From contig JAROBA010000034.1 in assembly GCA_029432815.1 (NCBI GenBank), forward strand, positions 1 through 63,166: DNA of 63,166 nucleotides. The letters are read 5' to 3'. Positions within the stretch are counted from its first letter, which is position 1. Every line of letters starts with the position of its first letter. Below the pieces are notes generated by a model that was given only the letters and a program-made list of their open reading frames with translations, was not told the origin of the DNA and did not search any database. This DNA is from Pontiellaceae bacterium B1224. Its GTDB lineage: Bacteria; Verrucomicrobiota; Kiritimatiellia; Kiritimatiellales; Pontiellaceae. Below, piece by piece: positions 1-63,166 of this stretch. Made by a program: the position numbers and the translations under genes.

Positions 1-84
1 TCTAAAACTTATCGCTTTGAACTATAAGGCAACGAATGAATGGAAAGCAGCGAATCCAGATAGGGGGACTCATTTGTGTTTTCC
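1..84. repeat. 84-bp terminal direct repeat, left copy
   Basis: These 84 bases are identical to the last 84 bases of the window (63083-63166), and both copies run exactly to the sequence ends. Bases 29-46 and 80-97 form an inverted repeat with 17 of 18 matching positions, so the left copy carries a full hairpin whereas the right copy is cut inside its second arm. The exact match could be an assembler overlap of a circular molecule or a dispersed repeat that stopped assembly at both ends. Housekeeping genes such as groEL, dnaK and proS make a 63-kb circular replicon unlikely. Confidence 0.9.
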
Positions 85-296
85 ATTCATTCGCTGCAAT
101 TTGACCTGCATTCATACCGGAATGTATTAGTCGGTGGTATAATTTCCACTGCTTATCCGAAATCTGCTTGGTTTCAACGCTCCCGGTAATCCCCTCCAGC
201 GTAACCTCCTCAACATGATGAGGCGTTCGGCTTCCTGAGCCGAACGAGTCGGAAAAAGAATTGTATCAGGGGCTATCTGAATGACAGGCTTTACGG

Positions 297-311
297 TTCC
301 AATGATTGGAA
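297..311. repeat. TTCCA-N5-TGGAA palindrome, spacer ATGAT
   Basis: Exact arms; lies in the DUF1573-like remnant, where the minus strand reads PIIG. Confidence 0.9.
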
Positions 312-633
312 TATTCACTGTGCCCGAAGAAACGTTGAGCTGAATTTGGTCATTGATTTTTTCGGCCTGCAAGGAATCGTCAGCGTGAACTTTGATGCTC
401 CAACTGCGAGCATGATCGCCGGTCCCTCTTACCACTTCAGCAACGATGCCGTTATCCGCAGCCCCCACTTCACCGAGCGTCACAATCGCCGCGGAGCGCA
501 ACAACGCCGTCTCCCCGGTCTGCGCCAGCGACCGTGCAGTTTCCGCCACTTCGACATTCGATACTCCCTGTTCGATATTTGCGCTGATAAGCGCAAGGCT
601 GTCATCCGCAAGGCCGACGAAATTAGTTTCTCT

Positions 634-687
634 TGTGGGGCAGACATTCCTGTCTGCTGCTGAGCAGACCGGAAAGTCTGCTCCACA
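634..687. repeat. Palindromic repeat of the GGGGCAGAC type
   Basis: Two back-to-back hairpins: one arm set reads GGGGCAGACATTCCTGTCTG, and a second around AGCAGACCGGAAAGTCTGCT follows. A relative, with matching outer arms, is at 52228-52255. Repeats of this kind are widespread between genes in Verrucomicrobia and Planctomycetes, where spurious ORFs through them read QTFLSA. Here it abuts the broken 5' end of the DUF1573-like remnant. Confidence 0.65.
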
Positions 688-690
688 TTA

Positions 691-1010
691 TCCACGCCTG
701 TTTTTGACATTGGGTTTCGCTTTTACACTTGAATCACACGACTTTTGAAGACAATTTATTGATGAGTGCAAAAACATACATAGCACCCATTCATACGGGC
801 AAGACAAGGATAAGGCCGCGCCGGAGGCAGTAGCGTAGAAGCAGAATTCCCATCAATCGATTGGATAAAGTGCGCAACCTCATCCTCATAAACGGGGGAA
901 CCGGACCATGGCCTTACGAATATTCGAAAAACACGGGAACCGAAAACCTGCGGCTTGAATTTTTCGCCTCCGACGGTTGGCATAAACTGAATCTATGCCG
1001 AACTGACTCA
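691..1010. other. Non-coding stretch
   Basis: No reading frame here has a credible start, ribosome binding site or recognisable product. It lies between the decayed gene and the 3' end of miaE. I see no strong hairpin or promoter in it. Confidence 0.5.
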
Positions 1011-1628
1011 TCAGGCTGGCACTCCGCTGTGAAAGCGGAACAGTTTGTCTTCCGACTCAATTGCATTCCGCTCAATGGCTCCGAAAAATGCGACCCGCTG
1101 ATCGATGGGTTCTCGAGAATGGCTCTGCGCCAACGTCAGATAATCCTTGAAATGCCGGGCTTCCGACTTTAGCAGCGAACGGAAAAACACTGAAATTTCA
1201 TCATCCATATGCGGTGCCAGCGATGCAAAGCGCTCGCACGAACGCGCTTCAATGTAGGCCCCGACAATCAGCGAATCGATCAGCTGACCAGGATTGGTTT
1301 TCCGAATTTCAGCATTCAGCAGACCGGCATAGCGCGAAGGCTTCAGGATTTTGTAGGCATATCCTCGCCTGGTCAACAGTTCATGCACCTTCTCGAAATG
1401 GCGAAGTTCCTCGCGGGCAAGTTTGGACATTTTAGAAAGCACATCAGGTTTATCCGGGCAGCGGAACATCAGCTGCAGGGCATTGCGGGCGGCGCACTGC
1501 TCCAGATAGCAGTGATTCTGCAAGAGGATTTCCTCCTGTTGCAGGGCTTCCTGAATCCATACATCCGGTGTGCGGCAGGGAAGAAACTCAAACAAGGCAT
1601 CGAGATCGGCCTGATTCACTAATTCCAT
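1011..1628 (-). CDS. miaE: tRNA 2-methylthio-N6-isopentenyladenosine(37) hydroxylase
   Basis: MiaE is a diiron monooxygenase that hydroxylates the isopentenyl group of ms2i6A37 in tRNA. The protein (205 aa from this start) is a ferritin-like helical bundle with the expected iron ligands: an early Glu in QQEEILL, an EELRHFEKV helix and a later SEARHFKDY helix. The start at 1628 was chosen because GGAG lies about seven bases upstream; a start at 1682 would add 18 residues without a ribosome binding site. The leader contains a one-mismatch copy of the window's TTCCA-N5-TGGAA palindrome. The reaction needs oxygen, which suggests the organism meets oxygen even though the rest of the window looks fermentative. 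Confidence 0.88.
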   Translation of the reverse strand: MELVNQADLDALFEFLPCRTPDVWIQEALQQEEILLQNHCYLEQCAARNALQLMFRCPDKPDVLSKMSKLAREELRHFEKVHELLTRRGYAYKILKPSRYAGLLNAEIRKTNPGQLIDSLIVGAYIEARSCERFASLAPHMDDEISVFFRSLLKSEARHFKDYLTLAQSHSREPIDQRVAFFGAIERNAIESEDKLFRFHSGVPA

Positions 1629-1763
1629 TTTCAAATCTCCAAAGGTTGGAAAAAATCTAACATGTGCCTGAAGTCGGTACAATAATCCAGACTCACAGAT
1701 CGCTATTCTCCATCTAATTTAGCTCGACCTACCCACATAAAACATTAGCTTCCCTGCTACTCC

Positions 1764-2426
1764 ATGAATACACAACCCACAGAGTTGATTAAGGAAACGC
1801 TGACTCGCCACGATGAAATTTCACCGGGCGTTTTTGTGATCGGCTTTGCGCGTCAACATGATTTCACTCCGGGACAGGCTATTAAACTGGGCATCGATGA
1901 AATTAATGCACCGCGCATCTACAGCATCTGCAGCGGCAATCAGGATGAAGAACTCTGCGTGCTCTATAACATCAAAGAGGACGGCTTCCTTACCCCACGG
2001 CTTTCGAAACTGAAGGTTGGCGATTCCGTTTTTGCTTCAGCGCCGTACGGTACATTTCTGGGAACCGATGAGCCTGCCTGGTGGATCGCCACCGGAACTG
2101 GTATTGCTCCGTTCCGAAGTATGCTGCACTCGGGACTGGGGCAACACGCAATGCTCGTGCATGGCGTGCGGCATCTAAATCAGTTTTATTTTGAGGATGA
2201 ACTGCGCGGGGACCTTGGCAAGAACTACCATCGCTGCTGCTCGGCGGAATCGGCCGAGGGCATTCATTACGGACGCGTTACCGCTTTTCTGGAAGCACAG
2301 AACGGTTTTTCCAAAGATTGGAAATATTATATCTGCGGACAGGCCACCATGGCTGTTGAAACCCGCGACCTGCTCATCAGCAAAGGCATCCCCTTCGGAA
2401 ACATCATCACGGAGATCTATTTCTAA
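1764..2426 (+). CDS. Ferredoxin-NADP reductase-like flavoprotein
   Basis: A 220-aa FAD/NAD(P)-binding oxidoreductase of the ferredoxin-NADP reductase superfamily, expected to pass electrons between NAD(P)H and a small redox carrier. The flavin-binding RIYSICS motif lies near residue 51, the nucleotide-binding GTGIAPFRSM near 111, and the C-terminal YICGQATMAVET block precedes the usual aromatic terminus (IYF). There is no iron-sulfur domain. The stop codon overlaps the rlmN start by one base, so the two genes are probably cotranscribed and translationally coupled. RlmN needs electrons for its radical-SAM iron-sulfur cluster, so a supporting reductase role is possible; that link is inference only. 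Confidence 0.82.
   Translation: MNTQPTELIKETLTRHDEISPGVFVIGFARQHDFTPGQAIKLGIDEINAPRIYSICSGNQDEELCVLYNIKEDGFLTPRLSKLKVGDSVFASAPYGTFLGTDEPAWWIATGTGIAPFRSMLHSGLGQHAMLVHGVRHLNQFYFEDELRGDLGKNYHRCCSAESAEGIHYGRVTAFLEAQNGFSKDWKYYICGQATMAVETRDLLISKGIPFGNIITEIYF
2309..2323. repeat. TTCCA-N5-TGGAA palindrome, spacer AAGAT
   Basis: Exact arms; inside the flavoprotein gene, encoding SKDWK. Confidence 0.9.
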
Positions 2427-3457
2427 TGACGTCTGAAAAAGTTCCACTCTTTGGAAAAACGCTGAGCGAGCTGCAGGAGCTGGTCGCCGAATACAAACTG
2501 CCCAGGTTTACCGCCAAGCAGATTGCCGACTGGCTGTATAAAAAAGATATCTCTTCCATTGATGAGATGAGCAATCTTTCCAAAAAGGCGCGTGAGCTGC
2601 TGAATGCCAACCACACGTTCGGGCTCATCGATCCAACCGAAACAAAGGTCAGCACCGATGGCACTAAAAAATATCTTTTCCCCACCGAAACGGGAAAATT
2701 TATAGAAACCGCGATGATCCCGTTCAAGGATCGGAAAACCGTCTGCGTTTCCTCACAGGTCGGTTGCAAAATGGGGTGTCTGTTTTGCATGACAGGTAAA
2801 CAAGGATTTCAAGGCCAGCTCACCGCCGGGGAAATCGTCAACCAGATCCGCAACATTCCCGAACACGAAGAGGTCACCAATATTGTTTATATGGGCATGG
2901 GCGAACCGTTCGATAATCTCGACGAGGTTTTGAAAAGCGTGGAAGTCCTTACCTCGGAATGGGGCTTTGCCATGAGCCCGCGGCGCATCACCGTTTCTTC
3001 CATCGGCATCATTCCCGGCCTGATCCGTTTTCTGAATGAATGCGAAGCCCATCTGGCGATTTCACTGCATACGCCGTTTCATGAAGAGCGGCAACAACTG
3101 ATGCCGGTGCAGATTGCCTATCCACTCGATCAAATCATCGAGCACATCAAGGAATGGGACTTCAGCGGACAGCGCCGCGTCTCGTTTGAATACATCGTCT
3201 TTGGCGGACTCAACGATACGCCGGAACACGTGAAAACTCTGATCAAAATGCTGCGCGGCATCAAGTGCCGGGTCAACCTGATCCGGTTCCATCCAATCCC
3301 TGGAACACCGTTGCAGGGAACCGATGAAGAAACGTTGCAGGAATTCAAGGATGCCCTGAACAAGAAAGGCATCCTCACCACCATCCGCGCTTCCCGCGGC
3401 CTCGATATATACGCCGCCTGCGGCCTGCTCTCCACGAAAGCTCTCGTTAATAACTAA
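2426..3457 (+). CDS. rlmN: 23S rRNA (adenine2503-C2)-methyltransferase RlmN
   Basis: Radical-SAM enzyme that methylates C2 of A2503 in 23S rRNA and A37 of some tRNAs. The 343-aa length is typical. The cluster-binding CxxxCxxC motif is seen in CKMGCLFCMTGKQGF (around residues 114-128), followed by the family block NIVYMGMGEPFDN. A Cys in AACGL near the C terminus matches the methyl-carrying cysteine. The ATG overlaps the upstream reductase stop (TAATG). A copy of the TTCCA palindrome (2442-2456) lies six codons into the gene and encodes PLFGK. Confidence 0.96.
   Translation: MTSEKVPLFGKTLSELQELVAEYKLPRFTAKQIADWLYKKDISSIDEMSNLSKKARELLNANHTFGLIDPTETKVSTDGTKKYLFPTETGKFIETAMIPFKDRKTVCVSSQVGCKMGCLFCMTGKQGFQGQLTAGEIVNQIRNIPEHEEVTNIVYMGMGEPFDNLDEVLKSVEVLTSEWGFAMSPRRITVSSIGIIPGLIRFLNECEAHLAISLHTPFHEERQQLMPVQIAYPLDQIIEHIKEWDFSGQRRVSFEYIVFGGLNDTPEHVKTLIKMLRGIKCRVNLIRFHPIPGTPLQGTDEETLQEFKDALNKKGILTTIRASRGLDIYAACGLLSTKALVNN
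2442..2456. repeat. TTCCA-N5-TGGAA palindrome, spacer CTCTT
   Basis: Exact arms at the start of rlmN, encoding PLFGK. The only exact copy without a purine at the first spacer base. Confidence 0.9.
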
Positions 3458-3484
3458 GAGCCCTTTCGCAGCCGCGGAACGGAT

Positions 3485-5200
3485 CTATTTTTTATGAACT
3501 TTGATCCGGTAAAAGCCATACGAGGATACATCATTGGTAAAGCTCACCTGTGTGGATGGAAGGTCTTCAGCAATCGCAGTGAAGGGGATATATTGCAAAT
3601 TGGATGTCCACTCCACATCGTACGTGCATGCATCTACCTCCAACCAATCCATAATACACATCTCTCCACTCACCCGCGTGCGAAATGCTAAATTAGAATC
3701 CTTTTCCTTCGGATGCGTTCCGATCGTGAATTCATCTCCATTGCAATAGCCGTCTCCATCAGCATCTGCTTCAGCATCACAGGCTTCTGTAGTTCCAAAA
3801 TGGAGCCTTTCCCAATCATCCAGCATACCGTCAAAATCCCGATCATACGCGGAAACATAGGTTGTGAATTCGTCACTATACCCAGTCACATCGCAAAAAC
3901 GGGCAATCAGTTGAGTGGCCGGAAGCCGATAGTCCATCGTGACATTCCCACTCCAGACGCCATTCACAAATTCGCCTGTAATTTCCGGATCTACGTCGAG
4001 ATATTGTTCAGGGGCAAAATTCACGGAAACATCATCAAAATAAATCAATATATTCGGATTTTCGGCACTCGCTGATTTTGCAATAAGTGAAATGGTGCGG
4101 GTTCCCTCCTGTTCAGACTCAGGCACATCAAAATATCCGCTGAGAGTGTAGGAATAGGCCCGATTATGATAAATATATGAGGTGGTTACGCTATCAAGCA
4201 AAACCCCATCGATCAGCAGTCTAGAATAAAAATACTCATTAATCTGATAATTGCTAATATTTTCCAAGGAGTATGTTACTGACACATAATACCGTTCACC
4301 TCCCTTAACATCGATCACCTGCGACAAGCCGCCATATTGATCATCGGGTACAAAAGCAAGTGCTATCCCGGAACCACCTACTGAACTCCGTTCAAGATGC
4401 TCCACTGATGATCCTTCATTCGTGTAGGATGTCCAATCAGCAAGGATTCCTTCCTCAAAATCACCGTTCTGACAGGCATTTCCAAAACCGGCGCTCCACG
4501 CTGTTAATTCAACCGGTCCGTTGAAAGTGGTCAGCGTTCCCTTACCATCAGGATTCACCGCCGTTATCTGAACAGGAAATGACTCACCGTCGAATTGACG
4601 CTCGTCAATGGCCGCCCATTCAAAGCGCGCCGGCAACACCTCTTTGTCATAGATCCATATATCATCCACAGCCATGTCACTGAAATAGGATTCCGCACCA
4701 ACACTTCCTTTAAAACGTATCAGTGTATTCGTGGATATAAACTGGCTGAGGTCTACTTCACCCTTATTCCATGTGGAATCCTGCCCGACATTCTGTTGCC
4801 CGCTTCTACTCCACTGAGTCTGCCAATCAACACCGTCGTTAGTGCTTACCTGAACCTCCAGCATCCCCATTCCGCCACCGTACATATGATACCGAAAGGT
4901 AAAGGTTGGCTCTGATAGTGCCGTAAGATCGAAAGCGGCAGACATATCGTACTCTTTAACCTCATCAAACCACCACCACGAATCCACCGAACAATACCAA
5001 TTACGATCATGAGCTTCGGATGGGCCGGAATAATACCATTGAGGACTGGTACGTAGTTCCCAGCCAGCATAATAATCGGCAGTAGTAAATGACCACCGTC
5101 CAACGTCGGCTTCAAAACTTTCGTGATAAGGCCAAACTTCAGCCGCCCTTGCGGTCAACCCGCTTAACAGTAATATAGATAGAACAAGTTCCGCCTTCAT
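3485..5200 (-). CDS. Secreted multidomain protein with MAM-like and calcium-binding segments
   Basis: A 571-aa protein with a clear N-terminal signal peptide (cleavage near ARAAEVWP). Residues about 20-190 resemble a MAM/jelly-roll beta-sandwich (FEADVGRWSF, FRYHMYGGGMG, MAVDDIWIYD). A second carbohydrate-binding-like beta-sandwich covers about 240-395, and residues about 445-495 form a DADGDGYCNGDEF type-3 thrombospondin-like calcium loop. The last 60 residues resemble the short C-terminal beta module found on many secreted Verrucomicrobia proteins. No catalytic residues are recognised; it may bind polysaccharide or act as an adhesin. It is convergent with rlmN and monocistronic as far as can be seen. 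Confidence 0.7.
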   Translation of the reverse strand: MKAELVLSILLLSGLTARAAEVWPYHESFEADVGRWSFTTADYYAGWELRTSPQWYYSGPSEAHDRNWYCSVDSWWWFDEVKEYDMSAAFDLTALSEPTFTFRYHMYGGGMGMLEVQVSTNDGVDWQTQWSRSGQQNVGQDSTWNKGEVDLSQFISTNTLIRFKGSVGAESYFSDMAVDDIWIYDKEVLPARFEWAAIDERQFDGESFPVQITAVNPDGKGTLTTFNGPVELTAWSAGFGNACQNGDFEEGILADWTSYTNEGSSVEHLERSSVGGSGIALAFVPDDQYGGLSQVIDVKGGERYYVSVTYSLENISNYQINEYFYSRLLIDGVLLDSVTTSYIYHNRAYSYTLSGYFDVPESEQEGTRTISLIAKSASAENPNILIYFDDVSVNFAPEQYLDVDPEITGEFVNGVWSGNVTMDYRLPATQLIARFCDVTGYSDEFTTYVSAYDRDFDGMLDDWERLHFGTTEACDAEADADGDGYCNGDEFTIGTHPKEKDSNLAFRTRVSGEMCIMDWLEVDACTYDVEWTSNLQYIPFTAIAEDLPSTQVSFTNDVSSYGFYRIKVHKK

Positions 5201-5535
5201 GATGCACCCCCTGTGTATAATTTAGAATTTTTTATTAGAATATAAGAGAGACAATTTATCAACAGAATTATGCATCTATCTATATAAGTAATTTTATTCC
5301 TGTTTATTTTTTCATATATCAATTTTTGGCAGAGCCCTTTTATAGTCAGTATAATCGATGCATTCGCGTTACTCTGTGTTTGTCCGTCGTTGCAGTTTGA
5401 ATGGATCCGCCCTGGACCTGTAAATTTTTTCCCGTTCATCGGCTAACGTCCGACTTCTCCAGCATTAATTTCTGCACGTTTTACTCGACACAATATAAAT
5501 TAATCATAATATTCAAATCCATATTAGGAGAACGT
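5201..5535. other. AT-rich intergenic region between divergent genes
   Basis: This 335-base region holds the upstream sequences of the secreted protein (minus strand) and of the ArsR regulator (plus strand). It is distinctly AT-rich, especially at 5215-5330, as expected for promoters. No operator could be defined with confidence. Confidence 0.4.
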
Positions 5536-5835
5536 ATGACCGCTGAAGAAAGAAATATGGCCTCTGAGGTCCTTAAAGCTATGGCCCATCCCGTCAGGCT
5601 CGGAGTTGTCGAAGTGCTAGCCGACGGTGAGCGAACGGTTACACAACTTTATGAAGAGCTTGGTTGCAGTCAATCGATGATGTCGCAGCAGCTCAAAATT
5701 CTCTGCCAGCAAAAACTGATTGAAATCCGGAAGGATGGAACGCAGAAGTATTGCAGCCTCTGCAACCGGGATTTCCTGAAGGTATTCACCTGTATGCATA
5801 AACACATTCGCGAATTTTTAAATTTTCAGGACTAG
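5536..5835 (+). CDS. ArsR-family transcriptional regulator
   Basis: A 99-aa winged-helix repressor. The core runs from LKAMAHPVRLGVVEVL (helix 1-2) through the recognition helix SQSMMSQQLKIL to the wing at IRKDGTQKYCSL. The start at 5536 has AGGAGA just upstream; a longer frame from 5401 lacks support and is not homologous-looking. Cysteines occur in the recognition helix region (GCSQS), after the wing (YCSLC) and near the end (TCMH), which could sense thiol state or sulfane sulfur. The next gene, 76 bases downstream, is a CoA-disulfide reductase/rhodanese fusion, a known partner of sulfur-sensing ArsR proteins, so it is the likely target. Confidence 0.88.
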   Translation: MTAEERNMASEVLKAMAHPVRLGVVEVLADGERTVTQLYEELGCSQSMMSQQLKILCQQKLIEIRKDGTQKYCSLCNRDFLKVFTCMHKHIREFLNFQD

Positions 5836-5911
5836 GGTCCTGTTTTTTTCACCCGAAACATTATATTATTATTATCTTCACATATTCATGTGTTAAAAAA
5901 GGTCATATAAA

Positions 5912-8374
5912 ATGAAAACAAAAAAACTACTGATTGTCGGCGGTGTTGCCGGCGGGGCCAGTGCTGCGGCGCGGGCTAGACGACTGGATGAAAATGCAGA
6001 AATTATTCTGTTTGAACGCGGGCCGGATATTTCCTTCGCCAACTGTGGACTGCCCTATCACATCGGCGGAACGATCACCGAGCGCGAAAAACTGCTGGTG
6101 ACTACACCCGCTGCCATGGTCTCAAAGTTTAATCTCGATGTGCGCACTCTGAGCGAAGTGACATCCATTGACCGCGACAAGAAAGAAGTCACCATCAGAA
6201 ACCTGAAGACCGGTGAGGAATACACCGAGGCCTACGATAATCTGATTCTGAGCCCCGGAGCCGCACCAATTCGTCCGCCAATCCCCGGCATTGATAATCC
6301 GAATGTTCTGACGCTCCGCAACCTGGAAGATATGGACCGAATTATCCAGGTATTGGAAAACAAAAAATCTACAGCAGTGATCGGCGGCGGTTACATTGGC
6401 CTCGAAATGGCGGAAGCACTGCGGGAAAAGAAATATGAAACCACCTTGATCGAGCTGGCCCCGCAGGTGATGGGCCCGGCCGATCCGGAAATGGCAACCG
6501 TACTGCATCAAGAGCTCCGCCTCTTTGGAGTTAACCTGAAGCTTGAAACATCCGTTACTGCATTTGAGGAAACCGCAAACGGGGTTGATCTGATTCTGAG
6601 TGACGGTGATCGCCTGCATGTCGATATTGCTGTACTGGCCATCGGTGTGAAACCGGAAGCCACACTGGCAGTTGCTGCCGGCCTGGAACTGGGCGTCACC
6701 GGGGGTATCAAAGTGAACGATCACATGGTGACTTCCGACCCGGCCATCTACGCGGTCGGTGATGCGATTGAGGTCACCGACTTTTCCACTCACCAACCTG
6801 CGCTGATTCCACTGGCCGGTCCAGCCAATCGGCAGGGTCGTATTGCGGCAGATAATATTTTCGGTCGCGACAGTGCCTACAAAAATACTCAGGGAACCGC
6901 GATCTGCAAAGTTTTCAATATGGCGATCGGCATGACCGGCCTGAGTGAAAAAATGGCGAAGCGCCAGGGGATTGCCTATGAAAAGGTGTATGTGCATCCA
7001 GCAAGTCATGCTTCGTACTATCCTGGCTCTCACCCGATCTCGCTCAAGCTCCTGTTTGATCCAACCACTGGGAAAGTGCTCGGTGCTCAGGCGGTGGGTG
7101 CCGACGGCGTGGACAAGCGCATTGATGTGATTGCAGTCGCCATTCGCGCCGGCCTCACTGTATATGATCTTGAAGAGATGGAGCTGACCTATGCACCCCC
7201 CTTCGGCTCGGCTAAAGATGCAGTCAACTATGCTGGATTTGTGGCAGCCAATCTGCTGAATGGCGATGCGGCCATCTTCCACGTGGAAGAAGCGCTTAAA
7301 CCGGCCGACCACCAAAAACTGCTCGATGTGCGCGATCCGGAAGAGGTAGAAAGCGGAACCATTCCCGGAGCGAAAAATATTCCGCTCGGACAGCTCCGCG
7401 AAAAGCTAGCGGACCTTTCCAAGGACCGGGAATACCTGATCTTCTGCCAGGTGGGCCTCCGCGGATATCTGGCGTGCCGCATCCTCAACCAGAACGGATT
7501 TAAATGCCGCAACCTGACCGGCGGGTATAAAACCTATATGATGGTTACTGCAAATCAGCCGGATATTATTCCGGAAAACGAAACGACCACCGACGATCCT
7601 GGCGCAAAAACGGTAGATACTGCCGGAAAACCATCGGCGGTCGGCAACGTTGTTCAGCATATTGACGCCACCGGACTGCAGTGCCCGGGCCCGATCATGA
7701 CGTTGAAAAAAGCGTTGGATGAAATTCAGGTCGGCGAAGCACTTACCATTCTTTCAACCGACAACGGCTTTGCGGCTGACATTCCGGCCTGGTGCAACTC
7801 TACCGGTAATCAGCTCGACCACATTGAACCGATTAAGGATGGTGGCTATCAGGCTCAGATCACGAAGCTGCAGCGTGGCGACGCCTGTTCCATGGTATCA
7901 AACGGCCCGAAGCGCTTCACCAACGTGGTTTTCAGCAACGATCTGGACCGGGCACTGGCCTCGTTCATCATCGCGAATGGAGCAGCAACCATGGGCTATG
8001 AAGTCACTCTGTTCTTCACCTTCTGGGGATTGAATATTCTCCGAAAGAACGGCCCCGTGATGCAGAAGAAAAACATGATTGAAAAAATGTTTGGCAAAAT
8101 GATGCCGCAGGGGCCGGATAAACTCGCACTCTCGCAACTGCATATGGGCGGCATGGGAACGGCAATGATGAAGGATGTCATGAAAAAGAAAAATGTCTCC
8201 TCCCTGCCGGAGCTCATTAAATCGGCTCAGGCCAACGGCGTTAAGATGGTGGCCTGCACAATGACCATGGACCTCATGGGCATCCGGAGTGAAGAGCTGA
8301 TCGACGGCATTGAAGAAGGCGGTGTTGCGATGTATATCGACCATCTTGGCAATAACGCCAACCTGTTCATCTAA
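5912..8374 (+). CDS. Four-domain CoA-disulfide reductase/rhodanese/TusA/DsrE-type sulfurtransferase
   Basis: An 820-aa fusion for moving sulfane sulfur or reducing per- and disulfides. Residues 1-450 are a pyridine nucleotide-disulfide reductase with FAD motif VGGVAGGASAAARARR and the CoA-disulfide reductase active cysteine Cys45 in FANCGLPYHIGG. Residues about 455-545 are a rhodanese with Cys512 in FCQVGLRG. Residues about 580-655 are a TusA domain with Cys591 in GLQCPGP. Residues about 660-820 are a DsrE/F-like domain. Homologous fusions are known, so this is a full-length protein, not an assembly error. It follows an ArsR regulator and precedes a DUF302 relic, a family that often accompanies such genes. 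Confidence 0.9.
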   Translation: MKTKKLLIVGGVAGGASAAARARRLDENAEIILFERGPDISFANCGLPYHIGGTITEREKLLVTTPAAMVSKFNLDVRTLSEVTSIDRDKKEVTIRNLKTGEEYTEAYDNLILSPGAAPIRPPIPGIDNPNVLTLRNLEDMDRIIQVLENKKSTAVIGGGYIGLEMAEALREKKYETTLIELAPQVMGPADPEMATVLHQELRLFGVNLKLETSVTAFEETANGVDLILSDGDRLHVDIAVLAIGVKPEATLAVAAGLELGVTGGIKVNDHMVTSDPAIYAVGDAIEVTDFSTHQPALIPLAGPANRQGRIAADNIFGRDSAYKNTQGTAICKVFNMAIGMTGLSEKMAKRQGIAYEKVYVHPASHASYYPGSHPISLKLLFDPTTGKVLGAQAVGADGVDKRIDVIAVAIRAGLTVYDLEEMELTYAPPFGSAKDAVNYAGFVAANLLNGDAAIFHVEEALKPADHQKLLDVRDPEEVESGTIPGAKNIPLGQLREKLADLSKDREYLIFCQVGLRGYLACRILNQNGFKCRNLTGGYKTYMMVTANQPDIIPENETTTDDPGAKTVDTAGKPSAVGNVVQHIDATGLQCPGPIMTLKKALDEIQVGEALTILSTDNGFAADIPAWCNSTGNQLDHIEPIKDGGYQAQITKLQRGDACSMVSNGPKRFTNVVFSNDLDRALASFIIANGAATMGYEVTLFFTFWGLNILRKNGPVMQKKNMIEKMFGKMMPQGPDKLALSQLHMGGMGTAMMKDVMKKKNVSSLPELIKSAQANGVKMVACTMTMDLMGIRSEELIDGIEEGGVAMYIDHLGNNANLFI

Positions 8375-8387
8375 TAAGCAGTCATTG

Positions 8388-8432
8388 GTCTAAGGTCCAA
8401 AGTCTAGATTTTCCAGGCCTTGGACCTTAGAC
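8388..8432. terminator. Inverted repeat after the sulfurtransferase fusion gene
   Basis: GTCTAAGGTCCAA at 8388-8400 is matched perfectly by TTGGACCTTAGAC at 8420-8432, giving a 13-bp stem and a 19-base loop just after the stop codon. There is no T-run, so it may stabilise the transcript or be a repeat rather than an intrinsic terminator. The loop contains part of a one-mismatch TTCCA-N5-TGGAA palindrome. Confidence 0.5.
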
Positions 8433-8460
8433 TATCAGACGTTTGACCGCTCAAGGTCGC

Positions 8461-8679
8461 ATCGTTGAAGATTTCGTATAACAGGTCCTGCTCGACGACA
8501 ACGCACGTTTTCTTTCGGTTATGATGCCCTATTCAATCGGAGTGTATGAAAAAGCCGACGGGAAAACCTACATATCGACTATGAATGCCGCCCTGATGGG
8601 CCGCTTGTTCGGCGGCACCGCCCGGAAAATTATGGGTGGTCCGGTTGCAAAAGAAACGACTGCCTTCGTAAATTTTTAG
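8461..8679 (+). pseudogene. C-terminal remnant of a DUF302 protein
   Basis: The frame from 8482 to the stop at 8679 contains SVMMPYSIGVYE, a KTYISTMNAALMGRLFGG stretch and an IMGGPVAKE ending, which match the C-terminal half of DUF302 (COG3439) proteins. In-frame stops occur at 8479-8481 and 8428-8430, and there is no recognisable N-terminal half or ribosome binding site. DUF302 genes often sit beside CoA-disulfide reductase/rhodanese genes, so this looks like a former member of the neighbouring operon that has been truncated. Confidence 0.6.
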
Positions 8680-8819
8680 ATGGGTCGGCGCCACTCCTCT
8701 GTAAATCCGCTTCCTAAGACAAACGGACAGCACGCAGTTTATCTTTAAACTGGAACTGAAAATGCGTGTAGTTCAGACTCAAACCCGTCTGAATAAACCG
8801 CAGGAAACAGAGGAATCAA

Positions 8820-9425
8820 ATGTCACTGAAAAAAATTGCAACACTGACTGCATTGATCGCATTTGCGGCACTGATCATCAGCGCCGTCATCAGCACCCTC
8901 TTCCATCTTTGGAATCGCATGCTGATACTCCACGTGAGCCTGAGCATACTTTTTAGTATCTGTTACTGCATTCAGACTGCGCTTGAACTGAAAAGAGAGA
9001 ATTCCAATAATCGGATATCCGGGAAGAAGCGGGAATGGCTGACAGTCAACTCCTACACGGCCATCCTGTTGACCGGCTGGGTCATTCTCGGCTCGCTACT
9101 CTCCTGGCCGCCTTTTGGTTATTTCCAATCTCTGGAAGAAAAACCGCCAAGCGAAGCGCAGGTCCAACCATCAGTCGACGCAGGACAGGCCGAAACAGCC
9201 GCAGCGGAAACCAAACAGAGCCTTCCTCCCAAACCGCCACTATTCTACAGCGGTCGATCCATGAGCAGACTTTCAGGAAAATATGAAATAGATATCCCGC
9301 AAATTATCCAGGCATTGGAAAAAATCGGCATCGAGGCCAACCCGGATTGGACCTTTAAGGAAATAGCCAAGCATAACGACATGGAAGCCAAATCGGTCTA
9401 TGAGGCGGTGCTGCAGGTGCAGTAA
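8820..9425 (+). CDS. DUF4405-like membrane protein
   Basis: A 201-aa protein with membrane helices at about residues 5-27, 32-52 and 73-95, then a Pro/Ala/Glu-rich linker (about 103-135) and a soluble C-terminal helical module. The C-terminal part (GRSMSRLSG, then IIQALEKIGIEANPDWTFKE, then IA...) resembles the small repeated helical domain that follows DUF4405 in many anaerobes. The start has GAGGAA about seven bases upstream. A TTCCA palindrome at 9123-9137 encodes FQSLE in the linker start. Function is unknown; DUF4405 proteins resemble membrane cytochrome subunits, but no clear haem ligands stand out here. Confidence 0.55.
   Translation: MSLKKIATLTALIAFAALIISAVISTLFHLWNRMLILHVSLSILFSICYCIQTALELKRENSNNRISGKKREWLTVNSYTAILLTGWVILGSLLSWPPFGYFQSLEEKPPSEAQVQPSVDAGQAETAAAETKQSLPPKPPLFYSGRSMSRLSGKYEIDIPQIIQALEKIGIEANPDWTFKEIAKHNDMEAKSVYEAVLQVQ
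9123..9137. repeat. TTCCA-N5-TGGAA palindrome, spacer ATCTC
   Basis: Exact arms in the DUF4405-like gene, encoding FQSLE. Confidence 0.9.
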
Positions 9426-9440
9426 AAATATGCAGACGAC

Positions 9441-9486
9441 TTCAGGCGATTCTGTGGATCAGCCGCCTGAAGGCGGAATTACGAAC
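9441..9486. repeat. Dispersed hairpin repeat (CGCCTGAAGGCGG type)
   Basis: TTCAGGCG at 9441-9448 pairs with CGCCTGAA at 9464-9471, and a second small hairpin reads CCGCCTGAAGGCGG at 9463-9476 followed by AATTACGAAC. A near-identical 24-base segment in the opposite orientation lies at 52135-52158. It sits between the convergent membrane protein and smpB genes and may also act as a terminator. Confidence 0.55.
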
Positions 9487-9493
9487 CTTTTTC

Positions 9494-9988
9494 TTACCGA
9501 TGGTTGTGGTTGCGCATGGCGCGCTGGGAATCGCGGTCGGATTCGCGCTTTTTGATGGTCTCACGTTTATCGACCACATTTTTACCTTTGGCCAGGCCAA
9601 GCCGGATTTTGACTCTGCCCCGAACGAGATAACACTTCAACGGAACAATGGTCAGCCCTTTCTCACGCGTCTTGGCATGCAGCTGCTCAATTTCTTTACG
9701 GTGCAGCAAAAGTTTTCGATCGCGCGTCTGGTCATGATTGTAAACATTTCCATGATCGTAGGGCTGAATCGTGCAGCCGATCAGATAGGCCTCCAAACGA
9801 TCGTCCACATGGATGTAGCCTTCCTGAATACTGATATGGCCCTGTTTGCAGGATTTTACCTCGGTCCCGGATAAGACAATCCCCGCCTCGAATTTTTCCA
9901 ATATCTGGAAATCACGCAACGCCTTACGGTTGGTGGCCAGCACCCCCGCATTTGGATCATTTTTTTTCTTTTTGTTTTTACCAGCCAT
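9494..9988 (-). CDS. smpB: SsrA-binding protein SmpB
   Basis: SmpB binds tmRNA and brings it to stalled ribosomes for trans-translation. The sequence shows the family core: NRKALRDFQILEKFEAGIVL, LSGTEVKSCKQGHISIQEGY, the PYDHGNVYNHDQTRDRKLLL region and VPLKCYLVRGRVKIRLGLA, then the basic KKRESDRDSQRAMR tail. Start 9988 (MAGKNKKKK) gives 164 aa, the usual length; an upstream ATG at 10006 would add six residues. The 9896-9910 palindrome encodes FQILE within the conserved N-terminal region. The tmRNA gene is not in this window. Confidence 0.96.
   Translation of the reverse strand: MAGKNKKKKNDPNAGVLATNRKALRDFQILEKFEAGIVLSGTEVKSCKQGHISIQEGYIHVDDRLEAYLIGCTIQPYDHGNVYNHDQTRDRKLLLHRKEIEQLHAKTREKGLTIVPLKCYLVRGRVKIRLGLAKGKNVVDKRETIKKRESDRDSQRAMRNHNHR
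9896..9910. repeat. TTCCA-N5-TGGAA palindrome, spacer ATATC
   Basis: Exact arms in smpB, encoding FQILE on the minus strand. Confidence 0.9.
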
Positions 9989-10131
9989 GTGTGGAGCAAA
10001 TCCCAATTTCTAAGTTCGAAATCCTAAACACTCTCTAAACTTAAAACAGAAAAGCTCAAAACATTGAAGCTTTGAGCCTTTCGAAATTCCAAATTGTTTC
10101 GAATTTAGATATTCGATATTCGGGTTTCCTC

Positions 10132-10386
10132 CTAAAGGAGGATGGATGCATCGAAATCCAGCCCGGGGATTTCTTCTTCTTCCTGCGTGCAGAGCATTTC
10201 AGCCGTGAGCAGCCCCTGCGCGATCTCTTTCAGTACGAGATCATGATTATCCATTTCAGGATGATCCTTCTTCACCATCGGGCGAGCGCCACTGTTGAGC
10301 TGACGGGTGCGATAAGAAATCAGGTTTACCAAAACCGGAGTATTGGTAATCTTTTCTTCGGCAATGCTTAGATATTCGAAATTCAT
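10132..10386 (-). CDS. rpoZ: DNA-directed RNA polymerase subunit omega
   Basis: An 84-aa omega subunit that helps assemble RNA polymerase. The diagnostic segment is LVNLISYRTRQLNSGARPMV (residues about 19-38), close to the family pattern for this helix. The start at 10386 follows a GGAGC sequence; the longer frame to 10491 would add an unrelated hydrophobic N terminus and is rejected. The acidic C-terminal tail (TQEEEEIPGLDF) is normal for the family. Confidence 0.85.
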   Translation of the reverse strand: MNFEYLSIAEEKITNTPVLVNLISYRTRQLNSGARPMVKKDHPEMDNHDLVLKEIAQGLLTAEMLCTQEEEEIPGLDFDASILL

Positions 10387-10608
10387 AATGTTTGCTCCGC
10401 GCAACTGCTTTGTCTTAATCTGTTTAAACAGAATCCTAATAAATGTAAAAAAAATCGGCGCGTAGTATAGCACCCATCTCAAAAGCGTCAAACGCCATTT
10501 CCAAGAAAAATCCGCCCCCGGAAGGACGGATTACAGGAGGATTGGATTGCTGAATGAATGGAGGAGTAAAATTCCAAAAATCCAGCAATCCATTTATCCC
10601 AGGCTTTA

Positions 10609-12375
<1,767 letters not shown>

Positions 12376-12378
12376 TAT

Positions 12379-12666
12379 TTATCCAATGATTGCGAGGATG
12401 TCGTCTTCGCGCATGATCTGGTATTCTTTACCGTCCACTTTAACTTCCGTACCGCCATACTTCGGCATCAGAACGATATCGCCCTTTTTAACGTTGAACG
12501 GAACCACTTTCCCGTTTTCGTCGAGCTTGCCGGTACCGACCGCAATCACTTTGCCTTCCTGCGGCTTTTCTTTTGCCGAATCCGGAATAATGATTCCGCC
12601 CTTAATAGCTTCTTCTTCTTTTACCGGCTCAACCAGTACGCGTTCACCCAATGGTTTAATCTTCAT
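12379..12666 (-). CDS. groS: Co-chaperonin GroES
   Basis: The 10-kDa lid of the GroEL cage. The 95-aa sequence shows [20 protein letters not shown] at the start, the mobile loop with [14 protein letters not shown] near residues 22-36, and the closing [27 protein letters not shown] precedes the ATG. The dnaK gene lies upstream on the same strand, separated by a large hairpin. Confidence 0.99.
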
Positions 12667-12714
12667 GGAACTTTCTCTCCTTGGTTTGATTTATATTTTA
12701 GAATTTTGAATTTC

Positions 12715-12777
12715 GATTTGCAGACCTCCGACCGCCGTTGTCATTTGAAGCCCAACGGCGACTGAGTTCTGCAAATC
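12715..12777. terminator. Large two-part hairpin between dnaK and groES
   Basis: GATTTGCAGA (12715-12724) pairs exactly with TCTGCAAATC (12768-12777), and inside it CGCCGTTG (12733-12740) pairs with CAACGGCG (12753-12760). The structure could end dnaK transcription, protect a 3' end or be an inserted repeat. There is no T-run on the minus strand, so a simple intrinsic terminator is not assured. Confidence 0.55.
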
Positions 12778-12807
12778 AAAAATCGGTACTCAACAATCTA
12801 AAATGCT

Positions 12808-14739
12808 CTATTTCTTGTCATCCTCATCGACCATTTCGAAGTCGGCTTCTTCCACATCAGAGGCCGATTTTTCGCCAGCATCCTGAGCACCTGCATCTGC
12901 ACCGGGAGCGCCCTGCTCTGCACCTGGAGCCGCATTTGCATACATTTCAGTTGCGGCCGCCTGCATCTTTTCGTTGAGCGTATCCAACGCAGTTTTCATG
13001 CTTTCGTAGTCTTCTGCTTCGATGGCTTTTTTAACCGGCTCAATGGCCGCTTCAACCTCAGCTTTCTGTTCCGGCGAAACCTTGTCTTCGTTTTCCTTCA
13101 GGAATTTTTCCGTCTGGAATACGGTGGAGTCCGCCTGGTTCTTCAGATCAACTTTTTCTTTCAGCTTTTCGTCTTCAGCTGCATGCGCTTCCGCATCCTT
13201 CATCATCGCGTCGATTTCTTCATCCGTCAGACCGCTGGAAGCCGTAATCGTGATGTGCTGAACCTTGCCGGTTCCCAGATCTTTCGCGCTGACCTTCAGA
13301 ATGCCGTTGGCATCGATGTCGAAGGTGACTTCAATCTGCGGCGTACCACGCGGAGCTGGCGGAATGCCGTCGAGGTTAAAACGACCGATCGTCTTATTGG
13401 CATTGGCCATTTTGCGCTCACCCTGCAGCACGTGGATTTCCACGGCCGGCTGGTTATCCGCAGCAGTCGAGAAGATTTCGCTCTTCTTCGCCGGGATGGT
13501 GGTGTTGCGTTCGATCAGCGGAGTGGCAATGCCGCCCATAGTTTCAATACCCAGCGTCAGCGGGGTCACGTCGAGCAGAAGCACGTCTTTCACTTCACCC
13601 TTCAGAACGCCGCCCTGAATGGATGCACCAATGGAAACCACTTCGTCCGGGTTTACACCCTTGTGCGGTTCCTGACCGAAGATTTCCTTAACGGAACTCT
13701 GTACTTTCGGCATACGGGTGGAACCACCAACGAGAATGACTTCATTAATTTCAGAAGCACTCAGGCCGGAATCTTTCAAGCAGGCTTTAACCGGCTCAAT
13801 GGCTTTCGTGATCAGATCATCGCAGAGCTCTTCAAGCTTTGCACGGGACAGCGTCACATTCAAATGCTTCGGTCCGGTTGCATCAGCCGTGATGAACGGC
13901 AGGTTGATTTCGGTGGACTGCGAGCTCGAAAGTTCGCACTTCGCTTTTTCCGCAGCTTCTTTCAGGCGCTGCAGCACCATCGGGTCAGCCGAAAGGTCAA
14001 CGCCCTGCTCCGTTTTGAATCCCGCAACCAGCCAATCAATAATCTTCTGGTCAAAGTCGTCTCCACCCAAGTGACCGTCACCGTTTGTGGCAACCACTTC
14101 AAATACGCCATCGCCGATATCGAGGATCGAAACGTCGAACGTTCCGCCACCGAGGTCATAAATCGCAATTTTTTCTTCCGACTTCTTGTCGAGGCCGTAC
14201 GCCAGCGAGGCCGCAGTCGGCTCGTTGATAATACGCAGCACTTCCAGGCCGGCAATCTTGCCGGCGTCTTTAGTCGCCTGTCGCTGTGAGTCGTTGAAGT
14301 ATGCCGGAACAGTAATCACGGCCTGGGAAACGGTTTCTCCCAGATATGCTTCCGCGTCGGCTTTCAGCTTCTGCAGGATCATCGCGGAGATTTCCTGCGG
14401 GCTGTATACTTTGTCGTCAATCTGAACGTGCGCATCGCCGTTCTTCGCTTTTACCACGTTATACGGTACGAGGTGGTTTTCATGTTCCACTTCGTTGAAT
14501 TTACGACCCATAAAACGTTTGATCGAAAAAACAGTGTGTTTCGGATTGGTTACGGCTTGGCGCTTGGCAGCCGTTCCAACGAGGCGCTCACCGCTTTTGG
14601 TGAAAGCCACAATGGATGGGGTGGTCCGTCCGCCTTCAGCGTTCGGAATAACAGTCGGCTCGCCGCCTTCCATCACGGCCATGCACGAATTGGTGGTACC
14701 GAGGTCGATACCCAACACTTTTGATCCTGCGTTACTCAT
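12808..14739 (-). CDS. dnaK: Chaperone DnaK (Hsp70)
   Basis: ATP-dependent chaperone of the DnaK-DnaJ-GrpE cycle. The 643-aa protein starts with the ATPase phosphate-binding motif [13 protein letters not shown], has the second phosphate loop in [17 protein letters not shown] near residue 193, and the linker [19 protein letters not shown] near 388-406. The C-terminal lid ends in an acidic tail ([10 protein letters not shown]). GGAGAC precedes the ATG. No dnaJ or grpE lies within the window. Like groEL it lacks any exact TTCCA palindrome. Confidence 0.99.
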
Positions 14740-14781
14740 TCGTTTGTCTCCATTTCAATTAAATTTAGTTTTTCGTCGTTC

Positions 14782-14810
14782 TGGCACCTCTATTAACACG
14801 AAGTGTGCCA
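14782..14810 (-). promoter_or_regulatory. Possible heat-shock operator upstream of dnaK
   Basis: TGGCAC (14782-14787) and GTGCCA (14805-14810) form an inverted repeat 43 bases upstream of the dnaK start. It recalls the HrcA-binding CIRCE element (GCACTC-N9-GAGTGC) in placement and core letters, but the inner arm bases do not match well. It is recorded as a candidate only. Confidence 0.25.
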
Positions 14811-14887
14811 CCGAACATAAGGCATGAACACTGAGGCGTAAACCCCTGCAAACAAAGGGATAGACTTCCAATCACGGGAAAACCGCC

Positions 14888-14902
14888 TTCCAACCATTGG
14901 AA
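14888..14902. repeat. TTCCA-N5-TGGAA palindrome, spacer ACCAT
   Basis: Exact arms in the dnaK upstream region; also part of a larger inverted repeat (14863-14905). Confidence 0.9.
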
Positions 14903-15165
14903 GTCCGAACTGCGCCACTTGTCCCACATCCGCCCCGCCCCATGTCACATCTGCGCCAGAGTGGCACACTGCTCACTTTCATCATTTTCTGAACCTTGTT
15001 CAGATGCACTTAAATCATTTCAAAATCAGGGATGGCTATGAAATAACGGGTTCGACCTGGGTGCTTTATAATTTTGTTTATACGAAACAACATATAGTCT
15101 ATGCACATTATTCAATGCGGAACTCCAATTGAAACAGTTACTATACGCGGTTCAGAGGAAAAGAA

Positions 15166-15798
15166 ATGGGCTTCTTAAAATCATTGCTTGAGCCACCGAG
15201 AAATAAAATTTGGGCGAACGTAGCGCGGGACATCGGTGGAGAATATATTGATCGCAGTTTTTTGGGTCCCAAGGCCGTGGTCTTTCATCACCGCGAGTGG
15301 AAAATTCAGCTCGATTGCTTTGTGGGTGCTAATACTTATTCAAGGAATACATACACTCGAATGCGGGCTCCCTTTATGAGCAAAAATAAACTGTTGTTTA
15401 AAATCCATCGGAATGTGGAAATCATCAACGCTGGCAACATGATTGATCTTCAGGACATTCATATTGAAGATCCACTGTTCGACGAGCAGTTCGTGATCAT
15501 GGGAAATCAGACACCGACGATTCGGCATCTACTAGCGAGCCCAACATTGAAACAACTACTCAATAAGCAAAGAGCTATTCATTTTGAGATAAGGGATGAT
15601 GAGGCCATTTTCCTGAACAAATTTCCAGCGGGTGTTGATCAGTTATATTTTCAATTAGCCGAAGACATTCTCAATGAACAACGATTGAAGGACCTTTTTG
15701 AACTATTTTCGGCGACTCTGGACCATCTTGTGAAGATCGATGCCGCTTTCGAAAGCGCCCCCTCCACTTCAACCACCAAAGCAAACTCGAATACCTAG
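15166..15798 (+). CDS. Hypothetical cytoplasmic protein
   Basis: A 210-aa soluble protein with AGAGG nine bases before the ATG. No signal peptide or membrane helix is visible. The central pattern, with YTRMRAPF, a strand-rich FKIHR segment, then IEDPLFDEQFVIMGN and a later Leu-rich helix pair, looks like a member of a conserved hypothetical family in which a DP-FD-FVI-GN block is shared; I cannot name it securely. The stop codon TAG lies inside the left arm of a 23-bp perfect hairpin. Confidence 0.6.
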   Translation: MGFLKSLLEPPRNKIWANVARDIGGEYIDRSFLGPKAVVFHHREWKIQLDCFVGANTYSRNTYTRMRAPFMSKNKLLFKIHRNVEIINAGNMIDLQDIHIEDPLFDEQFVIMGNQTPTIRHLLASPTLKQLLNKQRAIHFEIRDDEAIFLNKFPAGVDQLYFQLAEDILNEQRLKDLFELFSATLDHLVKIDAAFESAPSTSTTKANSNT

Positions 15799-15849
15799 AG
15801 CCTGTCCCATCTGAGCAAACGCCTGATTTGCTCAGATGGGACAGGCTCT
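15797..15849. terminator. 23-bp perfect hairpin at the gene end
   Basis: The left arm 15797-15819 starts AGAGCCTGTCCCATCTGAGC and is perfectly complementary to the right arm 15827-15849, with a seven-base loop. The stem begins inside the stop codon of the hypothetical gene. There is no T-run directly after it, so it is either a strong rho-independent-like structure or a palindromic repeat insertion. Confidence 0.6.
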
Positions 15850-15862
15850 ATCTTCCTTTGGT

Positions 15863-15898
15863 TAAAAAAAAAAAAGCCCCCCGGAATTTCCGGAGGGC
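15863..15898 (-). terminator. Rho-independent terminator of hpf
   Basis: On the minus strand a GCCCTCCGGAAATTCCGGGG hairpin (15876-15898) is followed by a run of twelve T residues. It lies 24 bases beyond the hpf stop codon and fits a strong intrinsic terminator. Confidence 0.88.
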
Positions 15899-15922
15899 GA
15901 TCCTTTCTGTTTTAGAGAAGAA

Positions 15923-16339
15923 TTAAGCGGCTTGTTCGATTACTCTACTTATTCTGCGGCGGGAGCGTCGACCGTGCCGCTTGACCAGCTGCTTTTCAAT
16001 GCTGTCGAACACATCTGCTATCGCGCTGTAGACACCGTCGTGCATACCGGTTTTTTCCATGCTGTGTGCAACATAGAGTCGTTCGCCGGGAACGGAGAGC
16101 TTCACTTTCACCTGAAAAATTCCGGTCGTTTCCCGATGATGCGTTTCATCAATCACGATATAGGCCTTGGCACCGGGCAATGGATACTTGTCAAACTTTT
16201 CCATCATTTGTTCAACCAACCATTGAACCCGCTTCGATTCCTTCATATGTCGAAACTGAATTTCCACCGGAATATACGAACCGGTTTCGAGTCCATTAAA
16301 GTAAGAAGTTGCTGGGCGAATCTGCGTTGATGTATTCAT
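15923..16339 (-). CDS. hpf: Ribosome hibernation promoting factor / RaiA family
   Basis: A 138-aa short-form member of the HPF/YfiA (sigma-54 modulation) family, which binds the 30S subunit and idles ribosomes under stress. The beta-alpha-beta-beta-beta-alpha order is visible: VEIQFRHMKES, a long helix KRVQWLVEQMMEKFDKY, AKAYIVIDETHH, FQVKVKLSVPGERLYVA, then the helix DGVYSAIADVFDSIEKQLVK and a basic RRSRRRISR tail. GGAGCTGATGT before the ATG provides the ribosome binding site. It appears monocistronic with its own terminator. Confidence 0.8.
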   Translation of the reverse strand: MNTSTQIRPATSYFNGLETGSYIPVEIQFRHMKESKRVQWLVEQMMEKFDKYPLPGAKAYIVIDETHHRETTGIFQVKVKLSVPGERLYVAHSMEKTGMHDGVYSAIADVFDSIEKQLVKRHGRRSRRRISRVIEQAA

Positions 16340-16718
16340 ACATCAGCTCCTTTCCTGTTGGTTTACGTATTCAGATGTCGGACATTTTACGTCGTGTACC
16401 ATGCCCGTGTTACGTGTTAGAGACTACCCTTCAACAGGGATGGTTCAAATATTTTTTTGCTCCAATAAGCCCTTCTTATTTAGACCGACCGGCAACCTGT
16501 TGCAGTCAAAACAGTAGGACAAATCCGATCCCCGAAAAATACTGCAACTTTTTCCTTCAGCACTTTTTGTGTTTTGCCACGCCCCTGACGAAACTAACTC
16601 CTGTTGTAATGAAGATCATCGGAATCCCGGACGCCTTTGACAGCAGGTATACATTAGATTTTTTTCGCCCTGCACGGGTCTTCGTGCTAAACAACTCGCT
16701 TGAACGGAGATTTTAATC
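16340..16718. other. Divergent intergenic region between hpf and the SelW-like gene
   Basis: This 379-base stretch has no credible coding frame. It should contain promoters for both flanking genes. A TTGACA word is at 16638-16643 but no well-spaced -10 element was found, so no promoter is called. Confidence 0.4.
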
Positions 16719-17021
16719 ATGGAAAACAAACGAAGCATAACCGTAGAATACTGCACTAAATGCAAATTTATGATGCGCTCCGCCTGGATTGCACAGGAAC
16801 TGTTGCAAAGCTTTGAGGGGGATATTGACGAAGCCGTACTGAAGCCCAGCGAGATCCCGGGCATCTGGCGGATCTACGCCAACGACCAGCAAGTCTGGGA
16901 CCGCAAGACCGAACGCGGTTTGCCGGAAATGAAAGACCTGAAACGCCGCGTCCGCGACATTATTGCGCCCGATAAAAACCTTGGCCACGCCGAAACCGTT
17001 GAACCGAAACCGGAGAACTAG
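16719..17021 (+). CDS. SelW/Rdx-family thioredoxin-like protein
   Basis: A 100-aa protein of the Rdx (SelT/SelW/SelH) family with the redox CxxC motif in VEYCTKCKF at residues 10-18, near the N terminus as usual. The later GIWRIYANDQQVWDRKTERG segment matches the family's second strand-turn-strand block. In selenoprotein members one of the motif positions is selenocysteine; here both are ordinary cysteines. GGAGATTTT precedes the ATG. A small membrane protein follows seven bases later, probably in the same operon. The physiological substrate is unknown. Confidence 0.8.
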   Translation: MENKRSITVEYCTKCKFMMRSAWIAQELLQSFEGDIDEAVLKPSEIPGIWRIYANDQQVWDRKTERGLPEMKDLKRRVRDIIAPDKNLGHAETVEPKPEN

Positions 17022-17027
17022 TCCCCA

Positions 17028-17303
17028 ATGGACAAAACAACCATTCTGCTCATCGTTCTCTGTCTGGCCCTGGGGCTGCACTATGTTTCCCAAAAGGCTT
17101 TGCTGAAAAAGGGCTGGGAATCGGACGATCCGAAAAAGTATGTAAACCGCTTCATGATTAATGGTGCCGGTTTGATCGTGATTGCCGTTGCAGCACTGGT
17201 TGCAGCCAAACCGCCCTTTGGTCTCTTCGGTATTCTTGTATTCATTGAAGGCGCGGTCTGCGTGACCTTCGGGCGCAAACTCAGCAAAAAACCGAAGGCG
17301 TGA
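17028..17303 (+). CDS. Small hypothetical membrane protein
   Basis: A 91-aa protein with three hydrophobic segments at about residues 4-18, 43-60 and 63-80 and a basic C terminus (GRKLSKKPKA). It begins six bases after the SelW-like stop codon, so the pair is likely cotranscribed. No family was recognised. Confidence 0.6.
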   Translation: MDKTTILLIVLCLALGLHYVSQKALLKKGWESDDPKKYVNRFMINGAGLIVIAVAALVAAKPPFGLFGILVFIEGAVCVTFGRKLSKKPKA

Positions 17304-17304
17304 T

Positions 17305-17353
17305 GAGTGACGATTGAGACGTGAATCGATCACGCCTCACGAATCAATCGTCA
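17305..17353. terminator. Bidirectional hairpin from a dispersed GTGACGATTGA repeat
   Basis: TGACGATTGA (17308-17317) pairs with TCAATCGTCA (17344-17353) between two convergent genes, reaching into the last codons of cobB. The word order GAGTGACGATTGA...ACGCCTCAC recurs at 41536-41574 and, inverted, at 50407-50450, so this is a member of a dispersed repeat that doubles as a terminator. Confidence 0.55.
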
Positions 17354-18065
17354 GGCGCTCCATGATGTCACACAAATCGTCATGAATCACCAGTTGGGCT
17401 TCACAATCCAAAGGTGTGGGCTCTTGATTAATGATGACCAGTTTTGAATTCCAGGGGCGATATCCCGGCAAACTGGCCGCAGGATGAACCACCAGCGAAG
17501 TTCCAAGCACCAGTACCAGATCTGCTTCGCTCATGGCGCGCACCGATTCCGTCCAGTCGTATTCCGGCAGCATTTCACCAAAGAAGGTAATGTTCGGTTT
17601 ATACACCCCGCCGCACACACAGTGCGGAACCTCCCCTTCTCTGATGATTGGAAAAAGCTCCTCGGTCAGGATCTCCCTGCCGCAGGATTGGCAGGTGCTG
17701 TGAATGTGGTTTCCATGTACGGTGTAGACCGGGTCCGAACCGGCCCGCTGATGATAGTCGTCCACATTCTGCGTCACGACGGTGCATTGCGGTATCGCAG
17801 CCAATGCCCGATGCGCCGCGTTCGGCTGGGCATCGCGCACCTGCGGATAAAACTCACGGGCAAAGTTATAGAAGATGGATGGATCGCGATGGAATGCATC
17901 CAAATCGAAGACATTCACATTCTGTTCGTTGGAATAGATCCCGCTGGCCGACCGAAAATCGGGAATCCCTGACCCCGTCGAAATCCCCGCCCCCGTCAGC
18001 GCCACAATCGACTTCGCTTCCTTAATCCATTCACTCAACTTTTCACTCGAATTTTTCATAACCAT
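17337..18065 (-). CDS. cobB: Sir2-family NAD-dependent protein deacylase
   Basis: A 242-aa sirtuin that removes acyl groups from lysines using NAD. The NAD-binding GAGISTGSGIPDFRS motif is at about residues 21-35, the TQNVDDYHQRAG motif with catalytic His near residues 98-109, and four zinc-type cysteines occur in CQSCG and CVCGG. The ITFFGEMLPE motif and the VLGTSLVVHPAASLP block complete the fold. The ATG at 18065 or the one at 18059 could be used; neither has a clear ribosome binding site. Confidence 0.92.
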   Translation of the reverse strand: MVMKNSSEKLSEWIKEAKSIVALTGAGISTGSGIPDFRSASGIYSNEQNVNVFDLDAFHRDPSIFYNFAREFYPQVRDAQPNAAHRALAAIPQCTVVTQNVDDYHQRAGSDPVYTVHGNHIHSTCQSCGREILTEELFPIIREGEVPHCVCGGVYKPNITFFGEMLPEYDWTESVRAMSEADLVLVLGTSLVVHPAASLPGYRPWNSKLVIINQEPTPLDCEAQLVIHDDLCDIMERLTIDS

Positions 18066-18133
18066 AAAGGCACAAAGGGCACGAAGAATTCCGTCCTTTT
18101 TGTCCTTAGCGACTTAGTGTTAAATATTCTCAT

Positions 18134-18832
18134 ATGGAAATGGAGATTAATTTTAAACCAATTGGGATCATTCGTTCGTGTTATACGGATAAGTTCGGGA
18201 TACCGCGTCAACCCGGATTAGTGAAAAGCGCCACGGCGAAGCTGGAGCTGCTGCCTCCCTACAATCAGCCGGAGGCTTTCCGAGGGTTGGAAGATTTTTC
18301 GCACCTCTGGATCACCTTTGTCTTTCACCAATCGATTTCCAATGGTTGGAAGTCGACCGTTCGCCCGCCGCGCCTCGGCGGTAATGAACGCATCGGTGTC
18401 TTTGCCTCTCGTTCGAACTTCCGCCCGAATCCCATCGGACTGTCGGTGGTTGAGCTGAAAAAGGTCGACGGCATTTCGCTGACACTGGGTGGCGGCGATT
18501 TTCTGGATAGAACGCCGGTGCTGGATATTAAACCCTATATTCCTTACAGCGACAGCCTGCCGGATGCTCACGGAGCCTTTGCAGCCGAACCTCCAATGCC
18601 TGGAAATTCCGTTACGTTTCTGCCGGAGGTGGAACAAAAGTTCCAATCCCTGGAAACAGGGGAACGGCCCAATCTGAAACAACTTATTTCCGACATGCTT
18701 TCCTATAATCCACGTCCAGCTTATCAGAACGATGATCCTGAACGGATTTTCGGAACCACGGTTTTTGATCTGGAAGTGAAATGGAAAGAGAGCGGACATA
18801 GAGTCACTGTATTCGATGTTCGCCCGATATAA
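18134..18832 (+). CDS. trmO: tRNA (N6-threonylcarbamoyladenosine37-N6)-methyltransferase TrmO
   Basis: TrmO methylates t6A37 in threonine tRNAs with SAM. The 232-aa protein shows the family blocks GIIRSCYTDKFGIPRQPGLV, FRGLEDFSHLWITFVFH, then VRPPRLGGNERIGVFASRS and FRPNPIGLSVVEL. The C-terminal YNPRPAYQNDDPERIFG segment is also typical. Two exact TTCCA palindromes lie in the gene, at 18337-18351 (encoding SNGWK) and 18641-18655 (encoding FQSLE), in different codon phases. Confidence 0.95.
   Translation: MEMEINFKPIGIIRSCYTDKFGIPRQPGLVKSATAKLELLPPYNQPEAFRGLEDFSHLWITFVFHQSISNGWKSTVRPPRLGGNERIGVFASRSNFRPNPIGLSVVELKKVDGISLTLGGGDFLDRTPVLDIKPYIPYSDSLPDAHGAFAAEPPMPGNSVTFLPEVEQKFQSLETGERPNLKQLISDMLSYNPRPAYQNDDPERIFGTTVFDLEVKWKESGHRVTVFDVRPI
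18337..18351. repeat. TTCCA-N5-TGGAA palindrome, spacer ATGGT
   Basis: Exact arms in trmO, encoding SNGWK. Confidence 0.9.
18641..18655. repeat. TTCCA-N5-TGGAA palindrome, spacer ATCCC
   Basis: Exact arms in trmO, encoding FQSLE in another codon phase from the first trmO copy. Confidence 0.9.
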
Positions 18833-18833
18833 T

Positions 18834-19235
18834 CTACTCTGCTGCCCGGTCATAAAATCGTGTAACTAAAAAAGAGCACATAACGGCCAAGCCGATACCC
18901 AGGTAGTTACACGATAGATCAAGCAGGTCGAACGTGCGATTTGCAGAGAAGAGCTGCGCAAATTCCTCGATCGTGATGAATATGAAAACGGCGATAGCGC
19001 CGAGCTGCACCTGAATTATGCCCATCCGTATTACGCGGAAAGAGGTGAGCCACGAAAGCGTGAACGCCAGAAAACCCATCAGCAAAACATGCCCGGTTTT
19101 ATCGCCCCCCGGAACATGTTTTAGAAAGGCAAACATCGTGCCTCCGCGACCACTGTACGCAATCCAGAGCACCACAGCGAAGAACAGGAGTGTAATCCCG
19201 CCGAGACTCGCCTTAAGCCATGTCGCTGTTTTCAC
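18834..19235 (-). CDS. VanZ-like membrane protein
   Basis: A 133-aa protein with four membrane helices and the VanZ-type signature GDKTGHVLLMGFLAF followed by EEFAQLFSANRTFDLLDLSCN near residues 90-110. It uses a GTG start that overlaps the dctM stop (GTGA), implying translational coupling to the TRAP operon. VanZ relatives affect envelope properties in unknown ways; a transport role is not suggested. Confidence 0.75.
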   Translation of the reverse strand: MKTATWLKASLGGITLLFFAVVLWIAYSGRGGTMFAFLKHVPGGDKTGHVLLMGFLAFTLSWLTSFRVIRMGIIQVQLGAIAVFIFITIEEFAQLFSANRTFDLLDLSCNYLGIGLAVMCSFLVTRFYDRAAE

Positions 19236-20743
19236 GGAGTGACCGCTGATACCTCGACAGGCTCATTTTCAGCCTTGTTCATAAACTCGCATTTTTCTAC
19301 GTCTGCCGCTTTCAGCTGATTTGTTTTCACGGGTAGCCAGAGCGAGGATGCTGGAACGTAGGTGATTACCAGCAGCGCGGCGATCATCGCACCAAAGAAC
19401 GGAAGCAGGGTTGGCGTCACCTTCGCAATGCTCGTCTTCCCGACCCCGCAACCGATAAACAGGCAGGTGCCTACAGGCGGCGTACAGAGGCCAATACAGA
19501 GGTTGGCAATCATCATGATACCGAAGTGCACCGGATGCATCCCCAGCGCGGAAACCACCGGCAGGAAGATCGGCGTAAAGATCAGCACAGCAGGCGTCAT
19601 ATCCATAAAGGTTCCGACAACAATCAACAGCAGATTGATCGTTAGCAAAATGACTACCGGGTTATCAGAGAGTCCAAGCAGGGCCGCACTGACCGTCTGC
19701 GGAATATTGGCCATGGTCATGATCCAGCTCATGCCCGAGCTTGCGCCAATCAGCAGCATAACCACCGCCGTCGTGATGCCGGTATCCAGTAGGATCTGCG
19801 GCAATTCTTTCATGCCGATCTCCCGATAGATGACCACAGAAAGAAGGAAAGCATAAACCACAGCGATCGCCGCGGCTTCGGTGGCAGTAAAGATTCCGCC
19901 GAGAATGCCGCCGATGACGATTACGATCAGCAACAGGGTAAAGTATGCGCGACGAAAGGTCGTAAAGCAGGCACAGCAAACGGCAGACCAGATCAGGAAC
20001 CAAACGAGACCATTAGATAAAACCGAGAATCCGAGGTTAATCAGCCCCTTCTGCGAAAGCAGAATCTGAATAATCATTCCGGCAATGATTCCTGTTGCTG
20101 CCATCGGTTTCCATTTCGGCATTTCGAGCGCTTCACCCTTGTAGCCTTTCATCACGGAAATAATGCCGCCGACCAGCATGATAAACAATCCGGTGATCAG
20201 CCCGGGAATAAAGCCGGCCATGAACATGGCGGCAATCGAAACAGAACCCGCCGCAACGGAATAAACAATCATGATATTGCTGGGCGGAATCAACAGCCCG
20301 GTCGTGGCAGCTGTCGTTGTGACCGCCACATTAAATTCCTTGCCGTAGCCTTTACGGTTCATCTCGGGAATCATAAAGCCCCCTACCGAAGAAACGGCAG
20401 CAGCCGCAGAACCGGAGATGGAACCGAACAGCATGCAGGTGAGCGTATTCACATAGCCGAGTCCGCCCGGGAGACGCCCTACCAGCGTGGCGGCAAAATC
20501 AATGAGCCGGCGAGCCAGTCCGCCCTTACCCATCAGATGCCCGGAGAGAATAAAGAACGGAATGGCCAGCAGCGCAAAGCTGTTGACCCCGTTGGCCATT
20601 TTGGCGGCGACCACGATAGACGGATCAGAACCTTCGGCGAGAATGGCAAAGAACGTCGCCAAAGCAATCGCGACCGCAATCGGCACATTCATGACCAGCA
20701 GCAGAACAAAGACCAAAACAAGGATTAGCGCTACAATGCCCAT
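19232..20743 (-). CDS. dctM: TRAP transporter large permease DctM
   Basis: The ion-coupled membrane subunit of a TRAP transporter, with many hydrophobic helices and family blocks such as VPIAVAIALATFFAIL, IPFFILSGHLMGKGGLARRL and GSISGSAAAAVSSVGGFMIP. The 503-aa length exceeds the usual 425-435. Extra hydrophobic sequence around residues 205-275 and a polar C-terminal tail (about 470-503) account for the excess. The start overlaps the dctQ stop by one base. The genes around it indicate uronate or uronate-oligomer uptake. Confidence 0.95.
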   Translation of the reverse strand: MGIVALILVLVFVLLLVMNVPIAVAIALATFFAILAEGSDPSIVVAAKMANGVNSFALLAIPFFILSGHLMGKGGLARRLIDFAATLVGRLPGGLGYVNTLTCMLFGSISGSAAAAVSSVGGFMIPEMNRKGYGKEFNVAVTTTAATTGLLIPPSNIMIVYSVAAGSVSIAAMFMAGFIPGLITGLFIMLVGGIISVMKGYKGEALEMPKWKPMAATGIIAGMIIQILLSQKGLINLGFSVLSNGLVWFLIWSAVCCACFTTFRRAYFTLLLIVIVIGGILGGIFTATEAAAIAVVYAFLLSVVIYREIGMKELPQILLDTGITTAVVMLLIGASSGMSWIMTMANIPQTVSAALLGLSDNPVVILLTINLLLIVVGTFMDMTPAVLIFTPIFLPVVSALGMHPVHFGIMMIANLCIGLCTPPVGTCLFIGCGVGKTSIAKVTPTLLPFFGAMIAALLVITYVPASSLWLPVKTNQLKAADVEKCEFMNKAENEPVEVSAVTP

Positions 20744-21240
20744 TATTCCGTCTCCCCGTTTCCAGAAAGCGTCTCAACTAAATTCTCAACGGTGTAGAGA
20801 ACCATGAAAATTCCGGCAATTGGAAGAGCGAGATAGACATGCCCCATTTTCCAGCCAAGCGCCGGAGTCATCTGCTCCATCGCGAGTGCATCGAAAACCA
20901 CGCGTCCGCCGCCATAGACAAAAATCGAGCCGGCAAAAAAAAGGACTACCAGATGAGCGATCACGGCCATGAGCTTCTGCGTGGCGGGATCAAACTTACC
21001 CACAAAATAGTCGACCCCCAAATGCCCTTTGGTGCCAAAGGCCACCGCCCCGCCCAGCAGAGCCACCCAAACGAGCAGGAAGCGGGCAAGCTCTTCAGTC
21101 CACTTGGTCTGCTCCCCGATCACAAAACGGGAGAACACGCCCCAGCAGACATCGAGCACCAATAAGGAAACCGCCACAATGAGTGCCCAGTTGAGCACCA
21201 TGGTCATACCATTTTTAAATTTAAGCAGGCCGTCGTGCAT
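20743..21240 (-). CDS. dctQ: TRAP transporter small permease DctQ
   Basis: The small four-helix membrane subunit of the TRAP transporter (165 aa). The hallmark is a TKWTEELARFLLVWVALLGG segment near residues 40-59, followed by a GHLGVDYFVGKFDP loop. ATG at 21240 shares one base with the dctP stop; a GTG one codon earlier is an alternative that would overlap by four bases. It lies between dctP and dctM in the standard order. Confidence 0.93.
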   Translation of the reverse strand: MHDGLLKFKNGMTMVLNWALIVAVSLLVLDVCWGVFSRFVIGEQTKWTEELARFLLVWVALLGGAVAFGTKGHLGVDYFVGKFDPATQKLMAVIAHLVVLFFAGSIFVYGGGRVVFDALAMEQMTPALGWKMGHVYLALPIAGIFMVLYTVENLVETLSGNGETE

Positions 21241-22256
21241 CACTCGACCTCGGAGATTTGCTTAAGCAGTTCACGGACTTCCGGGTCTCCCACTTCGGCC
21301 AGCATGGGGGCGACCTTTGCGGCGAAGGCCGCGGTGTCGACTTCATAGACCGTGACGCCTTCGGCTTCAGCCATCTCAAGCGATTCCTGCGTTTTTTCCT
21401 GCCAGAGCTGGCGCTGGAAGTCGACCGATTCGTCGGCAGCCTGCTGCACCCAGGCCTGTACCTGCGGATCGAGTTTATTCCAGACCTTGGAACTGATCAG
21501 CAGCATATCCGGAATACGTGTATGGCCATCGAGTGTGAAGTGCTTGCAGACTTCGTAGTGTTTGTTGGAGGTGAAGCTCGGCGGATTGTTCTCGGCGCCG
21601 TCGACCGTGCCCTGAGCCAGCGCGGAATAGAGTTCACCCCACGCAATCGGGGTTGGCGAACCGCCCATAGCCTTGACCATATCGATGGCAGTCTTGGAAT
21701 TCATGACGCGGATTTTTAGACCTTTGAGATCGTCGGGGGTTCGGATCGGAGTTTCCTTGGTGTAAAAATTCCGGCTTCCTCCGTCATAGTAGCACAGTCC
21801 GCGTAAAAACTTGGCTTCCCCCTGCTGCAACAGTCCTTTTCCAATGGGGCCGTTCAGTACACTCCAATAGTGATCTGAGTCGCGGAAAACATATGGAAGA
21901 CTATACACCGACATGGCCGGGATAAAGTTTTCCATCGCGGCGGCGGAAGTTTTGGTCATGGCCAGCGAACCATTCTGAAGCTGCTCAATGCACTGCGTTT
22001 CGGAACCGAGCACCGCACTGGGATAGATATCCACCGTAACATCGCCACCGGACAGTTCTTCAATCCGCTGTTTCATGAACTCCATGGCTTTATGTACCGG
22101 ATGGGCCGTATCAAGCCCGTGCCCAAGCTTCAACACCATCTGGCTCTGCTGACCGCCGCCGGATTTCAGTCCTCGCAAATACAATGAGAAACCGGCGGTC
22201 GCCAAAAAGGCCCCAACAAGAATCCCCCCCACAAACATCGATACTGTCTTGTTCAT
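21240..22256 (-). CDS. dctP: TRAP transporter substrate-binding protein DctP
   Basis: A 338-aa periplasmic solute-binding protein. An N-terminal hydrophobic segment (VGGILVGAFLATAGFSLYL) serves as signal or anchor. The binding-fold blocks LKLGHGLDTAHPVHKAMEFM, GSETQCIEQLQNGSL, LKGLKIRVMNSK (with the carboxylate-binding Arg) and the AQGTVDGAENNPPSF block are typical of DctP proteins for sugar acids. Start 22256 has a GGAAGGGGACGT leader; the earlier ATG at 22283 is rejected. A palindrome at 21478-21492 encodes SKVWN. A candidate operator lies 34 bases upstream. Confidence 0.95.
   Translation of the reverse strand: MNKTVSMFVGGILVGAFLATAGFSLYLRGLKSGGGQQSQMVLKLGHGLDTAHPVHKAMEFMKQRIEELSGGDVTVDIYPSAVLGSETQCIEQLQNGSLAMTKTSAAAMENFIPAMSVYSLPYVFRDSDHYWSVLNGPIGKGLLQQGEAKFLRGLCYYDGGSRNFYTKETPIRTPDDLKGLKIRVMNSKTAIDMVKAMGGSPTPIAWGELYSALAQGTVDGAENNPPSFTSNKHYEVCKHFTLDGHTRIPDMLLISSKVWNKLDPQVQAWVQQAADESVDFQRQLWQEKTQESLEMAEAEGVTVYEVDTAAFAAKVAPMLAEVGDPEVRELLKQISEVE
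21478..21492. repeat. TTCCA-N5-TGGAA palindrome, spacer GACCT
   Basis: Exact arms in dctP, encoding SKVWN on the minus strand. Confidence 0.9.
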
Positions 22257-22289
22257 ACGTCCCCTTCCTGAAAACCTATACAACTACTT

Positions 22290-22304
22290 GTTCAAACGTT
22301 TGAG
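22290..22304. promoter_or_regulatory. Candidate IclR-type operator upstream of dctP
   Basis: GTTCAAACGTTTGAG includes the perfect palindrome TCAAACGTTTGA and shares the GTTCAAA half with the sites at 26280-26293 and 34648-34661. Its position 34 bases before the dctP start suits a repressor site. The spacing differs from the other two, so it is less certain. Confidence 0.3.
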
Positions 22305-22358
22305 GTCAAGAATTCTTCTGGCCCGATCCTCGCGAATTTTCAATCTTAAGACGGCGGT

Positions 22359-23564
22359 CTATTCGGATGCTTCGGCTGGAACCGTGCCCCCAACCAGTTT
22401 ATAGACTTCCGTTCCTGCGGCAAGGAATGCTCCCACACCGTAGACCTCAGACTTATCGGCAAAGGAATCTCCGGGAGCCGCGCCGACCGGCTGCACAAAG
22501 CCAAGCAATCCCTCATCCGTGACGCATTCTGTCAGCGCATCCCAGGCCTTGAATACGACGGGTTCGTAGGTGGCTCGATCGAGCAGCCCGGTATTAATTC
22601 CCCAGGCCAGACCAAACGTGAAGAAGGAGGTCCCGCTGGTTTCCTTAATGGGATACCCATCGGTTCCGCCGAGCAGCCCCATACTCCAGGTACCGTCCTC
22701 CCGCTGGAGCTTTTTCAAACTGCCCGCCATGGTTTTGAACAGATCGACGTAAAATGCACGCCCTTCCCAGTTCTCGGGAAGATCAGGAATCATGAGAGCC
22801 AGCCCGCCGAACACCCAGCCATTGCCGCGCGACCAAAACACTTTTTCGCCGTTTTCTTCAGTTCTGGTAAAATAGCGGGTGTCGCGGAAGAAAAGGCATT
22901 CCTCCTTATCCCAGAGCACGTCATAGGTGGTATGGTATTCCTGATCCATGAAATCGAGATATTTTGATTCGCCGGTCACCTTCGCGAGACGCGCCCAAAC
23001 CGGAGGCGCCATGAAGAGCGCATCGCACCAACCCCAACGGTAGTGGCAGTCGCTCGTGTAGGGTTTCTTATATCCACAAAACTCAATCGACCCGGTCTTG
23101 GGATTGGCCAGAATCCAGTCGAATTGTTTCTGAACCGGCTTCAGCATAGCCGGATCCTTAAACTCTTCATAAAGCGACAGATAAAACTGACCCACGGTAT
23201 GATCATCGGCGTGGTACGGCCGTTCATACAGTTCCCAATCGTTCCGTTCGCCAATCTCCATGAGGAATTCAGTATAGTCTGGCGTATCGGCAATGGTTCG
23301 CCACTGATCCATCCCGACGTACAACGCACCCATATGCCAGGTCAGATCGTGATAGGGTTTCGTTTCCCGAAACGACTTGCGGCTCGTGGGCAGCGCTCGG
23401 TAATCAATATGATCATCGAATGTTTCAATTTGCCAGTCGGCCACTTTTTTTGTGATCGCCTTAACCGATTCCGGCGACGGAGCTTTTGTGGAAGCCATTG
23501 CATAATTGCCGGCTCCTGCAAGAATTCCCGAAGCCAGTAAAACTGAAATCATTCGCTGTTTCAT
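22359..23564 (-). CDS. GH105 unsaturated rhamnogalacturonyl/uronyl hydrolase
   Basis: A 401-aa exported glycoside hydrolase family 105 enzyme that cleaves the unsaturated uronic acid from pectin- or related polysaccharide-derived oligomers. A signal peptide precedes the (alpha/alpha)6-barrel. Family features include ADDHTVGQFYLSLYEEF with the catalytic Asp near residue 125, YRWGWCDALFMAPPVWARLA, and FWSRGNGWVFGGLA. The product, an unsaturated uronate, rearranges to the KduI substrate encoded next door. A terminator separates it from kduD. Confidence 0.92.
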   Translation of the reverse strand: MKQRMISVLLASGILAGAGNYAMASTKAPSPESVKAITKKVADWQIETFDDHIDYRALPTSRKSFRETKPYHDLTWHMGALYVGMDQWRTIADTPDYTEFLMEIGERNDWELYERPYHADDHTVGQFYLSLYEEFKDPAMLKPVQKQFDWILANPKTGSIEFCGYKKPYTSDCHYRWGWCDALFMAPPVWARLAKVTGESKYLDFMDQEYHTTYDVLWDKEECLFFRDTRYFTRTEENGEKVFWSRGNGWVFGGLALMIPDLPENWEGRAFYVDLFKTMAGSLKKLQREDGTWSMGLLGGTDGYPIKETSGTSFFTFGLAWGINTGLLDRATYEPVVFKAWDALTECVTDEGLLGFVQPVGAAPGDSFADKSEVYGVGAFLAAGTEVYKLVGGTVPAEASE

Positions 23565-23613
23565 ATTTTCTCCCTAAATTATTTACGTTCTAGACAAGCG
23601 CTCCAGCCCGAAT

Positions 23614-23647
23614 CAAAAAAAGCCCGGTGAAAGATTCTCACCGGGCC
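23614..23647 (-). terminator. Rho-independent terminator of kduD
   Basis: On the minus strand GGCCCGGTGA pairs with TCACCGGGCT around a short loop and is followed by seven T residues. It lies 19 bases past the kduD stop codon, separating the kduID unit from GH105. Confidence 0.88.
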
Positions 23648-23665
23648 TTCTATCCTTCTCAGTCG

Positions 23666-24463
23666 TTAGGCGTCGTTTTCGCCTTTAACGTATCCGAAGT
23701 TTGCCAGAATACCACCGTCCACATAAAGAATGTGTCCGTTTACAAACTGACTGGCTTTCGAGGCAAGGAAGAGAGCCGCGTTACCGATATCTTCCGGTTC
23801 GCCCCAGCGGTTGGCTGGCGTACGCATCATAACCAGATCATTAAACGGATGTCCGCCTTCACGAATCGGGGCTGTCTGTGCCGTGGCAATGTAGCCCGGT
23901 CCAATGCCGTTCACCTGAATGTTATGCTTGGCCCACTCGCAGCACATATTGGCCGTCAGCAGCTTAAGCCCACCCTTCGCAGAAGCATACGCCGAAACAG
24001 AGTTGCGGCCGTAAACGCTCATCATCGAACACATGTTAATGATTTTGCCGGCGCCCTTTTCGATCATGCCCGGAGCCACGCGCTTGCCAACGATGAACGG
24101 AGCAATCAGGTCCACATCGATGACCATCTTGTAGTCGTCAACCGGCATATCGAGAATCGGCACGCGTTTGATGATGCCCGCGTTGTTCACGAGAATATCA
24201 ATGGTTCCGACATCCTTTTCAATCTGGGAAATTCCAGCATCCACGGCGGCTTCATCCGTCACGTTGAAAATGAGGGTGTACGCATCGATGCCTTCGGCCG
24301 CATAGGCTTCCTTCGCCTTGGCCAGCGCATCTTCGCTGATGTCGTTCACACAGATTTTAGCACCGGCTTTTCCGAGCACCGTTCCAACAGCCATTCCGAT
24401 TCCGTGCGTTCCGCCGGTAACGAGTACAACTTTATCTTTAAGGTCAAATAAATCCTGAATCAT
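23666..24463 (-). CDS. kduD: 2-dehydro-3-deoxy-D-gluconate 5-dehydrogenase KduD
   Basis: A 265-aa short-chain dehydrogenase that reduces 2,5-diketo-3-deoxygluconate to 2-keto-3-deoxygluconate with NAD(P)H. The cofactor motif TGGTHGIGMAVG is at residues about 16-27, NNAG near 90, and the catalytic YxxxK in SAYASAKGG. Homology to KduD rather than a general reductase is supported by the kduI gene 11 bases upstream. It is followed by a strong terminator. Confidence 0.92.
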   Translation of the reverse strand: MIQDLFDLKDKVVLVTGGTHGIGMAVGTVLGKAGAKICVNDISEDALAKAKEAYAAEGIDAYTLIFNVTDEAAVDAGISQIEKDVGTIDILVNNAGIIKRVPILDMPVDDYKMVIDVDLIAPFIVGKRVAPGMIEKGAGKIINMCSMMSVYGRNSVSAYASAKGGLKLLTANMCCEWAKHNIQVNGIGPGYIATAQTAPIREGGHPFNDLVMMRTPANRWGEPEDIGNAALFLASKASQFVNGHILYVDGGILANFGYVKGENDA

Positions 24464-24474
24464 GGTATCTCCTT

Positions 24475-25302
24475 TTACTTAATATTTTTAATTGCGATAT
24501 GGTCCATATCATCAAAGCGCTGGTTTTCGCCACCCATCGCCCAGCAGAAGGTATAAGCCTTCGTGCCGCAACCGGAGTGGATCGACCACATCGGCGAAAT
24601 AACCGCCTGCTCATTGGCAACGGTGAGGTGACGCGTTTCGTCTTCCGGGCCCATCATGTGGAAAACGCGCGAGTCTTCATCGAGACCGAAATACATGTAA
24701 ACTTCCGTGCGGCGCTCATGGGTGTGGCACGGCATGGTGTTCCAGACGCTGCCCGGCTCGAGTGCGGTGAAACCCATCACGAGCTGACAGCTCTTGATGC
24801 CGTTCTCGTGAATATACTGGTAGATCGTACGCTTGTTGGAATCTTCCATGCTGCCGAGTTCCAATGCATTGGCGTCGGCCTTCTTTGCCTGCGTGGTCGG
24901 ATATTCCGTGTGCGCCGGATAGCTGACGATGTGGAAGCGCGCCGGCTGGTCGGCATCCGCGCTGGAGAAGGAAATATCCTTGCTGCCGCGTCCGATGTAA
25001 AGTCCGTCGAGGTTGTCCATGTTGTATTCGGTTCCATCAACCGTAACCGTTCCTGCGGCACCGATATTGAGTACGCCGACTTCGCGGCGCTGACAGAAAT
25101 AGTCCGCGGCCAGCTCTTTGCCCGCTTCCAGTTTCAGTGCTGCGACAGTAGGAACCGCCGCGCCGACAATCGAGCGCTCCACTTCCGTATACAGCAGATT
25201 GAGTTTTCCTGCTTCAAACAGATCAACCAGAAACGATTCACGCAGCTCGGCGGTTGTCATCTTTTTATATTCGTTTTTTCCAATGGTATATCTTACGTCC
25301 AT
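24475..25302 (-). CDS. kduI: 5-dehydro-4-deoxy-D-glucuronate isomerase KduI
   Basis: A 275-aa cupin isomerase converting 4-deoxy-5-ketouronate to 2,5-diketo-3-deoxygluconate. The metal-binding cupin region is MPCHTHERRTEVYMYFGLDE near residues 190-209, with the closing WSIHSGCGTKAYTFCWAMGG block. Length and N terminus (RYTIGKNEYKKMTTAELRES) are standard. It forms an operon with kduD. Confidence 0.96.
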   Translation of the reverse strand: MDVRYTIGKNEYKKMTTAELRESFLVDLFEAGKLNLLYTEVERSIVGAAVPTVAALKLEAGKELAADYFCQRREVGVLNIGAAGTVTVDGTEYNMDNLDGLYIGRGSKDISFSSADADQPARFHIVSYPAHTEYPTTQAKKADANALELGSMEDSNKRTIYQYIHENGIKSCQLVMGFTALEPGSVWNTMPCHTHERRTEVYMYFGLDEDSRVFHMMGPEDETRHLTVANEQAVISPMWSIHSGCGTKAYTFCWAMGGENQRFDDMDHIAIKNIK

Positions 25303-25351
25303 GTTTTTCTCCGTAATGTGTTAATCTTGTAAATCGTAATTCAGCCGATGC

Positions 25352-26215
25352 TTAAAGGGCGTTCAGATAGGCGCTCCAATCCTTGGAAGTTTTGATTTCG
25401 CCGGCCTTTTCCCAGCCGTATCCGGCCTGATAATCCACCGCGCCTTCGGCATTGGTTTTTGCGATGATGAAGATGTGGCTTTGATCCTTTTCCTCCACCT
25501 TCACCTCTTTGATTTCCGTGATCTGCGCCGGATCCATCACCGCCCCCGTGCCGAGACCGCTTTCATCGATTTCTTCCCAGCAGGCGACCCAACCTTTGGA
25601 AGCATCGCTGGATGCGGTCGCTTTGCCATCGTGGGTGGTCAGGCCAATGCAAACCGGCAGGTCAGCCGCAACCTTTCCATTTTTAGTGAATACCGCGTGT
25701 ACATCAAACAGACGCTTTCCGGTTTCAATCGTAATGGTTTTCACTTCGCCATAAACAGTTCCGTCAATTTCATTTTCATACGTCAGTTTAAAGACCGATT
25801 TTTCCGGCGTGCACTCAACGACCTCATATTCGGTAAACGCTTCCAGCGGCTGGCGCTCGCCGTTCAGCCAGATTCCCGTTCCGCCGCAACCCGCCGACGA
25901 ACCTACGTGATAGGGGTCGTATCCTTCGCCCCAGTCTTTATGATAGGTCTTTTTCTTCATCTGACCGTACCACTTATCAATAATCGGATAATCCACCCGC
26001 TTGAGCCAGCAGTCGATGCCGCTGTTCTCCGTTAAATCCCGTGCGGCAGGACCGTAGGCACGAAATGCAATCATATCGTTCTCCCACGCAAAGTCGTCCT
26101 GTCGCTCCGGAACAAACCGGCAGAAAGTTGCAGATTGATCGGTTTCAGCGCCGACCACAGACGAAAAGCCCATCAGAGACAGGGCCACCAACGGAAGTAG
26201 AGTTTTGTTTTTCAT
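25352..26215 (-). CDS. DUF4861 secreted protein of the uronate locus
   Basis: A 287-aa exported protein with signal peptide (LSLMGFSSVVGAE). It matches the DUF4861 pattern: RFVPERQDDFAWENDMIAFR, YGPAARDLTENSGIDCW and KRVDYPIIDKWY. DUF4861 genes recur in pectin and other polyuronate utilisation loci, but their biochemical role is not established. Start 26215 gives a normal signal peptide; an in-frame ATG at 26251 is rejected. It is probably the first gene of the kdu unit, with a candidate operator 65 bases upstream. Confidence 0.82.
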   Translation of the reverse strand: MKNKTLLPLVALSLMGFSSVVGAETDQSATFCRFVPERQDDFAWENDMIAFRAYGPAARDLTENSGIDCWLKRVDYPIIDKWYGQMKKKTYHKDWGEGYDPYHVGSSAGCGGTGIWLNGERQPLEAFTEYEVVECTPEKSVFKLTYENEIDGTVYGEVKTITIETGKRLFDVHAVFTKNGKVAADLPVCIGLTTHDGKATASSDASKGWVACWEEIDESGLGTGAVMDPAQITEIKEVKVEEKDQSHIFIIAKTNAEGAVDYQAGYGWEKAGEIKTSKDWSAYLNAL

Positions 26216-26279
26216 AGTTCTATAGAGTACGCCTCTTCTACTTATACACAAGAGGGATGTATTAACTTTTCACCAAACT

Positions 26280-26293
26280 GTTCAAATATGAAC
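26280..26293. promoter_or_regulatory. Candidate IclR-type operator upstream of the DUF4861-kduI-kduD unit
   Basis: GTTCAAATATGAAC has perfect GTTCA/TGAAC arms and differs by one base from the site at 34648-34661 that precedes the IclR regulator gene. It is 65 bases upstream of the DUF4861 start. Confidence 0.45.
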
Positions 26294-26446
26294 ACCCCTT
26301 CCCTTTCACGGTGCCGGACGCAGGTTTCGGCAGGAAGCCGCATTTTGATGCCCGATAATAGATCCAATCCAAAATCCGTGTACATCCGGCTTAATCCGTG
26401 GTTTCATTTGCGGTTCATATTCAACCCCGGAACCACGGCCCCTTTT

Positions 26447-28519
26447 ATGAATACCGAACAACTCAAACAGCTTGAAAACGATCTTTGGGCCGCCGCCGAT
26501 AATCTGCGCGCCAACTCCGACCTCAAATCGTCCGAATATGCCACGCCCGTGCTGGGGCTTATTTTCCTCAAGTTTGCCGACAACAAATATGCCTTGGCCG
26601 AAAAGGCGATTCTCACCGAATACGCCAAATGCAAAGGCACGCGCCGCGAAAAGCCGATCTCCGACATTGCCATCGAAAAATGCGGTTTCTATCTGCCCGA
26701 CAACGCGCGCTACGACCACCTGCTCCATCTGCCCGAAGCAAAGAACGTGGCCAAATGCATTAAAGAGGCGATGCGGGACATCGAAAAATATAAGCCCGAG
26801 CTCGATGGCGTACTGCCGAAGGATGAATACATCCCGCTCACCCGCACCGACAACACCCTGCCCGCGCAGCTGCTGAAAACCTTTTCCAACATTCCCCGCA
26901 ATGCCTCCGGCGATATGCTCGGCAAGATCTATGAATATTTTCTGGGCAACTTTGCCCTCGCCGAAGGCCAGGGCGGCGGCGAATTCTTCACCCCCACCTC
27001 CGTCGTGCGGCTGATGGTGGAGATGATCGAACCCTACAAAGGCAAGGTCTACGATCCGGCCTGCGGTTCCGGCGGCATGTTTGTGCAGTCCCAGCACTTT
27101 ATCGAAGACCACCGCCGGGAGCTCGCCGCTCTCGGCGAAACCGACGACGGCGACTCGATCTCGGTCTACGGTCAGGAAAAGACACTCGATACCGTCAAGC
27201 TCGCCAAAATGAACCTGGCCGTCAACGGTTTACGTGGCGAAGTGCGGCAGGCCAACTCCTATGCCGAAGATCCGTACGACGGCTTCGGCCAGTTTGATTT
27301 TGTGATGGCCAACCCGCCCTTCAACGTCGACGACGTGCCGATTGCCACCGTGGAAAACGATGCGCGTTTCAACACCTACGGCATTCCGCGCAAAAAGACC
27401 AAAGCCAAAAAAAGCGAACAGGGCAAAGAAACCGTCCCCAACGCCAACTATCTCTGGATCAACCTCTTTGCCACCTCGCTCAAAGAAAATGGCCGCGCCG
27501 CGCTCGTCATGGCCAACTCCGCCTCCGACGCCCGCCACTCCGAGGCCGACATCCGCCGCACGCTGATCGAAAACAACCTGATCTACGGCATGCTCACCCT
27601 GCCCTCGAACATGTTCTACACGGTCACCCTGCCCGCCACACTCTGGTTTTTCGACAAAGGCAAAACCGACGACCGCCTCCTGTTCGTCGACGCGCGCAAC
27701 ATTTTCACGCCCATCGACCGCGCCCACCGCGAATTTTCCGAAGCGCAGGTGCACAACATTGCGCTCATCACCAAGCTGCACCGCGGCAACCGCCGCGCCT
27801 TTGTGCGGCAGATCGACCGCTACTTTTTCCAGGGATTGGAAGCCCTCGTCGAAAACGAAAAACAGGTCAAACCCGTCTCCGAACAGCTCCTCGACGTGCT
27901 CGACGACGACGCCGGAAAGCTGGCCGTCGGCGAACTGGTGAAGCAATGGAAGACGCTCGGCAAACTCCAAAAGCAGCACGCCGACTATGCCGCCGATACT
28001 AAAAACAAATTCCGCGCGCAGAAAAATGTAGAGGCCATTAACAAAGCCCAGCACCAACTGCGCAAAACGTTCGAACCCTTTTTCGAAGCCCTGCACACCG
28101 GCCTCAAGCAGCTCGACAAAACCGTGCGCACCCACGAAAAAGCGGAGAAGAAAAAGCGCCCCGATCGCGCCGTCAAAAAACTCAAAGAAGCCCTCGAAGC
28201 ACTGCATACCGAAGTGAAGAATGCCGAACTGTTCTTCAAGCACATCCACTGGCTGCAGGAGCGCTTCCCCAACGCCGCATACGAAGACGTCACCGGACTC
28301 TGTAAACTCGCCACGCCCGACGAAGTCGCTGAGCAGGATTTTTCATTAAACCCCGGCCGCTACGTCGGCGTCGCCATCGAAGAAGACGGCAAATCCGAAG
28401 AGGAGTTTGTCGAGGAGTTGATTGCGATGAATGAGGAACTTTCTGCGCTCTCAAAAGACGCTAAGAAGCTGGAGAAAATCATTTCAGAGAACATCTCAAT
28501 CCTGACAGGAGAAGTATGA
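26447..28519 (+). CDS. hsdM: Type I restriction-modification methyltransferase HsdM
   Basis: A 690-aa N6-adenine methyltransferase subunit. The N-terminal HsdM helical domain (LKQLENDLWAAADNLRANSD) is followed by the SAM-binding DPACGSGGMF motif at residue 203 and the catalytic NPPF motif at residue 289. Residues about 490-690 form a long Lys/Glu-rich helical extension, likely coiled coil. Start 26447 (MNTEQLKQL) was chosen because the upstream frame from 26288 is low-complexity and unlike the family. A palindrome at 27827-27841 encodes FQGLE. The stop overlaps hsdS (ATGA). Confidence 0.96.
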   Translation: MNTEQLKQLENDLWAAADNLRANSDLKSSEYATPVLGLIFLKFADNKYALAEKAILTEYAKCKGTRREKPISDIAIEKCGFYLPDNARYDHLLHLPEAKNVAKCIKEAMRDIEKYKPELDGVLPKDEYIPLTRTDNTLPAQLLKTFSNIPRNASGDMLGKIYEYFLGNFALAEGQGGGEFFTPTSVVRLMVEMIEPYKGKVYDPACGSGGMFVQSQHFIEDHRRELAALGETDDGDSISVYGQEKTLDTVKLAKMNLAVNGLRGEVRQANSYAEDPYDGFGQFDFVMANPPFNVDDVPIATVENDARFNTYGIPRKKTKAKKSEQGKETVPNANYLWINLFATSLKENGRAALVMANSASDARHSEADIRRTLIENNLIYGMLTLPSNMFYTVTLPATLWFFDKGKTDDRLLFVDARNIFTPIDRAHREFSEAQVHNIALITKLHRGNRRAFVRQIDRYFFQGLEALVENEKQVKPVSEQLLDVLDDDAGKLAVGELVKQWKTLGKLQKQHADYAADTKNKFRAQKNVEAINKAQHQLRKTFEPFFEALHTGLKQLDKTVRTHEKAEKKKRPDRAVKKLKEALEALHTEVKNAELFFKHIHWLQERFPNAAYEDVTGLCKLATPDEVAEQDFSLNPGRYVGVAIEEDGKSEEEFVEELIAMNEELSALSKDAKKLEKIISENISILTGEV
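27827..27841. repeat. TTCCA-N5-TGGAA palindrome, spacer GGGAT
   Basis: Exact arms in hsdM, encoding FQGLE. Confidence 0.9.
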
Positions 28520-29688
28520 GAGGGTTTTCAGAAATTCAACTTGGAGATGCTCTAACCTTTCAGAGGGGATTCGACATCACCAAAAAAGAGCAAACACCTG
28601 GCAACATCCCCATTGTTTCCTCTTCAGGCGTCAGCAGCACCCACAATAAATTCAAGGTCGAAGGCCCTGGTGTTGTGATTGGCAGAAAAGGAACATTGGG
28701 AACAGTGCATTACATTCCCAATAATTTTTGGCCTCACGACACAACATTGTGGATACGAGATTTCAAAGGCAACAATCCGAGATTCTTATCCTATTTTCTG
28801 AAAACTCTGTATCTGGAAAATTTTGACACAGGCTCATCCAACCCAACCTTGAACAGAAATCATATTCATAAAATCAAAGTCATTTTTCCCAATCGGAAAA
28901 TCCAGAACAAGATCGCGGCGATTCTCTCGGCGTATGATGAATTGATAGAGAATAATCGGCGGCGGATTGTTTTATTGGAGCGGATAGCGGAGGAGCTCTA
29001 CCGCGAATGGTTTGTCCGTTTCCGCTTCCCCAACCACCAAACCACCCCCTTCAAAAAAGGCATCCCCGAAGGGTGGGAATCTATCTCCATAAATGAGTTC
29101 GTTGATTTTAAATCAGGATTCGCCTTCAAAAGCAAAACATACTTAAAAGATGGGAAGCATGGGATTGTCACAATTAAAAATGTGCATAACGGAAAGTTCG
29201 TTAGTGAATGCACAGATTCCATTAATGAACCACCAAGCAAATTGCCAAAACACTGTTTTCTGAAAACTGGCGACATTCTAATGTCTCTCACGGGAAACGT
29301 TGGCAGAGTTTGCATTTTCTTTGGCAGCAACATGCTTCTCAATCAACGCGTTGTGGTTTTGAAGCCAAAAACAAAGAACCAATCACATTTCATCTATTGG
29401 ATGTTTAGGCAAAATTCGATGACTACCTTTTCTGAAATGATTTCAACAGGAGCTGCTCAACAAAATCTGAGCCCCATAAAACTAGGCAACCAGAGTGTTA
29501 TTTTTCCTTCATTAGAAATTATTGAAAGCTACCAAGCCAAGGTTTCTCCATTAATGGAACAAATCTTGGTTCTCCAGAAAGAAAACGAAACCCTCACGCG
29601 CACGAAAAACGCGTTATTACCGCGGCTGATCTCGGGGTCGCTTTCGGTGGAGGAGCTGGCGGTCGCCTTTCCGCCGGGGATGGAATAG
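28516..29688 (+). CDS. hsdS: Type I restriction-modification specificity subunit HsdS
   Basis: A 390-aa specificity subunit with two target recognition domains (about residues 1-135 and 185-330) separated by conserved helices; QNKIAAILSAYDELIENNRR and the repeat-like ending LTRTKNALLPRLISG are the typical conserved regions. It determines the two half sites of the recognition sequence. The start overlaps the hsdM stop by four bases. Its base composition is more AT-rich than hsdM and hsdR, common for exchanged recognition domains. The recognition sequence cannot be read from the protein alone. Confidence 0.95.
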   Translation: MRGFSEIQLGDALTFQRGFDITKKEQTPGNIPIVSSSGVSSTHNKFKVEGPGVVIGRKGTLGTVHYIPNNFWPHDTTLWIRDFKGNNPRFLSYFLKTLYLENFDTGSSNPTLNRNHIHKIKVIFPNRKIQNKIAAILSAYDELIENNRRRIVLLERIAEELYREWFVRFRFPNHQTTPFKKGIPEGWESISINEFVDFKSGFAFKSKTYLKDGKHGIVTIKNVHNGKFVSECTDSINEPPSKLPKHCFLKTGDILMSLTGNVGRVCIFFGSNMLLNQRVVVLKPKTKNQSHFIYWMFRQNSMTTFSEMISTGAAQQNLSPIKLGNQSVIFPSLEIIESYQAKVSPLMEQILVLQKENETLTRTKNALLPRLISGSLSVEELAVAFPPGME

Positions 29689-29691
29689 GTA

Positions 29692-29789
29692 GGGATGGCT
29701 CTCCGAGCCGTCCGCACGCACGAACGGCCCCTGCATCCGCGCGGCGGTGTGGGACACACCGCCCTACCCTTCATTTCCAATCCTTGGAA
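29692..29789. repeat. REP-like palindromes before the RAYT gene
   Basis: GGGATGGCTCTCCGAGCCGTCC is followed by a perfect GCGGTGTG-GGA-CACACCGC hairpin (29741-29759) and an exact TTCCA palindrome at 29775-29789. Clusters of short palindromes at the flank are a hallmark of REP-associated tyrosine transposase genes. Confidence 0.6.
29775..29789. repeat. TTCCA-N5-TGGAA palindrome, spacer ATCCT
   Basis: Exact arms between hsdS and the RAYT gene, next to REP-like hairpins. Confidence 0.9.
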
Positions 29790-29818
29790 ACGCGCAAAAT
29801 CCATGCTATTGCTTTGGC

Positions 29819-30847
29819 ATGAAAAAGGGCGCATACGATCCATCAATCCACCACCGCCGCTCCATCCGGCTGAAGGGGCATGATTATGCGGGCGGCGGGC
29901 TTTATTTCATCACTCTCTGCGCGCATCGGGATGCGGGGAATCTTTTCGGGGCGGCGGCAAAGGAAATCCTTACCCGGATCTGGGAGGAGGTTTGCCGGGA
30001 TGCGCTGAATAATCAGGCAGTAGGCGCGGGAAAAGATGGGCTGGGAAAAGATGGGCAGACACAAGGCCTGCCCGGACGGGCGCGCCTTGTGTGCGCCCCT
30101 TCCGCCCCTCCTGCCCCTTCCGCCCAAGAGGGAAGGCATGAAGCCCTCCCCTACTGCATTATGCCGGATCATTTTCATGGGCTGATTAAAATTGAAAAAG
30201 GGGAAAAGGCGCTGGGCGATTTTATCTGCGCCTTTAAATCCCGCACGACGCATGAATATATCCGGGGCGTGAAGGCCGGAATGCTTCCGCCTTTTCCGGG
30301 CAAAATCTGGCATCGGAATTATTATGAAATGATTGTGCGTTCGGCGGAGGCGGAAGAGAAGATTACGAAATATATCCGGATGAATCCGTGGCGGTGTGTG
30401 CAGAATTTTGGCAATGGCCTGCGCGGGATGGGGAATCCGGCGTTGTGGAATGCAGAGAAACTGGGGGTGCTGTGCAGCCGGAACGCGCCGCGCCCGGATC
30501 GCATCCCGAAAGCAGCGGCCTATTTCAGCGGCTTCCATTCGCCGATGGAAAAGGAAACCTTTGCCAAGCTGCTGGAATGCAAACGCCCGGTGATCTGGTG
30601 CCCGGCGTGGGGGTTGGGGCAGACACAGGGGCGCACACAAGGCGCGCCCCTACTGGATGCCCTGGAAAACAACCGGGTGCTGATTCTGGAAATGCGCGAC
30701 ACGGCGGGAAATCTTGCGGCGGCGGAGGCGCGCAACCGCTTTGTGCTGGAACGGGCGGATCGGCTGTGGCTTCCGCATGTGCAGCCAGGCGGCATGCTGG
30801 ATCGCCTGCTGCGGGAAACGGGCAAAAGAACTGAAAGGGATTTGTAA
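29819..30847 (+). mobile_element. REP-associated tyrosine transposase fused to a DprA-like domain
   Basis: A 342-aa protein. Residues about 1-190 are a Y1/HUH transposase of the RAYT type: IRLKGHDYAGGGLYFITLCA, the metal-binding PDHFHGLIKI, then WHRNYYEMIVRSAEAEEKI and YIRMNPW. RAYT proteins cut and paste REP palindromes by single-strand transfer. Residues about 195-342 (GNPALWNAEKLGVLCSR, SGFHSPMEKETFAKLL, PVIWCPAWGL, ARNRFVLERADRLWLP, PGGMLDRLL) look like a Rossmann-type DprA/SLOG-family protein. Two insertions reading QTQGLPGRARL and QTQGRTQGAP are translated copies of REP-like palindromes inside the gene itself. It splits hsdS from hsdR in the same orientation. Confidence 0.75.
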
Positions 30848-30882
30848 TTATTTTTTGCGCCGCACGCGCCTTTCGTGCTTAA

Positions 30883-33800
30883 ATGTTTCTCAACATGCCT
30901 AAGAATTTCATCAGCGAAGACAACATCGAGCAGGCGCTGCTTCAGCACCTGCAGCATGATCATGGTTTTGACACGCTGAATTGCTTTACGGCCGATCCCT
31001 CCCAGCTCGATGACGATTCGGGGCGCGCGGATAAACGCGATGTGGTTTTGGCGGAGCGTCTGCGGGAAGCCTGCATTTCTTTGAACCCAACTATTCCCGC
31101 TGAGGTGATCGATGCACAGGTGCTGCCGAAGCTGTTGGATCGGCGCGGGGCGATGAGCCCGATGGCGGCGAATCGCGAACTGGACGGCCTGATCCGCGAT
31201 GGCGTGCCGGTGGAGTTTGATGATGCCGAGGGTGTGAAGCAGCACGAGCGCGTGCGGCTGATTGATTTTGATGATCCGGCAAATAACCGCTATCTGGCGG
31301 TTTCCCAACTCTGGATTAAATCATCGGTGCAGGCTCCGTATGCAGCGTATCGCCGCCCGGATGTGATCCTGTATGTCAATGGCCTGCCGCTGGTATTTGT
31401 TGAATTGAAAAACTCGAACATCAAACTGCGGTCAGCGTTTGAGGATAATCTCAAGAACTATAAACACGACATTCCACAGCTGTTCCACTGCAATGCGTTT
31501 TGCATGCTGTCGAACGCCATTGAAACGAAGGTGGGCAGCTTTACGGCGGGTTGGGAACATTTCTTTGCCTGGCTGCGGGTGGAGCATGAAACGGAAACGG
31601 TCGACCGCGCGGTCATCGCGGCAACGGGCACAAGCATCGAACGCGCGGTGGCGGGGCTGTGTTCCCCGGCCCGTCTGCTGGACTATGTGGAAAACTTTAT
31701 TCTGTTCCACAAGGAATCGACCAAGATCATCGCCCAGAACCATCAGTTTATCGGCGTGAACCAGGCGTTCGACCGCTTCCTAAAGCGCGGGGAGCTCGAT
31801 GGCAAGCTGGGTGTGTTCTGGCATACGCAGGGGTCGGGCAAAAGCTTTTCGATGATTTTCTATGTGCGCAAGATTTTCCGCAAGGTGACGGGCAACTTCA
31901 GCTTTGTGGTGGTGACCGACCGCCAGGATCTGGATGGGCAGATCTACCGCAACTTTCTGCATACGGGCACGGTCCAAAAGAGCGATGCGGCGCAGCCATC
32001 GAATTCGACGGAGATGCGGAAGTTTCTGGGGCAGAATAAAAAGGTGGTCTTTACGCTGATCCAGAAGTTCCGCTACGACAAGGGCAAGGCCTACCCGCAG
32101 CTGTTCGATTCTTCCACCGAACAGCGCGAGGTGGTGGTGATGGTGGATGAGGCGCATCGCACGCAATATAAGAGCCTGGCGGAAAATATGCGGGCGGGGC
32201 TGAAGGGCGCACATTTTATTGCGTTCACGGGCACGCCGTTGCTGGGGCGCGAGCGCAAAACGAATGCCTGGTTCGGCGACTATGTTTCGGAATACAACTT
32301 TCAGCAGGCGGCGGACGATGGCGCAACGGTTCCGCTCTTTTACCAAAAGCGCGTGCCGGAAATGCTGATCCAGAATGAGGATCTGAGCGAAGAGTTCTAC
32401 GAACTGCTGGAGGATGAAAACCTGGATGAGAAGCAGCAGGAAAAGCTGGAACAGCGCTTTGCCCAGGAGATGCAGGTGATTGTGCGCGACGACCGGCTGG
32501 ATATTCTGGCCAAGGACCTGGTTTATCATTTTCCGAGGCGGGGTTATCTGGGTAAAGGCATGGTGGTAACGGTGGATAAGTTTACCGCTATCAAAATGTA
32601 CAACAAGGTGCAGTACCATTGGAAAGAGGAGATCAAACGCCTGCGCGGCCTGATCCAAACCACGCCCAATGAAATTGAAAAGGCGCGCTTCAAAAAAATC
32701 GTGGCCTTTATGAAGCGGGTCGAAATGGCGGTGGTGATCAGCGATCCCTCGGCCGATAAGGAAAAGTTTGAAAAGGCCGGGCTGGATATTCAACCGCATA
32801 TCAAGCGGCTGGAACAACTGGATGCCAACAGCCACGACCTTGAATTTAACTTTAAGGATCCGGAACATCCGCTCCAGTTGGTTTTTGTCTGCGCCATGTG
32901 GCTGACGGGGTTTGATGCGCCGACGGTTTCGACGCTCTATCTCGACAAGCCGATGAAGGACCATGCGCTGATGCAGACGATTGCCCGCGCCAACCGGGTG
33001 GCGGCGTATCGCATCCGGGGGCACAACGGCGAGCTGATTGAAAAGAAGAACGGCGAGCTGGTCGATTATTACAATGTTTTCCGCAACATGAAGAAAGCGC
33101 TGAAAGATTATGCGCAGGGCGAAGATGACGACCACCAACCGCCGGTGCAGGAAAAGGCGGCTTTGTTCCGCCTGCTCGATGACGCGCTCCGGGAAACGGA
33201 TGAATGGTGCAGCAAATTCGGGCTGGATCTGCATGCGGTGCTCGAAAGTGGCGACACGTTCAAGAGCATTGCCCTGTTCGAGCAGTATGCCGACACCCTG
33301 CTGGGCAGCGAAGCGGATCGCAAAACCTTCAACGTCTATGAGAACACCCTTTCCTCACTTTACGAAGCCTGCAAGCCGGAGGTATTTAATCGGAACCTCG
33401 ACCCGCTGATCGGCGTGGTGCAATACCTGCGTGGCGTGGTGGATTCGCATCTGGATGAGGCCAATATTGACGAGGTGGTCCGCAAGGTCGGCGAGCTGCT
33501 GGATGAAAGTCTCGTGGTTGATAATGCCGAGAAGTTTGCGATCAAGGAGCATCAGGCGGAATACCGTATTGTCCAGAAAGGAAAGACCCTCGATCTGAGC
33601 CGCATCAATTTTGAAAAACTGCACGAGGAGTTCAAGGACGCGAAATACAAGAATATTGAAATTGCGGAAGTGAAATCCTTCATCGAAGACAAGCTGCAGA
33701 AGATGTTGGAAGCCAACCATACCCGTGCCGACTTTGCGCAGAAGCTGCAGGAGATTATCGACCGATATAATGCAGGCGGCTCTTCCACCGAAAACTATTT

Positions 33801-34173
33801 CGACGATCTGATGAAATTTGCGGAACAGATGAAAGCCGAGGACGAACGGCATATTCGTGAAGGATTGTCGGAAGATGAGTTGGAACTATTCGATTTACTG
33901 AAAAAAGAAAAGCTCACCCAGGCGGAAGAACAAAAGGTTAAGCTCGCGGCCAAGCACCTGATTATCCGGCTGCTGGAAAGCCATCCGAAAGTGCTCGTGC
34001 AGGACTGGTGGAAAGACGGCCAAACCCAACTTCGCGTTAAATCCGTTATCGAACACGTGCTCGATAAAGACCTGCCGGAAAGCTATGAGCGCATCGAATT
34101 TAAAGCCAAGTGCGAGCAGGTCTTCGACCTGATCGTCGACTTCGCCGCCCACGGCAGAAAGTGGGTGGCCTGA
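30883..34173 (+). CDS. hsdR: Type I restriction endonuclease subunit HsdR
   Basis: A 1096-aa translocase-nuclease. The PD-ExK nuclease core is seen in PDVILYVNGLPLVFVELKNS near residues 159-178. Superfamily 2 helicase motifs follow: Walker A in HTQGSGKSFSMIF near residue 317, DEAHRT near 422, FTGTPLL near 448, and the later QTIARANRV motif VI near 698. The C-terminal helical part binds the HsdM-HsdS core. The gene may start at the in-frame ATG 30895 (MPKNFISED), which resembles homologues better; neither start has an obvious ribosome binding site. It is full length. Confidence 0.96.
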   Translation: MFLNMPKNFISEDNIEQALLQHLQHDHGFDTLNCFTADPSQLDDDSGRADKRDVVLAERLREACISLNPTIPAEVIDAQVLPKLLDRRGAMSPMAANRELDGLIRDGVPVEFDDAEGVKQHERVRLIDFDDPANNRYLAVSQLWIKSSVQAPYAAYRRPDVILYVNGLPLVFVELKNSNIKLRSAFEDNLKNYKHDIPQLFHCNAFCMLSNAIETKVGSFTAGWEHFFAWLRVEHETETVDRAVIAATGTSIERAVAGLCSPARLLDYVENFILFHKESTKIIAQNHQFIGVNQAFDRFLKRGELDGKLGVFWHTQGSGKSFSMIFYVRKIFRKVTGNFSFVVVTDRQDLDGQIYRNFLHTGTVQKSDAAQPSNSTEMRKFLGQNKKVVFTLIQKFRYDKGKAYPQLFDSSTEQREVVVMVDEAHRTQYKSLAENMRAGLKGAHFIAFTGTPLLGRERKTNAWFGDYVSEYNFQQAADDGATVPLFYQKRVPEMLIQNEDLSEEFYELLEDENLDEKQQEKLEQRFAQEMQVIVRDDRLDILAKDLVYHFPRRGYLGKGMVVTVDKFTAIKMYNKVQYHWKEEIKRLRGLIQTTPNEIEKARFKKIVAFMKRVEMAVVISDPSADKEKFEKAGLDIQPHIKRLEQLDANSHDLEFNFKDPEHPLQLVFVCAMWLTGFDAPTVSTLYLDKPMKDHALMQTIARANRVAAYRIRGHNGELIEKKNGELVDYYNVFRNMKKALKDYAQGEDDDHQPPVQEKAALFRLLDDALRETDEWCSKFGLDLHAVLESGDTFKSIALFEQYADTLLGSEADRKTFNVYENTLSSLYEACKPEVFNRNLDPLIGVVQYLRGVVDSHLDEANIDEVVRKVGELLDESLVVDNAEKFAIKEHQAEYRIVQKGKTLDLSRINFEKLHEEFKDAKYKNIEIAEVKSFIEDKLQKMLEANHTRADFAQKLQEIIDRYNAGGSSTENYFDDLMKFAEQMKAEDERHIREGLSEDELELFDLLKKEKLTQAEEQKVKLAAKHLIIRLLESHPKVLVQDWWKDGQTQLRVKSVIEHVLDKDLPESYERIEFKAKCEQVFDLIVDFAAHGRKWVA

Positions 34174-34560
34174 TCAGATCATCGGTTGGGCGCGCTGACA
34201 GAGCTGAATGGCCAGTCCCCAGGGATCGCGCAGCATGGCGAGGGTGTCGCCGGCGGGGGTTGTTTCGGGGCCGGACAACAATGTTGCACCGGCGGCTTCC
34301 AATCGCTGGACCGTTTCCGGCACCTCATTGCAAATAAAGGCCATGTGGAGAATGAGCGGATCCATAGACGCATAGTCCGGCGTTTGAATCGCCGGGTTGC
34401 TGTAGATTTCAATCATGACATTGCCGGATTCATCGGCTAGGAAATACACTGGAAACGGGGTTTTCTGTCCGCGTTTGGTCACAAAGCCCATCTGCGTTTC
34501 ATACCATCCAGCCATGGCTGTTGCGTCTTCAACCTGAACTGCAAAGTGTTCTATTTTCAT
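34174..34560 (-). CDS. VOC-family (glyoxalase-like) protein
   Basis: A 128-aa protein of the vicinal oxygen chelate fold with two beta-alpha-beta-beta-beta modules: KIEHFAVQVEDATAMAGWY with a metal-type His near residue 5, and a later LHMAFICNEVPETVQRLEAA. The ending LRDPWGLAIQLCQR is typical of the fold. Start 34560 has GGAGATAAA upstream. The substrate is unknown; it may be a lyase or isomerase in sugar metabolism next to the IclR gene. It is convergent with hsdR. Confidence 0.8.
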   Translation of the reverse strand: MKIEHFAVQVEDATAMAGWYETQMGFVTKRGQKTPFPVYFLADESGNVMIEIYSNPAIQTPDYASMDPLILHMAFICNEVPETVQRLEAAGATLLSGPETTPAGDTLAMLRDPWGLAIQLCQRAQPMI

Positions 34561-34647
34561 TTTATCTCCATTTGTTTTTAGCGTTGTTAAAAGGGTGCGC
34601 CTCATTCAACTGCCTTTCAATTTACCGATTCAAATAAATTTACTTCT

Positions 34648-34661
34648 GTCCAAATATGAAC
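34648..34661. promoter_or_regulatory. Candidate autoregulatory operator of the IclR gene
   Basis: GTCCAAATATGAAC matches the 26280-26293 site in 13 of 14 positions and lies 11 bases before the IclR gene start, overlapping its leader. It could support autorepression. Confidence 0.4.
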
Positions 34662-34672
34662 AAACTGCAAGC

Positions 34673-35431
34673 ATGAATAAATACCATATTCCAAACCTTG
34701 GAAAAGCATGCGATGTGCTGGAGCTGATATCCAACACGCCCGGCGGATGCCCGCTGAAGGACATTTCAGCCTCGCTATCCATTCCCCGCACCACAGCATT
34801 GCGTATTACCCAAACCCTGCTCGAAGCCAACTATCTGGCCCGAAACGAAGAAGGCGCCTTCACGTTGGGACCCTCTCTGGTACAACTCGGCGTGAAAGCG
34901 CTCGATAACCTCGATATTCGGGGATTTGCCCGCCCCATCCTTCAGGCACTCTCTCAGGAGACGGGCGAATCTTCGCATCTGGCTATGCTCACCGGCGATA
35001 AATCGATGCTGGTGGAAGTGGCCGACAGCCCGCATCCCATTCGTATTGCGTCGCGCCCCGGTACGCTGGTGGAGCTGCACTGCTCATCAACCGGGAAGAT
35101 CTTTCTCGCATTCTCAGTGACCGAACCTCGCCAGTTTATCCAATCTCTGGAACTGACGAAACACACCGAACAAACAGACACCACCCTCGAAGACGTGCTG
35201 GCGAGTATCGAAGAGACGCGCAAAAAAGGCTACGCCATGGACGAAGAGGAATTTATGACGGGCGTCCGTTGCATGGCCGCACCGGTTAAAAATGCATTCG
35301 GCAAGACGATTGCGGCCATCGGCATCACCGCTTCTACCAGCACCTTTACGAAAGCCAAGATACGAACGATGGCCAAAAAACTGCAACGGGCTGCCGCGGA
35401 GATTTCCTCCAACATGGGATCCAACACATAA
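34673..35431 (+). CDS. IclR-family transcriptional regulator, probable KdgR-type
   Basis: A 252-aa regulator with an N-terminal winged helix (CDVLELISNTPGGCPLKDIS, then SIPRTTALRITQTLLEANYL) and a C-terminal effector-binding GAF-like domain ending CMAAPVKNAFGKTIAAIGIT. IclR proteins of this class sense 2-keto-3-deoxygluconate or related acids. Start 34673 was chosen because the upstream frame from 34595 is not homologous-looking. The shared palindromes before this gene and before the kdu unit suggest that it controls uronate catabolism. A palindrome at 34689-34703 encodes PNLGK. Confidence 0.9.
   Translation: MNKYHIPNLGKACDVLELISNTPGGCPLKDISASLSIPRTTALRITQTLLEANYLARNEEGAFTLGPSLVQLGVKALDNLDIRGFARPILQALSQETGESSHLAMLTGDKSMLVEVADSPHPIRIASRPGTLVELHCSSTGKIFLAFSVTEPRQFIQSLELTKHTEQTDTTLEDVLASIEETRKKGYAMDEEEFMTGVRCMAAPVKNAFGKTIAAIGITASTSTFTKAKIRTMAKKLQRAAAEISSNMGSNT
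34689..34703. repeat. TTCCA-N5-TGGAA palindrome, spacer AACCT
   Basis: Exact arms near the start of the IclR gene, encoding PNLGK. Confidence 0.9.
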
Positions 35432-35434
35432 AAA

Positions 35435-35459
35435 AAGGCCGCCCCTAATGGACGACCCG
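35435..35459 (-). terminator. Terminator of the thioredoxin-like gene
   Basis: On the minus strand GGTCGTCC pairs with GGGCGGCC through two G-U pairs, and is followed by seven T residues. It lies 22 bases after the thioredoxin-like stop codon and may also serve the convergent IclR gene. Confidence 0.65.
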
Positions 35460-35480
35460 TCATTTCCGCTATCTGGAAAA

Positions 35481-35933
35481 TTATTTCTCTACTTTAGAGT
35501 CAGCAATGATTTTTTTGATGTGCTCAACATAAGCTTCCGGTCCACCAGCCTGATAACCGGTCTTGCCGATAATATTGCCATCCGGTCCTAATATGAATAC
35601 GGTCGGAAATCCGCGGACGCTGAACTCTTTGGACAATTTTTCATTCTGCTTGATGACTTCCGCGCTCTGTTTGGACTTGTCGCGTGGGAAATCAGCCAGC
35701 ATCAACACCAGATTTTTTTCGGCATAATCCTTGAATGCCTTTTTCTGAAAAACTTCCTTATCCAGTTTAACGCACCATCCGCACCAGTCGGACCCACTGA
35801 AATCGATCAGAATGTGTTTATTCTGTTCTTTTGCTGTTTCTTTAGCTTTGTCAAAATCTGTCAGCCAACCTTCCGCAGCAAACGCTCCTGCGCTGATTGC
35901 CACTGCCGCCACTACCGTTAACCATTTTTTCAT
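35481..35933 (-). CDS. Exported thioredoxin-like protein
   Basis: A 150-aa protein with a signal peptide (VVAAVAISAGAFAAEG) and a thioredoxin fold. The redox motif is WCGWC in FSGSDWCGWCVKLDKEVF near residues 50-54, like the C-terminal domain of DsbD or thiol-disulfide interchange proteins. VRGFPTVFILGPDGNIIGK gives the cis-proline loop. It probably reduces or isomerises periplasmic disulfides. It is monocistronic. Confidence 0.86.
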   Translation of the reverse strand: MKKWLTVVAAVAISAGAFAAEGWLTDFDKAKETAKEQNKHILIDFSGSDWCGWCVKLDKEVFQKKAFKDYAEKNLVLMLADFPRDKSKQSAEVIKQNEKLSKEFSVRGFPTVFILGPDGNIIGKTGYQAGGPEAYVEHIKKIIADSKVEK

Positions 35934-36033
35934 GCGTCCCTCCGGGGATTAAGATTACCTATTCGTGTACAATTCAAAATATTGCATATTGTGATTACTG
36001 ACACTGTAGCGGTCCGTTCGTTCATTTGCGAAA

Positions 36034-36065
36034 TAAAAAAGCCGCCCGGAACGGACGGCTTTTTG
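36034..36065. terminator. Terminator of fbaA
   Basis: AAAAAGCCGCCCGG and CGGACGGCTTTTT form a hairpin with A and T tracts on opposite sides, so it can work in both directions. It is 20 bases beyond the fbaA stop; an exact TTCCA palindrome (36069-36083) sits between. Confidence 0.85.
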
Positions 36066-36068
36066 AGT

Positions 36069-36083
36069 TTCCAATGATTGGAA
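36069..36083. repeat. TTCCA-N5-TGGAA palindrome, spacer ATGAT
   Basis: Exact arms between the fbaA stop codon and its terminator. Confidence 0.9.
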
Positions 36084-36084
36084 C

Positions 36085-37158
36085 TTAGTTTACGTCGATC
36101 GCGTTGAGATCGCCGAACGCCTGTTTGATGCGTTCAACCAGACCTTCCTGACCCTTACGCAACCATACGCGCGGATCGTAGAATTTCTTATTCGGCTTAT
36201 CTGCGCCTTCCGGGTTGCCCAGCTGACCTTGGAGGTACGCTTCGTTCGCTTTGTAGAAATTCAGAATACCTTCCCACGTGGCCCACTGGGTGTCGGTATC
36301 GATGTTCATTTTGATTACGCCGTAACCGATAGACTCTTCGATTTCTTCAGGAGAAGAACCGGATCCGCCATGGAATACGAAGTTCAGCGGCTGTGCAGAC
36401 TCAGTGCTGAATTTTTCAGCAACATACTTCTGGGAATCACGAAGAATGGTCGGGGTCAACTTAACATTACCCGGCTTGTATACGCCGTGAACATTACCGA
36501 AGGAGGCCGCCACCGTGAAGTTCGGGCTGATAGCATTCAGTTTTTCGTAAGCATAGGCAACATCTTCCGGCTGGGTGTAGAGCTTGGATTCATCCATATC
36601 GGAGTTGTCCACGCCGTCTTCTTCGCCACCGGTGCAACCGAGTTCGATTTCAAGGGTCATGCCGATTTTAGACATACGCTCGAGGTATTTAGCGGAGATC
36701 TCGATATTTTCTTCGAGGGTTTCTTCGGAGAGGTCGAGCATGTGGGAAGAGAAGAGCGGACGGCCCTGCTCTGCAAACATTTTTTCGCCGGCTTCCAGCA
36801 GTCCGTCAATCCAGGGAAGGAGTTTCTTTGCCGCGTGGTCGGTGTGCAGAATAACTGCAACGCCATACGCTTCAGCCATCATGTGAACGTGCTGAGCACC
36901 GGAAATGGCACCGAGAACCGGACCGTTGGCCGGGCAGCCTTTACCGGCGGTGAATGCCGCGCCGCCATTGGAGAACTGAATGATTACGGGCGATTTAACT
37001 GCAGCAGCAGCTTCGAGCACGCCGTTGATGGAATCCGTACCGACAACGTTTACGGCCGGCAGTGCGAATTTGTTTTCCTTTGCGATTTTGAAAACTTTGG
37101 CAACGTCATCACCAAATAGAACACCGGGTTTTACAGCATCAAGAACCTTAGCAGACAT
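36085..37158 (-). CDS. fbaA: Class II fructose-bisphosphate aldolase
   Basis: A 357-aa zinc aldolase of glycolysis and gluconeogenesis, class IIA type. Zinc ligands are visible in ILHTDHAAKKLLPW (near residue 105), in the ELGCTGGEEDGVDNS block near 170-184 (substrate and metal binding), and in FGNVHGVYKPG and FVFHGGSGSSPEEI. Length and order match E. coli FbaA. Start ATG at 37158 is followed by the usual N terminus. Confidence 0.97.
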   Translation of the reverse strand: MSAKVLDAVKPGVLFGDDVAKVFKIAKENKFALPAVNVVGTDSINGVLEAAAAVKSPVIIQFSNGGAAFTAGKGCPANGPVLGAISGAQHVHMMAEAYGVAVILHTDHAAKKLLPWIDGLLEAGEKMFAEQGRPLFSSHMLDLSEETLEENIEISAKYLERMSKIGMTLEIELGCTGGEEDGVDNSDMDESKLYTQPEDVAYAYEKLNAISPNFTVAASFGNVHGVYKPGNVKLTPTILRDSQKYVAEKFSTESAQPLNFVFHGGSGSSPEEIEESIGYGVIKMNIDTDTQWATWEGILNFYKANEAYLQGQLGNPEGADKPNKKFYDPRVWLRKGQEGLVERIKQAFGDLNAIDVN

Positions 37159-37310
37159 AATATTTCCTTCCTGGTTTGTTGGGTTGGATTATTCCTTAAA
37201 AAGCCAATGTATTTGGCAAAAATTCGCGGGAACTATAGCAGTAAATGGTCGGGGGTCAATCCTGCGCGGAAGGATAAATGAAAGGAAGCTGGAGAGATGA
37301 CGAGCAGAAG

Positions 37311-37344
37311 GAGAGGTGAAGGGAACGATTCTTTCGCACCTCTC
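37311..37344. terminator. Hairpin downstream of the HPr gene
   Basis: GAGAGGTG (37311-37318) pairs with CACCTCTC (37337-37344) in the 212-base gap between the HPr stop and the fbaA start. It could terminate the lipoprotein-HPr transcript, though no T-run follows. Confidence 0.4.
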
Positions 37345-37370
37345 CCACTCCCTTTGTCACCACTCAGCCG

Positions 37371-37643
37371 CTATTGTGGAGGAAAATCAAAATGAGTTTC
37401 AAAGAGGTCTACCAGTTTTTTGGCGTATGCCTCTTCATCGGGGCCGGTTACCTGAATGGAAATCCTGGTCCCCTGTTCCATGCCGAGCATAATGCACTCG
37501 AGCGCCGAAGTTAAGTCGCAGGTACCGGATGGGGCACTGATCAGTATCTTACCGTCGTAGGAGGAACCTTCTTTTACTAGAATAGCAGAAGGCCGGCAGT
37601 GGATGCCGGCCTCATTTTTAATCACTGCCGTTGTTTCAAACAT
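37371..37643 (-). CDS. HPr-family phosphocarrier protein
   Basis: A 90-aa HPr-like protein. His15 in AGIHCRPSA is the phosphoenolpyruvate-dependent phosphorylation site, and Ser46 in LTSALECIMLG corresponds to the regulatory serine phosphorylated by HPr kinase. No sugar-specific permease or enzyme I is nearby, so a regulatory role with HPr kinase is plausible. The ATG shares one base with the stop of the upstream lipoprotein gene. Confidence 0.85.
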   Translation of the reverse strand: MFETTAVIKNEAGIHCRPSAILVKEGSSYDGKILISAPSGTCDLTSALECIMLGMEQGTRISIQVTGPDEEAYAKKLVDLFETHFDFPPQ

Positions 37644-38023
37644 TATTTAGCTGGAGCAGATTCTGCCGCTTTCTTCTGCGCGGTAGCGATTGAATTTTCG
37701 TAAACCACTTTGTTGTTAACAGCGTATACATATGACTTTCCGATCACACCTAAAGCCTCACGGCTGGCTTCGCAATCTTCATATGCCGATTTAGCTGCTT
37801 CTTTAACGGTGGCTTTACCATAGTCATATCCAACGGCAAATTCGCCACACGGATCAACAGCAAGAACAAATACTTTATTGCCTGGCTGTTCGTAATAACC
37901 CAACAACGCGGCCTGTGCTCCCGAAGGAACTTGCGGAACATAAACATCGCTGCTGTTACTTGCACAACCTGCAACAACAGAAACCAACGTAACAACACAG
38001 AAAACTTTCGCAAACACCTTCAT
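37643..38023 (-). CDS. Hypothetical lipoprotein
   Basis: A 126-aa protein with a lipoprotein signal peptide and lipobox (VSVVAGCAS, Cys20). The mature part contains DPCGEFAVGYDYGK and a helix SAYEDCEASREAL, with two further cysteines that could form a disulfide; the layout is somewhat like DUF4189 proteins. Function is unknown. It overlaps the HPr gene by one base. Confidence 0.65.
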   Translation of the reverse strand: MKVFAKVFCVVTLVSVVAGCASNSSDVYVPQVPSGAQAALLGYYEQPGNKVFVLAVDPCGEFAVGYDYGKATVKEAAKSAYEDCEASREALGVIGKSYVYAVNNKVVYENSIATAQKKAAESAPAK

Positions 38024-38081
38024 ATAGCCTCCAAGATTAAATTAAGACCCCAATGTAAGATTTTCTTTTCTTGTAGTCAAC

Positions 38082-38903
38082 CTAGCAAAACAACGAAAAA
38101 ACAATATCTTGAAATGCCTCTCCCGAGTAAATGCCGTTCTGAACCTCGCCTTTTACGATTTCAAGGCGCTTCTCTTCCATTTCCACCACAAACCGCGGTG
38201 TTGCACCAAACTTCCAATCATTGGAAATCTGTCGGGATTTAATCTCGTTCAGACGCGCTGCATCCAGGTCCTGCTCCCCATAATAAGCAGGATTGCCGGT
38301 CCCATACTCCGACTGAAAGCATAATTTAATGGCATCCGCCAGATCGGCCTTTTGAAGATTCAGATTCGTTACAGTGGCCGGAACCGAAGCAATGGCATGA
38401 GTTTCTATGCCATCCACCATGGAACCGAGATATCGATTCAAGCGCTCAAGATCCGTTTGCAGCAGCAACGTTCCATGATGCATGGCCCTGCCCTTCCGAA
38501 ACGCGAAAGCATTACCGGAAAACTTTAATCCATTGACACTCAGATTACTTTTCCCGGTTTTCTCCGCACGGATTCCGAAGCGTTCCAATGCCTGGAAGAT
38601 CAGCCGATAGGCCTGCTCCTCCCGATATGTTTCTCGAGCTGTAATCACACAATAATTCAGATTTCCGGCATCGTGATAGACCGTTCCACCGCCGGAAATC
38701 CGACGGGCCAGCGGCACCCCTTCTTTTTCCATCCAGTCGAGACGGCACTCTTTCCACGGATTCTGGTTTTTACCGATCACCACCGCACATTCGCTCTGCC
38801 ACAGAAACAGGATCGGACCGCAATCCGTCACATAATCCATCAGATATTCTTCAATCGCAAGGTTGTGGAACACATCCATGCTTCGGGATTCACAAATCAA
38901 CAT
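38082..38903 (-). CDS. lplA: Lipoate-protein ligase A family protein
   Basis: A 273-aa ligase that attaches lipoate to E2 subunits or the glycine cleavage H protein. Signature blocks are FLWQSECAVVIGKNQNPW, RRISGGGTVYHDAGNLNYC near residues 68-86, and KFSGNAFAFRKGRAMHHGTL. The ATG at 38903 was chosen over an in-frame TTG two codons upstream. The gene carries two exact TTCCA palindromes in different codon phases: 38212-38226 (SNDWK) and 38583-38597 (FQALE). Confidence 0.92.
   Translation of the reverse strand: MLICESRSMDVFHNLAIEEYLMDYVTDCGPILFLWQSECAVVIGKNQNPWKECRLDWMEKEGVPLARRISGGGTVYHDAGNLNYCVITARETYREEQAYRLIFQALERFGIRAEKTGKSNLSVNGLKFSGNAFAFRKGRAMHHGTLLLQTDLERLNRYLGSMVDGIETHAIASVPATVTNLNLQKADLADAIKLCFQSEYGTGNPAYYGEQDLDAARLNEIKSRQISNDWKFGATPRFVVEMEEKRLEIVKGEVQNGIYSGEAFQDIVFSLFC
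38212..38226. repeat. TTCCA-N5-TGGAA palindrome, spacer ATCAT
   Basis: Exact arms in lplA, encoding SNDWK on the minus strand. Confidence 0.9.
38583..38597. repeat. TTCCA-N5-TGGAA palindrome, spacer ATGCC
   Basis: Exact arms in lplA, encoding FQALE on the minus strand. Confidence 0.9.
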
Positions 38904-39006
38904 CTTCAATTCTCTTTTCAGTCAGAATAATTTAGTGGCAGAATGAACACTCAAAAACAAACGAATCGGAACATATGCTCTAACGAAATTAAATTACCTA
39001 CAAAAC

Positions 39007-40209
39007 ATGTCAAAAATAACCGAACAATTCATTCGTAAAATACCGAAGACCGACCTGCACCTGCATCTCGACGGCTCCCTGCGCCTTTCATCCCTCATCG
39101 AAATGGCCAAGAGCTTGAATGTTAAACTCCCTTCATACGAGGAAGAGGGTCTGAACGAACTGGTCTTTAAACCGAAATATGCCAACCTCGGCGAGTATCT
39201 CGCTGGTTTTGCTTACACCGTTGGAGTTCTCCAGACCCTGGAAAACCTTGAGCGCGCCGCCTACGAACTAGCGGAGGATGCCTACGAAGAAGGCGTCCGT
39301 TATATTGAAGTACGCTTTGCTCCACAGCTGCACATCACACACGGCACCGAAATCGGCACCATTGTACGCGCCGTTTTCCAGGGACTGGATAAAGCAAAGA
39401 AGCATCTGAATGCCTCCGTTCCCGAATCCGACATGCCGTTTGAATATGGCATCATCCTCTGCGCCATGCGGCGCTTCAACCGCCATATGTCGCCCTATTA
39501 CGACCGCCTGATCTCCCGTGCCGGCAAAACCGGCCAGCGCTATATATTTGCCCGCGCCTCGCTCGGCCTCGCAAAAGAAGCCGTCAAACTGCGCGACGAA
39601 GGCCTGCCCGTCGTCGGGTTCGACCTCGCCGGCGAAGAAGCCGGGTTCCCCGCCGTCCACCACAGAGAAGCCTTTGAATATGCCTATAAACATTTTCTGC
39701 GCAAAACCGTGCACGCCGGCGAAGCCTATGGCCCGGAATCCATCTTTCAGGCCATCACGGAATGCTATGCCAACCGAATCGGCCACGGCACCTTCCTCTT
39801 TTCCGAAGAGGCCATTGTGCTGAAATCCATTAAAGACAAAAAAGAATACATCGGACAGCTCATTGAATATATCGCCAACCAGCGCATCACCATCGAAGTC
39901 TGCCCCACCTCAAATCTGCAGACGATCCCTGAGTTCCAGACTCTGAACGATCATCCCATCCAGCAGATGGTCGATAACGGCCTCTCCGTCAGTATCAGCA
40001 CCGACAACCGGCTGGTCTCGCACACCAGCGTAACGAAAGAGCTGTTGCTCTGCTCGCAGTATCTGGACCTGACCGACAGCCAGTTCCGCGACCTCGTGCT
40101 CGCCGGCTTCAAACGTTCCTTCTACCCCGGCCCCTATTCCAACAAACGCAACTATGTCCGCCGCGCGATCAACCTCTACGACGGCGTTGCAAAACAGTTC
40201 CTCGAATAA
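39007..40209 (+). CDS. add: Adenosine deaminase
   Basis: A 400-aa zinc hydrolase converting adenosine to inosine. The metal ligands are in TDLHLHLDGSLR (residues about 15-26), in KTVHAGEAYGPES (His and catalytic Glu), and in SISTDNRLVSHTSV (Asp). NRIGHGTFLF holds the other active-site His. The length is somewhat above the usual 330-350, mostly from an inserted helical segment near residues 100-150. It lies between the divergent lplA gene and serC. Confidence 0.92.
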   Translation: MSKITEQFIRKIPKTDLHLHLDGSLRLSSLIEMAKSLNVKLPSYEEEGLNELVFKPKYANLGEYLAGFAYTVGVLQTLENLERAAYELAEDAYEEGVRYIEVRFAPQLHITHGTEIGTIVRAVFQGLDKAKKHLNASVPESDMPFEYGIILCAMRRFNRHMSPYYDRLISRAGKTGQRYIFARASLGLAKEAVKLRDEGLPVVGFDLAGEEAGFPAVHHREAFEYAYKHFLRKTVHAGEAYGPESIFQAITECYANRIGHGTFLFSEEAIVLKSIKDKKEYIGQLIEYIANQRITIEVCPTSNLQTIPEFQTLNDHPIQQMVDNGLSVSISTDNRLVSHTSVTKELLLCSQYLDLTDSQFRDLVLAGFKRSFYPGPYSNKRNYVRRAINLYDGVAKQFLE

Positions 40210-40350
40210 CTCCCATCGGGAGTCGTCAGACAATCCATTAACACTTGCTCATGATTTCGATCATTTAATATCGAATTTTGAGTTGGAGCAGATATAGGCG
40301 AATTGATAGTTTCCCGTTTTCTGAAATTAAACCGATAAGGATCTTTTACC

Positions 40351-41424
40351 ATGAGAGCATATAACTTTTCCGCTGGACCGGCCACGTTGCCGGAAGAAGT
40401 ACTCAAAGAAGCCGCCGCTGAACTGGTCGATTATCAGGGTACGGGCATGTCCATTATGGAAATGAGCCACCGTGGCAAAGAATATTCCGCCATCCACGAT
40501 GAAACCATCGCCAACATCAAAGAACTGCTGAATATTCCGGAAGGGTACAGCGTACTCTTCATGACCGGCGGCGCATCCAGCCAGTTTGCCTTCATCCCGA
40601 TGAATCTGCTCGGAAAAGACGAAACCGCCGACTACACCGATTCCGGAGCCTGGGCTTCCAAAGCGATCAAAGAAGGTAAGCTGCTCGGAAACGTCAATGT
40701 GGTTGCCGACTGCGGCAAAGAAATTCCCACCCGGGTTCCAGGCATTGGAGAACTGAACCTGACCGACGGAGCGGCCTATCTTCACATCACCTCCAACGAA
40801 ACCATCTCCGGCGCACAGTGGAAGGAATTCCCCGCACACGACTGCCTGATTGCCGATATGTCCTCCGACATCCTCAGCCGTCCATTTGACGTTTCCAAAT
40901 TCGGCCTGATCTATGCCGGTTCCCAGAAAAACCTCGGCCCGGCCGGCATCACCCTCGTCATCATTAAAGACGAGCTCGCTGAAAAGTGCCCCGACACCGT
41001 TCCGACCATCATGCGCTATAAAACGCATATCGCGAACAACTCGCTCTACAACACCGTACCGACCTTCCCGGTTTACATGCTCTGCCTCGTTACCCGCTGG
41101 CTGAAAGCCAACGGCGGACTCGAAGCCATGCAGAAAAAGAATGCCGACAAAGCTGCCAAACTCTATGATTTCATCGACAGCACCGATTTCTACACCGGCA
41201 CCGCCGTCAAGGAATACCGCTCCGACATGAACGTGACCTTCCGCATTGTCGACAACGATCTGGAAGCCGAGTTCATTGCCGAAGCCACGAAAAAGAACCT
41301 GTGCGGATTGAAAGGACACCGTTCCGTTGGCGGAATCCGGGCCTCCATCTATAACGCATTTCCGGAGGAAGGCGTGGACGCGCTCATTTCCTTCATGAAA
41401 GAGTTTGAAACGAAACACGGATAA
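40351..41424 (+). CDS. serC: Phosphoserine aminotransferase
   Basis: A 357-aa PLP enzyme of serine synthesis. The N terminus NFSAGPATLPEEVLKEAAAE and MEMSHRGKEY block are characteristic, the PLP-binding lysine is in YAGSQKNLGPAGITLVII near residue 195, and the C-terminal GHRSVGGIRASIYNAFP completes the fold. ATAAGGATC precedes the ATG. It is followed by a tRNA gene. Confidence 0.97.
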   Translation: MRAYNFSAGPATLPEEVLKEAAAELVDYQGTGMSIMEMSHRGKEYSAIHDETIANIKELLNIPEGYSVLFMTGGASSQFAFIPMNLLGKDETADYTDSGAWASKAIKEGKLLGNVNVVADCGKEIPTRVPGIGELNLTDGAAYLHITSNETISGAQWKEFPAHDCLIADMSSDILSRPFDVSKFGLIYAGSQKNLGPAGITLVIIKDELAEKCPDTVPTIMRYKTHIANNSLYNTVPTFPVYMLCLVTRWLKANGGLEAMQKKNADKAAKLYDFIDSTDFYTGTAVKEYRSDMNVTFRIVDNDLEAEFIAEATKKNLCGLKGHRSVGGIRASIYNAFPEEGVDALISFMKEFETKHG

Positions 41425-41445
41425 GCCTATAAACCCGCCTTTCGT

Positions 41446-41520
41446 GCGCCCATAGTTCAATGGATAGAATAGTGGCCTCCGAAGCCATAGATACAGGTTC
41501 GACTCCTGTTGGGCGCACCA
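41446..41520 (+). tRNA. tRNA-Arg (anticodon CCG)
   Basis: A 75-nt cloverleaf: acceptor GCGCCCA pairs with TGGGCGC, the anticodon arm has loop CTCCGAA with anticodon CCG (reads CGG, arginine), and the T arm is ACAGG-TTCGACT-CCTGT. The CCA end is encoded. It lies 21 bases after serC. Confidence 0.93.
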
Positions 41521-41535
41521 TTTTTAATACATGAT

Positions 41536-41574
41536 GAGTGACGATTGATACGCGATTCACGGCTCATGCCTCAC
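41536..41574. repeat. Dispersed GTGACGATTGA repeat, second copy
   Basis: GAGTGACGATTGATACGCGA and the following CATGCCTCAC match the order and most bases of the repeat at 17305-17340. It lies between the tRNA and the next gene. Confidence 0.5.
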
Positions 41575-41598
41575 TTTTCATTTACCGAAGGTAAAAAC

Positions 41599-41970
41599 AT
41601 GTCAGAAGAAAACTCACTCGACAACATCCAGATCGATGGTTCCAACCTCTGGAAAGAGGAAAACTTTACGGACCTGCAGACCGGCTCCATCCGGAAACTG
41701 ACTCCAATCAAAATCGACGGTTCCGAAGACGAAGGCCGCGAAGCATCCTGGTCGGCCACGACCAACATTATGACCCCGGGCGGAGCCCTTCCCATCTCTG
41801 GAGAAATTGAAGCCTCCAATCTGGAAGAAGCCGTTTCCAAGTTCCCGGAAGCAATTAATCTGGCGGTGAAAAAACTGCAGGAAGACATGATCAAGATGCA
41901 GCAGGAACAAGCCAATAAAATCATCACCCCCGATGAACTGCGCGGCGGCAAGAACGACATCATCATCTAG
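41599..41970 (+). CDS. Hypothetical cytoplasmic protein
   Basis: A 123-aa acidic protein with no signal peptide or membrane helix. Visible features are a beta-rich middle part (REASWSATTNIMTPGGALP) and a long C-terminal helix rich in Glu, Lys and Gln. ATG 41599 was preferred to 41545, which would translate the upstream repeat. A TTCCA palindrome at 41640-41654 encodes SNLWK. A hairpin terminator follows. Not recognised; it looks like a conserved hypothetical protein. Confidence 0.6.
   Translation: MSEENSLDNIQIDGSNLWKEENFTDLQTGSIRKLTPIKIDGSEDEGREASWSATTNIMTPGGALPISGEIEASNLEEAVSKFPEAINLAVKKLQEDMIKMQQEQANKIITPDELRGGKNDIII
41640..41654. repeat. TTCCA-N5-TGGAA palindrome, spacer ACCTC
   Basis: Exact arms in the 123-aa hypothetical gene, encoding SNLWK. 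Confidence 0.9.
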
Positions 41971-41991
41971 TCGTCTTCGCCTCGTGAGAAT

Positions 41992-42029
41992 ATCCAGAGA
42001 CTGGAACCTTCCAATCTCTGGATTTTTTG
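41992..42029 (+). terminator. Terminator made of two facing TTCCA-type palindromes
   Basis: ATCCAGAGACTGGAA (41992-42006) and TTCCAATCTCTGGAT (42009-42023) pair with one mismatch and are followed by six T residues. Each arm is itself a one-mismatch copy of the window's TTCCA-N5-TGGAA palindrome. It lies 22 bases after the hypothetical gene. Confidence 0.8.
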
Positions 42030-42133
42030 TGCTGCATATCAGCAATCTCCAAGAAAAATTCGATGAATCACGATAAGGATTCTGCTATTCTGCCGAACAT
42101 TGAAAGCATAGAAATTACGCAAAGGAACGTCCA

Positions 42134-42514
42134 ATGATTGGAAAAATAACAGTAGCAGTTGTTTGTCTCGCCACATCTCTGGTATCCGCCAAAGAAGTGT
42201 CTCTCGAAAAGGATCTGATGCCGCTCTTTAAACGGTCGTGCGGCTCGTGCCACGAACCGGAGAGCGGAATCCGCGGAGCCATCAAAGACGGCGTATTCTT
42301 CAATACCAAAACAGCAATTCTCGGGCAGATCGGAAAATCGATCAAAGCGGGCAAGCCGGAGGAAAGCAGTCTCATTAAGGTGCTGGATCAAACCACCAAG
42401 TTCGGCAAGAAAAAGCAGGTTATGCCGCCTGCAAAGTCAGGTGCGGTCAAATTTTCGAAAGAAGAAATTGAGAAGGTAAAAGCCTGGATCAAAGCCGGCG
42501 CTAAAGATAATTAG
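42134..42514 (+). CDS. Secreted c-type cytochrome
   Basis: A 126-aa protein with signal peptide (TVAVVCLATSLVSAKE) and one haem-binding CxxCH motif in RSCGSCHEPE near residues 34-43. A distal ligand candidate is the Met in QVMPPAKSG near residue 97, resembling the planctomycete-type cytochrome domain. The ATG is inside a one-mismatch palindrome copy (GTCCA-ATGAT-TGGAA). Its 3' end overlaps that of the convergent ThuA gene by four bases. Confidence 0.8.
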   Translation: MIGKITVAVVCLATSLVSAKEVSLEKDLMPLFKRSCGSCHEPESGIRGAIKDGVFFNTKTAILGQIGKSIKAGKPEESSLIKVLDQTTKFGKKKQVMPPAKSGAVKFSKEEIEKVKAWIKAGAKDN

Positions 42515-43419
42515 TTCTTCCCGACAGAAACCGAACGCAGACTCCGCGCTTCTGCCGTTGGAAAATCCGCAGGTAGCTCGGAGTCGACTTCCTTGTTTGC
42601 CAACCACTGCACGATGCGCGGAATCAATGTTTGATGTCCCGCGCATTGCATACCTTCCGGATTCTCCTGATCGTGCCAGACATGACCCAGGGTCGAGTTA
42701 TAGACCCTCCCTTTTCCATAGGCGACGGTCCATTCAATTGGAAAGTTGATGCCGGTTTTTTCATCGTTGGCGAATGAGAGAACGGTCAGATGTTCTGCCG
42801 GACCGCGGGCATAGCGGTAGATCTCAATATCAGCCGCAACCCACTGCTGCGGAAAACCGGCATGAATCGGGTGTTCCCCAACCCGCGTCAGCTTCGCATC
42901 CACACGCTTTCCATGACTGGTCTTCTCGCCCTCCCCCGCCGGAATCCGGACAATCGTGCCGTCATCATCCAACGTGATGGCCCAGCCAAAGTCCTTACTG
43001 CGCCAACCCAGGCCGATCATCCGATTATACTCTTCCCAATCCGGAAACGCATTATTGGCCGAATGGAAAACATAAAGACCCCCGCCATTTGCCACGAACT
43101 GCTCCAACGCGATTTCCACCTCGCGCGGCCACTGCTCATGCCCCTTTATGTCGTTACAGTTCTGAATCACAACATCGACGTTTTTGAAATCGGGTCGCCA
43201 ACTATTCAACGTCTCATTTCCAATCCCTGGAAATGTGGAGACTGAAACTTCAATCCCATCCGATTGTTCAAGAATGGACTTCAACAATTCCGTTGTGTGC
43301 TGCCAGTCATGATTACTGAAGCCGTCGATAATCAGTACCTTAATGGGTTCAGCACCTGCAGAGAGAACAGTCATACACAATATCCAGATCGTTATGAGTC
43401 GTTGAATCACGCTTCCCAT
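42511..43419 (-). CDS. Exported ThuA-domain protein (first copy)
   Basis: A 302-aa protein with signal peptide and a ThuA (class I glutamine amidotransferase-like) domain: KVLIIDGFSNHDWQHTTELL at the start of the fold, then FVANGGGLYVFHSANNAFPD and the closing YGKGRVYNSTLGHVWHD. Such proteins bind or process sugars; the exact reaction is not settled. Its C-terminal PADFPTAEARSLRSV is shared with the second ThuA gene at 45030-45989 (PKDFPTAEAVSRR), so the two are paralogues. It overlaps the start of the HAD gene end by 13 bases. The palindrome at 43218-43232 encodes PGIGN. Confidence 0.82.
   Translation of the reverse strand: MGSVIQRLITIWILCMTVLSAGAEPIKVLIIDGFSNHDWQHTTELLKSILEQSDGIEVSVSTFPGIGNETLNSWRPDFKNVDVVIQNCNDIKGHEQWPREVEIALEQFVANGGGLYVFHSANNAFPDWEEYNRMIGLGWRSKDFGWAITLDDDGTIVRIPAGEGEKTSHGKRVDAKLTRVGEHPIHAGFPQQWVAADIEIYRYARGPAEHLTVLSFANDEKTGINFPIEWTVAYGKGRVYNSTLGHVWHDQENPEGMQCAGHQTLIPRIVQWLANKEVDSELPADFPTAEARSLRSVSVGKN
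43218..43232. repeat. TTCCA-N5-TGGAA palindrome, spacer ATCCC
   Basis: Exact arms in the first ThuA gene, encoding PGIGN on the minus strand. Confidence 0.9.
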
Positions 43420-44015
43420 CCGAAGAATTCATGGGCCGCCTGTTCCACGGCCGAATACGTTTCCGGCACAAAGTGATGCGCCTGAATACCAGCCTTGCGC
43501 GCCTCGGCAATGTTTTCCGCAAGGTCATCAATAAAAAAGCACTGCTCGCCGGGTGCACCCAGTTCTTCCAGCACCATTTCATAGATACGCGGGTCAGGTT
43601 TCCGAACCCCCATCCTGTAGGACATAAACAAACCCGTTGTTTCATCAAAAAAACCACTCCAGTTTTTTTCGATGGCACGGACGTGATAGTGAGCAATATT
43701 GCTGAGCGTATAAACACCGGCCTCCGAAGCCAGTGCTTTTTTAAACAATCCAACTCCCGTGTCGTTAAGGCTGAAAATTTCCTGCCAAACCTCATGGAGA
43801 TTATCCGTGGTCCAGTTCAGCCCCTTAGCTTCGTTCAGGTAGGCCACGTAATCGACCTCGCTGAGCAAGCCCTTCTCCACCTGGACATACATTTCTTCAT
43901 CCTTTTCCGTCTGCGGACCCAGCGGCCGCCCGGCATGTTCCGCATAGATCTGCAACAAGCGCGGGAAGTCAAAATTGGTCAGTACATTTCCGATATCAAA
44001 TAAAAAATATTTCAT
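43407..44015 (-). CDS. HAD-superfamily hydrolase, subfamily IA
   Basis: A 202-aa phosphatase-like protein. Motif I is MKYFLFDIGNVLTNFD, where Asp7 fits the nucleophile; motif II is in VYTLSNIAHYHV; motif III-type Lys is in GVRKPDPRIYEMV; motif IV is FFIDDLAENIAEA. Residues about 14-95 form a small helical cap. Asn10 occupies the usual DxD/DxG second position within FDIGNV, as in the YihX-like group, which act on alpha-glucose-1-phosphate. It overlaps the downstream ThuA gene by 13 bases. Confidence 0.84.
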   Translation of the reverse strand: MKYFLFDIGNVLTNFDFPRLLQIYAEHAGRPLGPQTEKDEEMYVQVEKGLLSEVDYVAYLNEAKGLNWTTDNLHEVWQEIFSLNDTGVGLFKKALASEAGVYTLSNIAHYHVRAIEKNWSGFFDETTGLFMSYRMGVRKPDPRIYEMVLEELGAPGEQCFFIDDLAENIAEARKAGIQAHHFVPETYSAVEQAAHEFFGWEA

Positions 44016-44025
44016 ACGGGTACGC

Positions 44026-44040
44026 TTCCAGACCTTGGAA
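44026..44040. repeat. TTCCA-N5-TGGAA palindrome, spacer GACCT
   Basis: Exact arms 11 bases upstream of the HAD gene start. Confidence 0.9.
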
Positions 44041-44122
44041 AAATGCGCAATACCAATTTACATCCAATCATTGCCCGGGAATCAGAAAACCTTATCCATT
44101 CGGATGAATGGAGCGAGTGCAA

Positions 44123-44899
44123 CTAATTCTTTGAAGAACTGATCTCGAGATTATCGATGCACACCAGACCGAGCTGATCCTGGGGGGCGTAGAAGCCAAC
44201 GTGTGCCCGAGGAGTATTCCACATTGACTGCGCAACCTTGTCCTTGTTTAGATCGGTAAAGGTTATCTCTGCTACCAATTCTCCGGTTTCCGCACCTGAA
44301 ATCTCCACGGTGGTTTCAAACGAATCGGGTTCGGTGAGTTTTCTGGAAACCAGGCCGAATTTATACCACTGCGATATAGAGACATCGTTCTCGGACCGGA
44401 TCAGGAAATTCTCACCATAGATCCGCTTAGAGGATCCATCCGGCATGGCACCGATCAGCACCCAGTCGCCGCTGGGAGTGGCTTCGAGCCGGACTTCCCA
44501 CCGGGTTTTTTCGCTCAACAACGAGTTGCCGAACATCACCGTCATCACCGGCTTAGGCATTGTGAGGTCAGACACATCGACGGCCACTTTAAAATCGAAA
44601 TCCATGGTCAGCGTTCGCCCCGGCAACCAACGGACGGGTTCTCCGGTGACGCATCGGATCGGTGTATCGGCCGCCCGAACAACAAGTGCTTTATCGCCAT
44701 CGGCCTCGCTGGTTCCCAGCACATCCATAATCGACAGAGCCGAAGAGTCCGGAACTTTGTCATACACATTCCATTCCAGCTGGCCATCGATCGGGCCAAC
44801 CTCAAAATCGTTGAAATTAAATTTCTGAGTTTCCACCTGTGCCAGCACCGACAAACTCATCATTCCCGGAACCACCAATTTCAGCCAGCTATTATTCAT
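44123..44899 (-). CDS. Secreted protein of unknown function, beta-sandwich-like
   Basis: A 258-aa protein with signal peptide (LVVPGMMSLSVLAQVE). The rest is beta-strand-rich with Trp/Phe-containing strands such as FNDFEVGPIDGQLEWNVY and DDLEISS-type ending, resembling concanavalin-like or LamG carbohydrate modules. No catalytic motif was found. Start 44899 gives a good signal peptide with GAGAGGG upstream; a longer frame from 44980 is rejected. It lies between the HAD gene and the second ThuA gene on the same strand. Confidence 0.6.
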   Translation of the reverse strand: MNNSWLKLVVPGMMSLSVLAQVETQKFNFNDFEVGPIDGQLEWNVYDKVPDSSALSIMDVLGTSEADGDKALVVRAADTPIRCVTGEPVRWLPGRTLTMDFDFKVAVDVSDLTMPKPVMTVMFGNSLLSEKTRWEVRLEATPSGDWVLIGAMPDGSSKRIYGENFLIRSENDVSISQWYKFGLVSRKLTEPDSFETTVEISGAETGELVAEITFTDLNKDKVAQSMWNTPRAHVGFYAPQDQLGLVCIDNLEISSSKN

Positions 44900-44993
44900 T
44901 AACGTTTCCCTCTCGGACTTCATAAAATTCAGATTAAAGCCATACAGAAGCAAGACTGTTGCCAACTTTCCTGCGTTCACGAGTCACGGGCAC

Positions 44994-45023
44994 AAAAAAG
45001 CCCCGTCCAAACAGACGGGGCTT
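44994..45023 (-). terminator. Rho-independent terminator of the second ThuA gene
   Basis: On the minus strand GCCCCGTC pairs with GACGGGGC across a short loop and is followed by six T residues. It begins seven bases past the ThuA stop codon. Confidence 0.88.
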
Positions 45024-45029
45024 AAAATA

Positions 45030-45989
45030 CTATTTCACTTCAAAGGTTCGTCGAGATACAGCTTCTGCCGTCGGGAAATCCTTCGGAACGGGCAGGGTCA
45101 CGTTACCGGTCGCCGCCCATTCGCATCCGCGGGTAAAGGTGGTAATGAAGCCCACCCCCTCAAATGCGGGCGTATCGTGCCCGAGGGTGGTGTGAAAGCA
45201 CCGGCCTTTCCCGTAATCAATCACCATCAACATCGGCTGGTGCTGCCCTTTGCGCTCGGCCACACTCTGATCTTCACCGGTTGCCAAAACCGTCAAATTT
45301 TCAGCAGGACCGCGCAGCCTTGCATAACATTCGTCTTCCGAAGTCAGCCATGTTTTCGGCAGGCCTTTCATGATTGGGTGATTCGGTTGCCGAACTATGA
45401 TGGGAAATTCGTGGCGCTTGCCATGCTTGCCGGCATTCCCGGCGGAGGTATCGCGGATCTCTTTACCATCGTCATCATAATAAATGGCCGGGCCGCTTTC
45501 TTCATTGCGTCCGCCCCAACCGCCCACGCCGATCATGGTGTTAAACTCCAGCCACATCGGCCAGGCATTGTCCGCCGCGTGCACGGAAACAAATCCACCG
45601 CCCTCTTTCATATAGTCATCGAGTGCTTCCTGCGTTTCTTCAGGCAGGTCGGCGGCTTTCCATCCAAAATTGGAAATAATTACATCGTAGCCTTTAAAGT
45701 TCGGTTTAAAACCCGGATCCGATTTTGGTTTTTTCACCGCCTCGGTTTCGAAGTTTCCAGCCATTGGAAGAAATTCGGCCTCTCGTTCCGATTTCCAGAT
45801 GAATCGGGTGCGGTCCACATCGACCTCGAACAGTCCCGTATCCTCGAGATACTGCTTCATCATCACCGTGGACTTCGGCCATACGTCATGATTATTCTGG
45901 CCATCAATAATCAGTGCCTTCAGCTTGGCCTCTGCACCGACCGCCAGTGTGGCCACACATAAAACGATCAACCAACCTATTCTCATCAT
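45030..45989 (-). CDS. Exported ThuA-domain protein (second copy)
   Basis: A 319-aa ThuA protein with signal peptide (VLCVATLAVGAEA). The domain shows LKALIIDGQNNHDVWPKSTV, YDVIISNFGW, YMKEGGGFVSVHAADNAWP and a closing YGKGRCFHTTLGHDTPAF. The ending PKDFPTAEAVSRRTFEV parallels the first ThuA gene. Its own terminator follows. The palindrome at 45755-45769 encodes PMAGN. Co-location with GH16 suggests polysaccharide breakdown. Confidence 0.85.
   Translation of the reverse strand: MMRIGWLIVLCVATLAVGAEAKLKALIIDGQNNHDVWPKSTVMMKQYLEDTGLFEVDVDRTRFIWKSEREAEFLPMAGNFETEAVKKPKSDPGFKPNFKGYDVIISNFGWKAADLPEETQEALDDYMKEGGGFVSVHAADNAWPMWLEFNTMIGVGGWGGRNEESGPAIYYDDDGKEIRDTSAGNAGKHGKRHEFPIIVRQPNHPIMKGLPKTWLTSEDECYARLRGPAENLTVLATGEDQSVAERKGQHQPMLMVIDYGKGRCFHTTLGHDTPAFEGVGFITTFTRGCEWAATGNVTLPVPKDFPTAEAVSRRTFEVK
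45755..45769. repeat. TTCCA-N5-TGGAA palindrome, spacer GCCAT
   Basis: Exact arms in the second ThuA gene, encoding PMAGN on the minus strand. Confidence 0.9.
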
Positions 45990-46248
45990 TCATTTCCTTT
46001 ATTTTAGAAGTTTAAGGAGCTTTATATCATAAGACGGCGCCCATCCGAAATCCCGTACTTATTTCAGCATTTTTCTGCCTTATCCGTCAGCGGTCATTCA
46101 TTCTGCTTAATTCATGCGAGTCGCCAGGATACGGTCGAAAAATCAACCCGGAACCGTAGACTTCCAAAACCTCGAACAACACCAGTGTTTGAAAAACTCC
46201 AGCTCATTCTCTGTCCATAAATCCGCTCTCAGTATCGTTCAAGCATTA

Positions 46249-47127
46249 ATGACTGAACGGGTGCACCATCTCTGGAAACTTCCAATCCTTGGAATATTTA
46301 TTCTCGCGGCCCAGGCAGATCCGCCTCCTCCGCCTGCGGGTTTCCAATGGTTGGAAAACCCCGACTTTACTGATGAATTCAACGGCTCGGCCTTGGATTC
46401 CGCAAAATGGCACGATCATCACCCCCGCTGGAAGGGTCGGCCGCCAGCCCGGTTTATGACTGAAAATGTTTCGGTAACAAACGGATACCTCCGGCTCACG
46501 AACGGAATGCTTCCTGAACAGCAGGGCGATTTCACCCTGGGCGGAGCCGCTGTGGTTTCCAAAAAAACTGAGGCTTTCTACGGCTACTACGAATGCCGCA
46601 TGAAGGCTTCTGGCATTTCAATGTCTTCGACGTTCTGGATGAGCAACCCGGGAAGGGACGTTCCCGGGATTGGCCGCATTTCGCAGGAACTCGATATTCA
46701 GGAAACCATCGGCGGTTCAAAAAACAACAGGCAGTTCCGAACCCGCATGAATTCCAACACCCATGTCTGGCTCAACCGGAAAAGTATCTCGGAGGGTAAC
46801 CATGCGGACATCACCCCGGCAACGGACGAGGCGTTTCATGTTTACGGGTGCTGGTGGGAAAATTCAACGACCGTCCATTTCTACTGCAACGGAAAACATG
46901 TTGGCACGGTGCACCCTTCCACCCGCTATTCAGAAACACCGTTTGACAGCCCCATGCACATTAATATGGTGACTGAAACCTACAACTGGGAAATCCCCCC
47001 GACCCCCGAAGAGATTAGCAATCCGGCCATTAATACGACCCTGATAGACTGGGTACGGGCCTATACGCTGATTGCTTCCTCTGAATCAGACCACCCCGAA
47101 CTGAACGGCTCGTCTATTGCGGAATGA
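46249..47127 (+). CDS. GH16-family endo-glycosidase
   Basis: A 292-aa secreted glycoside hydrolase family 16 enzyme, probably acting on agar-, porphyran- or laminarin-type beta-linked galactans or glucans. The catalytic ExDxxE is in SQELDIQETIGGS, with a Trp-rich YGCWWENSTTVHFY strand and DPDFTDEFNGSALD-like N-terminal strand. Start 46249 gives a signal peptide (LPILGIFILAAQAD); the longer frame from 46114 is rejected. Two exact palindromes lie 62 bases apart: 46280-46294 (PILGI) and 46342-46356 (FQWLE). No carbohydrate-binding module is attached. Confidence 0.88.
   Translation: MTERVHHLWKLPILGIFILAAQADPPPPPAGFQWLENPDFTDEFNGSALDSAKWHDHHPRWKGRPPARFMTENVSVTNGYLRLTNGMLPEQQGDFTLGGAAVVSKKTEAFYGYYECRMKASGISMSSTFWMSNPGRDVPGIGRISQELDIQETIGGSKNNRQFRTRMNSNTHVWLNRKSISEGNHADITPATDEAFHVYGCWWENSTTVHFYCNGKHVGTVHPSTRYSETPFDSPMHINMVTETYNWEIPPTPEEISNPAINTTLIDWVRAYTLIASSESDHPELNGSSIAE
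46280..46294. repeat. TTCCA-N5-TGGAA palindrome, spacer ATCCT
   Basis: Exact arms in the signal peptide region of the GH16 gene, encoding PILGI. Confidence 0.9.
46342..46356. repeat. TTCCA-N5-TGGAA palindrome, spacer ATGGT
   Basis: Exact arms in the GH16 gene, encoding FQWLE, 62 bases after the previous copy. Confidence 0.9.
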
Positions 47128-47157
47128 TTTCCCAACACTGGAAACTTTTTAATTTTG

Positions 47158-49215
47158 CTAGAAGCCGCTTGAGACCCGGGCCTGCGGGAAAGCCGAGAGA
47201 CCGATGGAGAACATGATTCTCTGATCTCCTTCTCCGTAGTAATGATATCCCAGCCCGTAGCGCATGCAGCAATAGTTCATGTAGACGATTGAGGCGATTT
47301 CTTCGAGATCACGCTGGCGGTCATCAAAGCGGGCATACCCCTCAATTGAAAATTTGGATTCGGGGTAAAGACTGAACCGCGGGGTCCAGAGCGACTGTTT
47401 CCACGGCTCACGATACAAATGTTCCAGCCCGAGAATCCAGTCGCCGTTGTCGTAGGAAAAGCGGGTATCGAAGTACGGCACAGTCCCGTTGTTCCAGTCA
47501 ATCTCCCCTTCCAGATCAATCATCGTTCGCTTGGTGAGCGGCATACGGGCATTCACAAACAGCGAATCAAACGTGTTCCCGGTGTTCTGATCATCGATTA
47601 GATAAAAGGTATACAGATCCAGATCAATGAAGCGCGAAACACGGTTATCCCGTTTGGTCTGCAGCACATTCCGCAAACCGATCTGCACTTTATTTTCATC
47701 ATGCAACTTATCCACGTCGTCGAACTGATAAAGCGCATTTGTGGCAACATCGGTGTTTTGATAGATGTAATCTGCATAGGGTTCCACTTTGTGCTGCAGC
47801 CCTTTGCCGTACCAGCGTTCACGCTCGGACAGCACCTTCGTGGCCTGAAGCGACATCTCCATACCCGCACCGGGAATCTGCCGCAGCTCTTCACCACCTG
47901 CTACGCTCTCGGTGTAATAGGTGGCGCGGTAGGAAGCGCGCGGCACCAGACTCAGAAAGCCCCAGCGCTGCGGCAGCGACAGGGTATTCATGGAATCGCC
48001 GCGAACGGAGGCATAGGAAGGCGGAGTGGCCACCGCACTGTTTGTTTGGGCATACACCCGCTCCAGGTCGGCGATGGCATTTTCGCTCTCCAGATAAAAC
48101 GGAGTGCCGGGAATACGGGTACGATACATATCCAAGCGATATTGCAAACGGTCGGTATTCGAATAAAAGTCGTTCAGGCGGAGGTTTGCAAATGCTTCGG
48201 TGCCGATATAGGTGTTCCCATACACAAACGAGAGATAGTTCTCGGGCTGGGCGTCCTGGCGATATTCGGCCTTGAAAAACTCCTCAACCACCGCCGGGTC
48301 GCTGAGATAACTGAACTTGGTGTTCAAATACAGGGTATCGGTGAAATACTGCAGATTTTCAAACTTCAGGCGATAGCGCTCATTATCGATCAGCTCCTTC
48401 GCGGAAGGTGAATCAAACGTGGTATACGGAGCCTGATCGTTCAGATAAAACCCCGACAATTCGCCGACCGCATTCGGATAATTCCAAGCAAAGCCCTGCC
48501 CTAAACCAATGCCGCGTTTACTATACAGATTCACGTCGGTGATGGACTCGAAATAGTCATTCCACGGAATGGTGGCCTTAATCAGAGCATACGCCCCCCA
48601 CTCCGACCCATAGCCGGCCTGAAAGGTGATAATACTCTTGGTCAGTTTTTGACGCCAATACGGAACATAGAAAACCGGAACGTGTCCCACATAAACAGTG
48701 ACCCCTTTGGCAATAAGATATTCTTCATCCACCAACCGGGCTTCTTTAGCCCTCACATGAAAATGCGGATGGTCTTTCGGGCAGGTCGTGAAGCTGGCAC
48801 CCTGTAGCATATATTCGTTGGTAGAAACCCGCTCCACCTGATCAACGCTCATTAGGATGGGATCAAAATTCAGCGTCGAAGGTCCGAAATCGCCGGTCAA
48901 CGTGTCGTAGTTGAAATCCAGCTCTGTGCCCTGCCAGATGATATCACCGCGCTCGAAGTGAATATCGCCTTCCATATGGAGATCGCCGGTTTGCACATTG
49001 CCGGTAATCTGATCCGCCCGCACGGTCACATTTTCAAAGCGGCCGGTAACCCCGCCGCTGGCAATTACCGTTTCGTTCGTATATTCAAGACGGGCCGCCC
49101 GGAGATCGAACGGTTCATCGGGAATTTCTGTAGGAACATCAAGGTCAATAGCCGCTGCCCCTTGAATCAAGGCAGCAAAAACCAACCCCCAAAAAAGCGC
49201 CCTAACTTTCCTCAT
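47158..49215 (-). CDS. lptD: LPS-assembly protein LptD-like
   Basis: A 685-aa outer membrane protein expected to insert lipopolysaccharide in the outer leaflet. Signal peptide (FAALIQGAAAIDL) is followed by an OstA/LptA-like jelly roll (ARLEYTNETVIASGGVTGR, VRADQITGNVQTGDLHMEG) and then a long beta-barrel (FYVPYWRQKLTKSIITFQAG and many aromatic-rich strands) ending with the outer-membrane-type Phe. It starts inside the end of the upstream BamD-like gene (14-base overlap). Confidence 0.85.
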   Translation of the reverse strand: MRKVRALFWGLVFAALIQGAAAIDLDVPTEIPDEPFDLRAARLEYTNETVIASGGVTGRFENVTVRADQITGNVQTGDLHMEGDIHFERGDIIWQGTELDFNYDTLTGDFGPSTLNFDPILMSVDQVERVSTNEYMLQGASFTTCPKDHPHFHVRAKEARLVDEEYLIAKGVTVYVGHVPVFYVPYWRQKLTKSIITFQAGYGSEWGAYALIKATIPWNDYFESITDVNLYSKRGIGLGQGFAWNYPNAVGELSGFYLNDQAPYTTFDSPSAKELIDNERYRLKFENLQYFTDTLYLNTKFSYLSDPAVVEEFFKAEYRQDAQPENYLSFVYGNTYIGTEAFANLRLNDFYSNTDRLQYRLDMYRTRIPGTPFYLESENAIADLERVYAQTNSAVATPPSYASVRGDSMNTLSLPQRWGFLSLVPRASYRATYYTESVAGGEELRQIPGAGMEMSLQATKVLSERERWYGKGLQHKVEPYADYIYQNTDVATNALYQFDDVDKLHDENKVQIGLRNVLQTKRDNRVSRFIDLDLYTFYLIDDQNTGNTFDSLFVNARMPLTKRTMIDLEGEIDWNNGTVPYFDTRFSYDNGDWILGLEHLYREPWKQSLWTPRFSLYPESKFSIEGYARFDDRQRDLEEIASIVYMNYCCMRYGLGYHYYGEGDQRIMFSIGLSAFPQARVSSGF

Positions 49216-50341
49216 TTTCAGGCCCCTTGGTGAAAGGAATCGGTCGCGAGCGCGGTGCCAGCGGCGTGCGCGCCTCCAACGGCATAGCCAATAATTCTTT
49301 CAGCTCGGCAATTCGTTTTTCTGCATCCGGCACCCGTTCGCTCCTCGGGTATTCTTCGATCATTTTTTCGTAATAAATGATCGCCGCTTCCGGTTCCTTG
49401 GGCACCTTGGCATAGAAGGCGGCTTCGTTAAAAACCCGACCGGCTTTAACTTCATAGAGCTCATTACGAAGCTGAATAATATCGCTCTTGCGTTCCGATG
49501 CAGGATAGGTGGAAAGATAGACCGTGGTGGCGGTCAGAGTCCGGTCCAGAATCTCCGGACTGCTGGGAAAATCCTGACGAAGTTTAATCAGACATTGGAC
49601 CTGCTGCCAGGCCGCTTCCTCGGCATATTCACTGTCCGGATACCGATAGCCGAGCACCGCATAGGCACTGATGGCCAGTTCGTATTCCTTGGAATCCTGA
49701 TTACATTTCCCCACCATATACTGGGCTTCCGGCGCCCGCTTCCACTGCGGCCCATTGCGATTGACGCCTTCAAAATATTCTACGGCATATTCCGGAGCCC
49801 GATAGCCTCCGAAGAGCCAGCGCATCCTTCGGCGCTTCATAATTTTAACCGCAATCTCGAATTGCCGTTCCAGCACAGAGTCATAATCCACCATCCGCCC
49901 GGAATAATTATCAATCAGATACTGATAGTCCGAGAAGGCATCTTTCCACTTTTTTCGTTCAAACTGAATATCGGCGCGTGCACGGGCGGCCCACGGAGCT
50001 TCCTTGCTGTTCGGCCAGCGTCGGTACAGATAAAGCATACGGTCCGCAGCCTTTTTCAGACGTCCCTTATCCCAGGTTTTCTTCGCAAAATCCCACTGTT
50101 CAACCGGAGTATCCTTCTTTTCAGCAAAGGTTGAACGAAGGGTGCTGCGCCCCGTTTCCTCAACCACGTAGACCTTTTCTTTTTCGGCCTGCACGCGAAC
50201 CTCTTCAACCAGCACCTTTGTATCCGCACCGACGACTTCCTCCCCCCCAACCTGTATCACATTCGTTTGAGCGAAAATCGATCCGGTCGGAACACTCAGA
50301 CCTAGGATAAGAAACAACACTGTTTTTTGTGGAAAATTCAT
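49202..50341 (-). CDS. BamD-like tetratricopeptide protein
   Basis: A 379-aa exported protein with signal peptide (VLFLILGLSVPTGSIFAQ). Tetratricopeptide-type helix pairs run from about residue 80 to 340, such as KKAADRMLYLYRRWPNSKEA, DAFSDYQYLIDNYSG, ELAISAYAVLGYRYPDSEYA and EAAIIYYEKMIEEYPRSERV. These match the YfiO/BamD spacing, suggesting a role in outer membrane assembly. No lipobox cysteine is present at the expected site, so it may be periplasmic rather than lipidated. It overlaps lptD. Confidence 0.72.
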   Translation of the reverse strand: MNFPQKTVLFLILGLSVPTGSIFAQTNVIQVGGEEVVGADTKVLVEEVRVQAEKEKVYVVEETGRSTLRSTFAEKKDTPVEQWDFAKKTWDKGRLKKAADRMLYLYRRWPNSKEAPWAARARADIQFERKKWKDAFSDYQYLIDNYSGRMVDYDSVLERQFEIAVKIMKRRRMRWLFGGYRAPEYAVEYFEGVNRNGPQWKRAPEAQYMVGKCNQDSKEYELAISAYAVLGYRYPDSEYAEEAAWQQVQCLIKLRQDFPSSPEILDRTLTATTVYLSTYPASERKSDIIQLRNELYEVKAGRVFNEAAFYAKVPKEPEAAIIYYEKMIEEYPRSERVPDAEKRIAELKELLAMPLEARTPLAPRSRPIPFTKGPENEES

Positions 50342-50406
50342 AAGTTCAACAATTTAGATTACGAATGCCTCTGGAGCAATTCCAAAGAAGTGATTCGTGA
50401 AACCGA

Positions 50407-50450
50407 GAGGCGTGATTCTCATTTCACGATTCACGCCTCAATCGTCACAT
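50407..50450. repeat. Dispersed GTGACGATTGA repeat, inverted third copy
   Basis: Read on the minus strand it gives GTGACGATTGAGGCGTGAAT and later ATCACGCCTCTC, the same order as 17305-17340. It adjoins the proS stop codon. Confidence 0.5.
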
Positions 50451-51971
50451 TTAATAACTTTTTGCAAAAACGACGCGGCCCGGACTCGGCTTGCCGCAGC
50501 AGATGCAGCGGCCCTCGCCGCTCTCCGCCCGATCGAACGGAACACAGCGAATCGTGACCGACAGATCGTCATTAATCTTATCTTCGCATTCGCTGCCCTC
50601 GCACCAATGGCTCATCGCAAAACCGCCGTGCACTTCCGGCCGGTCTTTATTTTCCGGTGTAAAGTAAGCTTTAAATTCGTCATACGAATCAATTTCCTTC
50701 GTATTCTCCGCCCGATGATCCAGCGCCTTCTGCAGCAGCGATTGCTGAATATCTTCCAGGGTCTGGACAATGCCGTCTACAAACGCATCCTTATCCACAC
50801 CTTCTTTTTTACCGGTGTCGCGGCGCGCCATGAAGACTGAATTATTCGCCATATCGCGCGGTCCCACTTCGGCACGAACCGGAATACCTTTTTTGACCCA
50901 GCCCCAGCCTTTTTCGCCGGCATTGATGTCGCGGTCATCCACCACCACTTCAACATCTCGCTCGTGAAAACGTTTTTTCCGAAGGTTGGAAGCAATTTCA
51001 TTGCAGTAGGCCAGAATCGATTCGCGATCCTCTTCCTTGCGGATAATCGGAAGAATCACCACATGACTCGGCGCCAGACGCGGCGGCATCACCATGCCGT
51101 CGTCATCGCCGTGCGTCATAATCATCCCGCCGATCAAACGGGTGGAAACGCCCCACGATGTCGTCCAGGCATACTCTTTACCGCCCTCGCGGCTGCTGTA
51201 CTGAATGCCCGACGCTTTTGCAAAATTCTGACCCAGAAAATGGCTCGTTCCGGCCTGCAGCGCCTTGCGGTCCTGCATCATCGCTTCAATACACAGCGTG
51301 CTCACCGCCCCCGGAAAACGCTCGCCGGCGGTTTTTTCGCCCGTCAGCACCGGCATTGCCATATAGTCTTCCGCGAAGGTTTTATACACCTCGAGCATTT
51401 TGCGGGTTTCTTCCCACGCTTCTTCCTCGGTTTCGTGGGCGGTGTGCCCTTCCTGCCAGAGGAATTCAGCCGTGCGCAAAAACAGGCGTGTGCGCATTTC
51501 CCAGCGCACCACATTGGCCCACTGGTTAATCAGGATCGGCAGATCGCGATAGCTCTCCACCCACTTCGCATATGTTGCGCCGATAATCGTTTCAGAAGTC
51601 GGTCGCACAATCAGCGGCTCTTCGAGCTCGCCCGCCGGATGCAGCTTGCCATCCTCGCCCTGCTCCAGGCGATGATGCGTCACGACTGCGCACTCTTTGG
51701 CAAAGCCATCCACGTGTTCCGCTTCTTTTTCCAGATAGCTCTTCGGAATAAAGATCGGGAAGTAGGCATTCACATGCCCCGTTTCCTTAAACATTTTATC
51801 CAGCCCGCGCTGAATATTTTCCCACAGCGCATAGCCCCACGGACGGATTACCATGCAACCGCGCACATCGCTGTTTTCCGCCAGTTCCGCCGCCCGTACC
51901 ACCTGTTGGTACCACTCCGGATAATTCTCTACCCGCGTCGGGGTAATCGCCGTCTTTTTCTGCTTTGCCAT
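50451..51971 (-). CDS. proS: Prolyl-tRNA synthetase, short (type 3) form
   Basis: A 506-aa class II synthetase of the archaeal/eukaryotic-like short type. Motif 2 region RPTSETIIGATYAKWVESYR, the LPILINQWANVVRWEMRTRL block and motif 3 GGMIMTHGDDDGMVMPPRLA are visible; the anticodon-binding domain follows. The C-terminal zinc-type extension ends in CCGKPSPGRVVFAKSY with the tyrosine terminus of this form. The editing insertion of bacterial type is absent. It is separate from its neighbours. Confidence 0.97.
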   Translation of the reverse strand: MAKQKKTAITPTRVENYPEWYQQVVRAAELAENSDVRGCMVIRPWGYALWENIQRGLDKMFKETGHVNAYFPIFIPKSYLEKEAEHVDGFAKECAVVTHHRLEQGEDGKLHPAGELEEPLIVRPTSETIIGATYAKWVESYRDLPILINQWANVVRWEMRTRLFLRTAEFLWQEGHTAHETEEEAWEETRKMLEVYKTFAEDYMAMPVLTGEKTAGERFPGAVSTLCIEAMMQDRKALQAGTSHFLGQNFAKASGIQYSSREGGKEYAWTTSWGVSTRLIGGMIMTHGDDDGMVMPPRLAPSHVVILPIIRKEEDRESILAYCNEIASNLRKKRFHERDVEVVVDDRDINAGEKGWGWVKKGIPVRAEVGPRDMANNSVFMARRDTGKKEGVDKDAFVDGIVQTLEDIQQSLLQKALDHRAENTKEIDSYDEFKAYFTPENKDRPEVHGGFAMSHWCEGSECEDKINDDLSVTIRCVPFDRAESGEGRCICCGKPSPGRVVFAKSY

Positions 51972-52316
51972 GACTTCGTCCAGTTAGAAGTTATTCGTTA
52001 TCGGTTATCGGGATTCGCCTCGCCGATAGCCGCCGGTTTCACCGGCTCAAAAATGAACAGCGCAACCTACAGGTGCCCGACAAGGAATACACGAAAAAAA
52101 GGAGTTCTACTGAGCGTTGCATATCAGCAAAGACGTTTGTAGTTCCGCCCTCAGGCGGTCGAGGCGGGCGCCGTTTGTAAAACGCGCACTTGGTCGGGGA
52201 GTGATTTGGGCCAGAGTTGTTTTTTCTGTGGGGCAGTCAGGAATGTCTGCCCCACGAACGATCATTGCTTGTGCTCCATTCCCTGCTCCGTCATATGCGT
52301 CATCTCCGATTCCACC
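51972..52316. other. Intergenic region with short repeats
   Basis: No credible gene lies in these 345 bases. They contain an inverted copy (52135-52158) of the CGCCTGARGGCGGAAYTACRAAC repeat also at 9463-9486 and a GGGGCAG...CTGCCCC hairpin (52228-52255) related to that at 634-687. Confidence 0.55.
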
Positions 52317-53249
52317 TTAATGATCGCTGCTCTTGAAATAGCGCTTCAGGAACAACAGAAAAATAACAACGGGGGCGGCATAAATCAACGCCATCATGCT
52401 GAACGACGTACTATTGACCCACTCCATATTATTCAGCTGAAGGAGCATGCGGTCGGAGTAGCCCATATCCACGTAGTAATCCATGATATCGATCCGGGCG
52501 TAGGTAATCAGCTGCGACACGAGCCCGAGGAGGAGCAGCGCCAGCACGCCCCACCAGGCTGAAGCTTTCAGACGATGCACCCCCTGCGCCAGCCAGAGGC
52601 AGAGACCGATCAATCCGGCCAGCACCACCGCGCCCGCCCAGCCAGAAATGATGATCCCGAAAAACGGCAAAGCAAAATTCATGAAACAAAGCATCATCAT
52701 GGACAGTGCGCCCAGCAGAAGCAGCATCACCAAAACCAGAACCGGCAAAGGACAGCCTTCGGTCCACGAAGGTGATGCATCTCGCTGCTCAAATGTGGCC
52801 CGTACATTCCGGTTCCCGTAAAACAGAATTCCAATGGTTGGAAAAACCAGATAAAAAACGGCAAGAACCAGAAAGACAATCACCAGTACCGGTGTAACCA
52901 TTTCCGGCGGGAGTTCGGTCCGCTCAAACATCTTGGGCATGACAAATGACATCATGCCCATGGCCAGCAAACCACACACGCCCATAATCCAGCTCGATGC
53001 CAGCATCAACAGACGGGCCCCGCGCCGCGCGCGGATCGTGTCGATTCCCATCCAGATCAGCCACACCGCCAGAAAGGCATAGACCGATGCCCCCGTCAGC
53101 ATTTGCTTTGGCGAAATCCCGTCCGACTGAATCGCAAGGGGAAGCAGCGAAATCGCAAAGAACAAGCCGCATGTCAGTCCGCCCAGGATCTCGAAAACAC
53201 CCATCACAATCAGCCCGGCGGTCTTGTCCTTATATTCCTCAACCATCAT
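52317..53249 (-). CDS. Hypothetical multispanning membrane protein
   Basis: A 310-aa membrane protein with seven to nine hydrophobic segments (for example GVFEILGGLTCGLFFAISLL and VLVMLLLLGALSMMMLCFMN). It starts with two adjacent ATG codons (53249 or 53246). A palindrome at 52829-52843 encodes PTIGI. I recognise no family; it may be a small transporter or a membrane-embedded sensor. Confidence 0.6.
   Translation of the reverse strand: MMVEEYKDKTAGLIVMGVFEILGGLTCGLFFAISLLPLAIQSDGISPKQMLTGASVYAFLAVWLIWMGIDTIRARRGARLLMLASSWIMGVCGLLAMGMMSFVMPKMFERTELPPEMVTPVLVIVFLVLAVFYLVFPTIGILFYGNRNVRATFEQRDASPSWTEGCPLPVLVLVMLLLLGALSMMMLCFMNFALPFFGIIISGWAGAVVLAGLIGLCLWLAQGVHRLKASAWWGVLALLLLGLVSQLITYARIDIMDYYVDMGYSDRMLLQLNNMEWVNSTSFSMMALIYAAPVVIFLLFLKRYFKSSDH
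52829..52843. repeat. TTCCA-N5-TGGAA palindrome, spacer ATGGT
   Basis: Exact arms in the membrane protein gene, encoding PTIGI on the minus strand. Confidence 0.9.
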
Positions 53250-53331
53250 AAAACTTCCCCTCTCGCATCCTGATTTAAAAACAGAATGTCATGTATAAAA
53301 CAAACCGCACCGTTCTTACCAGCCAACAGAC

Positions 53332-53365
53332 AAAAAGGCCGCACCCGGAGGTACGACCTTTTTTT
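53332..53365. terminator. Hairpin terminator between oadB and the membrane protein gene
   Basis: AAAAAGGCCGCACCCGG and CCGGAGGTACGACCTTTTTT-type arms form an imperfect stem with A and T tracts on the two sides, suitable for ending transcription of oadB on the minus strand. Confidence 0.55.
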
Positions 53366-53366
53366 C

Positions 53367-53414
53367 GTAGCATGGGCGTCTCGCCCATGTTCACGGGCAG
53401 GATGCCCGTGCTAC
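53367..53414. repeat. REP-like double hairpin
   Basis: CATGGGCG-TCT-CGCCCATG is followed by CACGGGCA-GGA-TGCCCGTG, bounded by GTAG and CTAC. Such double palindromes are common between genes in Verrucomicrobia-type genomes and are plausible RAYT substrates. Confidence 0.6.
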
Positions 53415-53420
53415 ATCTGA

Positions 53421-54905
53421 CTAGCCAACAAGTGCGAGCAGCACCCCGGCCGCAACCGCGGAACCGATTACCCCGGCCACATTCGGGCCCATGGCATGCA
53501 TGAGCAGGAAGTTCTGCGGGTTGTCTTCGAGACCCACTTTATTAGCAACACGAGCCGCCATCGGAACGGCGGAAACACCGGCGGAACCAATCAGCGGGTT
53601 CACTTTGTCTTTGCTCAGCTTATTCATCAGTTTCGCCAGCAGGAGTCCCGCTGCGGTGCCGATGACAAAGGCCCCCAGACCCAAGGCCAGAATACCGAGC
53701 GTCTGAACGTTCAAGAATTTCTCAGCAGCCAGCTTGGAGCCAACGGCCAGACCAAGCATGATGGTGACAATGTTGATGAGCGCATTCTGCGCGGTATCGG
53801 AAAGACGATCCACCACGGCGGATTCTTTCATCAGATTACCGAGCATGAGCATACCGATCAGCGGCGTGGCCGAAGGTAGCAGCAACAGGCAGAGCACGAG
53901 TACCAGCAGCGGGAAGACAATCTTCTCGGTTTTGGAAACGTGACGCAACTGTTTCATTTCGATGCAGCGCTCTTCTTTGGTGGTCAGCGCACGCATAATC
54001 GGCGGCTGAATGATCGGCACCAGCGCCATGTAGGAGTAGGCCGCAACGGCGATCGCTCCTAACAGGTTCGGCGAGAGTCGCGACGCCAGGAAGATGGCGG
54101 TCGGTCCGTCAGCACCGCCAATGATACCAATTGCAGCAGCGTCTTCGATGGTGAACAGTCCACCCATGGCCATTGCACCCAGCAGGGCAATGAAGATCCC
54201 GAACTGTGCAGCGGCGCCGAGCAGTGCGGTTTTCGGATTGGCCAGCAGCGGACCGAAGTCGGTCATCGCGCCCACGCCCATAAAGATGAGCAGCGGGAAT
54301 ACGCCGGACTCAACACCCACGGTGTAGAAATAATACAGGAAACCGCCCGGTTGCCCCGGCATAGGACCTGCGGAAATTCCAGCCATTGGAATATTCGTCA
54401 GGATGGCACCGAAGCCGATCGGCAGCAGCAGCAAAGGCTCGAAACCTTTTTTAATGGCCAGGAAGATCAGCAGCAGACCTACCAGGATCATCACAAACTG
54501 TCCCGCCCCTTCAGGCAGCGAGGCCGGAGCCACATAGCCTGCGGCTTCTGCTTCTTCAACCTGAAGCGTCAGCTCTTCAAGCAACTCGTCACTCACCCCG
54601 TGTGCTTTATGGATCTGCTCCATGGCACCGTGGAAATGACCTGCGGAAATTTCCGCTTCAATCGTTTTGATGAGTGCAGCCTGATAGGCCTCGGCTTTTT
54701 CTTCTTTGCTCTGAGGATTGAAGAAGCGGTAGATTCCGGTTTCCCGGCCCAGCTTCTGGAATCCTTTTGCAATGGAAATATGACTTTCGTGAGCACCTTC
54801 AACTTTCGCGCCGTCCGCCGCGCAACAGGCGTCTTCCGCCTGCACCTGAGCGGCTCCGCCGATGAAGGCGGCAGCAAGAAGGCTCATGGTTATGAATTTC
54901 TTCAT
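53421..54905 (-). CDS. oadB: Oxaloacetate decarboxylase beta subunit (sodium pump), with N-terminal extension
   Basis: The integral membrane subunit that decarboxylates carboxybiotin while exporting sodium. From residue about 135 the normal OadB/GcdB fold appears ([38 protein letters not shown] and [17 protein letters not shown]). The protein is 494 aa because of a signal peptide ([17 protein letters not shown]) and a soluble segment at 24-130 with a CC pair and helices ([18 protein letters not shown]). A palindrome at 54377-54391 encodes PMAGI. It follows oadA on the same strand. Confidence 0.94.
54377..54391. repeat. TTCCA-N5-TGGAA palindrome, spacer GCCAT
   Basis: Exact arms in oadB, encoding PMAGI on the minus strand. 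Confidence 0.9.
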
Positions 54906-54935
54906 GGTGTAAATTCTCCGTTCGCTGTTGCGATC

Positions 54936-56744
54936 TTAGTTGATGGATGCCATGGCTTCACCGGCAGTAACCTGTGCGCCGGCTTCAGCTGCGATGGAGG
55001 AAATGGTTCCGCCGGCAGCGGCCTTCACTTCAACTTCCATCTTCATGGCTTCAACAATGAAGAGCACGTCGCCTTCATTCACCGCATCACCCACGCTTAC
55101 GAGCACTTTGATTACTTTTGCATTCATCGGAGCAGCCACTTCAATAGAATCAGCAGATTCGTGAGCAACGGTAGCCGTACCGGCAGTTTCAACACCGTCT
55201 TCAACACCGATGTCGTAGGATTTTCCGTTGATGATGGCTTTATCGCCGCTGACTTCAACCGCAAACTTTTTGCCGTTCACAGAAACGGTATAACCGCCGT
55301 CGCCGCCCGCAGCTGCAGCCGGAGCCGCCGGAGTCAGAGCGCCTTTACGAACGCCGTTGATTTCCACTTTGCCGAGCAGGAAGTCGATACCCTTCTGTTT
55401 GCAGGCACCGGCGATAAAGATGTTTTCATCCGTTTCTTCGATGCTGTTTTCTTTGAGCATGGCTTTTGCAGCGTCAATCCCTTTGTTCGGATCGCGGTCG
55501 TTGATGTCGACCGGGTTTTCAGTGGTCGGTTCCAGCTCGAGCTTTTCAGAAGCAATTTTAACGATTTCGGGATCGGGAGCGACCGGAGTCTTACCGAAGT
55601 ATCCGAGAACCATTTTACCGTAGCCTTCAGCAATCTTTTCCCATGGGCCGAAGATGACGTTATTGAACGCCTGCTGGAAGTAGAACTGGGAAACCGGCGT
55701 TACAGAAGTACCGAATCCGCCGCGGCGAACCACTTCGCCCATGGCGTGGATGCAGTCTTCGTATTTGTCCATCATGTTGTTGTCGCGCATCATCTGCGTG
55801 TTGGCCGTCAGCGCGCCGCCCGGCATGGGAGACCACGGGATCATCGGTTCAACAGACTTCGCTTCCGGCGGCATCATGTAGTCAGCCATGCAGTCTTTGA
55901 AGACAGACTCTGCATGCATCATTTTATCGATATCGATGTCGAGCTCGAAATCTTCGCCGCGCAAGGCGTGCCACAGGGTCGCCACGTCGGGCTGACAGGT
56001 TCCGCCCGAGGCCGGAGCCATGGAGCAGTCGACCTGATCCGCACCGGCTTTAATCGCCGCAATGTAACCGACGGTACCGACACCGGCCGTTTCGTGGGAG
56101 TGGAAAACAATTTTGCAGTCAGCCGGCAGAAGTTTACGGGCCATCTTGATGGTTTCGTATACTTTCTTCGGAGCAGAAGTACCGGAAGCATCTTTAAAGC
56201 AAACGCTGGTGAAAGGAATCTGTGCATCGAGGATGCCCTGAAGCGTCTTCTGGTAGAACTCAACCGTGTGAGCGCCTTCGCATCCGGGAGGCAGCTCCAT
56301 CATGGTCACACACACTTCATGGTTAAGGCCATGATTGGTGATGGACTTACCGGAGTCGATCAGGTTATTGACGTCGTTGAGTGCATCGAAGTTACGGATG
56401 GTGGTAATACCATGCTTCTTGAACATTTTCGCGTGCAGATCGATCATATCGCGGGACTGGGAATCCAAACCAACCACGTTGATACCGCGGGCGAGGGTCT
56501 GCAGGTCGGCATCCGGACCGGCCGCTACACGGAACTTGTCCATCATGTCGAAGGCGGACTCGTTGCAATAGAAGAAGGGAGCCTGGAAACGGGCGCCGCC
56601 GCCTGCTTCGAAGTGAGTCTGCCCTGCCTCAACACAGGCCTTAACAGCCGGAAGGAAGTCTTCAGTAAGTACGCGGGCACCGTAAACCGACTGGAAGCCG
56701 TCACGGAACGCGGTGTTCATGATATGAATTGTTTTCTTAGCCAC
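54936..56744 (-). CDS. oadA: Oxaloacetate decarboxylase alpha subunit
   Basis: The 602-aa biotin-dependent carboxyltransferase subunit. The HMGL-like TIM barrel includes the metal motif in NTAFRDGFQSVYGARV near residue 11 and the FHSHETAGVGTVGYIAAIKA block near 213-232; a central PYC/OADA domain follows. A C-terminal biotinyl domain carries the acceptor lysine in VEAMKMEVEV. The start is GTG, with AGGAG upstream. The operon order is oadG, oadA, oadB. It could also serve as part of a related decarboxylase such as for methylmalonyl-CoA, but sequence features favour oxaloacetate. Confidence 0.94.
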   Translation of the reverse strand: MAKKTIHIMNTAFRDGFQSVYGARVLTEDFLPAVKACVEAGQTHFEAGGGARFQAPFFYCNESAFDMMDKFRVAAGPDADLQTLARGINVVGLDSQSRDMIDLHAKMFKKHGITTIRNFDALNDVNNLIDSGKSITNHGLNHEVCVTMMELPPGCEGAHTVEFYQKTLQGILDAQIPFTSVCFKDASGTSAPKKVYETIKMARKLLPADCKIVFHSHETAGVGTVGYIAAIKAGADQVDCSMAPASGGTCQPDVATLWHALRGEDFELDIDIDKMMHAESVFKDCMADYMMPPEAKSVEPMIPWSPMPGGALTANTQMMRDNNMMDKYEDCIHAMGEVVRRGGFGTSVTPVSQFYFQQAFNNVIFGPWEKIAEGYGKMVLGYFGKTPVAPDPEIVKIASEKLELEPTTENPVDINDRDPNKGIDAAKAMLKENSIEETDENIFIAGACKQKGIDFLLGKVEINGVRKGALTPAAPAAAAGGDGGYTVSVNGKKFAVEVSGDKAIINGKSYDIGVEDGVETAGTATVAHESADSIEVAAPMNAKVIKVLVSVGDAVNEGDVLFIVEAMKMEVEVKAAAGGTISSIAAEAGAQVTAGEAMASIN

Positions 56745-56780
56745 GATTTTTCTCCTGGTTATATTTATAAAGTAAAGGGG

Positions 56781-57020
56781 TTAACCGCGCTTGGCGCGAA
56801 TGGCCGCAAGGGCAACAGCGATTTCAGCAGACGGATCAACAGCCGCCGGTGCTTTTTTCGGGGCCGCTTTTTGCTCTTCAGGGAAGAGGTGCGCAAATTT
56901 GCTGAAGAATACGGCCGAGCTGCTCATTGCTACGATCAGCAGAACGAGGAAGGCAAATACGGTAGCCATACCGATTACCATCAGAGTTACGCCTTGCATC
57001 AGAAGTTCCATCTTTTCCAT
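56781..57020 (-). CDS. oadG: Oxaloacetate decarboxylase gamma subunit
   Basis: A 79-aa small subunit that joins OadA to OadB. It has one membrane helix (TLMVIGMATVFAFLVLLIVA) and a basic Ala/Pro-rich C terminus (KKAPAAVDPSAEIAVALAAI). It is the first gene of the oad operon. The divergent birA gene starts 126 bases away on the other strand. Confidence 0.85.
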   Translation of the reverse strand: MEKMELLMQGVTLMVIGMATVFAFLVLLIVAMSSSAVFFSKFAHLFPEEQKAAPKKAPAAVDPSAEIAVALAAIRAKRG

Positions 57021-57145
57021 CTCCTTGGTTTTGGTAAAATGAGCGGCATGTATACGTAATTTGTCATTGCATGCCTAGTGAAAAACGGGCTTTTTATTAG
57101 CGTTTCAGTTAATAAAACCCAATCTAAATAAAGGACTAATAACGA

Positions 57146-57877
57146 ATGACTTTTGAAGTTCAGTGGCATGACCGGCTCGGTTCCACAAATGCTTATATGA
57201 AGGAGCAGTTTATCCAGGGATTGAAAATCGGAAATGGGACCGTTTTTGCAACTCGCGAACAGACTGCGGGTCGGGGCCGTTCAGACCGGAAGTGGCTGTC
57301 GGCCCCCGACACCAACCTTTGCTTTTCCTTATTTGTAGCAACCTCCTGCGCTCTCATCGATGTCCCTTCCCTCACCATGGCCATCGCGCTGGCCGTGACA
57401 GACACGCTCAACTCGTTAAATATTCCCGCCGCACCGAAATGGCCGAACGATGTACTCGTCGGCAACAAAAAAATCTGCGGCATCCTCTCCGAACGCGTTG
57501 AGCGCAAGATAGTTCCAAAGGCTGGAATCATTGCCGGAATCGGGCTGAATGTAAATATGACCTCTGAAGAAGCGGATACGATTGACCGCCCGGCCACCTC
57601 GATGCTGATTGAATCCGGCAAAGCCTGCGATATTTTCCAAACCCTGGAAAACCTCTTCCAACCTTTGGAATACTGGACCGGCGAATGGCAGAACGGCGGT
57701 TTTCCCAACCTTCGGAAACGCTGGACCGAAAAGGCCGGGCCCATTGGAAAACCCATCACCGTGCACGACGGAACAGTTAAAAAGAGTGGCACGCTCGCTG
57801 GCTTCGGCAATCATGGCGAGCTGCACCTGCAAACCGCAACAGGCCTCGAAACCATCTGGTCCGGAGACGTTTCATGA
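57146..57877 (+). CDS. birA: Biotin-[acetyl-CoA-carboxylase] ligase BirA
   Basis: A 243-aa biotin ligase of the type without an N-terminal DNA-binding domain. Catalytic blocks are QTAGRGRSDRKWLSAPDTNL with the GRGR loop near residues 46-49, KWPNDVLVGNKKICGIL near 98-114, and GIGLNVNM near 132. It is divergent to oadGAB, whose alpha subunit needs biotin. It carries three exact TTCCA palindromes: 57513-57527 (PKAGI), 57635-57649 (FQTLE) and 57656-57670 (FQPLE), the last two 21 bases apart. Confidence 0.94.
   Translation: MTFEVQWHDRLGSTNAYMKEQFIQGLKIGNGTVFATREQTAGRGRSDRKWLSAPDTNLCFSLFVATSCALIDVPSLTMAIALAVTDTLNSLNIPAAPKWPNDVLVGNKKICGILSERVERKIVPKAGIIAGIGLNVNMTSEEADTIDRPATSMLIESGKACDIFQTLENLFQPLEYWTGEWQNGGFPNLRKRWTEKAGPIGKPITVHDGTVKKSGTLAGFGNHGELHLQTATGLETIWSGDVS
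57513..57527. repeat. TTCCA-N5-TGGAA palindrome, spacer AAGGC
   Basis: Exact arms in birA, encoding PKAGI. Confidence 0.9.
57635..57649. repeat. TTCCA-N5-TGGAA palindrome, spacer AACCC
   Basis: Exact arms in birA, encoding FQTLE. Confidence 0.9.
57656..57670. repeat. TTCCA-N5-TGGAA palindrome, spacer ACCTT
   Basis: Exact arms in birA, encoding FQPLE, starting 21 bases after the previous copy. Confidence 0.9.
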
Positions 57878-58398
57878 ACAGTATAATCCATTTAGGCAGA
57901 AAAATTGAACGGCAAAAAAATCTCCGCCGGAATGGATATTTCTGCCTTAAAATATTTCTGCCCATAATATGCCTCGTCCTGAGCGGGTGCGCGACGGGGA
58001 GCCGGCGGTATCGGGTTCCAAAAAACCAGAAACCGGAAATCGTGCATATGGAAACGACCGGCTATTGCAAATGCGGTAAATGCTGCGGCTGGAAACGCAA
58101 CTGGAAATTCCAGCCAGTGGTGGCCTATGGGCCGAATAAAGGAGAACCTAAAGCCGTTGGCATCACCGCCGCCGGCACCGTAGCCGACTGGGGCACCATT
58201 GCCGCCGACACGCGCTACTATCCGTTTGGCACCATTATGTATATCCCGAACTATGGATGGGGCCGCGTGGAAGATATCGGCGGTGCGATTAAAGGTATGC
58301 ACATCGATCTGTTTTTTCCGTCCCATAAAAAGGCCCTCAAATGGGGGCGGGAATGGAAAACGGTCAAAATCTGGAAACCGCAAAAAAACAACCGCTGA
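57874..58398 (+). CDS. 3D-domain lipoprotein
   Basis: A 174-aa lipoprotein with lipobox LVLSGCATGS (Cys near residue 40). The C-terminal two thirds is a 3D (Asp-Asp-Asp) domain like that in MltA and the resuscitation-factor-like proteins: VADWGTIAADTRYYPFGTIM, GWGRVEDIGGAIKGMHIDLF and FPSHKKALKWG, with the catalytic Asp residues. A conserved CKCGKCC cluster precedes it. Such proteins cleave peptidoglycan. The start overlaps the birA stop (ATGA), so the two are cotranslated. Confidence 0.85.
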   Translation: MNSIIHLGRKIERQKNLRRNGYFCLKIFLPIICLVLSGCATGSRRYRVPKNQKPEIVHMETTGYCKCGKCCGWKRNWKFQPVVAYGPNKGEPKAVGITAAGTVADWGTIAADTRYYPFGTIMYIPNYGWGRVEDIGGAIKGMHIDLFFPSHKKALKWGREWKTVKIWKPQKNNR

Positions 58399-58472
58399 TC
58401 CGATCACAAATCTTTTCTTTGAACCTGATTTCAAGTATACTATCTCCGAACACAGCAACATGAAGGTGAAAT

Positions 58473-60752
58473 ATGAAGCCCACACAGTCTATCGTATTCA
58501 TCCACACACGAATGAAGATCGCGCTTGCAATCTGTGCCTGTTGCCTGGCGTCGGTCCATGCCACACTGGAGGTGAACAGCCTTGCCGACACCGCCTCGCC
58601 CCCGGAGGGAACGGTTACGCTCCGCTCTGCGCTGGCACGGGCAGCGGCAGATGAACCCATTATTTTTGCTCCGGCCCTCGACGGGGAAGTCATTTCGCTG
58701 TCCATCGTGGCCGAGGAACACACCGTATTATTCGGGGAAGTCATGCTTTTCGATTACGTCAATAATATCTCGGAGCTTATTGGATACTACGAGCGCGATT
58801 ACGGACGCTCTGCGCTTTACTCGACGAAGCATGTAAACATTGATGCCTCCGCCCTGCCCCACGGAATCACCATCGCGTGGGGCGGCGGAGATGTCGATCC
58901 GGCCCGCGTGCTGGCCGTACGCGGAAATTTGACGATGAAAAACGTCTCGGTGACCGGAGGCCGAAGCGTGGCCGAAACGATCCCGGAGCCTTCCGGCGAA
59001 TATCCCCAACTCTCCACCCGCGCACGCGGCGGCGGCCTGGCCGTTTGGGGCGTCGCCACGCTGGAGCATTGCCGATTATTCGACAACACGTGCATCATGC
59101 CCTCAACGGTATACGACCCGGGTCGAGACACCGGTGTCTTCGGAGGAGGCATCTATGCCGATATCGTGTATATCAGCGACTGCATCATCAGCGGGAACTC
59201 GCTCTCCGGTGCGGGCGTTTCGGGGGGCGGCGTTTTTTCGGTGGGAGGAGCGCACGCTTCGCCGGAAACCGCGCGAATCGAACGGACGACCGTCACCGGA
59301 AACCGGATCGATGGAATTTATGCCTACGGAGCCGGGGTCTATTCCGATGGCGGCGGCATCGGCAACCTGAAAACCTTCGAACTGGAAAACTGTACCATTG
59401 CCGGGAACCGGGTCGGTGTAAGCGGCCCGTCGTTTCTTTACGGCTCGGGCTACTGGCGGGGTGGCGGGGTTTACATGTCGAACGGATATCTTATAATTCG
59501 CAGCTGCACCATTGTTGAAAACGAAGTGCACGGCGTACCGCGAACCAATGAACTGGGCAAACCCAACCTGGCCGGCGGCGTTGCGGCCACGATTGGCAAT
59601 GCACACGCGGTTGAAAGCATGACCATCGGACAGTCGATCATAACCGGAAATACCGTGCACGAATCCACCGGCCGCGTTTATAACCACGATATTTTCACGG
59701 GCTCTCTTTTCGAGTTTTTCAGCGAAGGCCATAATCGGTTGGGCGTTATTGACTTCAGCCAAATGCTGGTTCCGGTCGGATATTATTCCTGGTGGTCACT
59801 TTGCAGGAAACATTATCCGAAACAAAATGATCAGAACGGAGTAAACATCACAAACGTCCTCGATCTTGCGGAAGGCATCGCCCACTCACACGATATTCTT
59901 TCCACGGGCGTGAATGCATCCAACGCCGTTGCGCTGTTTTATTTACCGAAAGGCTCTGCGATCGAACAAGTTCCTGAAAACAGCTACACCATTGAAAACA
60001 CAACCGCGCAATACCATCTGTCCGGCTCCTCCGACAATTTTCCGGAAATCATGCTGGGCCGTCTGGAACAGCTCTACGGGATCACAAATTTCGCAAGTTC
60101 ATTCACGGTCGATTTCGAAAACTTTCTGTCTACGGTCGATATCGATGAGGAGACGGAAGGTAACCAGCCCTACGTCGATCCCGGTGAAACGCCCATTCTC
60201 ACCCTGGCCGCTACAAAATGGTTCTACGTCAACCAAATCTGGCCGTCAAAGCTCTACAACTATCCCTACATCGAGTTCTGGCATCGGCTCGACATCGCAT
60301 TGCAAAATGAAAACATACCCGGTATGGGCCCTGAGCTGCTGGGCGATGATGCCTGGCTGGCATTGTTTGATGCCGGTCAACTGGAAGAAAACACCTCCTT
60401 TACCATGTCCATGAAAACCGAAACCTATGAAGTCGCACCCACATTGCTGGATCAGACCGGTGCGGAACGTCCCGCCGATGAGCAGGCCGACATCGGCGCC
60501 ATGGAAGCCCCGCATTACATACCGCCCCCACCCTGGCTGGACGGCATTGAACTTGACGGAACTAATATCGTCCTGCACTGGAACGGCGCCACGAACCGCT
60601 CCTTCACGCTATGGGCGGCAACCAGCCTTTTGGATCCCGACTGGAATTCGGTCGAATCCGGCCTCACGAATAATATCCCTGTCATCGTTCAGCCCGTACA
60701 AGCGCCCCAAAGCGGACAATTCTTTAAAATAGAAATGGATCCGCTGCCATAA
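58473..60752 (+). CDS. Secreted right-handed beta-helix protein
   Basis: A 759-aa secreted protein. After a signal peptide (LAICACCLASVHATLEV) the sequence has the choice-of-anchor Q-type pattern: VNSLADTASPPEGTVTLRSA, then many Gly-rich NxxVxGN and CxIxGNxxxG rungs (such as HCRLFDNTCIMPSTVYDPG, NCTIAGNRVGVSG) typical of right-handed parallel beta-helices, and a C-terminal short beta module ending DGIELDGTNIVLHWNGATNR. It probably sits on the surface and may bind or cleave polysaccharide. Start 58473 has AAGGTGAAAT before it. No anchor signal was recognised. Confidence 0.75.
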   Translation: MKPTQSIVFIHTRMKIALAICACCLASVHATLEVNSLADTASPPEGTVTLRSALARAAADEPIIFAPALDGEVISLSIVAEEHTVLFGEVMLFDYVNNISELIGYYERDYGRSALYSTKHVNIDASALPHGITIAWGGGDVDPARVLAVRGNLTMKNVSVTGGRSVAETIPEPSGEYPQLSTRARGGGLAVWGVATLEHCRLFDNTCIMPSTVYDPGRDTGVFGGGIYADIVYISDCIISGNSLSGAGVSGGGVFSVGGAHASPETARIERTTVTGNRIDGIYAYGAGVYSDGGGIGNLKTFELENCTIAGNRVGVSGPSFLYGSGYWRGGGVYMSNGYLIIRSCTIVENEVHGVPRTNELGKPNLAGGVAATIGNAHAVESMTIGQSIITGNTVHESTGRVYNHDIFTGSLFEFFSEGHNRLGVIDFSQMLVPVGYYSWWSLCRKHYPKQNDQNGVNITNVLDLAEGIAHSHDILSTGVNASNAVALFYLPKGSAIEQVPENSYTIENTTAQYHLSGSSDNFPEIMLGRLEQLYGITNFASSFTVDFENFLSTVDIDEETEGNQPYVDPGETPILTLAATKWFYVNQIWPSKLYNYPYIEFWHRLDIALQNENIPGMGPELLGDDAWLALFDAGQLEENTSFTMSMKTETYEVAPTLLDQTGAERPADEQADIGAMEAPHYIPPPPWLDGIELDGTNIVLHWNGATNRSFTLWAATSLLDPDWNSVESGLTNNIPVIVQPVQAPQSGQFFKIEMDPLP

Positions 60753-60884
60753 TCCGGGTGATTGCCTTTTCTGAGCAGCTCGTTCGCTGCTTATCGGACA
60801 GCAGGAACCTCTTAAATTAGTTCCAGTTCTTTGCTGAATTTAACGGCAACCGGTCTATAGTAGCGCGTTTTTCGAGGAAATTTT

Positions 60885-61280
60885 ATGGGCACACCACGTT
60901 TAGTTAGAGTTAATGAATTGCTGAAACGCGAAATTGCGGAAGATCTTTACCGTAATTTTTCCGGCTCGGATTTCGATTCCGCTGCCATCACGGTCACGCG
61001 CGTTGAATGCGCACCGGATCTGCGCGATGCCAATGTATTCATCTCCATCTTCGGGCATGAAGACAATCGCGAAGGTATGATTGACTATCTGAACCGCCAC
61101 CGGCAGGAAATCATCCGTCTGATGGTTAAACGCGTGAAACTGAAATACACGCCCCGCCTGCACTTTGTGCTGGATGAATCGCTGGAGGGCGGCGACAATA
61201 TTCTCGCCATGCTGGCCGAAATGGAACGCGAAAACCCGGAAGCTTTCAAGGACGACGAAAAGACCGATGAGAAATCGTAG
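60885..61280 (+). CDS. rbfA: 30S ribosome-binding factor RbfA
   Basis: A 131-aa 16S rRNA maturation factor with a KH-like fold. Signature blocks are RLVRVNELLKREIAEDLYR, VTRVECAPDLRDANVFISIF and RLHFVLDESLEGGDNIL. GAGGAAATTTT precedes the ATG. It overlaps the truB start by 14 bases; infB, usually just upstream, is not here, and a beta-helix protein gene takes its place. Confidence 0.94.
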   Translation: MGTPRLVRVNELLKREIAEDLYRNFSGSDFDSAAITVTRVECAPDLRDANVFISIFGHEDNREGMIDYLNRHRQEIIRLMVKRVKLKYTPRLHFVLDESLEGGDNILAMLAEMERENPEAFKDDEKTDEKS

Positions 61281-61995
61281 AAAACGCGCGCCCGACCCCT
61301 ACGATGGTATCCTGCTTGTTGACAAACCGACCGACTGGACCTCGCACGATGTGGTTGCAAAAATACGCAACAATTTCAAGCTGAGCAAATGCGGCCACGG
61401 CGGCACCCTCGACCCGCTCGCCACCGGCCTGTTGGTTCTGCTGATTGGAAAAGGCACCAAGCTTTCCGACCGCATCATGAACGGGGATAAAGTCTATGAA
61501 GGCACGTTGCATCTGGGCATCACCACCAACTCGCAGGATGCCGACGGCGAGATCCTCGAGGAAAAGGATGCATCCCATATCACCCGCAAAATGGTCGAAG
61601 AAGTGATCAAAGCTAAATTCATGGGCCCGATCGAACAGATTCCGCCCATGGTATCCGCCATTAAAAAGGATGGCGTTCCGCTTTATAAAATGGCGCGGAA
61701 AGGCCAGGAGATCGAACGCGATCCCCGTAAAATTGAAATCTTCGAGTTCGAAGTCACCGGCTTCGAAAATCCGCTGGTTCAATTCCGGGTTAAAAGCACC
61801 AAAGGCACCTACGTCCGTACCCTCGCCCACGACATCGGCAACGAGCTCGGCGTCGGCGGCAGTCTCGATGCCCTGCGCCGCACCGGCTCCGGCCCTCTCT
61901 CCATCGAGATGGCGCACACTATGGAAGAGATCCTCGCATGCGATAAGGAAACGCTTGAAGAAAAAATGATTCTGCTTTCAGATATGATTAAATAG
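61267..61995 (+). CDS. truB: tRNA pseudouridine(55) synthase TruB
   Basis: A 242-aa enzyme that makes pseudouridine 55 in tRNA. The catalytic Asp is in GHGGTLDPLATGLLV near residues 40-54; YEGTLHLGITTNSQDADGEI and GTYVRTLAHDIGNELG are other family blocks. The start 61267 overlaps rbfA; a longer frame from 61165 would translate rbfA sequence out of frame and is rejected. No PUA domain follows, giving the shorter form. Confidence 0.96.
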   Translation: MRNRRKRAPDPYDGILLVDKPTDWTSHDVVAKIRNNFKLSKCGHGGTLDPLATGLLVLLIGKGTKLSDRIMNGDKVYEGTLHLGITTNSQDADGEILEEKDASHITRKMVEEVIKAKFMGPIEQIPPMVSAIKKDGVPLYKMARKGQEIERDPRKIEIFEFEVTGFENPLVQFRVKSTKGTYVRTLAHDIGNELGVGGSLDALRRTGSGPLSIEMAHTMEEILACDKETLEEKMILLSDMIK

Positions 61996-61997
61996 AG

Positions 61998-62082
61998 GAA
62001 TGACGAATGAATCGTGAAACGTGATACCAGCCCTCACTGCAAAGTGAATATCCATCACGTTTCATGTTTCACGCATCACGAA
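61998..62082. repeat. Direct-inverted intergenic repeat before ribF
   Basis: GAATGACGAATGAATCGTGAAACGTGAT is followed, after some 25 bases, by an inverted counterpart ATCACGTTTCATGTTTCACG and CATCACGAAATC. Its words resemble those of the 17305 and 50407 repeats (AATCGTGAAA). It may form a hairpin between truB and ribF. Confidence 0.45.
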
Positions 62083-62085
62083 ATC

Positions 62086-63018
62086 ATGAAAATTATCCAC
62101 GCATTGGAAGAGTTTCACGAAACCGACGTACCGGTCATTCTGGCGGCCGGCTGCTTCGACGGACTGCACATCGGCCATACGGCGGTCATTCAGAAAGCCA
62201 TTGAACGCGCACGGGAAATCAACGGCGAAGCGTGGGTTTTCACGTTCGACCCCCACCCTGCCAAAGTTCTGATGCCCGACCGTGCGCCACCGCTCATTTT
62301 TACCACCGACCAGCAATCGCTTCACCTTCAGGAAATGGGTGTCGACGGCTGTATTCTGCAGCCCTTTACGCTCGATTTCATGAAACAGGAGCCATTGGAC
62401 TTCTTCGAAAACCTCTGCACCTGCATTCCGCACCTCGCCGGTATCTCCGTCGGTGAAGACTGGTCGTTCGGGCGCAACCGCGCCGGTAATGCGGCATTGC
62501 TCACCAAACTGTGCGGTGAACGCGATATGTATTTTTCCGCCCACCCCGAGGTAAAATGGAATGACAAACGGGTGTCCAGCACCCGCATTCGCGAAGCCAT
62601 TAAACTCGGCCAGATAGATGATGTAAACGGCATGCTCGGCCGCCCGGTTTCAACTATTGGAAAAGTGGAACACGGCGAAAAGATTGGCCGCAAGCTGGGC
62701 TATCCCACCGCCAACATTGACCCGGAAAACGATATGCTGCCGCCGCGCGGCATCTATGCAGCAAAACTGCGGGTGGGACATCAATCTTACAATGCGGCGG
62801 CCTACATCGGCCACCGCGGCACCTTCCACGAAAACAAGCCTCAGGTGCTGGAAGTTCATCTGCTCGATAAGTCAGAAATCGACCTCTACGACCAGCATGT
62901 GGAAGTCAGCTATCTGAAATACATTCGCGGCGATGAAGTCTTCAAGGATGCCGAAAAGCTCAAAGCCCAGATCGCCACCGATCTAAACGAGATCCGTAAC
63001 GTGCTGAACCCGAAATAA
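62086..63018 (+). CDS. ribF: Bifunctional riboflavin kinase/FAD synthetase
   Basis: A 310-aa enzyme making FMN and FAD. The nucleotidyltransferase half has GCFDGLHIGHTAVIQKA with the HIGH-type motif near residues 22-32, and SVGEDWSFGRNRAG with SSTRIREAI for the later motif. The riboflavin kinase half holds the KLGYPTANI motif near residue 203. Start 62086 (MKIIHALEEF) is preferred to the earlier frame from 62014, which lies in a repeat. It completes the rbfA-truB-ribF block. Confidence 0.96.
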   Translation: MKIIHALEEFHETDVPVILAAGCFDGLHIGHTAVIQKAIERAREINGEAWVFTFDPHPAKVLMPDRAPPLIFTTDQQSLHLQEMGVDGCILQPFTLDFMKQEPLDFFENLCTCIPHLAGISVGEDWSFGRNRAGNAALLTKLCGERDMYFSAHPEVKWNDKRVSSTRIREAIKLGQIDDVNGMLGRPVSTIGKVEHGEKIGRKLGYPTANIDPENDMLPPRGIYAAKLRVGHQSYNAAAYIGHRGTFHENKPQVLEVHLLDKSEIDLYDQHVEVSYLKYIRGDEVFKDAEKLKAQIATDLNEIRNVLNPK

Positions 63019-63082
63019 AGAAAAACACCCGAACAACACCAGCGTACAGTTGGTTTGATTTGTCACTTCACTAATACCATCT

Positions 63083-63166
63083 TCTAAAACTTATCGCTTT
63101 GAACTATAAGGCAACGAATGAATGGAAAGCAGCGAATCCAGATAGGGGGACTCATTTGTGTTTTCC
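63083..63166. repeat. 84-bp terminal direct repeat, right copy
   Basis: Identical to bases 1-84, ending exactly at the window end. See the left copy for interpretation. It follows a 64-base non-coding spacer after ribF. Confidence 0.9.

Follow-up and report, generated by a model that had tools for sequence, protein, structure and literature searches.

The question raised by this locus is what a transposase joined to a DprA-type domain is doing between the genes of a type I restriction operon. REP-associated tyrosine transposases (RAYTs) are widespread low-copy genes, and what the host gains from them has been an open question. The window, that is, the whole stretch of 63,166 nucleotides analysed here, holds one such gene, with hsdS upstream and hsdR downstream. 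A RAYT that sits in a restriction operon, carries a domain of the type that binds single-stranded DNA (ssDNA) and has coupled reading frames connects RAYTs with the handling of ssDNA and with DNA defence in a way that can be tested.

A transposase half and a DprA-type half

The gene begins with ATG and runs for 342 codons without an internal stop, as a single intact ORF that opens with MKKGAYDPSIHHRRSIRLKGHDY. The original prediction of a gene in the hsdS-hsdR slot, read in the same direction, was borne out by the ORF map and the domain matches, and the motifs it had quoted (SGFHSPMEKE, PVIWCPAWGL and PGGMLDRLL) are present in the window protein. The fusion of a RAYT with a DprA-type domain is confirmed. 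The reading as a RAYT/DprA-type gene largely holds and, with its link to the restriction system, is supported. The features are collected in Table 1.

Table 1. Features of the operon, the fusion gene and the associated repeats (positions in the window)
Feature	Position	Strand	Evidence or remark
hsdM, type I modification subunit	26447..28519	+	N6_Mtase E 1.3e-78; HsdM_N 2.2e-18; PADLOC MTase_I 5.5e-203
hsdS, type I specificity subunit	28516..29688	+	Methylase_S E 2.9e-33, two stretches
Inverted pair of GTAGGG-foot REP hairpins (REPIN/BIME-like)	29689..29767	.	directly 3' of the hsdS stop
TTCCAATCCTTGGAA palindrome, abundant genomic class	29775..29789	.	
Fusion gene, RAYT/TnpAREP (HUH Y1 transposase) + DprA/ShosA-type Rossmann domain	29819..30847	+	342 aa
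HUH/Y1 part, residues 1-204	29819..30430	+	invariant motifs in 24 fusions; VIA 4er8 Z 11.8
REP-like hairpin-forming insertion, in frame	30053..30098	.	inverted repeat I2, 22-nt arms, 82% complementary
Internal GTAG-foot hairpin, immediately ahead of the HUH motif	30130..30154	-	
DprA/ShosA-type domain, residues 205-342 (predicted)	30431..30844	+	AlphaFold pLDDT 86.5; Foldseek/VIA ShosA, DprA
GTAG-foot REP hairpin, in frame	30629..30653	-	loop of the DprA-type domain (GQTQGRTQGAP)
hsdR, type I restriction subunit	30883..34173	+	NCBIfam hsdR E 2.6e-138, above cut-off; SWI2_SNF2, HSDR_N

The first half had been described as the HUH and catalytic Tyr region of a REP-associated transposase, and Pfam, NCBIfam and structural comparison all agree. 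The Pfam Y1_Tnp model matches residues 103-187 with E 6.6e-7, which is above cut-off, and the NCBIfam model for REP-associated tyrosine transposases gives E 1.1e-15. With 57.8 bits the window protein misses the 80-bit equivalog cut-off of this model (NF047646, REP_Tyr_transpos) and is therefore not filed as its equivalog; from fold and motifs, its HUH half is placed in the wider TnpAREP family. The HUH motif is DHFH (D117-H118-F119-H120), the conserved Trp is W164, and the catalytic Tyr is Y185 within YIRMNP, the Y---NP form of class 2. An alignment of 24 fusions shows no variation in the HUH residues, the Trp, the catalytic Tyr or the NP after it. In the full-length AlphaFold model, the part that begins with the HUH strand and ends with the Tyr helix has a pLDDT of mostly 73-94, and the model's top structural match by VIA is E. 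coli TnpAREP with REP (4er8; rmsd 3.5 over 139 residues), with IS608-type transposases next in the ranking. The HUH motif, the Y---NP tyrosine, the conserved Trp and the Y1_Tnp fold of a class 2 RAYT/TnpAREP are thus all found in the window protein.

For the second half, a DprA/SLOG-like domain had been named, with profile searches and structure prediction as the proposed checks. The C-terminal 138 residues carry the motifs GN...SR, SGFHSPxE, RNRFV and PGGM. Pfam, PHROGs and PADLOC gave no match for this half of the window protein, and even when scanned alone the domain had zero significant Pfam matches and did not reach the gathering score of PF02481. In the full-length model this half is weak (pLDDT about 55-68), and the HUH domain dominated the fold search. 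When the domain was modelled by itself, from 34 sequences, it reached the value in Table 1, the five models spanning 51.8 to 86.5. Foldseek against the PDB placed ShosA first (E 1.2e-5), ahead of H. pylori DprA (HpDprA; E 7.7e-5), and S. pneumoniae DprA (SpDprA) was also found. VIA gave Z 14.9 against ShosA (8zva; 147 residues, rmsd 2.8) and Z about 12 (12.3) against HpDprA and SpDprA, the alignments spanning 142-147 residues. By Foldseek and VIA, the domain model has the DprA-type Rossmann (SLOG) fold.

Sequence profiles lead to the same family. The best PDB sequence for a profile of 13 domains is S. pneumoniae DprA (E 0.011); a profile that takes in stand-alone relatives matches it at E 1.8e-4, with GN...SR, SG and RNR aligned. 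In hhalign, the 13-sequence profile matched the DprA alignment with E 0.011 but at a probability of just 3.7%, the reversed control giving E 0.37; this match is therefore left out of the argument. In the profile alignments, the Ser-Arg motif falls on the SR in the strand of DprA, and RNRF falls on RNR; the Ser is invariant and the Arg is kept in at least 90%. In HpDprA, the basic residues that bind ssDNA are Arg52, Lys137 and Arg143. The domain profile also recovered stand-alone proteins in related genomes. While the window domain stays below Pfam detection, two of the four stand-alone relatives scanned pass the PF02481 cut-off (2.1e-9 and 1.3e-8) and two fall just short; in the reverse search PF02481 recovers members of this stand-alone family at 3e-5 and 1e-4. 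Both of the relatives compared with PADLOC match its PsyrA model (3e-14 to 7e-17). The C-terminal half is called DprA-type because of the structural matches and the transitive homology through these stand-alone relatives.

The window domain lacks the SAM and winged-helix domains of DprA, and the helix after the SR motif is missing in most members of the family. The real DprA of the host genome is encoded elsewhere (C149, E 9e-73). The C-terminal half is thus, by predicted fold and transitive sequence homology, DprA-type and not DprA itself, its structure being known from prediction alone. It stands nearest to DprA homologues of the ShosA/PsyrA type, which belong to toxin-antitoxin systems. The DprA/SLOG-like assignment therefore stands as regards fold and profile, but the nearest kin are not the DprA proteins of transformation. 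The stand-alone DprA-like (PsyrA-type) genes include L034/L207, L103/L209 and L104; by eye only, the ORFs beside them look like macro-domain (DarG-like), DUF488 and SNF2/PLD-type helicase genes.

REP hairpins and the spread of the fusion

The paired REP hairpins at 29689 (+) and 29767 (-) flank the fusion gene and have the GT[AG]G foot of RAYT subclass 2.4. The hairpin at 29767 fits GTAGGGN5TGTCYCAN5C, a pattern with 18 exact copies in the 5.4 Mb genome and 0 in the reversed-pattern control; with only 18 copies, mobility may be low or past. The GTAGGG stems covary: 96.6% of the cells are paired, with 19 both-side changes against 6.6 after shuffling, and slid controls are far lower.

Hairpins also occur within the gene. 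GTAGGGGCG hairpins were sought with a spaced sequence pattern. Inside 24 fusion ORFs there are 15 hairpins with a GTAG or GTGG foot (0.64/kb), where codon shuffling gives 0.6 expected overall; the density is 0.10/kb in the 600-bp flanks and 0.024/kb farther away. The internal hairpins are read in frame and lie in loops of both domains, and in-frame REPs inside the gene are a published mark of subclass 2.4 (PMC6006769). In the alignment, the insertion at 30053..30098 is missing from most homologues, and the stretch around 30629..30653 is shorter in most of them.

Other repeats were observed as well. The palindrome TTCCAA-N2-4-TTGGAA has 112 copies in 463 kb of the genome and zero in codon-shuffled sequence; in the window it is found at 297, 2309, 14888, 18337, 29775, 34689, 36069, 38212, 46280, 46342, 52829 and 57656. 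GT[AG]G-foot hairpins with other stems also form inverted pairs away from the fusion, at 635/686, 52228/52255 and 53367/53414.

It had also been asked how often the fusion recurs, and where. Long full-protein matches were found in many of the 58 relatives' genomes. A GTDB-wide scan with the C-terminal domain only gave 41 loci, and at least 27 of them have the RAYT motifs in the same ORF; the rest are mostly contig-end cuts or fragments, and one (L069) is split by a stop. The fusion loci come nearly all from Kiritimatiellota, Verrucomicrobiota and Lentisphaerota, with 1 MAG labelled Deltaproteobacteria. Most of the genomes surveyed are metagenome-assembled; the isolate Pontiella sulfatireligans F21 has two fusion copies, each one ORF. 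A profile match was seen in 75 of 289 genomes of the phylum, the weakest of which include genuine DprA-like proteins and distant RAYTs. No fusion was found in scans of viral contigs, phages and plasmids, and no description of it in the main texts of an open-access library under RAYT-DprA, RAYT-restriction or SLOG-transposase.

In the domain tree, the main fusion family forms one clade (100/100) with a few truncated copies inside. Other RAYT lineages with a related tail are placed elsewhere in this tree, which is unrooted and has some long branches, and a single origin for all RAYT+DprA-type fusions is not supported by it. RAYT lineages with more distant DprA-type tails were seen at L006 (G000 C11), L109, L110, L112, L113, L115 and L116; the pairing of RAYT and DprA-type domain is hence broader than the main family. 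The dN/dS values, which are rough as dS is near saturation in most pairs, are about 0.14-0.59 for the HUH half, the single close pair giving 0.59, and 0.06-0.41 for the C-terminal half. The values lie well below 1 in both halves, which are under purifying selection. A third fusion copy of the source genome (L004, G000 C151:28269-29185) is interrupted close to its start by an in-frame stop; it is probably in decay.

The fusion could also be an artefact, with two genes misjoined by sequencing or assembly, or else a decaying pseudogene. The stop in the C151 copy and the split at L069 are what such an explanation would draw on, the latter being the exception to the rule of one ORF. At least 27 loci from different assemblies have the fusion as a single ORF, and this, the low dN/dS and the intact motifs make an artefact extremely improbable; sequencing error and the two-gene explanation are ruled out by the recurrence across assemblies.

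Placement in type I restriction operons

In the window, the order is hsdM-hsdS-fusion-hsdR, all on the + strand, and hsdM, hsdS and hsdR together make up a type I operon. The likely start of hsdM is MNTEQLKQ at 26447, its ORF being open from 26288, and its stop overlaps the hsdS start as ATGA at 28516-28519. A search with the window Hsd proteins and the profiles built from them found type I genes next to the fusion, or next to a fragment of it, at 16 of the 41 loci. The Hsd proteins of the fusion loci are mostly only 25-30% identical to those of the window, and the arrangements seen include S-x-F-R, M-F-S-R, R-F-S-M and S-F-M. Across 20 genomes, N6_Mtase lies within 5 kb of 10 of the 35 fusion places against 0.39 expected (Poisson p 1.5e-11, which is approximate since neither contig ends nor shared ancestry enter into the expectation). 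The corresponding figure for control RAYT matches is 1 of 21, and this one itself has a similar C-terminal domain.

The fusion genes nearly always share the strand of the restriction operon. An ATGA stop/start overlap with the next gene is present at L037, L039, L041, L050, L058 and L061, and upstream junctions of the TGATG, TAATG or TAA-ATG type at L037, L046 and L055. A related operon in G007 has hsdR 62 bp after gene x, without the fusion; this junction serves as an empty site, and it is filled by the fusion in G009 and G012. The same operon as that of the window is found in G027 (HsdR 85% identical), where the fusion lies between S and R in the reversed orientation. This opposite orientation in a related species (G027 C10:892000-904000, L232, against 29500-31000 of the window) suggests either an inversion between the flanking REPs or a re-insertion. 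In G004, a fusion copy sits between remnants of hsdR and hsdM.

About half of the fusions are away from restriction genes, several of them beside housekeeping genes; one is beside a cytosine methylase (L048) and another beside an HNH nuclease (L072). Type I operons of relatives were also seen to hold varied cargo among hsdM, hsdS and hsdR (L224, L225, L226, L229 and L236), and the other cargo in such operons includes DUF3800, RhuM-Fic, 23S_rRNA_IVP, BRO-N and patatin proteins. The suggested tie between the gene and the restriction system thus fares well as to association, which recurs far above expectation, while co-function is still something that we infer.

Possible roles and comparison with known systems

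The reading we prefer as the most economical, and consider about as probable as all else, is that of a domesticated REP-processing RAYT with its own DprA-type ssDNA module, carried as coupled cargo of type I operons. From its motifs and REP features, not from a shared tree, the gene appears to fit the RAYT subclass 2.4 / group 4 type. Its HUH domain would most likely bind GTAG-foot REP hairpins in ssDNA, and Tyr185 would most likely be the means of cutting and rejoining them; TnpAREP cuts single-stranded REPs next to the GTAG foot (PMC8266576). For the DprA-type domain, the most likely task is to hold a single strand, flanking or incoming, to dimerise, and to protect this strand or hand it on, perhaps to RecA; strand capture would thereby be coupled to cleavage and rejoining. 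DprA itself binds ssDNA and loads RecA (PMC4489622, PMC12386762). Besides other sites, the gene would occupy type I restriction-modification operons as co-oriented, translationally coupled cargo, and would be kept along with the restriction system while seeding REPs, also into itself. Its standing as cargo rests on the 10 of 35 places near N6_Mtase, the shared strand and the ATGA/TGATG junctions. Against the preferred reading as a whole stand the missing SAM and winged helix, the helix after SR that most members lack, the copies outside restriction loci, the small number of REPs of the window type, and the near-saturated dS with the value of 0.59 for the HUH half in the one close pair. We infer ssDNA binding, cleavage and co-transcription of the fusion gene, and likewise a benefit of the protein to the host or the restriction system. 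The recurrent fusion in restriction operons points to an unexpected partnership between a transposase and DNA defence.

One serious rival, though by itself an unlikely one, is a role in defence like that of PrrC. By analogy with PrrC in EcoprrI, the protein might be an embedded second-line effector with the DprA/ShosA-type domain as sensor, which would sense ssDNA or restriction failure and let the HUH nuclease loose on phage or host DNA. The hsdS-hsdR and similar slots are the kind of place occupied by prrC, which is embedded in the EcoprrI operon (PMC3874165; see also PMC12707154). The PsyrA matches of the stand-alone relatives and ShosA as the top fold are further points for this role, DprA homologues being the antitoxins of shosTA and of systems related to it (PMC9122126), and the RhuM-Fic, DUF3800 and patatin cargo is of kinds often near defence genes. 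However, the copies outside restriction operons, some beside housekeeping genes, do not suit an effector; the REP hairpins track the gene, as befits an active REP processor, and a ShosT/PsyrT-type toxin partner is absent from the window operon. It is likewise doubtful that a tamed transposase senses or captures phage, conjugative or transforming ssDNA through its DprA/ShosA-type domain and thereby triggers HUH cleavage. If true, this would be a new class of restriction-embedded defence nuclease, derived from a REP transposase, in Kiritimatiellota.

The other serious rival is a pure hitch-hiker, a selfish REPtron that settles at the stop/start junctions of mobile, addictive restriction operons and whose DprA-type domain improves only its own ssDNA transactions, without gain to the host. 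The differing slots across unrelated restriction systems, the x-hsdR junction that is empty in one genome and filled in two others, the reversed copy in G027 and the G004 copy among operon remnants all favour it. The near-uniform co-orientation and the 4-nt overlaps would be unexpected from blind insertion, though, and purifying selection on both domains across a large divergence argues the same way; we give this rival only a small chance. Still less probable is a restriction regulator, in which the DprA-type domain would moderate the type I enzyme encoded next to it while DNA is being taken up. The operon coupling and the precedent of HpDprA, which inhibits a restriction enzyme and stimulates a methyltransferase (PMC4489622), agree with such a role; but HpDprA is a full transformation protein, the contact with Hsd is putative here, and the host has its own DprA.

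Among known systems, PrrC in EcoprrI resembles the fusion in position only, as an extra gene inside a type I operon; PrrC is an anticodon nuclease, unrelated to the fusion protein. DprA/Smf (PF02481) shares the Rossmann core with GN...SR, SG and RNR, while the fusion lacks SAM and winged helix, stays below Pfam detection and belongs to a family that has mostly lost the helix after SR. The DprA-like antitoxins ShosA and PsyrA (shosTA/psyrTA) give the best structural match and a PADLOC model that the stand-alone relatives fit. The fusion is unlike them in being joined to a HUH transposase, and the phosphoribosyltransferase toxin partner of ShosTA/PsyrTA was not found in the window operon, where the gene lies between hsdS and hsdR. 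TnpAREP/RAYT subclass 2.4 (Bertels group 4; Quentin et al. 2018, PMC6006769) has in common with the fusion the HUH motif, Y---NP, the W-(Q/H)-R-N/D-Y-Y-E segment and GTAG-foot REPs with a GC-paired stem base in and around the gene, including in-frame REPs inside it. The table in that paper gives subclass 2.4 no tail domain, and its text does not mention DprA. The fusion is set apart from this subclass by its C-terminal DprA-type domain and by REP insertions that lie also within this added domain.
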